Below, piece after piece: positions 1 to 43,490 of a stretch of DNA of 43,490 nucleotides. Under the pieces are notes generated by a model. It saw only the letters and a program-made list of their open reading frames with translations. It did no database searches and had not been told where the DNA came from. The number at the start of each line of letters is the position of its first letter. Within the stretch, counting starts at the first letter, position 1. Location of the stretch: contig CADBFE010000016.1 of NCBI GenBank assembly GCA_902793845.1, positions 1 to 43,490 of the forward strand, in the 5' to 3' direction. The stretch comes from an uncultured Lachnospiraceae bacterium. Lineage in GTDB: Bacteria > Bacillota > Clostridia > Lachnospirales > Lachnospiraceae. A program made the position numbers and the translations under genes.

Positions 1-1
1 A

Positions 2-256
2 TTTGATCTAATTGCCAGATATACAAATCAGAGAGTGATATACGAAGAAAAAGAAAATATAAGGACTGCAGAAGGAGGATTCGATATGTTTAAAGCCATG
101 GAAGAATGGGCCGCCGACGAAAGAGCCGAAGGAAAGGCCGAAATAGTAGAAAATATGCTTAAAAATAAGAAAACAATAGAAGAAATTGTTGATTTTTGCA
201 ATCTCCCGGAAGACTTCGTCAGAGAGGTTGAAAAGAGAATGCACGTAACAGTGTAG
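2..256 (+). pseudogene. C-terminal part of an Rpn-family PD-(D/E)XK transposase, cut by the window edge
   Basis: The frame is open to the left edge, so the start is outside the window. The visible 84 residues are the family's variable tail: an AEG-type charged stretch, then KTIEEIVDFCNLPEDFVREV. Rpn proteins are recombination-promoting nucleases whose catalytic PD-(D/E)XK core lies in the N-terminal two thirds, which is not visible here. Two further tails of the same kind occur at 2342 and 5896. I cannot tell whether this copy is intact upstream. A perfect hairpin terminator follows 20 bases after the stop. Confidence 0.7.
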
Positions 257-276
257 AAAATTGTAAGCTTAACTCA

Positions 277-307
277 GGCATGCGAGAAATCGCATGCCTT
301 TTTTATT
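277..307 (+). terminator. Rho-independent terminator of the first Rpn tail
   Basis: A nine-base perfect stem GGCATGCGA / TCGCATGCC with a GAAA loop is followed by a T-rich run. A sister hairpin with the same loop ends the gene at 4554-5615. Confidence 0.85.
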
Positions 308-418
308 TTATGTTATATCTGAAAATTTAAGATGGCGAACGAGGATTTAGTTTTCCGAAATCTCCTGATTCATCGATGAAAATACTTATTTCGCTCATAA
401 GCTCTCAAAAATAAAAAA

Positions 419-490
419 GGTGTGGGACACCCACAGTTGGACCCGGGTCTTACGACCAGCCCAAGTAGTGACACGCACTACCCTAGTACA
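419..490 (+). repeat. Divergent copy of the structured intergenic repeat (copy A)
   Basis: Two adjacent hairpins can be drawn. TGTGGG/CCCACA comes first, followed by TTGG...CCAA enclosing GGTC/GACC. A third hairpin, GTAGTG/CACTAC, follows. The order and the closing GACCAGCCC match the clearer copies at 614 and 19635, but the primary sequence is much diverged. Either an old copy of the same element or a convergent fold. Confidence 0.4.
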
Positions 491-613
491 AGTATCTTAA
501 CACAAACAATTAGTAAAAACTATGATGTGAAATGTAAAATATAATTACAAAGTATTTTTCTTACTGCTTAATCATTCCACCGTTTAATAGTTAGAAAAAA
601 ATGTGCTGAAAAA

Positions 614-729
614 GTGGCGCCGGTTTCCGGTGCCTGTTGGTGGACCAAGACCTTGTGGTCAGCCCTAATCAGTATACCGATTTAAGTTATATTTTACATT
701 AAAATTTGCGCTACGGTATTGTACTAATA
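614..729 (+). repeat. Structured intergenic repeat, copy B (possible non-coding RNA or leader)
   Basis: About 115 bases align without gaps to 19635-19749. Hairpin 1 is GGCGCCGG/CCGGTGCC. Hairpin 2 is GACC/GGTC enclosed by TTGG/CCTAA. A distal pairing AGTA..CCG with CGG..TACT can close the AT-rich 3' half. Differences from copy C partly preserve pairing. It ends about 55 bases before the XRE gene at 784. It does not match any riboswitch class I know. Confidence 0.55.
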
Positions 730-783
730 ATTCAATGACAAAATGCAATGTATCAGGTAAACTGAAATGGGAGGATGTGGCAT

Positions 784-1104
784 ATGAATAATTACCTGCA
801 AAACAAGATTTGTCCGGCAATTAACTCAAAAGCAACCGGTCAGAATATTAAAAATTTAATGAGAGCCAGAGGACTTGCCGTAAAGGATGTTCAGGAATAT
901 TTGAAACTTGCCAGTCCTCAAAGTATATATCATTGGTTCGAGGGACGGAGCGTGCCCAGTGTTGATAATGTTTATGCATTAAGCCGACTTTTAAATGTAT
1001 CGATGGATGCGATTATTTGTGGCGATTGGGAGTACAAGAACAATCCTCTTCCTGACTTGATGTGCGAACGGCTTAAATTTTATATTGAAAGATTTATTGC
1101 GTAA
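784..1104 (+). CDS. Small XRE-type helix-turn-helix regulator
   Basis: A 106-residue protein with one HTH domain at about residues 20-75. The GQNIKNLMRARGLAVKDVQEYL helix pair is followed by SIYHWFEGRSVPSVDNVYALSRLLNVSMDAII, the classic lambda-repressor-like helices 3-5. The C-terminus is a short helical tail. The ATG at 784 is chosen over 775 because GGGAGG ends directly at 774 and gives nine bases of spacing to 784. It overlaps the convergent gene at 1094 by 11 bases. The structured repeat lies just upstream and may be its leader. The DNA target is unknown. Confidence 0.8.
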   Translation: MNNYLQNKICPAINSKATGQNIKNLMRARGLAVKDVQEYLKLASPQSIYHWFEGRSVPSVDNVYALSRLLNVSMDAIICGDWEYKNNPLPDLMCERLKFYIERFIA

Positions 1105-1705
1105 TCATCTTATGATGAAAATTTGAGGATATTTCTTTAAGGTAATCAAACCTTTTCTTGCTTATATTTATGTCAGCGATTTTGTTGGCCACATCCCAGT
1201 CATAACCGTATGACAGTACATACTCGAAAAGTGAACAGAAATAAGAAATGTAGTTTATGAAAATAAGCCGGAATAAGTCTGAACTTCGAAAATTTTCCGA
1301 AACAGGGTGAATATCGGCGAATGATTTACAATATTTTTCATAATTACGATTTGCTATGTTTTCATAATAATCATTTTGATCGTTATAGATGAGATATTGT
1401 ACAAATAAATAGTTTTCTCTAAATATTGTATATATTAAAAATTTGATATCATTGTCTGTTTTTATACAGGGTAATTTTTCCTTAATACGATAAGCTGAAA
1501 TGAATGCATGATGATATGCTTCAAACTTGTAGCAACAATCGGCGAGATTACTGATTTCATCTTTATCTACTGATGCCCAGTTCGCTAAATCATCACTTGA
1601 TATAAAAGAGTATCCGGAAGGGCTCTTTTGCTCCTTTTGGATAATATCTATCATCAAAAGATATTTTCCTATTTCCCGTTGCTTTTGTATTTCTTCATTA
1701 TCCAT
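1094..1705 (-). CDS. Unrecognised helical protein, 203 residues
   Basis: I do not recognise this family. The protein is rich in Tyr, Phe, Asn and Lys, predominantly helical, with no signal peptide and no clear membrane segment. A hydrophobic Tyr/Phe-rich stretch lies near residues 140-165. The start at 1705 has AAGGAAGG upstream on the minus strand. It is transcribed toward the XRE gene at 784 and overlaps its 3' end, which suggests two independent small cargo genes rather than an operon. Confidence 0.6.
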   Translation of the reverse strand: MDNEEIQKQREIGKYLLMIDIIQKEQKSPSGYSFISSDDLANWASVDKDEISNLADCCYKFEAYHHAFISAYRIKEKLPCIKTDNDIKFLIYTIFRENYLFVQYLIYNDQNDYYENIANRNYEKYCKSFADIHPVSENFRSSDLFRLIFINYISYFCSLFEYVLSYGYDWDVANKIADINISKKRFDYLKEISSNFHHKMITQ

Positions 1706-1876
1706 ACTTATGAACCTTCCTTATATCTAATAATTTATAGTAGCATGCAGATTAAGGAATGGCTTTGAATTACTAATTCAATGACAGCGAGACGTACTAA
1801 TAATAAAATTTAAATATCTGTATTCAAAATGATTTATTAGGGAGTCGCTATTGTTTTGATATTAATTGGTGATGCC

Positions 1877-1981
1877 ATGATGGATGAATTTTTAGAAAAA
1901 TTGAACATTGTTGATTTTATCTCGAAGCAGGACGATTTTTTAGAAGATGCCTGTTATTTCAAAGAAAATGAAAAATATTAA
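1877..1981 (+). CDS. Possible 34-residue ORF upstream of the hicB remnant
   Basis: This short acidic ORF begins MMDEFLEKLNIVDF and overlaps the start of the hicB remnant. There is no strong ribosome-binding site and I recognise no family. It may be a fragment of a decayed gene. The rest of 1706-1876 holds nothing I can support. Confidence 0.25.
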   Translation: MMDEFLEKLNIVDFISKQDDFLEDACYFKENEKY

Positions 1982-2161
1982 TTATTTTATGAACAGACGA
2001 TATAAACTTGAAATAGTACCTGACTTGGAGGAAGGTGGATTTGTAGCATATTATCCGGAACTTCCAGGATGCATTACTTGTTCAGATGAGTGATTAAGAA
2101 CGCAGAGGATGCAAAACGAGAATGGATTCAAACGGCACTTGATGACGGAAGAAATATTTGA
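1968..2161 (+). pseudogene. hicB: hicB antitoxin remnant with frameshift
   Basis: The first frame reads MKNINYFMNRRYKLEIVPD, then EEGGFVAYYPELPGC, the typical HicB N-terminal beta-strand core, and stops at 2091-2093. The next frame, from about 2090, resumes with IKNAEDAKREWIQTALDDG, the canonical HicB continuation. Intact HicB has several residues between these blocks (GDT.EEA-like), so a small deletion probably shifted the frame. No hicA toxin gene is visible beside it. HicB normally neutralises the HicA mRNA interferase and represses its own operon. Confidence 0.75.
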
Positions 2162-2182
2162 AAAGTGGTGGGCGTGAAAGGT

Positions 2183-2341
2183 ATGTTAAAGGAATATGAT
2201 ATTGATAAATTAAATCCTAGAAGGACTTCGTATGCCAAAGAGTTACAGCAGCAGAAAAGCATAAAATATTGTTTGGAGTGTTTCGATATGAACGATTGGG
2301 ACAAACTAAGAGAAAAATTAAATCTGTCTGAGGAAGAATAG
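2183..2341 (+). pseudogene. Fragment resembling the N-terminus of a ribbon-helix-helix antitoxin
   Basis: The 52-residue frame starts MLKEYDIDKLNPRRTSYAKELQ. This resembles the N-terminus of small antitoxins of the BrnA/CopG type, which begin KEYD..KLNPR.NPYAK. The expected ribbon-helix-helix core is absent and the tail is unrelated acidic sequence. It runs directly into the second Rpn tail. Low certainty on the family. Confidence 0.35.
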
Positions 2342-2580
2342 ATGAGGAAAAAGAAAAAATAAGGACTGCAGAAGGAGAATACGATATGTTTGAGGCTATG
2401 GAAGAATGGGCCGCCGACGAAAGAGCCGAGGGAAGGGCCGAGGGAAGAACTGAGGAAAGAACTGAAATAGTAGAAAATATGCTTAAAAAGAAGAAAACAA
2501 TAGAAGAAATTGTTGATTTTTGCAATCTCCCGGAGGACTTCGTCAGAGAGGTTGAAAAGAGAATGCACGTAACAGTGTAG
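2342..2580 (+). pseudogene. Second Rpn transposase tail, truncated 5'
   Basis: From 2342 this is nearly identical to the tail at the window's left edge, both in DNA and protein, so it is a recent duplicate. Only the last 79 residues are left and the nuclease core is missing. Compared with the first copy it carries extra AEGR / TEER charged units near residues 25-40, a variable tetrapeptide tract. Its terminator has been interrupted by the IS element starting at 2601. Confidence 0.75.
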
Positions 2581-2630
2581 AAAAGTGTAAGCTTAACTCA
2601 GGGGCTGTGAAATAATCAGCTCATGAAAAA

Positions 2631-2673
2631 AAGAGAAGTAATAGCTGGAAACAGCCGATTACTTCTCTTTTTT
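2631..2673 (+). terminator. Hairpin at the left end of the IS
   Basis: A long stem AAGAGAAGTAAT..GCTG / CAGC..ATTACTTCTCTT with a GAAA loop ends in six T. It would stop read-through from outside into the transposase gene. A second perfect inverted repeat CATGGTAA/TTACCATG lies at 2674-2693. Confidence 0.7.
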
Positions 2674-2751
2674 CATGGTAAAATATTACCATGATCAAAT
2701 TCTTATAATACACTAAATCAAGGCGTTTTACCATTTTTTATTTCAGATTGC

Positions 2752-4257
2752 TTGGATATCTGTGATCCGGTTTTTACTTTTGACGAACTCGTGGGAGGTA
2801 TGAATCTTGAGAAGTATCTGAAAAGTGTGCCAGAGCATAAGCTTGGCAGAATCAGATATAATCCAGTCAAAATGTTGAAAACCGTACTATTCGGTTTTAT
2901 GAGTGAAGGATATATTTCACTAAGAGGACTTCAAGAAAACTGTAGGGTTAACATTCGATTTATGTATCTTATGGACAGGGAAACTCCTTCTTACAGAACC
3001 TTCAGCTATTTCATAAACGATGTGTTAAAGGATTCAATAGAGAATATCTTCAATGATATTAATCAAGAAATATTCAGCAGGCATAAAGTTGACTTGAATC
3101 ATCTTTATATTGATGGTTCGAAGTTTGAAGCTAATGCTAACAAATATACTTGGGTATGGAAGAAGGCCACGGAAAAATCCCGTTACCGTCTTTTTGAAAA
3201 GATTACTGAATTACTGCAAGAAATCAACAGCGATCTTCAGTGGAGCGGAATCAAGATTGAGACTAATACAGAGTACATGCCTGAATATATGCGCCAGATA
3301 ACAGAACGGTTTTCTGAGATATGGAAGCTTGATACTTCAACTTTTGTTTCAGGAAAAGGATATAGAAAAACCGTCCAGCAGAGACAGTACGAAAAGCTTG
3401 TAGAGTACACAACAAAACTCAATGAATATGTCACAAAAATCAGCATCTGCGGAGAAAACAGAAACAGCTATTCAAAGACAGATCCTTCTGCTACATTCAT
3501 GAGAATAAAGACAGACTACATGGGAAACGACCAGCTTCTTCCCGCATACAACGTTCAGATTGGTGTAGCTGATGAATACATAGCAGTTGTTGATGTTAAT
3601 CAGTACAGATCTGACATGGACTGCTTCATACCGTTGATGAATAAGTATTATGAAACATATGGCTTTTATCCAAAATATCCTGTGGCTGATGCTGGATATG
3701 GCTCGTTCAATAATTATATCTTTTGCGAGCAAAAAGGCATGGAAAAGTACATAAAGTTCACAATGTTTAAAAAAGAGACGACCGATAAGAAATATCACAA
3801 CGATCCATTCAGAGCTGTTAATTTTGAGATCGGTGATGATGGGAAAATGCGTTGTCCTAATGGGAAGAGCTTCAACTTTCTATACAGGCAGCATGTAAAA
3901 GGAAACCAGTATGGCCGGCAAGAAGAAGTCTATCAGTGTGAAGACTGCAGTGGTTGTCCCTATGCATCGAAGTGTAAGAAAACAGATAAAAACAAGACCG
4001 TAAGAATAAACGAAGAACTGACCGCTATGCATCAGGAGGTTATAAAAAATCTTGAAAGCATCCAGGGAGCACTCCTTATAATGAACAGATCCATTCAAGC
4101 GGAAGGTACTTTCGGAATCATAAAAAAAAATCGTTGGTATAAAAGAATAGTCCGAAAAGGAATAGAATCCGTAAAACTTGAGGTTCTTTTGGTTTCAATA
4201 GGTCATAACTTATATAAATATCACAATAAAAAGATGCGTCTCCAAGAAGTTGCCTAA
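2752..4257 (+). CDS. DDE transposase of the IS1182-like element
   Basis: About 500 residues. The N-terminal helical DUF772-type region contains GRIRYNPVKMLKTVLFGF. The DDE core has the first Asp in LYIDGSKFEANAN and the second in VADAGYGSFNNY. A zinc-knuckle-like CEDCSGCPYASKC follows, and the Glu lies in IQAEGTFGIIKKNRWYKR, so the catalytic triad is present. The listed start is a TTG without a ribosome-binding site. The same frame is open and looks like transposase back to about 2704 (YNTLNQGVLPFF). The true start may therefore have been lost by a small frameshift, and activity is uncertain. Confidence 0.85.
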   Translation: MDICDPVFTFDELVGGMNLEKYLKSVPEHKLGRIRYNPVKMLKTVLFGFMSEGYISLRGLQENCRVNIRFMYLMDRETPSYRTFSYFINDVLKDSIENIFNDINQEIFSRHKVDLNHLYIDGSKFEANANKYTWVWKKATEKSRYRLFEKITELLQEINSDLQWSGIKIETNTEYMPEYMRQITERFSEIWKLDTSTFVSGKGYRKTVQQRQYEKLVEYTTKLNEYVTKISICGENRNSYSKTDPSATFMRIKTDYMGNDQLLPAYNVQIGVADEYIAVVDVNQYRSDMDCFIPLMNKYYETYGFYPKYPVADAGYGSFNNYIFCEQKGMEKYIKFTMFKKETTDKKYHNDPFRAVNFEIGDDGKMRCPNGKSFNFLYRQHVKGNQYGRQEEVYQCEDCSGCPYASKCKKTDKNKTVRINEELTAMHQEVIKNLESIQGALLIMNRSIQAEGTFGIIKKNRWYKRIVRKGIESVKLEVLLVSIGHNLYKYHNKKMRLQEVA

Positions 4258-4351
4258 TCAAAAAAGTTTGTAGTTTTTGGGGAAAGGGGCATTATACTCT
4301 ATTTTTGCCAGAAACAGCATACCTCACAAAAAATGATATAAAAAGGGAGCT

Positions 4352-4425
4352 GGAAAAAATGATTATCTCATTTTTCACAGCCCCTTTTGGAAAAAATGAT
4401 TATCTCATTTTTCACAGCCCCTTTT
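4352..4425 (+). repeat. 37-base tandem duplication of the IS right end
   Basis: Two exact copies (4352-4388 and 4389-4425) each contain ATGATTATCTCA followed by the inverted repeat TTTTTCACAGCCCC. The element therefore has two potential right ends. Confidence 0.9.
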
Positions 4426-4458
4426 TTATATATTTGAATCATTGGCCTTAAAAGCTGT

Positions 4459-4481
4459 ACTCCCACCAATATGGTGGGAGT
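4459..4481. repeat. Short palindromic repeat, copy 1
   Basis: A perfect ten-base inverted repeat ACTCCCACCA / TGGTGGGAGT flanks ATA. Further copies lie at 6416 and 13450. All are intergenic, resembling a REP/MITE-like element. No poly-T follows. Confidence 0.8.
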
Positions 4482-4553
4482 AAATGAAAGGGGTATATGT
4501 TAGCATAATTACAGATTAATAAACGATATATATTTTTTAAAAGGAGGATAGTT

Positions 4554-5615
4554 ATGGAACAAACGGAAAAAAATAAAAAGATACCGATAATCCCTTTGGT
4601 TGTATGCGGTCTGCTTGTCATTGGCACAATCATATTTTTGATATGGTTTAACAGTCCTTTTCAGGTAATTAAGCGGGCAATAGAGAAAAACGATATAGCT
4701 ACGGTTTCTGAAAATTATTATAAACTGGAAGAGTCGGAGGAACGAAAGTATGTCAAAAAAGAGATGATGTCTTTCATAGAGGCGCAGAATGAGCAGTTTA
4801 TTGCAGGTACGCTGGACTATGATTCTTACTCGTATTATTTAGAAAGTCTTGGAAAGGAAATACTCGAAAAGGATGATGAATTCCAAAAGATAAAAAATAA
4901 TGCAGAGATATTAAATGAATCCCGGATCAATTATCAGAAAGCTACAGAATTATTTGAAGCAGGCGATTATGCAGGAGCGATTGAGTATTATGATCTTGTG
5001 AATGAGATAGATCAAAATTATGAAACGGCAAGGTCCCAGCTTGTATTATCAAAAGAGATGCAGCTGGTAGGCACATGGAAGGTGCGCGGAGACCTTGGAC
5101 CACTGATGGCGGACGGAGAAGAAAATTTTTATGGATGTAGTTTTCCGGTTGATTTATTGATTACATTTAATGATGATGGCACAGGGACGGTTGATATTGA
5201 TACAACAATTATTACAGATAATGAGAGGGATAAGTTTTGGGAAAAAGTAGCAGACAATACATATTACTATTATTGGTCGAATTTCTTTAAAAAAGGATAC
5301 AATCTTGAGGATATAATATCTGCGTCCGGTTATGATTCATTTGCAGATTTTTTAAGAGGTGAAACAGATCTGGAATCATCTGTTGACCAAGTGGTTTCCG
5401 ATATGAGAATAACTATGAAAGGTGTAGATTTTACATATTATTATGATGAAAAATTGATAATTGATTACGATGTCAATGGAAAAGAGTCAATAATTAAATA
5501 TGAGTATTCAATAGATGAGGACACAAACAATCTAAATCTGGTAAGCCAGTCAGAAGGAGACATTTTTACAATATTAAGTATTAAAATACCGTGTGTTTTA
5601 AACAAGGCAGAATAG
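4554..5615 (+). CDS. Membrane-anchored TPR and lipocalin-like protein
   Basis: 353 residues. One N-terminal transmembrane helix (about residues 11-34) follows a short Lys-rich cytoplasmic tip, placing the rest outside the cell. A helical segment at 35-120 leads to a TPR-like unit (YQKATELFEAGDYAGAIEYYDLV, about 124-146). The C-terminal half begins LVGTWKV, a lipocalin/DUF-like beta-barrel start, with acidic strands. The start has AAGGAGG eight bases upstream, and a hairpin terminator follows. It stands alone between mobile fragments. The specific function is unknown. Confidence 0.7.
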   Translation: MEQTEKNKKIPIIPLVVCGLLVIGTIIFLIWFNSPFQVIKRAIEKNDIATVSENYYKLEESEERKYVKKEMMSFIEAQNEQFIAGTLDYDSYSYYLESLGKEILEKDDEFQKIKNNAEILNESRINYQKATELFEAGDYAGAIEYYDLVNEIDQNYETARSQLVLSKEMQLVGTWKVRGDLGPLMADGEENFYGCSFPVDLLITFNDDGTGTVDIDTTIITDNERDKFWEKVADNTYYYYWSNFFKKGYNLEDIISASGYDSFADFLRGETDLESSVDQVVSDMRITMKGVDFTYYYDEKLIIDYDVNGKESIIKYEYSIDEDTNNLNLVSQSEGDIFTILSIKIPCVLNKAE

Positions 5616-5654
5616 AAACTACATATAAATTAAATTAAAATATTACATTTTTAA

Positions 5655-5681
5655 GGCATGGGAGAAATCTCGTGCCTTTTT
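5655..5681 (+). terminator. Terminator after the TPR protein gene
   Basis: Stem GGCATGGGA / TCTCGTGCC with a GAAA loop and T run. It is nearly the same hairpin as at 277. Confidence 0.8.
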
Positions 5682-5895
5682 AATTCCCTGCCGAGTTTTA
5701 CTTTACTAAGAAACTAAATCATGATACTCTCTATGTATCAGTTCAAAAGAACCTGTGCGAGATCTCGCAAGGTGTCCCCATTACTTTTGAAAACCGATAG
5801 TTTATTTTTGCGTGCAGAAACGGAAGGTGATGCCTATGAGGGAATAAGTTACTTGTAGCAAAATCAGGATACGATTATAATAAAAGGAGGATAGT
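5682..5895. other. Non-coding gap with one perfect palindrome
   Basis: No convincing gene is present. The notable item is a 14-base perfect palindrome TGCGAGATCTCGCA at 5756-5769, which could be a protein-binding site or a terminator remnant. Confidence 0.4.
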
Positions 5896-6304
5896 ATGCC
5901 AATAAAAGCAAAAGAAAAGGGGCATTAAAGAGTCAGGAAAACAATTAAAGAATTATGTCTTATGGATGATGATTTCATGACTGAATGCAAATACCGAGCT
6001 TGGGAAATTGGTACATGATTTTAAGTGTAAAAATGCTGAAGATATGTTTTTTAGTCAGCTAGCGGATAAGGTTCGGTATTTTAAGGAAACCGAGAAAGGA
6101 GTAAGCACTATGAGCGGAATACTTAAAGAAATGAGAGAAGAAGCGTATGCAGAGGGCCGGTCAGAAGGAAAATCAGAGGGACAGACCATAATAGTAGAAA
6201 ATATGTTAAAAAAAGATAAAACAATAAATGAAATTGTTGATCTGTGTAATCTCCCAGAAGATTTTGTCAGGGAAGTCGAAAAGAAAATGCGTGTAACAAT
6301 GTAA
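5896..6304 (+). pseudogene. Third Rpn transposase copy with internal deletion
   Basis: AAGGAGG precedes an ATG at 5896, but the frame stops after ten codons. A second frame reads RKTIKELCLMDDDFMT, the conserved Rpn N-terminus. It then jumps to the C-terminal region (VHDFKCKNAEDMFFSQLADKVRYFKE, then EGRSEGKSEGQ and INEIVDLCNLPEDFVREV). Roughly 150 residues containing the PD-(D/E)XK catalytic core are missing. From 6008 the tail is open as 98 codons and could still be translated from an internal start such as 6110. The remnant itself cannot be a nuclease. Confidence 0.75.
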
Positions 6305-6415
6305 AACATAATATATGTTAATTCAAGGCATTGTCTAAAGCAGTTAATCTATAAGATTGACTGCTTTTTATATTGGAAAAGCAAGCAGTAGCAGGGTGAT
6401 GTATTTTGATTGCAC

Positions 6416-6438
6416 ATTCCCACCAATATGGTGGGAGT
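6416..6438. repeat. Short palindromic repeat, copy 2
   Basis: ATTCCCACCA / TGGTGGGAGT around ATA, one wobble pair away from copy 1 at 4459. Confidence 0.8.
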
Positions 6439-6495
6439 GGACTCATAAACTGAAAAGTACAATGATATAGCAGATGATGAGTAATCTTTTGAAAA

Positions 6496-6548
6496 GTTAC
6501 ATATTGTAACGAAAAAGTAACCTGCTTATCATGAAATGGAACCGGTTC
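6496..6548 (+). promoter_or_regulatory. Promoter with overlapping operators before the truncated XRE gene
   Basis: The layout is GTTACAT-N1-TTGTA-N8-GTAAC (6496-6521). The -35 box TTGTAA (6504-6509) lies between the two inverted half-sites. The -10 box TATCAT (6527-6532) is 17 bases further on. A perfect palindrome GAACCGGTTC (6539-6548) covers the likely transcription start. The same layout is found at 9336. Confidence 0.7.
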
Positions 6549-6585
6549 ACAGAGCATAAACAATCATATTTTGGGAGGACAAAAA

Positions 6586-6981
6586 ATGAATGGATTAAAG
6601 TTTTTCAGAAATTATTGTTATGTCAGTACAAATGATCTAGCAGAGAAACTTGGTGTATCAAGAAATCTCGTGACCATGTGGGAGAACGGTCAGAAGGAGC
6701 TCCCTGATAAGAGGGCCGATGAAATAGCAGCAATCTTTGGGATTGATAAAAAATACCTGTATGAGATCGAAGAAGAAGACATACTTCATTACGTAGAATT
6801 CTGCGAGAGATTCTACAACAAGGAAGAAGATTCATATAAGGTCACAAGGGGAGACGATACCAACGTGTCTCATATTATAAATAAATCCTTCATATTTTGC
6901 TGTAAACAGAAAAATATGAAGTTTTTTTTTCTGAAATGGTCCTGTTTGAAAATACGTGGGTACATTATCATAAGAATATAA
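6586..6981 (+). pseudogene. Truncated duplicate of the XRE regulator at 9431
   Basis: Residues 1-89 match the intact regulator at 9431 almost throughout (NGLKFFRNYCYVSTN, the HTH LAEKLGVSRNLVTMWENGQ, and EEDILHYVEFCERFYNKEE). After TRGDD the homology stops. The remaining 40 residues read through a terminator and are hydrophobic, Phe/Lys/Cys-rich nonsense. The start is the ATG with GGGAGG seven bases upstream. It may still make a DNA-binding fragment that competes with the full-length protein, but it is best seen as an internal-deletion derivative. Confidence 0.75.
6888..6930 (+). terminator. Terminator inside the 3' end of the truncated XRE frame
   Basis: The inverted repeat CTTCATATTTT / AAAATATGAAG is followed by nine T. 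The sequence just beyond (CTGAAATGGTCCTGTTTG) matches the flank after the intact copy's operon near 10830, except for three bases. Confidence 0.8.
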
Positions 6982-7134
6982 ATAAAGAACGAATCGTAAG
7001 GGACAATGAGGACGGATTTAGAGTCTTAAAAACAGTGAGATATTCCCTTAGACGAATCGAATAAATTAGGAAAGGAGGATAAATAACAATCATTTAGAAC
7101 GTTAAATTTTCATTTTGTGAAAGGAGATTAAATT

Positions 7135-7311
7135 ATGAGTTGGAGACTTCGTTTATATTTTTCAGATGGTGAAACAGTAGATTATTATGATTTGGCTTCC
7201 AAAGCAGATGCAAAAAGAGAGTATTATGATGCTTGCGATGGATGGAGTGCAGGAAGAGGTGAATGTAACTCAGATATTTATGTTGAGGACTATGAAATCT
7301 GGAAAGAATAA
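7135..7311 (+). CDS. Small acidic aromatic protein, 58 residues
   Basis: AAAGGAG lies eight bases before the ATG. The protein begins MSWRLRLYFSDGETVDYYDL and continues with a helix (ASKADAKREYYDA) and an acidic strand (DIYVEDYEIWKE), a likely alpha/beta mini-fold. I recognise no family. Good ribosome-binding site and plausible composition support it as real. The preceding 6982-7134 contains only a short open remnant ending RYSLRRIE, which I do not call. Confidence 0.6.
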   Translation: MSWRLRLYFSDGETVDYYDLASKADAKREYYDACDGWSAGRGECNSDIYVEDYEIWKE

Positions 7312-7411
7312 TAATTTATTATAAAAATCCAGTGTTCTACTTGTGGTATTAGGTAAAAGCAGAATATTCTTTAGTTTTGGCGTACATTGATAATAAAATT
7401 TGGAGAATAAA

Positions 7412-7696
7412 ATGAAAAAAACAAAATATTACGGTAATCTTAAACTTGTCGGCGTTAAGAAAGATAATGGCAAAGAAAAAGTAATAGACTATTTTATTAT
7501 CACAGAAAGGAATGAAAGGTTTTATGCATTTTCGAAAGCTTACACTCATAAAACATATAATATGTGTAAAGCAGGAATTAGAATCGAAGATCTTAAAACC
7601 AAGAAAACAAAGGACTTTGGCGTGAGCAGGCTTGTTAAGTATACAAATTATATGATGAATTATCTAATTGAATACTACGAACTAAATGTTGCCTAG
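7412..7696 (+). CDS. Small basic protein, 94 residues
   Basis: The ATG at 7412 follows GGAGA with five bases of spacing. The protein is strongly basic (about a quarter Lys/Arg). It has a beta-rich N-terminal half (YYGNLKLVGVKKDNGKEKVIDYFIITE) and a helical tail ending in Tyr-rich residues. No family recognised. A strong terminator follows at 7734, so it is probably a single-gene unit. Confidence 0.6.
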   Translation: MKKTKYYGNLKLVGVKKDNGKEKVIDYFIITERNERFYAFSKAYTHKTYNMCKAGIRIEDLKTKKTKDFGVSRLVKYTNYMMNYLIEYYELNVA

Positions 7697-7733
7697 AAAG
7701 CCAATGTAGATTTAAATGTAACTTGAATAGGTG

Positions 7734-7768
7734 AAAGCCCAACATATGAAAATATGATGGGCTTTTAT
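7734..7768 (+). terminator. Rho-independent terminator
   Basis: AAAGCCCAaCATAT / ATATGaTGGGCTTTT with a GAAA loop. Confidence 0.85.
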
Positions 7769-7879
7769 AGTATATTTTTTACTTTTTAATATATTATTGT
7801 ACGGTGAAAAAGATCCTTTATTGTGTTACGCTATAGTAAAATAAAAAAATAACTTTGTTTGGAAGGTGTAAAAGGGAAC

Positions 7880-9238
7880 ATGAGTGATTATTATTGTACA
7901 AATTGTGGTGCGGATCTTGAACTTCAATGGGGGTTTGACCCCGATGGAGATTATTGGACATGCACGGAATGTGGGAAGTTTTTGACAAATCCTGGTGAGG
8001 ATTTTTACGAGGGTGAGCGATTTGAAGAAGTTGCTTGGGTTTGTGATTGTTGTGGCGCATTATTGAATAAACAAATTGGATTTTCGGATTATTATGATAC
8101 CTGGATTTGTTCAGAATGTGGATATTCTAATGATATTTCCGAGGATAATATTTATGGTTCTGAGGCAGAGTATCAAGCAAGCAGATATGACGACGATTAC
8201 GATGATGACGACGATGACGACGACGATTACGATGATGACGACGATGACGACGACGATTACGATGATGACGACGATGACGACGACGATTACGATGATGACG
8301 ACGATGATTACGATGATGACGACGATTACGAAGATGATGACGATGACGACAATGATTACGAAGATGATGACGATGACGACGATGATTACGAAGATGATGA
8401 CGACTATATTAAACAATACAATGATGAAGATGTAGAAATAATACATAATGGAAGAAAATTAACGAGACAAGAGGCTGAAGAGATGGCGTCATATATGGAA
8501 AAGACTATGACGGGTGCATTTAAGGTATTTTCGGAAAATCCTTTTTTTAATGGTGTAAATAATAAAACTAATAATTCATATAGTAAATCACAAGTAAAGA
8601 ATAGTAATACTTCAACACATAATAATTCAGAGAATTATAAAAAAACACCAGAGGAATTAAAAAACGAATCACGGTTGGTTTTATTCTTTTTTGTATTTAT
8701 ATGTATAGCTTTTCTTGGGTGTTGGTTTTATTGGCGAATTAAATATGAAATTGGAATTGAAGCCGGAATGTCTGCGAAGAAGATTATTGGTATGAATTAT
8801 GAGGAAGTAGTTGAAGAATTGTCGGAATCAGGATTTGAAGATATTAACTGTGAACCAATATATGATTTAAGCATTAAGGACATTGAACTTGAATACACTG
8901 TTGCAAAAATTACAATAGATGGGGAAAAGGGGTTCAAAGCAACAGATAGATTTCATTATGATTCCGATATTATAATTGAATATCATGCAGTAAAAGATGT
9001 AGCATTGCCTATTTCTTCGGATAAAACTCAGAAAATGAATTATGAAGAACTCGTTTCGATTTATAAAAACGCCGGTTTTGTGAATATAGTTGTTGTGCCA
9101 CAAAATGACTTGATAACGGGCTGGATCACCAAGGATGGATCGGTCGAGTCTGTAACTGTTGATGGAAATGCGGAGTTCTCTGCAGGTGATTGTTATCGCC
9201 CGGATGTAGCAATCGAAATCATGTATCATACATTTTAA
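7880..9238 (+). CDS. Membrane protein with tandem zinc ribbons, poly-aspartate linker and PASTA-like C-terminus
   Basis: 452 residues from the ATG at 7880 (AAAGGG just upstream). Two zinc ribbons use Cys6/Cys9/Cys28/Cys31 and Cys55/Cys58/Cys77/Cys80. Residues about 105-175 are almost pure Asp with periodic Tyr. A transmembrane helix lies near 268-288 (LVLFFFVFICIAFLGCWFYW). Two repeats follow that begin MNYEEVVEELSESGF and MNYEELVSIYKNAGF, typical of PASTA-like modules. The likely topology is ribbons and the acidic tract inside, PASTA-like repeats outside. The second ribbon is a paralogue of the small protein at 13255. The function is unknown. Confidence 0.75.
   Translation: MSDYYCTNCGADLELQWGFDPDGDYWTCTECGKFLTNPGEDFYEGERFEEVAWVCDCCGALLNKQIGFSDYYDTWICSECGYSNDISEDNIYGSEAEYQASRYDDDYDDDDDDDDDYDDDDDDDDDYDDDDDDDDDYDDDDDDYDDDDDYEDDDDDDNDYEDDDDDDDDYEDDDDYIKQYNDEDVEIIHNGRKLTRQEAEEMASYMEKTMTGAFKVFSENPFFNGVNNKTNNSYSKSQVKNSNTSTHNNSENYKKTPEELKNESRLVLFFFVFICIAFLGCWFYWRIKYEIGIEAGMSAKKIIGMNYEEVVEELSESGFEDINCEPIYDLSIKDIELEYTVAKITIDGEKGFKATDRFHYDSDIIIEYHAVKDVALPISSDKTQKMNYEELVSIYKNAGFVNIVVVPQNDLITGWITKDGSVESVTVDGNAEFSAGDCYRPDVAIEIMYHTF
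8187..8405 (+). repeat. Asp-codon microsatellite
   Basis: GAC/GAT codons in a roughly 27-base period, each unit punctuated by a TAC tyrosine codon. The 5' units are identical and the 3' units have diverged with GAA and AAT. The tract encodes the poly-Asp linker and should be prone to length change by slippage. Confidence 0.95.
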
Positions 9239-9335
9239 TTTTATATATAATAAACAGAACTGTGACCAAATAAGAAAGAAATTCATTGTACTGTAATCTC
9301 GCTTAGGTTTTGGGGAGAAATGATAAAATGCAAAT

Positions 9336-9389
9336 GTTACATCTTGTATCCTCTGTGTAACCCGCGTATTGTGTTATCAGAACCGGTTC
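9336..9389 (+). promoter_or_regulatory. Promoter with overlapping operators before the intact XRE gene
   Basis: Same layout as 6496: GTTACAT-N1-TTGTA-N8-GTAAC at 9336-9361, -35 TTGTAT (9344-9349), 17 bases, -10 TATTGT (9367-9372), then GAACCGGTTC at 9380-9389 over the expected start point. Confidence 0.75.
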
Positions 9390-9430
9390 AGTAGCATAAA
9401 CAAACATCTGAATACTAAGGAGAAAACAAA

Positions 9431-10183
9431 ATGAATGGACTTAAATTTTTCAGAAACTATTGTTATGTCAGCACAAATGAACTCGCAGAGAAACTGGGTG
9501 TTTCCAGAGCGTTAATAACGATGTGGGAGAACGGACAGAAGGAATTGCCAGAAAAAAGAGCTGAGGAAATCGCAGAAATTTTTGGAATAGAAAAGCAATA
9601 TCTATATGAAATTGAGGAAGAAGATGTATTTCATTACGTAGAGTTTTGCGAGAGATTCTACAATAAAGAAAAAGATGCCTATAAAGTAACTAGAGGCGAT
9701 GATTGGGAAGCAAGATGTCTTGTTTCGTTTGATAAAGACTATGATGTATTCCAAATGGAAGCTGAGACAAGGAAAGAAACTAATGAGTTTCTTGAGAAAA
9801 TGAGGAATATATTAACCAAACCAGCAGAATTTGGTAAAGTATCAGATATATATTTAAATAGACATAAACTTGATGTATTAAGACCTCTTCTTCATGTTTT
9901 AGAAAAAGCATATAATGGAAATCAGACTGAGAAATCTTTTTTGGAAGTTATAGTGGATCAACTTTGTCGAGTATACAATGTTGAAAACGAGAATAAACTC
10001 GGTAAATTCAAAAGAGAGGTTTCAGAAGAAATGGAAAATCTTACTGTTGATTATTTACAAAAGGTAAGCATTGCGGCTGTAAAAGAATGCAGATTGGATA
10101 TAAGAAAAATGTATGAAGGGGAAGAGATGGAAAGAAAGATAAAACAAATAGCAGATGAAGAATTAAAAGCCTTCGAAAAGTAG
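9431..10183 (+). CDS. XRE-family regulator with long helical C-terminal domain
   Basis: 250 residues. The HTH lies at about residues 13-60 (STNELAEKLGVSRALITMWENGQKELPEKRAEEIAEIFG). A linker includes the YVEFCERFYNKE motif, and a 150-residue helical domain follows that I do not recognise (possibly for ligand or partner binding). The start has AAGGAG about eight bases upstream. The promoter carries two palindromic operators, so autoregulation is likely. The HTH gene at 10228 follows 44 bases later in the same transcript, and the truncated twin is at 6586. Confidence 0.8.
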   Translation: MNGLKFFRNYCYVSTNELAEKLGVSRALITMWENGQKELPEKRAEEIAEIFGIEKQYLYEIEEEDVFHYVEFCERFYNKEKDAYKVTRGDDWEARCLVSFDKDYDVFQMEAETRKETNEFLEKMRNILTKPAEFGKVSDIYLNRHKLDVLRPLLHVLEKAYNGNQTEKSFLEVIVDQLCRVYNVENENKLGKFKREVSEEMENLTVDYLQKVSIAAVKECRLDIRKMYEGEEMERKIKQIADEELKAFEK

Positions 10184-10227
10184 TATAATGATACCAAAAC
10201 AAAAGTTTGGCTTTAGGAGGATGGATG

Positions 10228-10746
10228 ATGCCAAAAGTATCGAACAAAGAAAATAAAAACATATATTTTAAATGTCGTGAGGATTTAGGGTTAACTCGCG
10301 ATAAGGCAAGTGAACTACTTGAAACTATGGCTCCGGAAAGAATAGAAAAAATAGAAAATGAGAGATGTGAGCCTCATCCGGATGAAGTGCTTCTCATGGC
10401 AGAAAAATATAAAGCTCCGGAATTATGCAACTATTATTGTGCAAATCAGTGCCCTATCGGACAGCAGTATGTTCCTGAAGTTAAAATAGATAATTTATCG
10501 AGCATTGTACTTAAAATGATTTCTTCATTGAATTCAGTGCAGGAAGGTCAGAGAAAACTGATTGATATTACTGCAGATGGGCACATCCAGGATGATGAAA
10601 TTGAATCATTTGTTATGATTCAAAATGAGCTGGAAAAAATATCCATCACCATTGAATCGTTGCAATTATGGTCAGAGCAGATGCTTGCCAATGGAAATAT
10701 AAATATGAAATTGTATGAAAAGGCAAAAGAAAAATTAAATAAATAA
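10228..10746 (+). CDS. Helix-turn-helix protein, partner of the XRE regulator
   Basis: 172 residues. The N-terminal HTH is XRE-like but atypical (FKCREDLGLTRDKASELLETMAPERIEKIENERCEPHPDEVLLMAEKY). A Cys-containing patch (CNYYCANQCPIGQQY, about residues 72-86) comes next, then a long alpha-helical tail. The Cys cluster might bind a metal. TAGGAGG gives seven bases to the ATG at 10228, with 10225 an alternative. It shares a transcript with 9431 and ends at a strong terminator, so the two form a regulatory pair. Confidence 0.7.
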   Translation: MPKVSNKENKNIYFKCREDLGLTRDKASELLETMAPERIEKIENERCEPHPDEVLLMAEKYKAPELCNYYCANQCPIGQQYVPEVKIDNLSSIVLKMISSLNSVQEGQRKLIDITADGHIQDDEIESFVMIQNELEKISITIESLQLWSEQMLANGNINMKLYEKAKEKLNK

Positions 10747-10760
10747 CGATAATACGTTCG

Positions 10761-10831
10761 AAAGACCCCTTGCTTGAAAGCAGGGGCTTTTTATTTTGCC
10801 AGAAAAAGAGAAATAACACTCTTTTTTTTCT
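10761..10831 (+). terminator. Double terminator after the XRE/HTH pair
   Basis: First hairpin: AAAGaCCCCTtGC / GCAGGGGcTTT with T-rich tail (10761-10794). Second: AGAAAAAGAG / CTCTTTTTTTTCT (10801-10831). The DNA after it resembles that after 6930. Confidence 0.8.
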
Positions 10832-10916
10832 GTTTTGGTCCTGTTTGGCTGATAGCAGAGATTATATTATTTGTTTGTAGGGTGTTGATATTCGGTGTTT
10901 TGTGGAGGGAAAAATT

Positions 10917-11057
10917 ATGAGTGTAAAAGAAAGAATATTAGCTATTAATCTTATAAAAAAAGAAAAAAATAATAAGAAATTTTTTGATACGATTGGCGTA
11001 TCAGCAAAAATGTCCGTTCCTGAAAAAAGAAAAGACAGTCGGATTTGCAGCAAATAA
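10917..11057 (+). CDS. 46-residue basic protein upstream of the exonuclease
   Basis: GAGGGA lies seven bases before the ATG. The sequence MSVKERILAINLIKKEKNNKK is a basic amphipathic helix, followed by FFDTIGVSAKM and a basic end. It ends 23 bases before the exonuclease gene and is likely co-transcribed. No function is known to me; the spacing and ribosome-binding site support it as a real gene. Confidence 0.55.
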   Translation: MSVKERILAINLIKKEKNNKKFFDTIGVSAKMSVPEKRKDSRICSK

Positions 11058-11080
11058 TTAGGACAAGGAGGTACAAATGT

Positions 11081-11752
11081 ATGGGTTACAAAGTATTTGT
11101 TGATTTTGAAATGGCACCAATCCCTTATTCGGTTAGAAAAGAGAAGGGAATATCCGGATGTGAAATCATTCAAATCGGAGCGGTCATCCTGGATAATGAG
11201 AATAAAGAGGTTGGCGAGTTCAAGCGAAATATCAGGCCGTTGTTTATCGGGGAATTGCCGAATAAGTACGTGCGACTTTTAGGTCTTACATATGATGATT
11301 TGGCATATAACTGCAAAATTGAGGAAGGTTTAGATGATTTTGCTGATTGGATATATTCTTTTTCAGATGACTTTATGGTATATGCATGGAGCAATAATGA
11401 TTTATCTCAGTTAAATCATGAAATAATGATAAAGGATATAAATCTGAATGAGAAGTACTATAACATTTTAGGATCCTGGTTTGATCTCCAGGAAGAATAT
11501 GATCACTTGGTGGGAGCAAAGGAAAATACAGGATTAAAAAGAGCACTTGAAACTTGCGGTATAGAATTTGAAGGGAAGGAGCATGATAGTCTGTTTGACT
11601 CAAGGAATACATCGCGATTATATATAGAGATGAGAAATCCGGAGGAATTACTTGAGACCATAAATAAAACAAAAAAATATACTCAAAAGAAGGCGGATTA
11701 TACGACTTCTTTAGGAGATATATTTGACTTTTCGAAACTTATAATTGCTTAA
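11081..11752 (+). CDS. DEDDh-type 3'-5' exonuclease
   Basis: 223 residues, RNase T/DnaQ/ERI-like fold. Exo I contains the acidic pair in VFVDFEMAP (about residues 6-14). The region IIQIGAVILDNENKEVGEF matches the second strand pair. Exo II includes LTYDDL and the following acidic helix. Exo III is HDSLFDSRNTSRLY, with the HxxxxD spacing of the DEDDh class. AAGGAGG sits nine bases before the ATG. Substrate (DNA or RNA) cannot be told from sequence. It is notable that the PolC-like protein 2.3 kb downstream lacks the DEDDh domain normally embedded in PolC. Confidence 0.8.
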   Translation: MGYKVFVDFEMAPIPYSVRKEKGISGCEIIQIGAVILDNENKEVGEFKRNIRPLFIGELPNKYVRLLGLTYDDLAYNCKIEEGLDDFADWIYSFSDDFMVYAWSNNDLSQLNHEIMIKDINLNEKYYNILGSWFDLQEEYDHLVGAKENTGLKRALETCGIEFEGKEHDSLFDSRNTSRLYIEMRNPEELLETINKTKKYTQKKADYTTSLGDIFDFSKLIIA

Positions 11753-11784
11753 AATAAAAGCCCTGGAGACAGGACTTTTATTTT
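11751..11784 (+). terminator. Terminator after the exonuclease gene
   Basis: AAAATAAAAGcCCTG / CAGGaCTTTTATTTT with loop GAGA, symmetrical A and T arms. Confidence 0.8.
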
Positions 11785-11910
11785 GCTATGGATAGAAAAA
11801 TAAGAACAAATATTTGCTGATTTAATCATGTTACTCCAGCGTCAGATTAAGTATTATTAAATTATCAAATACAAGAACAAACAAATAACTTGATGAAAGG
11901 AGTAAAACTT

Positions 11911-12558
11911 ATGAAAAACGAAAAATTTAGCAAAATAACATCAGGTATCGGAACAGCAGTAATCATACTTCTCGTGGTAGTAGGATTAATTGGAACAGCT
12001 AAATTCATTATAGGAAGAATAAATGGTGGCGAAGATGACGGATTTAGAAAACCATCAGAAGAAAATCATACCATTGTTTTAACAATAAATGATATTGAAA
12101 CGGAACTTAGAGATATTGCAGAGTTAATGACTTATGAGTATTACTACGCAGGAACAGCATCAATTACAGACAGCAAACAATTCCTTATAACAGGTTGGGC
12201 TGTTCCTTTCACAGAGCATGAGATAAGGATGACATATGCCGGAACAATAAAGGTAGGTTATGATTTGAACCAGATGTCAATTGATGTAGATAACGATAAA
12301 AAAATAATTACTATCGCACTTGGTAATCAGATCATAGAAAATAACTTGCCTGAAGAAAGCGTAGAAACAATTGAGAAAAATAACATTTTAAATCTTATAA
12401 GATCTGATGAGGTAACAAACAGATTGGCAGAAATAAAGGCTGAAGAATACAACAGCGCAGTTGAACAGGGAATCAACGATTTAGCTGAAAAAAATGTAAA
12501 AGAATTAATAGAAGAAAAATTGGCTGATATAGAAGGATACACAGTATATTTTATGTAA
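11911..12558 (+). CDS. DUF4230-type membrane-anchored protein
   Basis: 215 residues. An N-terminal transmembrane helix spans about residues 10-32 (TAVIILLVVVGLIGTAKFII). An extracytoplasmic domain follows, with IETELRDIAELMTYEYYY and ITGWAVPFTEHEIRMTYAGTIKVGYDL, the typical pattern of DUF4230 proteins, and a long C-terminal helix. The function of this family is not known. The ATG at 11911 is chosen because AAAGGAG ends eight bases upstream; the in-frame ATG at 11893 overlaps that site. Confidence 0.7.
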   Translation: MKNEKFSKITSGIGTAVIILLVVVGLIGTAKFIIGRINGGEDDGFRKPSEENHTIVLTINDIETELRDIAELMTYEYYYAGTASITDSKQFLITGWAVPFTEHEIRMTYAGTIKVGYDLNQMSIDVDNDKKIITIALGNQIIENNLPEESVETIEKNNILNLIRSDEVTNRLAEIKAEEYNSAVEQGINDLAEKNVKELIEEKLADIEGYTVYFM

Positions 12559-12567
12559 ACTATAACA

Positions 12568-12593
12568 TGCGCCTCGATAATAATTGAGGCGCA
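12568..12593 (+). terminator. Hairpin after the DUF4230 gene
   Basis: TGCGCCTC / GAGGCGCA. No T run follows, so termination is uncertain. Confidence 0.45.
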
Positions 12594-12688
12594 CAAAATA
12601 ATCGGAAGACTAAGGATGGTCCCGAGTATATAAGTGAATAAGCTTTGGCACGATTATTATGTTGCTTTAAATACGAGGAGGAATGAAT

Positions 12689-13132
12689 ATGACAGATAGC
12701 AAAAAGCCCCTGAATAATTTTGGAAAGAATAAAAACAATATGATTCTGGAAAAAAGTCGTTTGTTTAAGGATGCTGCAACTAATGCAATGGATAATGAAT
12801 TAAATTTTGATAAAGCAATTGTTGCATCAAATGACGAATATCTTTCTAAACTCCAGGATGCAGATACCCAGGAAATGGATATCTTGAGACAAAATATGGA
12901 TAAGGCAGAAACGCCTGAAGAGCGTGAAGCAATAAGAAATAGATTGGATGAAATGCGTAAGGGAAGGTATGAAAAAGACACAGAAAACAAGAGATTCTAC
13001 GAGGCTCAGCAAGAAAAACATAGAAATTTTATTTTAAAAGTATTAGGAACGATTGCGGTTTCTACGGGGCTAATTCATACATTTAAAAAACCCATATCAA
13101 ATTTGGGTGCTAAGTTTATAACAAAGATCTGA
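12689..13132 (+). CDS. Charged coiled-coil protein with C-terminal hydrophobic segment
   Basis: 147 residues. The N-terminus is polar and Asn/Lys-rich. A long highly charged helix (about 45-110) contains EEREAIRNRLDEMRKGRYEKDTENKRF. A short hydrophobic stretch follows (ILKVLGTIAVSTGLIHTF, about 113-131), possibly a membrane anchor. GAGGAGG gives seven bases to the ATG at 12689; the upstream ATG at 12683 is too close. No family recognised. Confidence 0.6.
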   Translation: MTDSKKPLNNFGKNKNNMILEKSRLFKDAATNAMDNELNFDKAIVASNDEYLSKLQDADTQEMDILRQNMDKAETPEEREAIRNRLDEMRKGRYEKDTENKRFYEAQQEKHRNFILKVLGTIAVSTGLIHTFKKPISNLGAKFITKI

Positions 13133-13254
13133 TCATGATAAATATAGATGATTATGCTTGAATACTTTGGAGAATATAATAGAAATAAGCAAATAGTACA
13201 ATAATATTACAATAAAATATAGCTTTGGTTTAAGTAGAAAAGGAGGATAAAAAT

Positions 13255-13437
13255 ATGGGTGACAGATTTCCTGATATTGATTGGTGGTGCGATCGTTGTG
13301 GAGCATATTTAAATGGACAGTATGGTTTTTCTGACCGCAAACGCGTATGGAAATGCGAGGAGTGTGGGCATAAGAACAGTATTTCCAGAGATAATATTTA
13401 TGAGTCCCATGAAGATTTCTGGGGAAATGATGATTGA
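13255..13437 (+). CDS. Small single zinc-ribbon protein
   Basis: 60 residues with Cys12/Cys15 and Cys34/Cys37 forming one zinc ribbon. The core (DRCGAYLNGQYGFSDRKRVW, then CEECGHKNSISRDNIYES) matches the second ribbon of the large protein at 7880. The start has AAGGAGG nine bases upstream. It could act as a free-standing version of that domain. A short palindromic repeat follows the stop. Confidence 0.75.
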   Translation: MGDRFPDIDWWCDRCGAYLNGQYGFSDRKRVWKCEECGHKNSISRDNIYESHEDFWGNDD

Positions 13438-13449
13438 TTATATTACCGA

Positions 13450-13470
13450 TTCCCACCAAATTGGTGGGAG
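13450..13470. repeat. Short palindromic repeat, copy 3
   Basis: TCCCACCAA / TTGGTGGGA around a single A. It belongs to the set at 4459 and 6416 but with changed loop bases that extend the stem. Confidence 0.75.
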
Positions 13471-13542
13471 CATTCGAGTCGTAAAGGGTGTATAGTCGAT
13501 ATTGTAATTTGCTTTTAAATTATAAGTTATAGGAGGTTTTTT

Positions 13543-13719
13543 ATGGGATTATTTGGAAAATCAAAAGAAAACAACAATGACAGGAAAGAAAGAAAAGAAT
13601 TAAAGGGTCAAATTGATAAAGTGATGAAAGGTTATGATGACGGAGAAATGGATGGGGCCACATTTTTACAAAGTATGATGGACTTAACAACTTCTCATCA
13701 AAAAAGAAAAAAGAAGTAA
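13543..13719 (+). CDS. Small charged protein, 58 residues
   Basis: AGGAGG with six bases to the ATG. MGLFGKSKENNNDRKERKEL leads into a helix with GYDDGEMDGATFLQSMM and a basic end (HQKRKKK). The C-terminal half resembles a SHOCT-like short helical motif (short oligomerisation domain), but this is only a resemblance. It is followed directly by a terminator. Confidence 0.6.
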   Translation: MGLFGKSKENNNDRKERKELKGQIDKVMKGYDDGEMDGATFLQSMMDLTTSHQKRKKK

Positions 13720-13753
13720 TTATTCAGTTTTTTCTGATTCATAAAAAAGATTC

Positions 13754-13784
13754 AAAAGCATCTACGTTGAGTGGATGCTTTTTA
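13754..13784 (+). terminator. Terminator before the PolC-like operon
   Basis: AAAAGCATC..AC / GT.GATGCTTTT followed by T's. It isolates the next promoter. Confidence 0.8.
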
Positions 13785-13804
13785 TTCGGCATACATTAAT
13801 AAAT

Positions 13805-13841
13805 GTTACATCTTGTAATCTTTATGTAACTCTTATATCGT
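13805..13841 (+). promoter_or_regulatory. Promoter/operator of the PolC-like operon
   Basis: GTTACAT-N1-TTGTA-N8-GTAAC at 13805-13830, with -35 TTGTAA (13813-13818), 17 bases, -10 TATCGT (13836-13841). This matches the sites at 6496 and 9336 in every spacing. The downstream GAACCGGTTC palindrome is absent. Confidence 0.7.
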
Positions 13842-13863
13842 GGAAATCAAATCAAGGCAATGT

Positions 13864-13892
13864 GGGCTATGCAAAAAAGCAGGAGCCCTTTT
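13864..13892 (+). terminator. Leader hairpin, possible attenuator
   Basis: GGGCTatGC / GCaGgAGCCC followed by TTTTAAT, in the 170-base leader of the PolC-like gene. It may reduce basal transcription. The rest of the leader shows nothing clear. Confidence 0.45.
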
Positions 13893-14009
13893 AATATCCT
13901 CAAATTTTGAATAAATGGAAAATATAGGAAATAGACTATCCTTTTTTAAATTTCAATAACTTATCATAAGTATCGTAACAGTAGGTTTATTTTTTTGGGA
14001 GGTATAGTT

Positions 14010-16127
14010 ATGCAGGTTAAAGAAAAGAGATTATGTCAAAGAGAACGAATTGAACTTCACTGCCATACTAAGTCAGGTGGCAACGCAACTATGTATCCGG
14101 GTGAGCTGATCAGGTATGCGAGCAAGATGTCTATGCCGGCTATAGCTATTACTGATACGGGCAATATTTTTGCTTTCCCTGAGATAGAATCCGTATGCAG
14201 CAGAGGAGAGTATATCACCAGACCCATTTATGGTATGGAAGTACTCGTCAGGTATCCGGATGGGGAGGTTTATACTTTAACAGCTCTTGTTAAAAATGAA
14301 ACGGGTAAGGAAAATCTGTATGAGCTGATATCCACTGTAGAGTGTGGCGATATGAGACCGGTATTTGATTATGATTCATTCACGAAATACAGAGACGGTT
14401 TACTCATAGGTTCCGGAGCAGAAAAAGGAAAGCTCAGGGCAGAGGCCGTAAATAATTCATCGGATGATGTTTTAAACGGTATTATTGATGAGCTTGATTA
14501 TATTGAACTGCTTCCGTATGAATGCGATGAGGAGATAAACAAAAGGCTGATACAGCTTGCGGAAAAGAAGGGTAAGATTGCAGTCGCTGTTAGTGATGCC
14601 CATTTCCTTACGGAAAATGACAGGATTCCCTGGAAGGTAGTAAACAAGATGCTGGCCGATTCTTTTAATAAGCGGAGTGTGCATTTGCTTTCTACCGGGG
14701 AGATGATGGATGCATTTTCATATCTGCCTGATGATAAGGCGACAGAGATAGTTATTGATAATACATATAAGATTGTGGATCAGTGCGAGAAGATAATCAT
14801 ATGTCCCAAACATATTGATATGCCGGAGGTACAAAATGCCGGGGAGAGATTACGCGACATTTGTTATAAGGCACTTGATCATTATTATGAAGCAGATGAT
14901 AAAGACAAAGCACGGGAATGGCTTAATAAAGAAATCGGAGCTCTTGATGATCAAAATGAATGTGGTTTTCTCCTTGAGATTAAGGAATTAAGAGATAAGG
15001 CGGGTTTTAGATCATGTGATTTATCGCTGAGAGGCAGATATGCAGGCTCGATTGTGTTATACCTGCTTGGGATTACCGGTGTTGATCCGATTAGATTTAA
15101 TCTGCCTCCGGAGACGCTTTACGGGAAGGATTTATCAGGGACCTTTAATCTTGACATGAATGTACCGGCATCATTGCATGACAGTGTAGTGAATCAGATT
15201 GGTACTCTGGAGGGAGTAGGCAGGGCATTTACTGATACTTACCAGGAATCATTTTATGCTGATTATGCAGAGCATTTAATGAATTATTCCGGGCTGGAAG
15301 AAATTGTTGATTACAGCGATGATGAGATTAAAAAAATATGTGAAAAGATAGTAGGCAATGCCATTAAGTGGAAGAAATGGCCGACTACGATATGGATGCT
15401 TCCTGAGGGTATGGATTATAAAAAGTATTTACCGGTATGTAAGACAGCTGATGGAAGCGAAGTCGCATATTTTTCTCATTATAATTGGTCACCTGTACGT
15501 ACTGTAAATGTCTACAGGCATGACACTTTAGAAGCATTGAGACAATTGTCTTTGGTGACCGGAGTTGATTTATCTGATGTACCAACAGATTTTGAAACTG
15601 TAAAAGAACTCTTTGTGGCAGATGATACCGGTGAAGTGTCATCATGCAAGGATATTCCCGGGTTTAAAACCGGTCTTGTCAGAAGTATGGTGGCAAAACT
15701 TAGACCGGAGACATTGGAAGATATAGCCAAGATAATAGGGATGGCCCACGGTACAAATGTATGGAGTGACAATCAGGAAAAGCTTGTTGAAGAATACGGA
15801 CTTGGTGCAAAAGACATAATTTGCAATAGGGAAGATATCTATGACTATCTGCTTTCAAAAGGCTTTGAGTCAGGCGAGGCATACGACATAAGTGAGTGTA
15901 TTCGCAAGGGAATACCCAAATCAAAAAAGACATCATGGCTTAAGTGGAAAAAAGATATGTTTAATGCTGACGTGCCGACCTGGTATATCGAGGCATGTGA
16001 AAAGATCAGATATCTGCTTCCAAGAGCCCATTCAGTTTCATATTCGCTTATGTATACGCGTATGGCATGGTTTAAATTAAATTACCCCAAAGAGTATAGG
16101 ATGGTTGTAGAGGAACTTGGTTTATAA
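14010..16127 (+). CDS. PolC-like pseudo-polymerase: PHP domain plus degenerate C-family polymerase core
   Basis: 705 residues, about half of PolC. The N-terminus is a PHP domain (IELHCHTKSGG, His17/His19; AIAITDTGN, where PolC has DHGN; SDAH at 195-198). The exonuclease insert of PolC is missing. The polymerase region aligns through NTYKIVDQCEKI and YLLGITGVDPIRF. However, the GSRGSVGSS motif reads SLRGRYAGS (339-347). The catalytic PDIDLNF reads TFNLDMN (378-384), so the first Asp is Asn380. The third catalytic Asp (LKLDVLGHDD) is replaced by Asn500 in RTVNVYRHD. Thumb/fingers-like parts remain strong (GMAHGTNVW, VPTWYIEACEKIRYLLPRAH). It probably cannot polymerise. GGGAGG gives seven bases to this ATG. 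First gene of a likely four-gene operon. Confidence 0.8.
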   Translation: MQVKEKRLCQRERIELHCHTKSGGNATMYPGELIRYASKMSMPAIAITDTGNIFAFPEIESVCSRGEYITRPIYGMEVLVRYPDGEVYTLTALVKNETGKENLYELISTVECGDMRPVFDYDSFTKYRDGLLIGSGAEKGKLRAEAVNNSSDDVLNGIIDELDYIELLPYECDEEINKRLIQLAEKKGKIAVAVSDAHFLTENDRIPWKVVNKMLADSFNKRSVHLLSTGEMMDAFSYLPDDKATEIVIDNTYKIVDQCEKIIICPKHIDMPEVQNAGERLRDICYKALDHYYEADDKDKAREWLNKEIGALDDQNECGFLLEIKELRDKAGFRSCDLSLRGRYAGSIVLYLLGITGVDPIRFNLPPETLYGKDLSGTFNLDMNVPASLHDSVVNQIGTLEGVGRAFTDTYQESFYADYAEHLMNYSGLEEIVDYSDDEIKKICEKIVGNAIKWKKWPTTIWMLPEGMDYKKYLPVCKTADGSEVAYFSHYNWSPVRTVNVYRHDTLEALRQLSLVTGVDLSDVPTDFETVKELFVADDTGEVSSCKDIPGFKTGLVRSMVAKLRPETLEDIAKIIGMAHGTNVWSDNQEKLVEEYGLGAKDIICNREDIYDYLLSKGFESGEAYDISECIRKGIPKSKKTSWLKWKKDMFNADVPTWYIEACEKIRYLLPRAHSVSYSLMYTRMAWFKLNYPKEYRMVVEELGL

Positions 16128-16147
16128 GTATTTCGGGAGGAATCTAT

Positions 16148-16387
16148 ATGCTCGATTTTGACATGATAGCGTCAAGGATCCACGATCAGAGAAAATATGT
16201 TAAAAAGGTTTCACAGGCTAAGATGGCGGAAGATCTCTATATGTATCAGCCGGATCTCAGTAATATCGAGAATAATAAACGGGGAAGCGGTATTACGGAT
16301 CTGGCAAGACTTGAGATAATAGCCGATTACCTGGGTGTACCCTTAAGTTACCTGTTATTTGGGGATGGGGAAGACGAGGTTGATTAA
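16148..16387 (+). CDS. XRE-family regulator in the PolC-like operon
   Basis: 79 residues, almost entirely one HTH domain. IASRIHDQRKYVKKVSQAKM leads into the recognition region YQPDLSNIENNKRG, then LEIIADYLGVPLSYLLFG. GGGAGG precedes the ATG. It starts 20 bases after the PolC-like stop, so the two are co-transcribed. A candidate for the protein that reads the operon's own operator. Confidence 0.8.
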   Translation: MLDFDMIASRIHDQRKYVKKVSQAKMAEDLYMYQPDLSNIENNKRGSGITDLARLEIIADYLGVPLSYLLFGDGEDEVD

Positions 16388-16442
16388 TTTAATGCGTAAA
16401 AGATTAAAACTTATTAAACAAAGATGATGAGAGGAGGATGAG

Positions 16443-16850
16443 ATGATTTCAAAGAAAAATTTAATGTTGTATATGTGGATAGCCATTGTTATTAATGGCT
16501 ATTCATATACAACAATAGTGGATAACGGGTTTAAGAAATTGCCCCTTGTATTCCTGGCTGCATTACTGGTTTTTAGCGGCGTAATCTTTGGCAGCATGAT
16601 TAAAGGCATTTTGAAAAATACAGTGGAAAGTTCACGTGAATTTGAACTTGCTCTTATTGGCTCCATGCTCGGATTATCGATAATCACTTTGATATTGATG
16701 TTATCGGCGTTTTCCATATGTTTACTGAAAAGCGCGCCGCCGGTCGAGGGACAGCTGTATTTTGCTCTTTCTGTTTTAGAAAGTATTGTGACCTTGTTTT
16801 ATGTTTATTTGATCAAAAAAAGTCAGACATATATGAAAGGAGAAGCATGA
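16443..16850 (+). CDS. Four-helix integral membrane protein
   Basis: 135 residues with hydrophobic segments at about 8-26, 33-56, 67-92 and 101-122. There are few charged residues between them and no recognisable motif. GAGGAGG lies just before the ATG. Its position in the PolC-like operon, with the next gene starting four bases after its stop, suggests a membrane partner of that system. Confidence 0.65.
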   Translation: MISKKNLMLYMWIAIVINGYSYTTIVDNGFKKLPLVFLAALLVFSGVIFGSMIKGILKNTVESSREFELALIGSMLGLSIITLILMLSAFSICLLKSAPPVEGQLYFALSVLESIVTLFYVYLIKKSQTYMKGEA

Positions 16851-16854
16851 AAAA

Positions 16855-17109
16855 ATGAGGCTTAAAAAAAGTACTATCAAAGAGATATTACAAAAGAATG
16901 AAGGTTATAGCACAAACACATATTATTCAGAAAAAAATTATCGTGTGGAGAATCGTTATAAGATTAAAGACGGAAAAGTGATCAGGAGGTCAAGAGGAAA
17001 ATCTTCATGGGCAGATAGTCATTTTGATGAAACTACAGAACTTGACACAGAACAGACAAGAAGATTTATTAGAAATAATTTGGCTGACTTACTTGGTTTA
17101 GGAAAATAA
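16855..17109 (+). CDS. Small basic protein ending the PolC-like operon
   Basis: 84 residues, rich in Lys, Arg, Tyr and Asn, with a central RYKIKDGKVIRRSRGKSSWAD that looks nucleic-acid binding. A C-terminal helix (TRRFIRNNLADLLGLG) follows. AAAGGAG of its ribosome-binding site lies inside the previous gene. A strong terminator follows. No family recognised. Confidence 0.6.
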   Translation: MRLKKSTIKEILQKNEGYSTNTYYSEKNYRVENRYKIKDGKVIRRSRGKSSWADSHFDETTELDTEQTRRFIRNNLADLLGLGK

Positions 17110-17132
17110 AATTAGAATATTTCCTATCTATT

Positions 17133-17168
17133 TAATCCCACAGAACACTCTGTGGGATTATTTTATAT
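17133..17168 (+). terminator. Terminator of the PolC-like operon
   Basis: Perfect 12-base stem TAATCCCACAGA / TCTGTGGGATTA with a four-base loop, then a T-rich tail. Confidence 0.9.
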
Positions 17169-17243
17169 AATAAATTAAAAAACCATCGATTTGATTATCA
17201 AAAATATAAATGTCGATTTATGGTAAAATAATACGGAGTACAA

Positions 17244-17551
17244 TTGCTTATAATCAAATCAGAAATGTTTTATTACACAATTAACATGAACAACATCACC
17301 CTCAACCTCTCCGGCGTAGTGGAGAAAGACGGAAAGAAAATTGCACATGTAAGATTTAACCGGGGTAAAGACTTCGCAGAGGGCTATATCCCGGACTGTG
17401 TCTTTACTGTGTCTTTACTCAGGTTGAAGGCTTTACTGACGATGAAGTGTTACAACTGACAGATTATCTAAGGGCTAACCTCACCGATCTGAAGAAACGG
17501 GCCGCTCATATCAATCCGTTAACGGGCCTCATGGGAAAGAAAGATATATGA
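17244..17551 (+). pseudogene. Small gene broken by an 11-base tandem duplication
   Basis: The frame opens at TTG 17244 (GGAG five bases upstream) or ATG 17286. It reads MNNITLNLSGVVEKDGKKIA through GYIPDCVFT, then changes frame. CTGTGTCTTTA occurs twice in tandem at 17396-17417. Removing one copy restores a continuous frame that continues QVEGFTDDEVLQLTDYLRAN and ends MGKKDI at 17551. The broken product stops at 17459. The intact form would be an 83-98 residue cytoplasmic protein of unknown function; the frame could revert by losing one repeat. Confidence 0.8.
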
Positions 17552-17572
17552 AAAATTCTTAAATCAGGAATC

Positions 17573-17608
17573 ACTTGACATCTGTCAGTTAAAAAGGTTT
17601 GATATAAT
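17573..17608 (+). promoter_or_regulatory. Promoter and HipA-type operator-like site before the NYN gene
   Basis: ACTTGACatctGTCAgTtAA is a degenerate form of the perfect operators at 20136 and 20181. Its TTGACA (17575-17580) can serve as -35 with TTTGAT 17 bases on; a better TATAAT box (17603-17608) is 22 bases away. Confidence 0.5.
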
Positions 17609-17632
17609 ATGAAGAATAGGTAAGAGGTATTT

Positions 17633-18586
17633 ATGAATTCATATTATTTAATTGATTACGAAAATATGCCAAAGGATGTTTTGAAGGAGTGTTCAGACCT
17701 TGGCGAGAATGACTGTGTAGTTTTGTTTTATACAAAGAACAGACCGGCCGTGGCATTGTCCGAAGTGAAAAACTTAAGGACATACGAGGTCCCGACGGGT
17801 TCCCAGTCTGCGGATATGAATATTGATTTTTATGCCGGATATCTGGCAGGTAAAAATAATGGCAAGTGCAAAATCGTCATTGTGAGCAAGGATACCGGCT
17901 ATGACAAGGTCATCGGTACATGGAGAGAAAAAGAAAAATTAGATATCTCCAGAAGCGAGCATATCAAAGTAAAGACCGAGTCAAAAAAAGAGAAAACAAG
18001 GACTGAGAAAACAAAGACAGAGAAAGCAGACACAGAAAAATCAAAACCGGACAATAAAAAGAAAATCCTGTTTAACCAGGAAGTAATGCAGGCAGTCAGC
18101 AAGGAAGGCTATGAATCGCCTGTGCCTAATGCTGTTGCTCAGGCATGTTCTAAACATTTCGGAAGCGAGTCTTTGCTAAAGGATGTCAGGGATGAGCTTA
18201 AAACAATGTACGAGAATTATCTTGATGTATATAAAGTAGTTGAGCCGGTACTGAGTAAGCATGTAGAAAAGCCAAAGAAAGCAGAGCCTGAGAAAAAGAG
18301 TAAGGCACAAACTAAAAAATCAGATAATACAAAGAAATCAGACAGTACCAAGGCTAAAACCGATGGCGTAAAGAAGCTGCCGGAAAAGACGGAGATTAAT
18401 AACAGGATTCAGCAGGCCCTCAGCAAAAACGATCTTGAAAATGATGACATTATATTCGTAACCAAAACGGCGGTAAAGAATATTGCCAAAGATAACGGAA
18501 AACAAATGACATGTAACGCCCTTGTAAAGAAATACGGTCAGGAGAGGGGCGTTGAGATCTATAACTTTATTAAGAAACTTATCTGA
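17633..18586 (+). CDS. NYN/PIN-like domain protein with Lys/Glu linkers and two C-terminal repeats
   Basis: 317 residues. Residues 1-105 form a PIN-like fold with acidic motifs in YLIDYENMP, QSADMNIDFYAGYLAG and IVSKDTGYDKVI. These are the expected metal-binding positions of NYN-type nucleases. A repetitive KTEKTKTEKADTEKS linker follows. Two related helical modules (FNQEVMQAVSKEGYESP..., and INNRIQQALSKNDLEND...) are joined by a second Lys-rich linker. I suggest an RNA-cleaving nuclease with RNA-binding tails, by inference only. The start codon is ATG with AAGAGG upstream. Confidence 0.65.
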   Translation: MNSYYLIDYENMPKDVLKECSDLGENDCVVLFYTKNRPAVALSEVKNLRTYEVPTGSQSADMNIDFYAGYLAGKNNGKCKIVIVSKDTGYDKVIGTWREKEKLDISRSEHIKVKTESKKEKTRTEKTKTEKADTEKSKPDNKKKILFNQEVMQAVSKEGYESPVPNAVAQACSKHFGSESLLKDVRDELKTMYENYLDVYKVVEPVLSKHVEKPKKAEPEKKSKAQTKKSDNTKKSDSTKAKTDGVKKLPEKTEINNRIQQALSKNDLENDDIIFVTKTAVKNIAKDNGKQMTCNALVKKYGQERGVEIYNFIKKLI

Positions 18587-18637
18587 CTATGAAAGAAAAA
18601 TATCACCTGTCTTTGGGAGCATATCACGGAGTAATAT

Positions 18638-19627
18638 ATGACATTAACAGACAGAGCAGATAAAGCAATAATAATCTTCTTATCAATAATAATCGTAATT
18701 CTATTTACAGGTTGCGCTTCCAAGGGACCTGTGACAATCCCTGATGTATCAGACAATGAGATAACGGGACGCAGTGAAAAGACGACTGCGGTATATGATT
18801 ATATCCGTGATAATTTCGGAACCCACATTTTGTCCGCCCAGCAGGAATCTACATGGATGGATTCACCTGATTATGAGATGGATTATCTTTATGAAGTCAC
18901 TGGGAAATTTCCTGCCATCCGTGGCCTTGATTTTATGAATAATGATTTCGAGGGCGTAGTGGAGAGGGCTATAGAGTGGGATGAGCAGGGCGGCATCGTA
19001 ACAATATGCTGGCATACGGGAGTGGAAGTAAGCGGATACGAGGAATCAAAGAAGGAAAAGCCTGACTTTGACAGGCTACTTACACCGGGAACGGATGAGT
19101 ACAACACTCTGATGGAGAGTTGGGATACAGCGGCCCTGGCGCTTCAGGAACTTCGCGATGCAAACGTGCCTGTACTCTGGAGACCGTTTCATGAATTTGA
19201 CGGTAAATGGTTCTGGTGGGGCAAAGGCGGCGGAGAAAACTTTATAAAACTATGGCAGTTGATGCATGAAAAATTTACAAATGAATACGGTCTTGATAAT
19301 CTCATCTGGGTACTCGGATACTCTGAAAAAGTCCGGGACGGATGGTATCCCGGAGATGAGTATGTGGATATCATCGGGTCTGATAATTATGATAAATCCA
19401 CTAATAAAAATGCATGGACTAAACTGACTGAAATCACGTCAATGCCTATGGCGTTTCACGAGTGTGGTATGGTCCCGTCGGTGGAAATGTTTGAATCGGA
19501 CGGCACCATATGGTCGTGGTTTATGATATGGCACACTGAGTGGCTCACAAAGAATGATTCAGAGCGACTTAAGGAAGTCTACAACAGCGAGCTGGTAATT
19601 ACACTGGACGAACTGCCGGAGTTTTAA
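18638..19627 (+). CDS. GH26 beta-mannanase-type lipoprotein
   Basis: 329 residues. A hydrophobic leader ends in the lipobox LFTGC (Cys at about 26), so it is a lipid-anchored surface enzyme. The GH26 fold is shown by GTHILSAQQESTW, ICWHTG, the acid/base Glu in WRPFHEFDGKWFWWG, and the nucleophile Glu in AFHECG. These are the two catalytic glutamates of the clan GH-A family GH26. The likely substrate is mannan or glucomannan from plant cell walls. It stands alone in the accessory island with CGGAG as ribosome-binding site. Confidence 0.85.
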   Translation: MTLTDRADKAIIIFLSIIIVILFTGCASKGPVTIPDVSDNEITGRSEKTTAVYDYIRDNFGTHILSAQQESTWMDSPDYEMDYLYEVTGKFPAIRGLDFMNNDFEGVVERAIEWDEQGGIVTICWHTGVEVSGYEESKKEKPDFDRLLTPGTDEYNTLMESWDTAALALQELRDANVPVLWRPFHEFDGKWFWWGKGGGENFIKLWQLMHEKFTNEYGLDNLIWVLGYSEKVRDGWYPGDEYVDIIGSDNYDKSTNKNAWTKLTEITSMPMAFHECGMVPSVEMFESDGTIWSWFMIWHTEWLTKNDSERLKEVYNSELVITLDELPEF

Positions 19628-19634
19628 ATAAATA

Positions 19635-19749
19635 TGGCGCCGGTTCCCAGCGCCTGTCGATGGACCTAGACCATTTGGACAGCCCTGAGCAGTATACTGA
19701 CTTATGTTATATTTTAAATCAAAATTTGTGCTACGGTACTGTCTAGATA
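19635..19749 (+). repeat. Structured intergenic repeat, copy C
   Basis: Aligns without gaps to 614-729 (copy B), including the 3' stretch TTATATTTTA..T and CTACGGTA. Changes such as TTGG/CCTAA to TCGA/CCTGA keep one base pair by compensation, supporting a folded RNA. The element ends about 45 bases before the small gene at 19792. Confidence 0.6.
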
Positions 19750-19791
19750 TATAAATCAAAGGGAATATTTGCAGAGATATGATGTAAGAAA

Positions 19792-20037
19792 ATGAGAAAG
19801 AATAACACCACCTGGAACTTCATAACCTCCGGCACCGACGGAGACGCTACACTCTTCGGAGTAAACATCTTCGATTACGAATGGCACAATACCGGCAAGA
19901 ATGTAAAAGTGAGAGATCCACGTTACAAGCAGGAATTTGTCTTCCCAATATACACTGTACAAATCGAAAACAAAAAGTACCGGTTTGCATGCGGTGAATT
20001 CAGCAACTCAGTATACGGATTTTACACAAAGGATTAG
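19792..20037 (+). CDS. Small protein of unknown function, 81 residues
   Basis: Beta-rich sequence beginning MRKNNTTWNFITSGTDGDAT with conserved-looking aromatic positions and a final RFACGEFSNSVYGFY. No signal peptide or membrane segment. The ribosome-binding site is weak. The structured repeat copy C precedes it, so expression may depend on that leader. No family recognised with certainty. Confidence 0.55.
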   Translation: MRKNNTTWNFITSGTDGDATLFGVNIFDYEWHNTGKNVKVRDPRYKQEFVFPIYTVQIENKKYRFACGEFSNSVYGFYTKD

Positions 20038-20135
20038 CTCGACGAAATCAATAAGGCGATGGCGAGCTGGTAGGGGACGGAGCATCACTTAAATATACAT
20101 ATTTTTAGTAAAAAGGGACGCAAGTCTCTTTTTAA

Positions 20136-20202
20136 TTTACTTGACAACCGTCAAGTAAAACGTTATTCTTATATTAAGAATTACTTGACAACCGTCAAGT
20201 AA
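20136..20202 (+). promoter_or_regulatory. Two perfect operators at the HipA-like promoter
   Basis: TTTACTTGAC-AACC-GTCAAGTAAA lies at 20136-20159 and TTACTTGAC-AACC-GTCAAGTAA at 20181-20202. The first contains -35 TTGACA (20141-20146), 17 bases before -10 TATTCT (20164-20169). The second covers the transcript start, giving tight autorepression typical of HipBA-like loci. Confidence 0.8.
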
Positions 20203-20217
20203 AATGGAGAACTCCCA

Positions 20218-21027
20218 ATGAACGACATCATACTAGAACTAAATGATATGCGGTATCTTAACTGGGCCAGGATACGTAAGTCTTCGGGCACGGCCGGTTC
20301 TTTTTTGAAGTCGTACGATGATACTGGGAAGAAGAAAAAATATTATAAATTGTCTGACAGCGACCCGGTCAAGGGTATAATCGGTCATGAGTGTATAAAT
20401 GAAATTGTGGTACAGCGTTTGCTTGATTTCTTTGGCATAGAGCACCTTGAATATACACTTATTCACGCCATGGTCACAGTTGATGGCAGGGATTATGAGA
20501 CATATTTATGCCGGTCTGAAGATTATAAAGAAGCTGATGAGAGCAAGATTCCGTTAGAGGATTACTTTATCATGAACAGGGAAAACGGCGAAACACCGTT
20601 TGATTTCTGCAGGCGTATGGGCTGGGAGAAGTATGTATATGAGATGTTTTTAATAGACTATCTTGTCCTTAACAGAGACCGCCACGGGGCCAATATTGAG
20701 GTGCTCCGCAATTCAAAGACAAAAGCAGTTCGTCTGGCTCCTCTGTTTGATCACGGCCTCAGCCTTGTGTGCAGATGCCATACAGAGGATGAACTTAATG
20801 ATTTTGATGTGATGGAGGATAGGCGGGTTCAGGCTTTTGTGGGAACCGGCAGTACACTTGAGAATGTCAGAAGTATCCCAAAGTCCTTTTTGAAAGAATT
20901 GCCTGATTTGACTGAAACTGATTTGGACCAAATATTTGAAGGTCTGGAGACAATAATCGGATCGGCATATATTGTAAAAATGAAATCAATGATATGGGGA
21001 AGGTGGGGAGCTCTTGGCAGAATTTGA
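20218..21027 (+). CDS. HipA-like serine/threonine kinase (toxin-type)
   Basis: 269 residues, shorter than HipA (about 440). It contains the C-terminal kinase half. YEMFLIDYLVLNRDRHGANIEVL includes the catalytic loop NRDRHG near residue 152. LAPLFDHGLSL is the metal-binding DFG-equivalent. The N-terminal HipA subdomain is absent. Such kinases phosphorylate aminoacyl-tRNA synthetases or other targets and cause growth arrest, and this family normally pairs with an HTH antitoxin. The next gene starts inside its 3' end. TGGAGA precedes the ATG. Two operators control the promoter. Confidence 0.8.
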   Translation: MNDIILELNDMRYLNWARIRKSSGTAGSFLKSYDDTGKKKKYYKLSDSDPVKGIIGHECINEIVVQRLLDFFGIEHLEYTLIHAMVTVDGRDYETYLCRSEDYKEADESKIPLEDYFIMNRENGETPFDFCRRMGWEKYVYEMFLIDYLVLNRDRHGANIEVLRNSKTKAVRLAPLFDHGLSLVCRCHTEDELNDFDVMEDRRVQAFVGTGSTLENVRSIPKSFLKELPDLTETDLDQIFEGLETIIGSAYIVKMKSMIWGRWGALGRI

Positions 21028-21820
21028 GATTCACGATAAGTCGCAGCAGGGCAGACTGCTGGGATACCTTTTCTATTATGAGGCAAGCAAAAGGTTCTTT
21101 ACGGAATTAATGGAAGACACGGATGAATGGACTTGCCCCTTTATCTTTTCGGGTTTTGTGAAAAAAGGTATTTACAGTATAGACTCGGAGTGGAGTGGCA
21201 AATTTGTCAGTCAGCGCGTCATTCCCCCTGACAGGCAAAATCTGGGAAGTGTCCTTAAAGAAAACGGTCTTAAAGAATACGATGAGTACAAGCTTCTGCT
21301 ACTCAGTGAGGGACGATGCGCTCAGGATGAACTATATCTGGTACGCATATCTGAAAAGGATATTTCAGAGGAAATACAGAAGCGCCTAACCAAAAAAGTC
21401 CTGGACGTAATGGCACTGAAAAAAAACAGAGTCGCCGTATTCTTTAAAGATGGAAAAAGTGTTTCCGTGGATATTGAGAAACTTTGTAAAGATGATAGAC
21501 TTTACCTGAATATATTAAGTAATGAAGAAATCTTTCGGAGAGTCAGTGTATCCTCCGGCGGCAACGGAATAGAGTGGGGCCGGGAACATTTTATTTCCGC
21601 CGAAATCCTACGAAAGACAGGGAAAGAACTCGGTATGTCATATGAGGACTTAAAAGGGTTTATCAGCGACCGTCTTGCCGATACTGCGGAAGCCTCGCAG
21701 ATGCTTAATTGTTCCAGACAATATATAAAACAGCTTACGGATAAAGAAAAGATCACGCCTGTGCGAAAAGGTGCTAATAATAATATTTATCTGAAAGGTC
21801 AGATAGAACGAGAAGAATAG
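21014..21820 (+). CDS. HipA partner: N-terminal HipA-like domain, DUF2442-like domain and HTH
   Basis: 268 residues from a TTG at 21014, overlapping the kinase by 14 bases with GGGGAG upstream, so translation is coupled. Residues 1-115 contain GRLLGYLFYYE and a beta-rich segment (FIFSGFVKKGIYSIDSEWSG) similar to the HipA N-terminal subdomain. Residues 137-198 (RVAVFFKDGKSVSVDIEKL..., FRRVSVSSGGNGIEWG) resemble DUF2442. The C-terminus (TAEASQMLNCSRQYIKQLTDKEKITPVRKG) is an excisionase-like HTH. It would be both antitoxin and operator-binding repressor. Function is inference from context. Confidence 0.65.
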   Translation: MAEFEIHDKSQQGRLLGYLFYYEASKRFFTELMEDTDEWTCPFIFSGFVKKGIYSIDSEWSGKFVSQRVIPPDRQNLGSVLKENGLKEYDEYKLLLLSEGRCAQDELYLVRISEKDISEEIQKRLTKKVLDVMALKKNRVAVFFKDGKSVSVDIEKLCKDDRLYLNILSNEEIFRRVSVSSGGNGIEWGREHFISAEILRKTGKELGMSYEDLKGFISDRLADTAEASQMLNCSRQYIKQLTDKEKITPVRKGANNNIYLKGQIEREE

Positions 21821-21829
21821 GTAAAAAAC

Positions 21830-21900
21830 CTATATAAAGTTATATAATCCTATATAATTTATTATTGTCTATATAAAGCAATATAATCCTATATAATTCA
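21830..21900 (+). repeat. Two AT-rich direct repeats before pyrC
   Basis: CTATATAAAG..ATATAATCC and TATATAATT occur at 21830-21860 and 21869-21899, period 39, differing at two bases. Each carries TATAAT-like boxes. They mark the edge between the AT-rich island and the core genes. Confidence 0.8.
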
Positions 21901-21907
21901 TGTTCAT

Positions 21908-21920
21908 GGTGCCAGGCACC
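21908..21920 (+). promoter_or_regulatory. Perfect palindrome just before the pyrC ribosome-binding site
   Basis: GGTGCC-A-GGCACC ends three bases before the GGAGG of pyrC. Such a hairpin or operator could limit ribosome access. No pyrR-type anti-antiterminator structure was recognised. Confidence 0.5.
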
Positions 21921-21932
21921 AACGGAGGTAAA

Positions 21933-23201
21933 ATGAAAAAACTGATAATAAAAAATGGCGATATCGCAGATGTCGAAAATGAGAAAATAATAAAAGCAGA
22001 TATTTACTGCGAGAATGGGATCATAAAGCAGATCGGAATAAATCTTGATGATGAAGACGCAGAGGTGATCGATGCGACAGGTCTCGTAGTTGCTCCGGGA
22101 CTTATCGACGGTCATGTACATTTCAGGGATCCCGGACTGACATATAAAGAGGATATATATACTGGAGCAGCGGCTGCTAAAAAAGGCGGCTTTACCACTG
22201 TCATCATGATGGCCAATACAAAACCTCCTATCGATACGGTGGAGACCCTTAAATACTGCCTTGATAAAGGTAAAGAGACGGATATAAACGTCCTCTCGGC
22301 AGCCTGCATTACAAAAGGTATGCAGGGCAAAGAGCTGACGGATTTTGAAGGTCTTTTAAATGCAGGAGCGACGGGCCTCACCGATGACGGACTCCCGATT
22401 CTGGATACTGATACTGTAAAGGACGCCATGATAAAGGCAAGAGAACTCGGTACGATACTGAGCTTTCATGAGGAAAATCCGGCATTTATAAATAATAACG
22501 GCGTAAATCACGGTGCAGCATCAGAGCATTATGGTATAGGCGGATCTGACAGACAGGCTGAGATAGATATGATAGACAGGGATATTAAACTCGCCATCGA
22601 GACCGGGGCAAGCATCAATGTCCAGCACATCAGCTCAAAAGAGGGTGTAGAGCTGGTCAGAAATGGCAAGAAGCAGTCACCCGGTATACACGCCGAGGCT
22701 ACTCCCCATCATTTCACTCTTACGGAGGAAGCCTGTATAAAGCACGGTACCCTGGCCAAGATGAATCCGCCCCTGCGTACGGAAGAGGACAGAAAGGCAA
22801 TAGTAGAGGGATTAAAGGACGGTACGATAGACATGATCGCTACCGATCACGCACCCCACTCCGATGAGGAAAAGGCTAAAGCGATCACGGAGGCACCCAG
22901 CGGTATCATAGGTCTTGAGACATCCCTGTCCCTGGCCATCACCACCCTGGTACATAAGGATGGTCTCCCCCTGCCCCTTGTGATAAAGCGTATGACAAAG
23001 GGCCCCGCCGATGCATACGGATTAAAGACAGGCGTGATCAAAGAGGGATACCCGGCAGACTTTTGCATCTTTAGCGAAACAGAGCAGACCACATTTGACT
23101 CATTTATCTCAAAGGCAAACAACAGCCCGTTTACGGGAGAGAACCTGGACGGAAAGATCCATTACACGATAGCAGGCGGAAATGTTGTGTGGAAAGCATA
23201 A
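21933..23201 (+). CDS. pyrC: Dihydroorotase
   Basis: 422 residues. It catalyses reversible cyclisation of carbamoyl-aspartate to dihydroorotate in pyrimidine synthesis. The class I amidohydrolase metal site is visible as DGHVHFRDPG near residue 60. Later metal and substrate positions are present (LSFHEEN, NVQHISS, EATPHHFTLTE, and TDHAPHSDEEK). The length is typical. The ATG at 21933 is chosen because CGGAGG sits seven bases before it. The first of three de novo pyrimidine genes here, with a 105-base gap to pyrK. Confidence 0.95.
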   Translation: MKKLIIKNGDIADVENEKIIKADIYCENGIIKQIGINLDDEDAEVIDATGLVVAPGLIDGHVHFRDPGLTYKEDIYTGAAAAKKGGFTTVIMMANTKPPIDTVETLKYCLDKGKETDINVLSAACITKGMQGKELTDFEGLLNAGATGLTDDGLPILDTDTVKDAMIKARELGTILSFHEENPAFINNNGVNHGAASEHYGIGGSDRQAEIDMIDRDIKLAIETGASINVQHISSKEGVELVRNGKKQSPGIHAEATPHHFTLTEEACIKHGTLAKMNPPLRTEEDRKAIVEGLKDGTIDMIATDHAPHSDEEKAKAITEAPSGIIGLETSLSLAITTLVHKDGLPLPLVIKRMTKGPADAYGLKTGVIKEGYPADFCIFSETEQTTFDSFISKANNSPFTGENLDGKIHYTIAGGNVVWKA

Positions 23202-23306
23202 ATCATAAACAGTACCGTTAAAAGCGAAGATCATGTTTTTATGGTAAAATTTGAAATAGTTGTCAAAACTAAAACCTTTATATATTAAAAGGAGCAGACA
23301 TTAATC

Positions 23307-24110
23307 ATGAGTATGAAAAAGAGAAAAGAACCTGCTGTCATATACAGTCAGGAAAAAATAGCGGAAGGGATCTATTCACTCTGGATAAAGACATCATTTG
23401 CAGGAGAGGCCAGGCCGGGACAGTTTCTCGGTGTATATATAAATAATGATGCAAAGCTCCTGGCAAGACCTATCAGTATATGCGATGTAAATAAAGAGGA
23501 AGGTCTGCTCCGTATGGTATACAGGACAGCCGGAGAGGGTACTAAAGAGCTGGCATCCTATGAGCCGGGTACAGAGATACAGGTCCTCGGAGTACTGGGC
23601 AACGGATACGAGAGCGCCCTTGATACAGATGACTTAAATAAAGCACTTGGTGACAAAAAGGTAATTGTCATCGGAGGAGGTATAGGTATCCCTCCCATGC
23701 TCTTAACAGCCAAGGCCCTTGATAAGGAGCCCGAGATAGTCCTCGGATATTCAAACGGGGATCTCTTCCTTGAGGATGAGTTTGAGGATGTGGGCAATCT
23801 CCATATCGCCACAGTAGACGGCAGCGTAGGCACAAAGGGTACAGTCATTGATGCCATAAAAGAGGATGAGATACAGGGCGATGTCATATTTGCCTGCGGA
23901 CCCATGCCCATGCTTAAGGCCATCAAGGAATATGCCCGGGAAAACGGCATGAAGGCATATATCTCCCTGGAGGAGCGTATGGCCTGTGGTATAGGTGCGT
24001 GCCTTGGATGTGTATGCAGAACTGTTAATAAGGATCATCATACCCATGTAAACAATACCCGTATCTGTGTGGAAGGCCCCATCTTCGATGCAGAGGATGT
24101 TGATATCTGA
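23307..24110 (+). CDS. pyrK: Dihydroorotate dehydrogenase B, electron-transfer subunit
   Basis: 267 residues. The N-terminal FAD-binding barrel contains LARPISICD. The NAD-binding half has the glycine loop VIGGGIGIPPML and ACGPMPML. The C-terminus carries a 2Fe-2S site CGIGACLGCVC plus a later Cys (ICVEGP) from about residue 226. It passes electrons from dihydroorotate oxidation in PyrD to NAD. AAAGGAG precedes the ATG. pyrD follows 61 bases downstream. Confidence 0.95.
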   Translation: MSMKKRKEPAVIYSQEKIAEGIYSLWIKTSFAGEARPGQFLGVYINNDAKLLARPISICDVNKEEGLLRMVYRTAGEGTKELASYEPGTEIQVLGVLGNGYESALDTDDLNKALGDKKVIVIGGGIGIPPMLLTAKALDKEPEIVLGYSNGDLFLEDEFEDVGNLHIATVDGSVGTKGTVIDAIKEDEIQGDVIFACGPMPMLKAIKEYARENGMKAYISLEERMACGIGACLGCVCRTVNKDHHTHVNNTRICVEGPIFDAEDVDI

Positions 24111-24171
24111 TAAAAACCGGTTCGTAAATCTGATGGTATGAGACAAATATATTTTTGACAGGAGATAATCT

Positions 24172-25068
24172 ATGAATACAAGTGTAAATATAGCAGGCGT
24201 AGAGCTCAAAAACCCTGTGATGACCGCATCCGGCACATTCGGATCCGGCATGGAATACGCAGATATGGTTGATCTGAATAAACTTGGAGCCGTAGTCACA
24301 AAGGGCGTATCCGATAAAGCGTGGGAGGGTAATCCTACTCCCAGAGTAGCCGAGGTAACAGGGGGTATGCTTAATGCCATTGGACTACAGAATCCCGGTA
24401 TAGATGTATTTATCGAGAGGGATATACCTTTTCTCAAAAAGTATGACACAAAGATTATTGTCAATGTATGCGGTCACAGCGTTGAGGAATACTTAAATGT
24501 AGTAGAGCGTCTGGCCGACCAGCCCATAGACATGATGGAGATAAATGTATCATGCCCCAATGTAAAGCAGGGCGCTCTCCAGTTTGGCCAGGACCCCAAG
24601 GTACTCGAGGAAGTGACAAAAGAGATCAAAGCTCATGCCAAGCAGCCGGTCATCATGAAGTTGTCTCCCAATGTGACGAGTATAAAGGATATGGCCCTGG
24701 CAGCAGAGGCGGGAGGCGCCGATGCGATATCACTCATCAATACACTGATAGGCATGAAGATCGATATATACAGAAAGAAGTTTGTCCTCGCCAACAGGAC
24801 AGGCGGTTTCTCCGGACCTGCAGTAAAGCCTGTAGCGGTAAGGATGGTATACGAGGCATCCCATGCAGTAAAGATCCCCGTAATAGGAATGGGCGGTATA
24901 GCTACGGGAGAGGACGCAGTAGAGTTTCTCATGGCAGGAGCCACAGCTGTCTCAGTCGGTACAGCAAACTTTGCCGAGCCGAGGTCCACGGAAAACGTGA
25001 TCAAGGGCATAGAGGATTATATGATCTCCCAGAAGATAGATGATATTAAGGATATCGTGAGATTGTAA
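24172..25068 (+). CDS. pyrD: Dihydroorotate dehydrogenase B, catalytic subunit
   Basis: 298 residues of class 1B. TASGTFGSGMEYADM and GLQNPGID bind substrate and FMN. INVSCPNVKQG carries the catalytic cysteine typical of class 1. The C-terminal FMN phosphate site is VIGMGGIATGEDAVEFLMAGATAVSVGTA. It works as a heterotetramer with PyrK. GGAG precedes the ATG. Codon use matches the neighbouring core genes. Confidence 0.95.
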   Translation: MNTSVNIAGVELKNPVMTASGTFGSGMEYADMVDLNKLGAVVTKGVSDKAWEGNPTPRVAEVTGGMLNAIGLQNPGIDVFIERDIPFLKKYDTKIIVNVCGHSVEEYLNVVERLADQPIDMMEINVSCPNVKQGALQFGQDPKVLEEVTKEIKAHAKQPVIMKLSPNVTSIKDMALAAEAGGADAISLINTLIGMKIDIYRKKFVLANRTGGFSGPAVKPVAVRMVYEASHAVKIPVIGMGGIATGEDAVEFLMAGATAVSVGTANFAEPRSTENVIKGIEDYMISQKIDDIKDIVRL

Positions 25069-25095
25069 TATTAAAATATAAAAGGAGAGGAAAAG

Positions 25096-25794
25096 ATGAG
25101 TTACATTCTGGAATGCAAAAACCTGACAAAGAGATATGGCCATGTAACAGCCCTCGACAATGTCTCTTTTTCACTCGAGAGCGGCCATGTGGTAGGACTC
25201 CTCGGACCTAACGGCAGTGGCAAGACTACTCTCATAAAGTTAATAAACGAGCTCCTCACTCCAAGTGAAGGAGAGCTACTCGTCGACGGACATAAGCCCG
25301 GCAAGGAGAGCAAGGCAGTAGTATCATATCTGCCGGACGCAACATATCTTGATATGAATGATACCGTTGACTCGGTGATCAATATGTTTGTAGATTTCTA
25401 TGCAGACTTTGATAAAGCCCGTGCATATGAAATGCTCGCAAGACTTAATGTAAATCCCCACGATTCATTAAAGACTATGAGTAAGGGTACAAAGGAAAAG
25501 GTCCAGCTGATCCTTGTCATGAGCAGAAAGGCAAAACTTTACGTACTTGATGAGCCCATTGCCGGAGTAGACCCTGCAGCCAGAGATTATATTCTTAAGA
25601 TTATTATGGAAAATTATAACCCGGGCTCAACCATCCTCATCTCAACCCACCTGATAGCAGATATAGAAGGCATACTTGATGAAGTGCTGTTTATCAGAGA
25701 AGGCAGGATCTTATTACAGTCATCAAAGGATGAGATAGTAAAGACCCAGGGCAAGACAGTGGATCAGTATTTCAGGGAGGTGTTCGCATGTTAG
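25096..25794 (+). CDS. ABC transporter ATP-binding protein (YtrB-like)
   Basis: 232 residues. Walker A is GPNGSGKTT (about 36-44). Walker B is YVLDEPIAGVDP with the catalytic Glu. The signature is MSKGTKEK, a variant of LSGGQ usual for the YtrB/GntR-associated exporters, and the H-loop is STH. It overlaps the permease gene by seven bases, so the two make one complex. Substrate unknown; relatives act in envelope stress or antibiotic response. Confidence 0.9.
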   Translation: MSYILECKNLTKRYGHVTALDNVSFSLESGHVVGLLGPNGSGKTTLIKLINELLTPSEGELLVDGHKPGKESKAVVSYLPDATYLDMNDTVDSVINMFVDFYADFDKARAYEMLARLNVNPHDSLKTMSKGTKEKVQLILVMSRKAKLYVLDEPIAGVDPAARDYILKIIMENYNPGSTILISTHLIADIEGILDEVLFIREGRILLQSSKDEIVKTQGKTVDQYFREVFAC

Positions 25795-26606
25795 GAAAAA
25801 TAATAAAACATGAATTCAGAGCTACCTGGAAAAAGATATGCGGTATGTATGCGATCATGATCATATCGCTGCTTGTGGCTATGGTGAGCTTTAATCTGGA
25901 GGACATAGACCTGAATGGAACAGCTACCGATATAATCAGGATCATTTTAGGTTTATCCATGCTGGTCCTCGTCGTTTCACTGACGGCGGCTTTTGTCATA
26001 ATACTCGTACTGCTGTGTCAGAGGTTTTATCAGTCTGTATATTCCAACCAGGGATATCTGACGATGACACTCCCTGTCAGCAAATTCAGTATATTAAACG
26101 GAAAACTCATCACATATGTCATCTGGTCGATCGTGACAGTTTTCGTGATCGTACCATGTGCATGGGGATACATATGCTTTGTTGAGAAAAGTAATGACTT
26201 TATGGCTCTGTTCAGATTTATAGGAGATTACATCGAAAACTGCGATGATATTTTATATGAACTGATACTGCCGATCATAAATCTGCTCCTCATTCCGATC
26301 AGACTGTATCTCTATATATTTGCATGTCTGTCCCTCGGTCAGCTTTCAAACAAGCACAAGATCGGAATGGCAGTGGCGTGTAGCTTTTTCCTCAGGATCG
26401 GTGAGATGATCATAACGGGTCTGATATCTGTACTCTTTGTCCCTGATACAAATCCGGTCTCATTAGTGATGACCCTTTTCCGTAATACATACGGCAATGC
26501 CATCAGACGGATGAATCAGTTTTCACTCATCGGTACACTGATAATCGTTGCCATATATTATATGATCACGGCATTGATAATGAATAAAAAGGTAAATCTG
26601 CAGTAA
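25788..26606 (+). CDS. ABC transporter permease
   Basis: 272 residues with about six hydrophobic segments (near 18-38, 55-80, 105-128, 160-185, 195-220 and 240-262). It lacks a large extracellular domain. It starts within the ATP-binding gene, giving a typical two-gene exporter with the YtrB-like ATPase. No regulator of the GntR type is next to it. Confidence 0.85.
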   Translation: MLGKIIKHEFRATWKKICGMYAIMIISLLVAMVSFNLEDIDLNGTATDIIRIILGLSMLVLVVSLTAAFVIILVLLCQRFYQSVYSNQGYLTMTLPVSKFSILNGKLITYVIWSIVTVFVIVPCAWGYICFVEKSNDFMALFRFIGDYIENCDDILYELILPIINLLLIPIRLYLYIFACLSLGQLSNKHKIGMAVACSFFLRIGEMIITGLISVLFVPDTNPVSLVMTLFRNTYGNAIRRMNQFSLIGTLIIVAIYYMITALIMNKKVNLQ

Positions 26607-26629
26607 TTCGGCAAGAAGGGGAAATAATT

Positions 26630-28009
26630 GTGAAAAAGAAATATTTATATATGCTGATGATACTCGCCGGATTAACACTCCTCCCGGGATGCGGAGGCGA
26701 GGGATCACCGGATGATACAACAGATACCGGATCTAAAGAAGAGACCGTGTCTGATGAAACAGATGAAGATGATAAGACCGGCGGGGAAGATACAGCCACT
26801 GCCGATACCGATTCGGAGTCTGATGATACGGATATGGCGGCGGACAGTGATGATACATCAGATTCTGTATCTGCATACGTCGATCCGTTAATGTTTTCAT
26901 CTGAGAGGATTAGCAATACATACTACTCCGAAGAACAGGATATGATCATTGCAGAGGCGTATGCGACAAAGTTAAGATGCTTAAATGATGAGTATCCGGG
27001 GCTTAAGGAAGCCATAGAAAACTACAGCCTTGAAAATGAGTATTATGTCACGGACAATTTCCAGGAGCTCACAGACATGGCCGTGGATACAAACGGGGAA
27101 GAGTACTGGAGCGATGGTGTATGCCTCTATGAAGACTGGTATACGGATGTCTACAGGGCAGACGGAGACGTAGTGAGCCTCATTACGAACTATACTGATT
27201 ACCTCGGCGGTGCCCACGGCTCGTATTATACATATACGGCAAACTTTGATACAGCCACCGGTGACAGGCTCCACATCTATGATGTGATAAACGAGGATGA
27301 ATTTGATTCACTCTTTGATATTCTCGAGGACGAACTCATTGACAGATATACAGCGGATATTTTTTTCTCTGACATCGATCTCTCGGATACCATAGAGAGC
27401 AGCTACGATTATGCGGAGGATCTCTATTTTGTCCTCGGATATGAAGGCATCACCTTTTATTTCCAGATATATGAGCTCTCTCCCTACGCATCAGGGAGCC
27501 AGCATATAACCCTGCGGTATGAGGATTACCCGGACCTGGTTAAGAGCAGATATCTGCCCCAGGCTCCGTACGATACGGATTATATGATCAATTCATGGCT
27601 GCTTGGCGGTTTCCTGCCTGACGGCGAGACAGAGTATTATACATATTCATATATTAAAGAGGGCACAGAAAATGACCCTGTATATTTACTCACCATCGCC
27701 TGCGGAGATAATATATATGAAGATGAATTTGGCGGCGAAGTATTAAGCACATATTTCGTATCAAAAGACGGTGGATATTATTTACTGGCAGAGATTGATG
27801 ATAAGGCTAACGGCCGGCTGATCAGAGAGTATGCCGTATCGGATGAGCAGATTAAGTTTATGGCAGATTTTGAAGGCGGCTTTGGTACATATATACCGAC
27901 TACCCCGGAGAGCTTTCGCATATATGACATCGGGGATGATGTAAGTATATCCGACACTTATATGACATATACGATGGATGAGGACGGTATCATCACTGCA
28001 GATGAGTAA
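26630..28009 (+). CDS. Surface lipoprotein with acidic linker and DUF3298-like domain
   Basis: 459 residues from a GTG with AGAAGGGG upstream. The signal peptide ends in LLPGC (Cys at about 21). An 80-residue linker of Asp, Thr, Ser and Glu spaces the domain from the membrane. The folded part contains TNYTDYLGGAHGSYYTYTANFD and FYFQIYELSPYASGSQHITL. That is the DUF4163/DUF3298 pattern of the PdaC/RsiV family, extended by a unique C-terminal third. It lies 23 bases after the permease and could be its accessory protein. Confidence 0.75.
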   Translation: MKKKYLYMLMILAGLTLLPGCGGEGSPDDTTDTGSKEETVSDETDEDDKTGGEDTATADTDSESDDTDMAADSDDTSDSVSAYVDPLMFSSERISNTYYSEEQDMIIAEAYATKLRCLNDEYPGLKEAIENYSLENEYYVTDNFQELTDMAVDTNGEEYWSDGVCLYEDWYTDVYRADGDVVSLITNYTDYLGGAHGSYYTYTANFDTATGDRLHIYDVINEDEFDSLFDILEDELIDRYTADIFFSDIDLSDTIESSYDYAEDLYFVLGYEGITFYFQIYELSPYASGSQHITLRYEDYPDLVKSRYLPQAPYDTDYMINSWLLGGFLPDGETEYYTYSYIKEGTENDPVYLLTIACGDNIYEDEFGGEVLSTYFVSKDGGYYLLAEIDDKANGRLIREYAVSDEQIKFMADFEGGFGTYIPTTPESFRIYDIGDDVSISDTYMTYTMDEDGIITADE

Positions 28010-28018
28010 ACAATTAAT

Positions 28019-28050
28019 AAAAGACCTCGGGATCAGTTCCCGGGGTCTTT
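28019..28050. terminator. Bidirectional terminator
   Basis: AAAAGACCtCGGG / CCCGgGGTCTTT between two convergent genes. It overlaps the stop codon of the minus-strand gene. Confidence 0.85.
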
Positions 28051-28651
28051 AATCTTTTTCAAGGATTGCATTTAGCTTCTCAATGATTCTGGGGCCTCTG
28101 ATATTTTTGATGCTCTCGGCTTTTTTTATGAGGGAGTGGATTTTGGCATCTCTGCCTGCATCCTTGTAGATCCCTGCCAGAGTCTCGTATGAGGCCGATA
28201 TGTCCGTATGGATATCGGTGGCAAATTCGAGGATGGCTGTTTTTTCATCTGTATTAAATGTATCGCCTGCCTCCTCTGATACCATCTCCTGTAGACCTTT
28301 TACGAGAGTCTCAAAATTTTTATCATACTCCGAGAGTATATTTATGTTTGGGGCACCGTATTTAAGCTTTAAATCCGTGTTTGATATGCCGTTTAAATTG
28401 ACGATCTTTGTGTCTTCCTTAAGGAGGGCTTTGAGGTCGTCATTGTTAAATCTGTTTATGAGCCCGGCGACGTCCTCCGGGATGGTTACATAGTCCAGAT
28501 CGTCCAGGGATTTACGCCTTGTAAAGTTGGCGTCCTCCTCCCGTTTTCTAAAGCCGTCCTGAGTTTTTTTAAATACCTTGTCCGACCATTTGATGCCTAT
28601 CCGAAGGTATATCATAAATACAAGTACAATTGCCAAAACTGCGAGGTTCAT
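28049..28651 (-). CDS. Membrane-anchored cytoplasmic helical protein
   Basis: 200 residues if started at 28651, where AAGGA precedes the ATG; the frame is open to 28738. An N-terminal transmembrane helix (MNLAVLAIVLVFMIYLRIGI) is followed by a charged helical domain with SIKNIRGPRIIEKLNAIL at the end. There are no enzyme motifs. It is divergent from the small ORF at 28724. I do not recognise the family; a scaffold role is possible. Confidence 0.65.
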   Translation of the reverse strand: MNLAVLAIVLVFMIYLRIGIKWSDKVFKKTQDGFRKREEDANFTRRKSLDDLDYVTIPEDVAGLINRFNNDDLKALLKEDTKIVNLNGISNTDLKLKYGAPNINILSEYDKNFETLVKGLQEMVSEEAGDTFNTDEKTAILEFATDIHTDISASYETLAGIYKDAGRDAKIHSLIKKAESIKNIRGPRIIEKLNAILEKD

Positions 28652-28723
28652 GATATAATTTTCCTTTATATGAGGGCTGTTTTTCAGCCGATTTTTCCAT
28701 GTGTGATCCGGAGGAATGAGATT

Positions 28724-28831
28724 ATGCTCAACATGCACAGCAACAAAACAAAAAAGACAATATCGACAATCATTATCATATTACTCGTACTCGCCATGAT
28801 AGTACCCGTTGTTGTCGGTGCACTTATTTAA
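28724..28831 (+). CDS. 35-residue single-helix membrane peptide
   Basis: GGAGG with nine bases to the ATG. The peptide has a basic N-terminal tip (NKTKKT) and then one hydrophobic helix (IIIILLVLAMIVPVVVGALI). It is too short for most gene callers, but the ribosome-binding site and a clean membrane profile support it. Confidence 0.55.
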   Translation: MLNMHSNKTKKTISTIIIILLVLAMIVPVVVGALI

Positions 28832-28863
28832 TCACAGATAGATCGTTTATCAGTAATTATAAC

Positions 28864-29472
28864 ATGAGATCTGAAATAATGAAGATAATGAGATTACTGC
28901 CGGTGATCCTCTTAATGATACTCCTCGTCTCGTGCGGAGAGCCTGACAATGAAGTCAGCGAGGTCGTACTGGGACTGGGTCCTGAGGGCGAGTCTGTGAT
29001 ACCAAAAGGTGTGACGGCAGACGGTGTGGACCTCTCGGGGATGACCAGAGAAGAGGCGGTAAATGCGATAAACGCATATATAGAGTCTCTTGGCAGCGAA
29101 GTGATCGTATTAAAGGACGGAGACAATACATATACCGTGACGGCAGGAGAGTTGTCCCCCACTTGGGTCAACGAGTACATACTCGATGATATGCTCTCCC
29201 TTAAAAACGGTGACAATGTAGTCGACAGATATAAAGCATACAGAGACCTGATAAATAACGGCGCATCATACGAGCTCTATATAGCTCTCGATGCCGGCAA
29301 GGTCTGGGATTATATGGCATCCCTCGGTATAGAGGACCTCAACTATGAAGATGCCGTGGTGATGGTCCAGATGAGATTCTACACAGAATACAAATTGGGC
29401 AATAATGAATTTGAACTGCCTCATTATGTATATGAGGAAACGGCAGACAATACGGAGAGCGGCGACGAATAG
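28864..29472 (+). CDS. Lipoprotein with a peptidoglycan-binding-4-like domain
   Basis: 202 residues. Lipobox LLVSC at about residues 20-24. The segment PKGVTADGVDLSGMTREEAVNAINAYI resembles the PG_binding_4 (YoaR/VanW-associated) domain: a short strand, GV/GVDLSGMT, then a helix. The rest continues this fold. The gene ends three bases before the AIR-synthase-like gene. It has no recognisable ribosome-binding site because the upstream region is short and AT-rich. Confidence 0.65.
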   Translation: MRSEIMKIMRLLPVILLMILLVSCGEPDNEVSEVVLGLGPEGESVIPKGVTADGVDLSGMTREEAVNAINAYIESLGSEVIVLKDGDNTYTVTAGELSPTWVNEYILDDMLSLKNGDNVVDRYKAYRDLINNGASYELYIALDAGKVWDYMASLGIEDLNYEDAVVMVQMRFYTEYKLGNNEFELPHYVYEETADNTESGDE

Positions 29473-29474
29473 AC

Positions 29475-30446
29475 ATGAAGACCGGTAGGATGCCTGAAAA
29501 TATATGGAAACGTTCGGTCAGGAAAAACCTTGATCACGGTTTCCTCGATAAAGAGGGTATATGTGACGGAGGCACTGTCGTATCATGTGACAGTAATTAT
29601 TTTGTCAGTGAGATGTGTATGGTCCCCAGTTGCCCGTGTATGGGCAGGATGGCCGTAATACTGGCAGCCAACGCTCTGGCAGTGAGGGCAAAGGCAGAGA
29701 ATACAGAGATAGAGCTGATGCTGGACGGCAGGACTCCCGAGGAGTATGTATCCCACATAGCAAAGGATGCGGACACTCAGGCCAAAGACCTCGGTATAAA
29801 AATAGGTGGATTTAACGTACACGTACTGCCGGGACTGAAAAGACCGTATATACTGGCGACAGCCTTTTCATCAAAAGAGACATTTACAAAGCATGACAGG
29901 GCAAAGCCCGGTCAGGATATCATAATCACAAAGTGGGTGGCACTGTCCGGAACGGCCATGATCGCATCTGATAAAGGGTGCAGGGAAGAGCTCCTTAAGC
30001 AGTATCCGGAAGATTATATAAACAGGGCAAAAGCTTTTATCGATTACCTCTCAGTATATGATGAGATGAGTGTCATAAATGATAATGACACCATAGGTTA
30101 TATCTCACCGGTATCGGAGACAGGTATCTACGGCAGGCTCTGGAATATGGCAGAGCGCTCGGGAGTCGGATTTAACATAGATTTAAATAAGATCCCGTTC
30201 AGGCAGGAGACCATAGAGATATGCAACGGACTCGATATCGATCCGTATATACTTAGCTCATCGGGATCCCTGCTGATCACATCGGATGACGGTCCGGAGA
30301 TAATAAAGGCATTATCATCAGCGGGCATACCTGCAGAGATAATCGGCCGCACTACAGATAAAAATGACAAGCTCATAATAAATAAAGACGAAGAGAGATA
30401 TCTGACCAAACCACAGTCAGATGAGATATACAGGATACTCGGATAA
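29475..30446 (+). CDS. AIR-synthase-related protein (PurM/HypE/SelD superfamily)
   Basis: 323 residues. The N-terminal half has a truncated ATP-grasping region (AVILAANALAVRAKAENTEIELMLDGRTPEEYV). The centre holds KPGQDIIITKWVALSGTAMIA. The C-terminal AIRS_C-like half shows SETGIYGRLWNMAERSGVGFN and PYILSSSGSLLIT. The substrate is not known; paralogues make aminoimidazole ribotide, selenophosphate or modify hydrogenase ligands. It is co-directional with the Lrp regulator 13 bases downstream. Confidence 0.75.
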   Translation: MKTGRMPENIWKRSVRKNLDHGFLDKEGICDGGTVVSCDSNYFVSEMCMVPSCPCMGRMAVILAANALAVRAKAENTEIELMLDGRTPEEYVSHIAKDADTQAKDLGIKIGGFNVHVLPGLKRPYILATAFSSKETFTKHDRAKPGQDIIITKWVALSGTAMIASDKGCREELLKQYPEDYINRAKAFIDYLSVYDEMSVINDNDTIGYISPVSETGIYGRLWNMAERSGVGFNIDLNKIPFRQETIEICNGLDIDPYILSSSGSLLITSDDGPEIIKALSSAGIPAEIIGRTTDKNDKLIINKDEERYLTKPQSDEIYRILG

Positions 30447-30459
30447 CAGGAGGAGAAAC

Positions 30460-30942
30460 ATGAGAGAAGAGATACTTAGGGTCATAGAAAAAAACAGCCG
30501 TATCGAAACCAAGGAACTGGCGGTACGCCTCGGCCTCACGGAAGCGGAAGTCGTGGAAGAGATGCAGGCCATGGAAAATGAAGGTATCATCTGTGGTTAT
30601 CATACGATGATCAACTGGGAAAATACCACAGACGAAAAAGTAACGGCTCTGATCGAAGTAAAGGTGACTCCCCAGCGCGGTGAAGGCTTTGACCACATGG
30701 CGGAGAGGATATACAACTATCCGGAAGTACAGTCGGTATACCTGATAAGCGGCGGCTTTGACATACTCATCACCATCGAGGGCAAGACCCTCCGTGAGGT
30801 ATCCCAGTTTGTATCTGACAAGCTATCGACATTTGAATCGATCGTGAGCACAGCCACCCATTTCATACTCAAGAAATATAAAGATCACGGAACGATAATG
30901 ACTAAAAAACATGAAGATGAAAGGCAGATAATAACACCATGA
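30460..30942 (+). CDS. Lrp/AsnC-family transcriptional regulator
   Basis: 160 residues. An N-terminal winged HTH (IEKNSRIETKELAVRLGLTEAEVVEEMQAMENEGII) is followed by the RAM ligand-binding domain (VTALIEVKVTPQRGEGFDHMAERIYNYPEV, SGGFDILITIEG). AGGAGG precedes the ATG at 30460. The ATG of the aminotransferase overlaps its stop (ATGA), so the pair is translated together. It probably senses an amino acid handled by that enzyme. Confidence 0.9.
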   Translation: MREEILRVIEKNSRIETKELAVRLGLTEAEVVEEMQAMENEGIICGYHTMINWENTTDEKVTALIEVKVTPQRGEGFDHMAERIYNYPEVQSVYLISGGFDILITIEGKTLREVSQFVSDKLSTFESIVSTATHFILKKYKDHGTIMTKKHEDERQIITP

Positions 30943-32108
30943 GAAATCCTTTATCAGAGACTATTGTTAACATCAAGCCGTCCGGCATAAGAAAGTTTTT
31001 TGATATTGTAAGTGAGATGAAAGACGCCATATCACTGGGTGTGGGCGAGCCGGACTTTGACACTCCCTGGCATATCAGGGATGAAGGTATCTACTCTCTT
31101 GAAAAGGGCAAGACCTTTTATACATCAAATTCAGGACTACTTGAGCTGCGCCAGGAGATATCAAATTATCTCATGCGCAGGATTCATACATCATACGATC
31201 CTAAAAAGCAGTGCATCATCACTGTCGGAGGATCGGAGGGTATCGATATAGCACTCAGGGCTATGCTGGATCCCGGCGATGAGGTGCTGATCCCCCAGCC
31301 TTCATATGTATCATATGAGCCATGTACCATACTGGCAGGCGGCAAGCCTGTGATCATCAACTTAAAAGCTGAGAATGAGTTCAGACTGACACCTGAGGAA
31401 ATACTAGATGCCTGTACCGAAAAAACCAAAGTACTGGTGTTGCCCTTCCCCAACAATCCTACAGGTGCCATCATGGAGAGAGAGGATCTTGAAAAGATCG
31501 CAAAGGTCATCGAGGAGAAAGACTTATTTGTCATCTCCGATGAGATCTACTCAGAGCTCTCCTACAAGGATCAGCACGTCTCAATTGTCGAGATGCCCGG
31601 CATGAAGGAGAGGACCATACTGATAAACGGTTTTTCAAAAGCATATGCCATGACAGGATGGAGACTCGGATACGCATGTGGTCCCGAGGAGATCATCTCC
31701 CAGATGACCAAGATCCATCAGTTCTGCATCATGTGTGCTCCTACTACCAGCCAGTATGCTGCCATCGAAGCTCTTAAAAACGGAGATGACGATGTGGCAA
31801 AGATGAGGGATGCATACAATCAGAGGAGGAGATTCCTCATGAATGCCTTTAAGGAGATGGGACTAGAGTGCTTTGAGCCCTACGGAGCCTTTTATGTATT
31901 CCCCTGCATTAAAGAATTTGGCATGACCAGTGATGAGTTTGCCACAAGACTCCTTAAGGAGGAAAAGGTAGCAGTCGTACCCGGTACAGCATTTGGCGAC
32001 TGCGGAGAGGGATTTTTGCGTATCTCCTATGCATACTCGATAGACAATCTTAAAGTTGCTCTTTCCCGTATCAGCAATTTCATAGAAAGACTGCGCAGCG
32101 AGAAATAA
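30939..32108 (+). CDS. Class I/II PLP aminotransferase
   Basis: 389 residues, aspartate/aromatic aminotransferase fold. The substrate loop is GVGEPDFDTP. PLP is held by NNPTGA, SDEIYSEL and the Schiff-base lysine in INGFSKAYAMTGWRLGY. The C-terminal Arg lies in GEGFLRISYA. The length is typical. The coupled Lrp gene suggests amino-acid-responsive expression. Exact substrate not determinable. Confidence 0.9.
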   Translation: MRNPLSETIVNIKPSGIRKFFDIVSEMKDAISLGVGEPDFDTPWHIRDEGIYSLEKGKTFYTSNSGLLELRQEISNYLMRRIHTSYDPKKQCIITVGGSEGIDIALRAMLDPGDEVLIPQPSYVSYEPCTILAGGKPVIINLKAENEFRLTPEEILDACTEKTKVLVLPFPNNPTGAIMEREDLEKIAKVIEEKDLFVISDEIYSELSYKDQHVSIVEMPGMKERTILINGFSKAYAMTGWRLGYACGPEEIISQMTKIHQFCIMCAPTTSQYAAIEALKNGDDDVAKMRDAYNQRRRFLMNAFKEMGLECFEPYGAFYVFPCIKEFGMTSDEFATRLLKEEKVAVVPGTAFGDCGEGFLRISYAYSIDNLKVALSRISNFIERLRSEK

Positions 32109-32111
32109 ATA

Positions 32112-32603
32112 ATGAATATAATACTCCATCAGCCGGAGATACCGGCCAATACCGGAAATATAGGCAGGACCTGTGTGGCCACCGGCACAAAACTGCATCT
32201 CATAGAACCCCTTGGTTTTCGCATTGATGAAAAGCAGATAAAGCGTGCCGGCATGGACTACTGGGATAAACTCGATTACACCAGATATATCAATTACGAG
32301 GATTTCCTCATAAAGAATCCCGGAGCTAAGATCTGGTATGCCACCACAAAGGCTGAAAAGACGTATACCGATGTGTCTTATTCGGAAAATGATTTCATAA
32401 TGTTTGGTAAAGAGAGCGCCGGAATACCTGAGGAAATACTTGTGGAAAACAGGGAATCATGTATCAGGATACCGATGCTCCCGGATATCAGATCTCTTAA
32501 TTTATCCAACTCTGCAGCAATAGTTTTATATGAAGCTCTGCGCCAGACAGGGTTTAAGGATCTTGAATCAAAAGGTGAGCTCCACAGACTGACCTGGAAA
32601 TAG
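32112..32603 (+). CDS. trmL: tRNA (cytidine/uridine-34-2'-O)-methyltransferase
   Basis: 163 residues, SPOUT fold. It methylates the wobble ribose of tRNA-Leu. Characteristic segments are LHQPEIPANTGNIGRTC, LHLIEPLGF, the SAM knot FGKESAGIP and IRIPMLPDIRSLNLSNSAAIVLYEALRQ. It follows the aminotransferase by three bases, and the acyltransferase begins directly after its stop. Confidence 0.9.
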   Translation: MNIILHQPEIPANTGNIGRTCVATGTKLHLIEPLGFRIDEKQIKRAGMDYWDKLDYTRYINYEDFLIKNPGAKIWYATTKAEKTYTDVSYSENDFIMFGKESAGIPEEILVENRESCIRIPMLPDIRSLNLSNSAAIVLYEALRQTGFKDLESKGELHRLTWK

Positions 32604-33617
32604 ATGGATACATATTTATCAAGAGACAACTTCAAATGTTTTAAGGGATATCTCGCGATATGCGTTTTTATCCATCACCTCTTTCAGTTCACGGGACTGT
32701 TCTGGGATACGTTTATAGGTTACCCTATGTATCTCCTCGGACATTTTGCCGTGATACTTTTTTTGTTTGCATCAGGATTCGGACTGGGCTCGTCGGTCAT
32801 TGCCAAACCTGAGTCTTATATAAAGGAGTTTCCGAAAAAGAGGCTCCTGCCCTATTATGTGACATATTTATTTTTTGTGGCTCTGTATGTGATATACGAG
32901 TTTAAATGGGGCAGCGGTATCAGCGGCTCACTCCTGCTTAAATCATTATTTTACGGAGGCACTTATATCAGCTTTGGATGGTATCTTCAGCTTACCCTCG
33001 TACTTTATATTGTCTTTTATCTCATATTCAGATTATTTAAAAAGACAGGTGTGAGGATTTTTTGCCTCTGGATGTTTGTGATCCTCTTTATGGGTATCAG
33101 CTTTATGATTTATCCTCCGGAGAGCAATTACATATATGTATTTGCTTTTGCTGTCGGCATCAGCCTCGCATATTTAAAAAACAGGATTACGGATTTTCTC
33201 TCCCATCATCCGTATATGGCATTTATATTTATGACAGCATGCTTTTGCATCTTTACGATTGTCAGAGTGCTCATACTCTTTAGATTAAAAGAGCAGATAT
33301 ACGCTTTCCACGGATACGGACTTTTATATCTTTGTGCCATGATTATTTCTGACACATTCCTGATATTTATGATCATCACACTCTTATGTGTCATAAACAG
33401 ACTGGCACCTAAGGTGATAGACAATCCGGTCAGCAGATTCCTTGGCAGATATTCACTGGAGATGTATGCCATCCAGGGACTGGTGCTGAGAGTACTAAAC
33501 GGTGTGATCAAAAATCCGTATGCATATATACTGGGATGCGGATGCGTGGTGATCGTATCAGCCGTCATACTTAACAAGGCAGTTGCTTTTATGACAGCCC
33601 GTATAAAGACTGTGTAG
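32604..33617 (+). CDS. Acyltransferase-3-like membrane protein
   Basis: 337 residues with about ten membrane helices. The N-terminal FKGYLAICVFIHHLFQF places a His pair (HH) where family 3 acyltransferases (OafA/NolL type) carry the catalytic His. FLFASGFGLG is the usual second helix. They O-acylate surface carbohydrates. The start codon follows the trmL stop without a gap. Confidence 0.75.
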   Translation: MDTYLSRDNFKCFKGYLAICVFIHHLFQFTGLFWDTFIGYPMYLLGHFAVILFLFASGFGLGSSVIAKPESYIKEFPKKRLLPYYVTYLFFVALYVIYEFKWGSGISGSLLLKSLFYGGTYISFGWYLQLTLVLYIVFYLIFRLFKKTGVRIFCLWMFVILFMGISFMIYPPESNYIYVFAFAVGISLAYLKNRITDFLSHHPYMAFIFMTACFCIFTIVRVLILFRLKEQIYAFHGYGLLYLCAMIISDTFLIFMIITLLCVINRLAPKVIDNPVSRFLGRYSLEMYAIQGLVLRVLNGVIKNPYAYILGCGCVVIVSAVILNKAVAFMTARIKTV

Positions 33618-33659
33618 AACTTTACACCTGTTTTTGCGTATGTTTTGAACAAAATGACA

Positions 33660-33822
33660 ATAAAACGACTGTTTCAATAGGTAATTATTATAAAATGTAT
33701 TAGTAGAATTTGTGATTTTTTAAAGATATAATTTCCGTGTAATATATAAAATACGAAAGTTTTATGTTAAAATCCAATTAACATTTGGCAACAAAGCCAA
33801 AAAAATTTTTTAAAAGAAAGGG
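33660..33822 (+). promoter_or_regulatory. AT-rich leader of the SCP2/histone-tail gene
   Basis: Contains AACGACTGTTTCA (33664-33676), repeated in the pfl leader at 34855. There is a TATAAT at 33727-33732 and a small hairpin TTTGGC/GCCAAA (33784-33801) before a purine-rich ribosome-binding site. Confidence 0.5.
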
Positions 33823-34314
33823 ATGGACAAGGACATGACTTACAGCGAAATTTACACTTATGTTAAGAGTGCAGTTGCCAAGAAAAACGTTAAGAAGCTC
33901 GGCAACGTTGCAATCTCAATCTACGTTACAGACGAGGGAGCTACAGGCGAGTTTTACATCGCAGTTAAAGACGGCGAGCTCGAGATTGAGAACTTCAAGT
34001 ATGAGGATTACACAGCTCATCTTTCAATCAGCAGCGCAGATCTCAAGAAGATCGTAGACGGCAAGAAGGTTTCATACAGCTTTGATGACGGAGACGATGC
34101 TCAGGGCAAGGCTCTCATCGCAGCTCTTGTAGCAACAGCACCTGCAAAGGCTCCTGCCAAGGCAGAGGCTAAGAAGGCACCTGCAAAGAAAGCACCTGCA
34201 AAGAAGGCAGCTCCCGCTAAGAAGGCTGAGGAGAAGAAAGCAGAAGCACCCAAGGCTGAAGCAAAGAAAGCAGAGCCTGCAAAGAAGGCACCTGCAAAGA
34301 AAGCTTCTAAATAA
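33823..34314 (+). CDS. SCP2-like domain fused to a histone-H1-like Lys/Ala/Pro tail
   Basis: 163 residues. Residues 5-103 form an SCP2 sterol-carrier-like fold (VAISIYVTDEGATGEFYIAVKDGELEIENF, then AHLSISSADLKKIVDGK). Residues 108-163 are almost only Ala, Lys, Pro and Glu in KKAPAKKAPAKKA-like units, resembling the C-terminus of histone H1 or bacterial H1-like proteins. An in-frame ATG at 33835 is an alternative start with better ribosome-binding spacing. Codon use is like the pfl genes, suggesting high expression. Role unknown: lipid binding with nucleic-acid or surface contact is inference. Confidence 0.75.
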   Translation: MDKDMTYSEIYTYVKSAVAKKNVKKLGNVAISIYVTDEGATGEFYIAVKDGELEIENFKYEDYTAHLSISSADLKKIVDGKKVSYSFDDGDDAQGKALIAALVATAPAKAPAKAEAKKAPAKKAPAKKAAPAKKAEEKKAEAPKAEAKKAEPAKKAPAKKASK

Positions 34315-34330
34315 TATAGAAACAACAAAT

Positions 34331-34358
34331 AAAAAAAGCCGCACATGCGGCTTTTTTT
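34331..34358. terminator. Bidirectional terminator between convergent genes
   Basis: Seven A, then GCCGCA / TGCGGC with a two-base loop, then seven T. Confidence 0.9.
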
Positions 34359-34375
34359 ATTGCCTGATATTAAGA

Positions 34376-34564
34376 TTATCCGTTAACCTTTGCAAGAAGG
34401 TCATTTACGTCAATGCCGTGTACCATGGCAGCTTCCTCAAGGGTCTCACCCTGGGATGCGGGACATCCGAGACAGTGCATACCGATCTCAAGGAGAGCAG
34501 GTGCGATGTCGGGGTTGATCATGAGTGCTTCGCCGATTGTTGTATCTTTTGTTATCTCAGCCAT
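34376..34564 (-). CDS. DUF1858 redox-disulfide-type small protein
   Basis: 62 residues. It matches the DUF1858 domain: an N-terminal [27 protein letters not shown] segment with a CLGC pair and a short helical end. The family is tied to hybrid-cluster and other anaerobic redox proteins. GGAGG lies eight bases before the start on the minus strand. It is transcribed away from the pfl genes and shares their intergenic region. Confidence 0.85.
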
Positions 34565-34769
34565 TTTATTATCCTCCGTATTTATTTCTTTTTTAAACCG
34601 TAGATATCATTACATATTTTTCCTAAAATTACAATGTGGATTTTTTTATAACGAAGATGACAGGGTTGACATAAAAATAATATGTAAATCATAAGTTAAC
34701 AAATTCTTAAAATTTTGAGAAAAAACCTTAAAAAAAGCTATTAAAAGAAGCAGAAAATCCAAATCCGTA

Positions 34770-34864
34770 TTGAATAAAATTTTTTTGATGGTTATAATTA
34801 TTAGGCACGGCATCTGTCGTAATGACAGTATTAAATCCGCGTAAAACAGTCATAACGACTGTTT
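34770..34864 (+). promoter_or_regulatory. pfl promoter and inverted repeats in its leader
   Basis: -35 TTGAAT (34770-34775), 17 bases, -10 TATAAT (34793-34798). Downstream lie CTGTC-GTAAT-GACAG (34814-34828) and AAACAGTC-ATAAC-GACTGTTT (34844-34864), two related inverted repeats with five-base centres. They are candidate operators for a redox or carbon regulator. Confidence 0.6.
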
Positions 34865-34895
34865 CAAAAATATACTTTTATAGGAGGCATTTCAA

Positions 34896-36947
34896 ATGAG
34901 TTATGAAATGAAGCCCGAATGGGAAGGTTTCAACGACGGCAAGTGGTGCAAAGAGATCAATGTACGTGATTTCATCCAGAGAAACTACACACCTTATGAT
35001 GGTGATGATTCGTTCCTCGTAGGCCCCACACAGGACACAAAGGATCTTTGGGAGCAGGTTCTTGATCTTTCAAGACAGGAGAGAGAAGCAGGCGGCGTTC
35101 TTGATATGGATACAAAGGTTGTTTCTACCATCACTTCACACGGTCCCGGATATCTTGACAAGTCAAAGGAGAAGATCGTAGGTTTCCAGACAGATAAGCC
35201 CTTCAAGCGTTCTATGCAGCCTTACGGCGGTATCCGTATGGCAGAGAAGGCTTGTGCAGATAACGGATACACAGTAGATCCCGAGATTTCCGAGTTCTTC
35301 TCAACACACAGAAAGACACACAACGCAGGATGCTTCGATGCTTACACACCTATGATGAGAGCATGCCGTTCATCACATGTTATCACAGGTCTTCCCGATG
35401 CTTACGGACGTGGACGTATCATCGGTGACTACAGACGTGTTGCACTTTACGGTATCGACAGACTTATCGAGGATAAGGAAGCTCAGAAGGAGTCAACAGG
35501 ACGTGTTATGACAGATGATGTTATCCGTCTTCGTGAGGAGCTTTCAGAGCAGATCACAGCTCTCAAGATGATGAAGGAGATGGCTGCTTCTTACGGATGC
35601 GATATCGCAAGACCTGCTAAGAACGTACAGGAAGCTATCCAGGCTACATACTTCGGATACCTTTCAGCAGTTAAGGAGCAGAACGGTGCAGCTATGTCCC
35701 TCGGACGTACATCTACATTCATCGACTGCTATGCAGAGCGTGACCTTAAGAACGGTACATTCACAGAGGAGCAGATCCAGGAATTCGTAGATCACTTCAT
35801 CATGAAGCTTCGTTGCGTTAAGTTCGCTCGTACACCTGAGTACAACCAGATCTTTGCCGGCGATCCCGTGTGGGTAACCGAGTCACTCGGTGGTGTTGGT
35901 GTAGACGGACGTCACATGGTTACAAAGACTTCATTCAGATACCTCAACACACTTAACAACCTTGGTGCAGCTCCCGAGCCTAACCTTACAGTTCTCTGGT
36001 CAACAAGACTTCCCCGTCCCTGGAAAGAGTTCTGTGCCAAGATGTCTATCCGTTCTTCATCTATCCAGTATGAGAACGATGACCTCATGAGAGTAACACA
36101 CGGTGATGACTATGCTATCGCTTGCTGCGTATCTTCAATGAGAGTTGGTAAGGAAATGCAGTTCTTCGGTGCAAGAGCTAACCTTGCTAAATGTATGCTT
36201 TACGCTATGAACGGTGGTATCGATGAGGTTACCAAGAAGCAGGTAGGACCTAAGTACAGAAAGTACGAAGGCGATGTTCTTACATATGACAAGTTCATGC
36301 CTATGTTTGAGGATATGATGGAGTGGCTTGCAGAGACATATGTCAACACACTCAACATCATCCACTACATGCACGACAAGTACTGCTACGAGAGAGCACA
36401 GATGGCTCTTCACGACAGAGATGTAAGAAGATACTTCGCAACAGGTATCGCAGGACTTTCAGTTGTAGCTGACTCACTCTCAGCTATGAAGTATGCAACG
36501 GTTAAGCCTATCAGAGATGAGGACGGCGTGATCGTTGACTTCGAGACAACAGGTGATTTCCCTAAATACGGTAATGATGATGACAGAGTTGACTCAATCG
36601 CTCAGGATATCGTATCACTCTTCATGAAGATGATCAGAAGACATCATACATACAGAGACGGATTCCCGACACAGTCAGTTCTTACAATCACATCTAACGT
36701 TACATACGGTAAGGCTACAGGTAACACACCTGACGGACGTAAGAAGGGACAGCCTTTCGCACCCGGAGCTAACCCTCTCCACGGAAGAGACAGCCACGGT
36801 GCAGTTGCATCACTTTCTTCAGTAGCTAAGCTTCCTTTCATGGATGCTCAGGACGGTATCTCTAATACATTTACCATCATCCCCGGAGCACTCGGAAAAG
36901 AGGATACTGTATTCGCAGGTGACATCAACGTAGATCTTAATAAATAA
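34896..36947 (+). CDS. pflB: Pyruvate formate-lyase body lacking the glycyl-radical domain
   Basis: 683 residues; E. coli PflB has about 759. The protein matches PflB from the N-terminus ([30 protein letters not shown]) to near [14 protein letters not shown]. The active-site Cys410-Cys411 pair is in [13 protein letters not shown]. It then ends in INVDLNK exactly where PflB goes on into the glycyl-radical domain. The missing part is encoded at 37242. The reaction is pyruvate plus CoA to acetyl-CoA and formate, in the cytoplasm, needing a PFL-activating enzyme that is not in this window. AGGAGG precedes the ATG. Codon use points to high expression. Confidence 0.95.
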
Positions 36948-36998
36948 TTTAAGATATCTGATATAAAAGCTTTGGATCAATCAAAGGAGGTAACGGTC

Positions 36999-37220
36999 AT
37001 GGAAAATGAAAAGCTAACGGATGATCAGATGATATCCGACCTGGTTGCCCAGCTCGATGCGGGCTTCGCAAACGGTGTTGGTCATGTAAACGTAGGAACT
37101 GAAGAAGGACAGGCCGGCAGCAGATCAGTTCAGACTATGGGTTGCACAGACTGTTCCCGTACGCCTCTCGCATGCAGCGTACCCACCTTTGAAGATCCGA
37201 GACTTGACGATTATAAATAA
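36999..37220 (+). CDS. 73-residue protein between the two pfl parts, radical-domain-like N-terminus and Cys tail
   Basis: AAAGGAGG sits nine bases before the ATG at 36999. The first half, ISDLVAQLDAGFANGVGHVNV, resembles the start of the glycyl-radical protein ([23 protein letters not shown]). The radical loop RVSGYAV is not present. Instead the tail holds MGCTDCSRTPLACS, with cysteines at positions 49, 52 and 59, then an acidic end. It is tightly placed in the pfl transcript (51 bases after the body, 21 before the radical domain). I know no described family. A regulatory, protective or metal-binding subunit is possible. Confidence 0.8.
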   Translation: MENEKLTDDQMISDLVAQLDAGFANGVGHVNVGTEEGQAGSRSVQTMGCTDCSRTPLACSVPTFEDPRLDDYK

Positions 37221-37241
37221 TTATTACAGGAGGAAAATAAA

Positions 37242-37487
37242 ATGGCAGACGCAAGCAAAGCACAGATCAACAATCTTGTTTCATTATTGGACGGCTATGC
37301 TACAAAGGGTGGACATCACCTTAATGTTAATGTACTTAACAGAGAAACACTTATCGATGCTCAGAAGCATCCCGAGAACTATCCTCAGCTCACAATCCGT
37401 GTATCAGGATACGCAGTAAACTTCATTAAGCTTACTCCCGAGCAGCAGGCTGATGTAATCTCTCGTACATTCCACGAGTCAATCTAA
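37242..37487 (+). CDS. Stand-alone glycyl-radical domain of pyruvate formate-lyase
   Basis: 81 residues, equal to the last part of PflB. It has [19 protein letters not shown], then [15 protein letters not shown] with the radical Gly56, and ends [13 protein letters not shown]. It is not a damage-repair duplicate as GrcA/YfiD is, because the body at 34896 has no such domain of its own. The two proteins must therefore assemble to give activity. AGGAGG precedes the ATG. The transcript ends at a strong terminator. Confidence 0.93.
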
Positions 37488-37509
37488 TCCTTATATAGGG
37501 CATAAAAAA

Positions 37510-37558
37510 TACCCCCTGACGCTAAGCACAAGCGCAATGCGTCAGGGGGTATTTTTTT
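37510..37558. terminator. Terminator of the pfl operon
   Basis: Perfect 13-base stem TACCCCCTGACGC / GCGTCAGGGGGTA followed by T7 and preceded by A's. The next 250 bases to 37806 show no gene. Confidence 0.95.
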
Positions 37559-37806
37559 ATGCCGTTTGGAAAATATATAATTGGATTCGAAGGGGAGGGG
37601 GAATGTACTTAGATTCATCTTGGGTAAAAAATAGGTGCAAAGGAAAAGGTGGTAATGTGGGGGAATAATGAAAAAGATGGGATTTTTACGAATCAAGAAA
37701 ATAAAGAAATCAGGGTATTTTCTTGGGGAAATAATTGCAGAAATATGGTAAAATATTGAAGTGTGTATGATAGTATGCCGATAGACTATATTGGTATTTT
37801 CAAATT

Positions 37807-39957
37807 ATGAAAAACAAGAATCTGATTCAATTTAAAAAACTGAAAAAGAACAGGGCAGGTCTGTCTATATTTTTCAACCTGATCCTGATCATTCTGGTGC
37901 TGGCCATTGTCTCTGTAGGCGTGGCGGCCGTCTCTTTCAGTACCATCAAGTCCAAGATGATGGGAGAGTACGTATCCCTCCACGGACTGGCTTCGATATA
38001 TGAGGAAGGATTAAAGCAGGGAGATGAAAATATATACGATATCCTGGATGCGTCCGGCAGAGATTATATCCTCCTTGATTCAGACGGGGATATCATAAAG
38101 CAAAACGGCGAAAATACATGTACCATGGACGGAGGTCTCAGCGTATTTTTCGCAGAGGAGATGGTGATATACGGAGACTCTGAAAAGAATCTGATCATCC
38201 GTGATGATGACGGGGAAGTGACCGTTGACTTTGGAATGATATTAAGAGATCTCTGGAGGGAAGCTTTTACATTCAGGAAAACGGCAGACAGCTACGTCAC
38301 TATGGGTATCGAGGAGCGGCAGCCCGGTATATCCGTGGATATAAAGACAGATAGTGATAAAGACGACAGAATAATCTCACAGGATGAGATAATCGAGTTA
38401 ACCAAAGAGATAGGCAGATGGAATACAGGTATCGTCTCATATCCCCTTTGGTGTGCCCTCTCAGTCAATGACGGTAATGAGCAGCTCATAGGCAAGCTGA
38501 GTATCAACATAGATAAAAGTGACGCACTCATCGTGATGCTCCTGGCAGTACTCCTGGAGATAATGGCCGTGATAGTCCTCATCATAGGTATCATCAGGGT
38601 CATCAGAAACGTGATGCGTCAGAAAAAGATACTGAATCTCTATATGACCGATCCGATCACAGGCGGGAACAACTGGTCATACTTTATCATAAAGGGCGAG
38701 TCGTTCCTTAAAAAAGGCTCAAACAGAAATAAGTCATTTGCAGTGATCGAGCTTGTATTTATCAAGTACAGAAATTTCTGCATGTGCCATTCCGTAGCTG
38801 ATGGCGAGGAGGTCATAGAAAAAATCTATAGCATAATCAGCTCAGGCCTTGGCAAGAAAGATATCGTGGCTCACTTAACCCACGCAGAGTACGCGATCCT
38901 CACAGAGTATAAGGATGAGGAGGAGCTGAAAGTCAGACTCCGCAATCTCCTGGCAGTTCTTGAAAATATTGACGGATCCCATAAATTTGCATTTCATATC
39001 GGCGTGGATATGATGCCTGCCGTAAAAAATGAAAAAGGCAAATTTATAAAGAGAAAAAAACTGAATCTGGAGACAGATTACAATAATGCATGTACGGCAA
39101 GGGCAACCCTTGAATCAAGCGATGACTCAAGGATAGCATTTTACGGAGAGAAGATGCTGAAAGAGCAGATGTGGCTCGATCAGGTAGGCGAGCTCCAGCA
39201 GAAAGCCCTTGATAATGAAGAGTTCAAGGTTTATTACCAGCCCAAGTATGAGCCGTCTACCAGAAAGCTTAAGGGAGCAGAGGCCCTCATCAGATGGCAG
39301 AGCCCGGAGCTTGGTTTTGTATCACCCGGCAAGTTCATACCGATATTTGAGAACAACGGATTTATCACAAAGATCGATCACTATATGATCAGCCATGTGG
39401 CAAGAGACCAGAAGGAGTGGCTCGACCAGGGTATGGATTGTGTACCCGTATCAGTCAATGTATCGAGAGCTCACTTTATAGAAAAGGATCTGGCCGATCA
39501 GATCAGAAACATGGTGGACAACGCGGGAGCACCCAGGCGTCTCATAGAGATAGAGCTCACCGAGAGCGCATTCTTTGATGACAAGGCTGCGATGATCGAA
39601 ACCATCAATAAATTAAAGAGTTACGGATTTGCAGTATCCATGGACGATTTCGGTTCCGGATATTCATCTCTTAACTCACTTAAGGATATGCCGCTGGATG
39701 TACTGAAACTCGACGCGGAATTCTTTAGGGGAGAGAATGCCGAAGAGAGAGGCGAGATAGTCGTATCGGAAGCCATAAAGCTCGGCAAGCAGCTGAATAT
39801 GAGGATAGTAGCCGAGGGCGTAGAGGACAGGAGTCAGGTTGACTTCCTTGCGGAAAAGGGATGCGATATGATCCAGGGATTCATATTTGACAAGCCCATA
39901 GCAAAAGGTGAGTTTATAGATAGATTAAAGACCGGAGTGGCAAAAAATAATGGATAG
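37807..39957 (+). CDS. Membrane c-di-GMP phosphodiesterase: sensor, degenerate GGDEF and EAL
   Basis: 716 residues. Transmembrane helices at about 18-44 and 239-267 enclose an extracytoplasmic sensor. The GGDEF domain (about 280-440) has lost its signature, reading LTHAEYAIL. The EAL domain (about 455-710) keeps AEALIRW, SVNVSRAHF, IELTES, SMDDFGSGYSS, KLDAEF, AEGVED and GCDMIQGF, so it should hydrolyse c-di-GMP. The next gene starts inside its last codons. There is no obvious ribosome-binding site before the ATG. Confidence 0.9.
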   Translation: MKNKNLIQFKKLKKNRAGLSIFFNLILIILVLAIVSVGVAAVSFSTIKSKMMGEYVSLHGLASIYEEGLKQGDENIYDILDASGRDYILLDSDGDIIKQNGENTCTMDGGLSVFFAEEMVIYGDSEKNLIIRDDDGEVTVDFGMILRDLWREAFTFRKTADSYVTMGIEERQPGISVDIKTDSDKDDRIISQDEIIELTKEIGRWNTGIVSYPLWCALSVNDGNEQLIGKLSINIDKSDALIVMLLAVLLEIMAVIVLIIGIIRVIRNVMRQKKILNLYMTDPITGGNNWSYFIIKGESFLKKGSNRNKSFAVIELVFIKYRNFCMCHSVADGEEVIEKIYSIISSGLGKKDIVAHLTHAEYAILTEYKDEEELKVRLRNLLAVLENIDGSHKFAFHIGVDMMPAVKNEKGKFIKRKKLNLETDYNNACTARATLESSDDSRIAFYGEKMLKEQMWLDQVGELQQKALDNEEFKVYYQPKYEPSTRKLKGAEALIRWQSPELGFVSPGKFIPIFENNGFITKIDHYMISHVARDQKEWLDQGMDCVPVSVNVSRAHFIEKDLADQIRNMVDNAGAPRRLIEIELTESAFFDDKAAMIETINKLKSYGFAVSMDDFGSGYSSLNSLKDMPLDVLKLDAEFFRGENAEERGEIVVSEAIKLGKQLNMRIVAEGVEDRSQVDFLAEKGCDMIQGFIFDKPIAKGEFIDRLKTGVAKNNG

Positions 39958-41026
39958 CGAAAAAGAATACAGTAATTACATATCATATATAAGCACGGCG
40001 AAAATAATAAGTCTTTTATGTGTACTTATATTTCATTGCTGCCTGTTTTTTGCAAACAATCCTTTCTGGCCCACAAGAGCGGAAAAGACATCAACCGTTG
40101 CATATTATCTGTGCGAATATTTGGATCTGACCATTATCGCCACATTTGTAATGGCATCGGGATATCTGTTTTCAGAGAAATTAAAGAGAAAAAAGATTAC
40201 CGTATCGGGAGAGATCGCTGCCAAGACAAAACAGTATATCGGCAATTATCTGATATACGGTGCACTCTGGCTGGTCCCTACATATACACTCTTTGATTTC
40301 AGCTGTTTCGGAAGAGAATCGGGTACAAGCCTGCTTGACGGATATTACCTGATGGTGATGGGTGTATTCTCCGATCATTTATGGTTTTTGTGGATGCTCT
40401 TCTGGATCGCGATATTCTGGATACTGTGTCATAAACTCCTTAAAGGATGGGGACTTCCGGCAGCAGCCTTCATAGGAATGGGATATGCGCTTTTTGCCCA
40501 GTTTGTACTGGCAGATGCTCCGTATTTTAAGATAAGCCAGATCGGACAGTATGTGATGGTTTATTTTGCCGGTATACTGCTGTCTCAATTTAAGGATGCA
40601 TATGAGAAGTTAAGCGGAATCGTTTTAGTTATAATAATATGTATGACGTTCGGACTTATGACGGCATACGTTATTATAAAACCGGAATATTTCATATGGA
40701 ACTGGCTGATCAAGATCGTCTCAGGATTATTCGTTATATCTTTATTCAGACTGATGTCTGTTACTAAATTTTATAAAGATACCGGAAAGACAGGGTTATG
40801 GAAATATTTAAAAAAATACAGCTTTGAGATTTATCTTTTCAATATGCCGTTTCCGTACCTGTTCTTCAGGATAATATATCCTTTTACCGGAAGTATTCCT
40901 GCCGTGTGCATAATACTGAATATACTGCTTTCGTTTGTTTCCATACTCTGTACAGTGCAGATATGTGTAGTAATTAAGAATTTTATAAAGAAGGTTTTTG
41001 CAAGTGGAAAAGAAAAAACAAAATGA
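39950..41026 (+). CDS. Acyltransferase-3 family membrane protein
   Basis: 358 residues with about ten membrane helices. The N-terminus ISTAKIISLLCVLIFHCCLFF carries the conserved His of this family, followed by MASGYLFSEKLKRKK. It overlaps both neighbours (8 and about 23 bases), so it is part of the c-di-GMP/phosphatase unit. A substrate on the surface polysaccharide is likely. Confidence 0.8.
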   Translation: MDSEKEYSNYISYISTAKIISLLCVLIFHCCLFFANNPFWPTRAEKTSTVAYYLCEYLDLTIIATFVMASGYLFSEKLKRKKITVSGEIAAKTKQYIGNYLIYGALWLVPTYTLFDFSCFGRESGTSLLDGYYLMVMGVFSDHLWFLWMLFWIAIFWILCHKLLKGWGLPAAAFIGMGYALFAQFVLADAPYFKISQIGQYVMVYFAGILLSQFKDAYEKLSGIVLVIIICMTFGLMTAYVIIKPEYFIWNWLIKIVSGLFVISLFRLMSVTKFYKDTGKTGLWKYLKKYSFEIYLFNMPFPYLFFRIIYPFTGSIPAVCIILNILLSFVSILCTVQICVVIKNFIKKVFASGKEKTK

Positions 41027-42818
41027 AAATGAGAAAAAAAGAAAAAGTATAATAAGTCAGGTTACGATGCCACTCGTACTTTTTCTGACAATACTTTTGA
41101 TAATCGACGGTTTATTTCTTTATATATTTAATCTCTCCTACTATATAGTTCAGAGAGAAGAAACCGCCGCACGGGAAGCTATATATACCGCAAACTGCTT
41201 TATGGAGTTTAAGACCATCGGATGGCTGTCTGAGTACTGGCAGGAACATTATGATGAGATGGAACTGGTCTACGACCTGCCGGATATAATCAGAAAAGAA
41301 GCGGAAATCAACAGTCTGATGGAAGAATATCATACGGTTTGGGATACAGAAGAGGAAACGGTGGAAAATGCTTCACCTGAAGCACAGAGGGTATTTGCCG
41401 AACTTGCATATGCCAGAATCTGTGAGACACTGACACGTATCAAGATAGACTTTAACCCGTTCTATCTGTACAGCTTTACCATAAAAAATGATGAGATGTT
41501 CTATATGGCTACAGGTACCCTTGAAAATGAAAAGAGGATAAGCCAGGGAGGAGAACTGTTTGAACTGGGTGTAACTACCCCTTATGCGGAGGGCGTATAT
41601 CCCGTACTTGATGAGATAGTTAAGACAGGAAAGTTTGTTGAAAATATCGAGACATCACTTTCTCCGGGAGCAGACAGCAGCCTGGTCCACATGTTTGCAC
41701 CTGTGTATGACGAAGATGGTGAGGTAGCTCTTTATGTGGGAGTAGCTCTCCCGTGGAAGGACCTGATCATATCTTCCCTCCGTATCACAATAATATTCTG
41801 TGTCATCACATTGATATTCTTTATACTAATAGGATTTTATATTTCAGGCCTCCTCATTAAGAAGGTAACAGGACCTGTAGGCGTGGAAAAACTGGCTCTG
41901 TCCAGATATAAAGTATACAAGGATCCGGAGAAGCTTAAAGAAAACCTGTCTGATGTCCAGTCAAATAATGAGATAGAAGAACTTGCAGTCGACTTCTCTG
42001 AAATGGCTGACGAAATAGACAGATATATAATTGAGAATCAGAAAGCAACTGTCGACAAAGAGCGAATGAAGGCAGAGCTCTCAATGGCAAAGACTATCCA
42101 GGAAAGCAGACTGCCGAGCAAGTTCCCTGCATTCCCTGACAGAAAAGATTTTGACATATATGCATCAATGACTCCGACCAAGGAAGTCGCAGGAGATTTT
42201 TACGATTTCTTTATGGTGGATGATGATCATATAGCTCTCGTCATAGCTGACGTATCGGGTAAAGGTATATCGGCATCCCTCTTTATGATGCTCTCAAAGG
42301 CTATCATCAGATGCCGACTCCTGGGTGGCGAGAGTCCTGCAGATGCGCTTGACAAGAGTAATGCCCAGATCATGCAGGGTAATGACAGCAACATGTTCGT
42401 AACTGTATGGGTTGCAGTCATCGACCTGCGTACAGGTAAAGGTCTGGCTGCAAATGCAGGTCATGAGCATCCTGCTCTCAGGAGAAAAGACGGAAAGTTT
42501 GAGCTGGTAAAATATCGTCATTCTCCGGCGATGGGCGTAATGGACGGTATCCCCTACACAGAGCATGAGTTTACACTTGAGCCCGGAGACACCCTGTTTG
42601 TTTATACGGACGGTGTACCTGAAGCAACAAATATAAACAGCGAGCTGTTTGGTGAAGAAAAACTCCTTGTGGCATTAAACAGGGATCCTGATGCAGCCCC
42701 TGAGGTGATCGACCGTAATGTCAAGAAATCAATTGATATGTTTGTCGATGAAGCAGAGCAGTTTGATGACATCACGATGCTGACATTTAAGTATTTCGGA
42801 CCACAGAAGGAAGAGTAG
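41004..42818 (+). CDS. Membrane sensor with SpoIIE/RsbU-type PP2C phosphatase
   Basis: 604 residues from GTG 41004 (AGAAGG nine bases upstream; TTG 40998 is an alternative). Transmembrane helices at about 19-43 and 260-285 flank an extracytoplasmic sensor. A HAMP-like segment (GPVGVEKLALSRYKVY) and a coiled coil follow. The C-terminal SpoIIE domain (about 350-604) has EVAGDFYDFF, LVIADVSGKGISASLFM, NAGHEHPAL, DGVPEATN and DDITMLTF, the metal-binding aspartates of PP2C. Such enzymes dephosphorylate anti-sigma-factor antagonists. None of those partners is visible here. Confidence 0.9.
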   Translation: MEKKKQNENEKKRKSIISQVTMPLVLFLTILLIIDGLFLYIFNLSYYIVQREETAAREAIYTANCFMEFKTIGWLSEYWQEHYDEMELVYDLPDIIRKEAEINSLMEEYHTVWDTEEETVENASPEAQRVFAELAYARICETLTRIKIDFNPFYLYSFTIKNDEMFYMATGTLENEKRISQGGELFELGVTTPYAEGVYPVLDEIVKTGKFVENIETSLSPGADSSLVHMFAPVYDEDGEVALYVGVALPWKDLIISSLRITIIFCVITLIFFILIGFYISGLLIKKVTGPVGVEKLALSRYKVYKDPEKLKENLSDVQSNNEIEELAVDFSEMADEIDRYIIENQKATVDKERMKAELSMAKTIQESRLPSKFPAFPDRKDFDIYASMTPTKEVAGDFYDFFMVDDDHIALVIADVSGKGISASLFMMLSKAIIRCRLLGGESPADALDKSNAQIMQGNDSNMFVTVWVAVIDLRTGKGLAANAGHEHPALRRKDGKFELVKYRHSPAMGVMDGIPYTEHEFTLEPGDTLFVYTDGVPEATNINSELFGEEKLLVALNRDPDAAPEVIDRNVKKSIDMFVDEAEQFDDITMLTFKYFGPQKEE

Positions 42819-42848
42819 ACCTGATCGGTATTTAAAAGGGGATTGCAG

Positions 42849-43478
42849 ATGGCGGACAGACTCTCTCCCGATATACTGGAGAGCTTAAAATCATATATTG
42901 AGACCCACTTTATCCCGCCGGTTTTCGAAGAAGCAGAAGTATCTGAGATAAAGGCGCCTGCCAGTAAGAATAAGAATAGACTGTTCGGGCTGTTTGAATC
43001 CGGGGCAAACGCAAATGCGGTGATGTTTACCGGCGCCGGCAAATGCGCCGCAAGGGAATCTGCTCCCATGGAAATGGCACCCATGGAGGATGTGGATGCA
43101 TATGATGCCCGTAGCCTTGAGGATGTGGTCAGAAATATATCTGACACATGGCAGGAAAGTCTGTTCAGGATAATAGACGAAAAGGGGATGGCCGATACGG
43201 ATGTATATAAAAAAGCCGGCATCGACAGAAAACTCTTTTCAAAGATCAGGAGCAATAAGGACTATAAGCCAAAGAAAGATACGGCAGTGGTCCTTGCCCT
43301 GGCTCTGGAGCTTAATCTCGATGAGACAAGGGATATCCTCGGACGGGCCGGATATGCACTGTCCCCAAGCAGTATATCCGATCTCATAATTGAGTACTTT
43401 ATCACAAATGAAATATATGATCTCTATACGATCAACCTGGCATTATTTGAACATAAGCAGCCTCTGCTCAGTGAATGA
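42849..43478 (+). CDS. Helical protein with the HTH-like tail found on macro-domain and related proteins
   Basis: 209 residues. The ATG at 42849 has GGGG seven bases upstream. The N-terminal half is variable, with FGLFESGANANAVMF and a Met/Ala-rich stretch. The C-terminal 110 residues (SLFRIIDEKGMADTDVYKKAGIDRKLFSKIRSNKDYKPKK, then ELNLDETRDILGRAGYAL) form a helical domain resembling an XRE fold. In many Firmicutes this tail is joined to macro or other effector domains. Thirty bases after the phosphatase gene; probably the same operon. Confidence 0.75.
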   Translation: MADRLSPDILESLKSYIETHFIPPVFEEAEVSEIKAPASKNKNRLFGLFESGANANAVMFTGAGKCAARESAPMEMAPMEDVDAYDARSLEDVVRNISDTWQESLFRIIDEKGMADTDVYKKAGIDRKLFSKIRSNKDYKPKKDTAVVLALALELNLDETRDILGRAGYALSPSSISDLIIEYFITNEIYDLYTINLALFEHKQPLLSE

Positions 43479-43490
43479 GCGGAGGTTTTT
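43461..43490 (+). terminator. Terminator overlapping the last stop codon
   Basis: CCTCtGCTCA / TGAGCgGAGG followed by T's to the window end. Confidence 0.85.

Follow-up and report, generated by a model that had tools for sequence, protein, structure and literature searches.

A pyruvate formate-lyase made in pieces in Lachnospiraceae and the small cysteine-bearing protein encoded between them

Described systems and the split locus

Pyruvate formate-lyase (PFL) is a main route by which anaerobes convert pyruvate to formate and acetyl-CoA, and oxygen cuts its chain at the radical glycine. In the described enzyme PflB (TIGR01255; E. coli structure PDB 1h16), body and radical domain form one chain. 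A free radical domain is known from YfiD/GrcA (PDB 6owr, TIGR04365), which acts on a PFL without a working one; excerpts of the E. coli work present it as a spare for a complete PflB, with a disordered 60-residue N-terminus (PMC8683613). In addition, NCBIfam holds a model that spans the radical domain alone (NF038360, 'autonomous glycyl radical cofactor GrcA3'), and two PDB chains of formate acetyltransferase (38la and 38lb, with 687 and 739 residues) had no radical-domain match; both appear from their sequences to be split bodies, which may be natural or trimmed constructs. Small Cys-bearing partners have been described for other glycyl radical enzymes (GREs), namely the gamma subunit of 4-hydroxyphenylacetate decarboxylase (HPAD), the beta and gamma subunits of benzylsuccinate synthase (BSS), and the beta, gamma and delta subunits of (1-methylalkyl)succinate synthase (MASS), which bind Fe-S clusters or Fe and have HiPIP-like or rubredoxin-like folds. 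Excerpts of a 2025 PNAS structural paper name accessory subunits among GREs only for these three enzymes (PMC12358834).

The window analyzed here, a stretch of 43,490 nucleotides from an uncultured Lachnospiraceae bacterium, encodes on the plus strand a PFL body, a small protein designated MID (the gene between), and a free glycyl-radical subunit, in this order (Table 1). The first-pass annotation had described a 683-residue body that keeps Cys410-Cys411 and ends before the radical domain, and an 81-residue protein with Gly56 in RVSGYAV that supplies the missing domain, and both descriptions were borne out. The body scores above the curated TIGR01255 cut-off (994.2 bits) with the adjacent cysteines kept, and its match stops short of the end of the model, the radical domain being absent from the chain and encoded by a separate gene. 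The small subunit covers the remaining model positions and passes the curated GrcA3 cut-off, whereas against the YfiD/GrcA model it reached 102.7 bits (cut-off 170). Alignment to E. coli PflB extends over residues 7-680 for the body and 681-758 for the free subunit, placing the split point near E. coli residues 680/681. Strand beta10 has been placed within E. coli PFL residues 696-733, according to excerpts of PMC8683613; since the break precedes this barrel strand, the strand belongs to the small subunit as well, and the earlier placement of the break in the linker between barrel and radical domain had to be amended, as it does not simply separate the two. Together, body and subunit are predicted to be a pyruvate formate-lyase converting pyruvate and CoA to formate and acetyl-CoA.

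Table 1. Features of the split PFL locus, with positions in the window
Feature	Position	Strand	Evidence
Shine-Dalgarno of body gene (AGGAGG)	34882..34887	+	longest match 6 bases
PFL body, 683 aa, without radical domain	34896..36947	+	TIGR01255 1087.6 bits, model positions 1-665 of 744
Catalytic Cys410-Cys411 codons of body	36123..36128	+	
Shine-Dalgarno of MID (AAGGAGGT)	36984..36991	+	longest match 8 bases
MID, 73 aa, radical-less paralogue of radical domain with Cys module (C49, C52, C59)	36999..37220	+	same-place homologues, N-half homology, dN/dS
Cys module of MID, C49 to C59 (CTDCSRTPLAC)	37143..37175	+	C52, C59 invariant in 31 MIDs
Shine-Dalgarno of free radical subunit (AGGAGG)	37228..37233	+	longest match 6 bases
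Free glycyl-radical subunit (GrcA3 type), 81 aa	37242..37487	+	NF038360 159.6 bits, cut-off 158; TIGR01255 positions 663-744
Radical Gly56 codon	37407..37409	+	RVSGYAV; G56 invariant in 31 free subunits
Intrinsic terminator hairpin with T run	37500..37562	+	-41.2 kcal/mol, z -9.7

The good ribosome-binding sites noted earlier for body and free subunit, and the strong terminator after the last gene, were likewise recovered, the latter as a very stable hairpin followed by a T run that folding revealed and that the terminator scan did not list. A promoter scan returned 9 sites against 8.0 expected and was not used. As the three open reading frames of the window lie in one frame and are separated by just two TAA codons, misread stops are a fair worry, and the split could in principle be an artefact or a decaying gene. 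This worry is removed by the other split loci, in which the frames of the genes vary. The Shine-Dalgarno sites, low dN/dS values and the same architecture in 58 of 150 genomes also contradict such an explanation, leaving it a practically negligible probability, and the earlier judgement that two intact genes are not sequencing damage stands. Two side observations concern the upstream neighbourhood: a divergent gene next to the PFL body (34376-34564, minus strand) encodes a 62-aa DUF1858 protein with a CLGC motif, and positions 33823-34314 (plus strand) encode an SCP2-domain protein with a lysine/alanine-rich, histone-like tail.

The genome from which the window derives (94.9% complete, 146 contigs) contains one PF02901 match and one PFL body, and a search for another full-length pflB found no other PFL. 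PF01228 matched three times, and of these matches just the free subunit is both complete and above the cut-off, in line with the first reading of it as the only radical domain; the third, sub-cut-off match lies in what is presumably an anaerobic ribonucleotide reductase, followed by its activase. A spare-part role as for YfiD/GrcA, which coexists with a complete PflB, does not apply, no complete PFL having been found in this genome. A single PFL-activating enzyme scored over the cut-off (TIGR02493, 292.1 bits; cut-off 231.75), and its gene lies on another contig (C82) rather than beside the window genes. As read from its sequence, the only PFL found in this Lachnospiraceae-type genome is thus a heteromer, and its body would need a radical domain in trans.

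Distribution and ancestry of split enzymes

A family sample of 150 genomes from 149 genera was searched for TIGR01255 matches at E<=1e-80, and split and full-length forms were sorted from the resulting table. Split PFL, defined as a body ending near position 665 plus a free radical subunit, was present in 58 genomes (four of the bodies being broken by contig ends or frame) and full-length PFL in 59, three of which also have the split form; four genomes had PFL fragments only and 32 had no match at this threshold. No full-length PFL was found at E<=1e-80 in 55 of the 58 split genomes, and with one body in the window's own genome, a second PFL copy was set aside as an explanation. A PFL-activating-enzyme homologue occurs in the retrieved flanks of 54 of the 57 other family split loci. 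The free subunits carry R[VI]SGYAV in 58 of 58 cases (31 of them were taken into alignment A2), and A-C-C is kept in all 78 split bodies examined, which comprise the 58 of the family and 20 class-level loci (3 of these 20 from the same family). In a class-level sample of 391 Clostridia genomes, free GrcA3-type domains in short frames (78-106 aa) were found in members of at least nine families, and split PFL is also present in Clostridia families beyond this one. The split had earlier been treated as a singular case, a view that these counts and the existence of the GrcA3 model overturn: many gut and rumen bacteria make PFL in pieces, with the radical-carrying piece as its own small protein.

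A second free radical domain is present in at least eight of the 58 split genomes, with one body found in each; these extra GrcA3-type domains (L150, L153-L159; L labels denote loci and G labels genomes) include one at a contig end that may be an assembly near-duplicate (L159). At locus L100, a PFL-activating-enzyme-like gene lies between body and free radical subunit, and the MID-like gene of that genome (L143, weak) is on another contig.

A tree of 127 bodies built with a quick method, from which short or broken bodies (L120, L121, L264, L271) and second copies of L061 and L051 (L123, L124) were left out, united 73 of the 74 split bodies, PDB 38lb and six full-length proteins in a single supported clade. 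Outside this clade stood the bare split body L278, with PDB 38la beside it. The six nested full-length PFLs all have the Gln typical of split subunits in the radical domain, compared with 0 of 45 other readable full-length rows; the position was unreadable in 2 of the 58 split subunits and in 2 of the 47 other full-length rows. In L050, which is one of the six, a Cys-rich linker, CGCEEVTC, joins the body to the radical domain. Forcing all split bodies into one clade was marginally rejected (p-AU 0.043, for a group chosen after seeing the tree). Given the six nested proteins with the split-type Gln, both re-fusion and several independent splits are possible; re-fusion would be the simplest reading of the sequences. 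Within the genus of the window, another genome (G004) has a full-length one-chain PFL of a different clade (L122), suggesting that the two forms of PFL, split and one-chain, substitute for one another inside a single genus.

The gene between and the cysteine module

The gene between body and subunit had been cited only as proof against sequencing damage, whereas it turned out to be a conserved component of the locus. MID of the window starts with ATG at 36999, and a homologue occupies the same gap at 35 of the 58 family split loci (L090 included). The order body, MID, radical subunit on one strand holds in 76 of 81 loci, namely the window and 80 loci from named genomes, which are the best 80 of 444 relatives from a pattern scan; in L260, from another family of the class, MID follows the radical subunit. 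Alignment A1 holds 31 of the 35 local family MIDs (L076, L077, L085 and L090 were left out), in which D20, G28, C52, A58, C59 and P62 are invariant. Median dN/dS was 0.065 for MID (235 pairs), 0.065 for the free subunit and 0.057 for the body (first 40 of 56 bodies; only pairs 80-97% identical), and MID is thus under purifying selection like the enzyme.

No entry of its own was found for MID in Pfam, NCBIfam or PHROGs: the window protein matched nothing in Pfam and PHROGs and gave a single chance-level match in NCBIfam (E 0.037), none of the 31 MIDs matched Pfam, and the MID profile retrieved two PDB chains at E 0.26 and 0.41, both taken as chance, with no matching MID chain. However, its N-half is homologous to the first third of the radical domain (33 columns against the free subunit, hhalign probability 95.6, E 1.2e-8, with 0 of 200 column shuffles as good), and the GrcA3 model weakly matches 18 of the 31 (best 8.6e-7). 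The homology covers this half only, and the radical-glycine motif R-x-S-G(-Y) is absent from 31 of 31 MIDs, implying that MID is a paralogue of the N-terminal part of the radical domain without the radical loop. Structure prediction of MID alone gave one helix and a remainder without regular structure (pLDDT 58.8), and the body-MID-subunit chain read through the two TAA codons with a shallow alignment reached pLDDT 47; neither model was used. Proteins of 65-90 aa with a MID-like start and the ending YHHGRCDVGSP[WF]A were also observed (L144-L147, L149, and L141 in the window's own genome, contig C79, ~8017-8133); their gene neighbours vary, and two members tested had no NCBIfam match.

In its second half, MID has a cysteine module whose end is A-C-x2-P, and many split bodies that lack a neighbouring MID have a comparable module at their C-terminus, for example GDLDLDRIEDCKDLACNIPNIEDSIDNE in the L066 body. 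Comparison of a profile of 19 such tails (alignment A7, 19 of 30) with the MID C-half gave E 2.5e-9, with 0 of 200 shuffles as good. The A-C-x2-P ending is present in 22 of the 30 Cys tails, and the other eight depart from it, some retaining just a CC pair. Tails with at least two Cys occur in 0 of 42 bodies with a local MID vs. 30 of 36 without (Fisher 5.7e-16, a value inflated by relatedness). The MID/tail state changes at least eight times on the tree, and among five well-supported independent pairs the tail went the opposite way in about three and the same way in none; as the phylogenetic sign test did not reach significance (median p 0.25), the exclusion between cis and trans forms is partly shared ancestry.

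All 58 family split genomes have either MID (37) or a Cys tail (21), as do 16 of the 20 class-level split loci. Six bodies have neither a local MID nor a Cys tail (L115, L100, L264, L273, L274, L278); a MID-like gene lies elsewhere in the genomes of L115 (E 7.1e-22) and, weakly, L100 (5.5e-6), and no MID was found at E<=1e-8 in those of the other four, so the module is not universal (4 of 78 loci without it). Two of the 35 local family MIDs (L077, L085) stop before the A-C-x2-P half. In the 37 MID-bearing split genomes, MID lies beside the body in 35 and on other contigs in two (one a weak match, E 5.5e-6). At E<=1e-10, MID was detected in 39 of the 150 genomes, of which 36 have a split body, two yielded a free subunit and no whole body (G022, G128), and one, 67% complete, yielded neither (G006). 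None of the 56 full-length-only genomes has MID; in two of these, what the profile matches is just the genome's own radical domain. It could be argued that MID is a passenger without a role in PFL, given its location on another contig in G002 and, weakly matched, G130, the altered order in L260, and the four split loci without the module. Nevertheless, its absence from the full-length-only genomes of the sample, its homology to the radical domain and the exchange of its C-half for a body tail make this very unlikely.

The cysteines themselves may serve other ends, a structural one among them. They could form a thiol redox switch or act as sacrificial thiols, in which case the module would not be a loading factor: by reacting with oxygen, or by quenching stray glycyl radicals of subunits that are not docked, they would keep the idle split enzyme safe under air. 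C52 and C59 do not vary among the 31 MIDs of A1, two Cys are likewise invariant across the 19 aligned tails, 20 of the 31 MIDs contain CxxC, and every genome of the family sample that has MID also has split parts, except for the incomplete G006, all of which would suit such a role; the Cys spacing, however, differs between MIDs and tails, which is unusual for a fixed disulfide, and the idea is regarded as plausible but rather unlikely. MID or the tail might also bind a metal or an Fe-S cluster, as do the Cys-rich small subunits of HPAD, BSS and MASS, which are likewise small accessory proteins with Cys ligands. In excerpts of the structural paper, MASS beta and delta have four ligands per chain; the role proposed for BSS beta is to keep the radical domain in place and gate it, and that for MASS delta is to regulate it (PMC12358834). 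By comparison, 11 of the 31 MIDs have two Cys and 20 have three, Cys tails mostly have two (21 of 30), the CX2CXnCXnC ligand pattern of the Fe-S/Fe accessory subunits is absent from MID, and the MID profile had no convincing PDB sequence match (best E 0.26). The few cysteines argue against a four-ligand site within one chain, although a site shared by two chains is possible, and metal binding is on the whole improbable.

Proposed working and comparison with known systems

The moderately favored interpretation, which draws on sequence comparison, is that the PFL is heteromeric and its radical subunit exchangeable, and that a Cys module, in cis or in trans, would load or gate this subunit. The activating enzyme would put the radical on Gly56 while the free subunit is docked on the body, the docked subunit would set the Gly loop beside C410-C411, and the complex would then work like one-chain PFL. 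As PFL is cleaved by oxygen at its radical glycine, splitting the enzyme may let the cell cheaply replace an 81-residue part rather than the whole enzyme.

Loading in trans is where the module may come in. In excerpts of the E. coli study, binding of YfiD to PFL cut after residue 695 (696-733 removed) was undetectable by ITC and the radical was 32-fold lower, but after activation the truncated enzyme was fully active (PMC8683613). Natural split bodies end earlier in the homologous chain and must have solved subunit binding and activation. Since all 58 family split genomes have the Cys module and full-length-only genomes are without MID, this module would be the best candidate for the solution. 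It is proposed to be the loading and gating element for the trans subunit, filling the role of E. coli residues 696-733. The N-half of MID, which duplicates the helix and beta10 segment, would dock MID at or near the radical-domain site, and the conserved thiols may make docking oxygen-sensitive. Tail-type bodies lack this N-half, implying that the beta10 copy is not essential. A fuller scenario is offered only tentatively, at somewhat below even confidence: MID would be a duplicated radical domain that lost the radical loop, gained a thiol module and became a loading dock and oxygen gate for the exchangeable radical subunit, the module would have moved repeatedly between a separate gene and the body C-terminus, and some lineages would later have re-fused, as the seam linker of L050 may indicate.

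No paper on split PFL, GrcA3 or MID was found in the open-access literature among the matches listed (subscription journals and preprints lay outside the scope). Given that body and small subunit belong to PFL and GrcA3, respectively, and that two PDB chains seemingly represent split bodies, specialists probably know of the split as such; what would be new is a PFL partner that arose from the radical domain, so that the novelty would lie in MID and the cis/trans Cys module. These findings imply that in 58 of 150 family genomes the vulnerable radical part is a separate, possibly replaceable subunit. Split PFLs should also be helpful as natural systems for asking how a trans radical subunit is recognized and activated, which the E. 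coli YfiD work did not settle, and MID constitutes a family of small proteins that has no entry in Pfam, NCBIfam or PHROGs, the libraries covered here.

Compared with one-chain PflB, the window thus has two chains plus MID, with a radical subunit that would be loaded in trans. Its free subunit aligns to YfiD over residues 21-81 and, unlike YfiD, lacks the N-terminal extension and is the only complete radical domain found in its own genome. The E. coli cPFL:YfiD complex contains two copies of the beta10 strand, and here the N-half of MID would likewise bring a second copy. In comparison with the accessory subunits of HPAD, BSS and MASS, to which it is similar as a small Cys-bearing partner of a GRE, MID has fewer cysteines, arose from the radical domain itself, and is the companion of a PFL.
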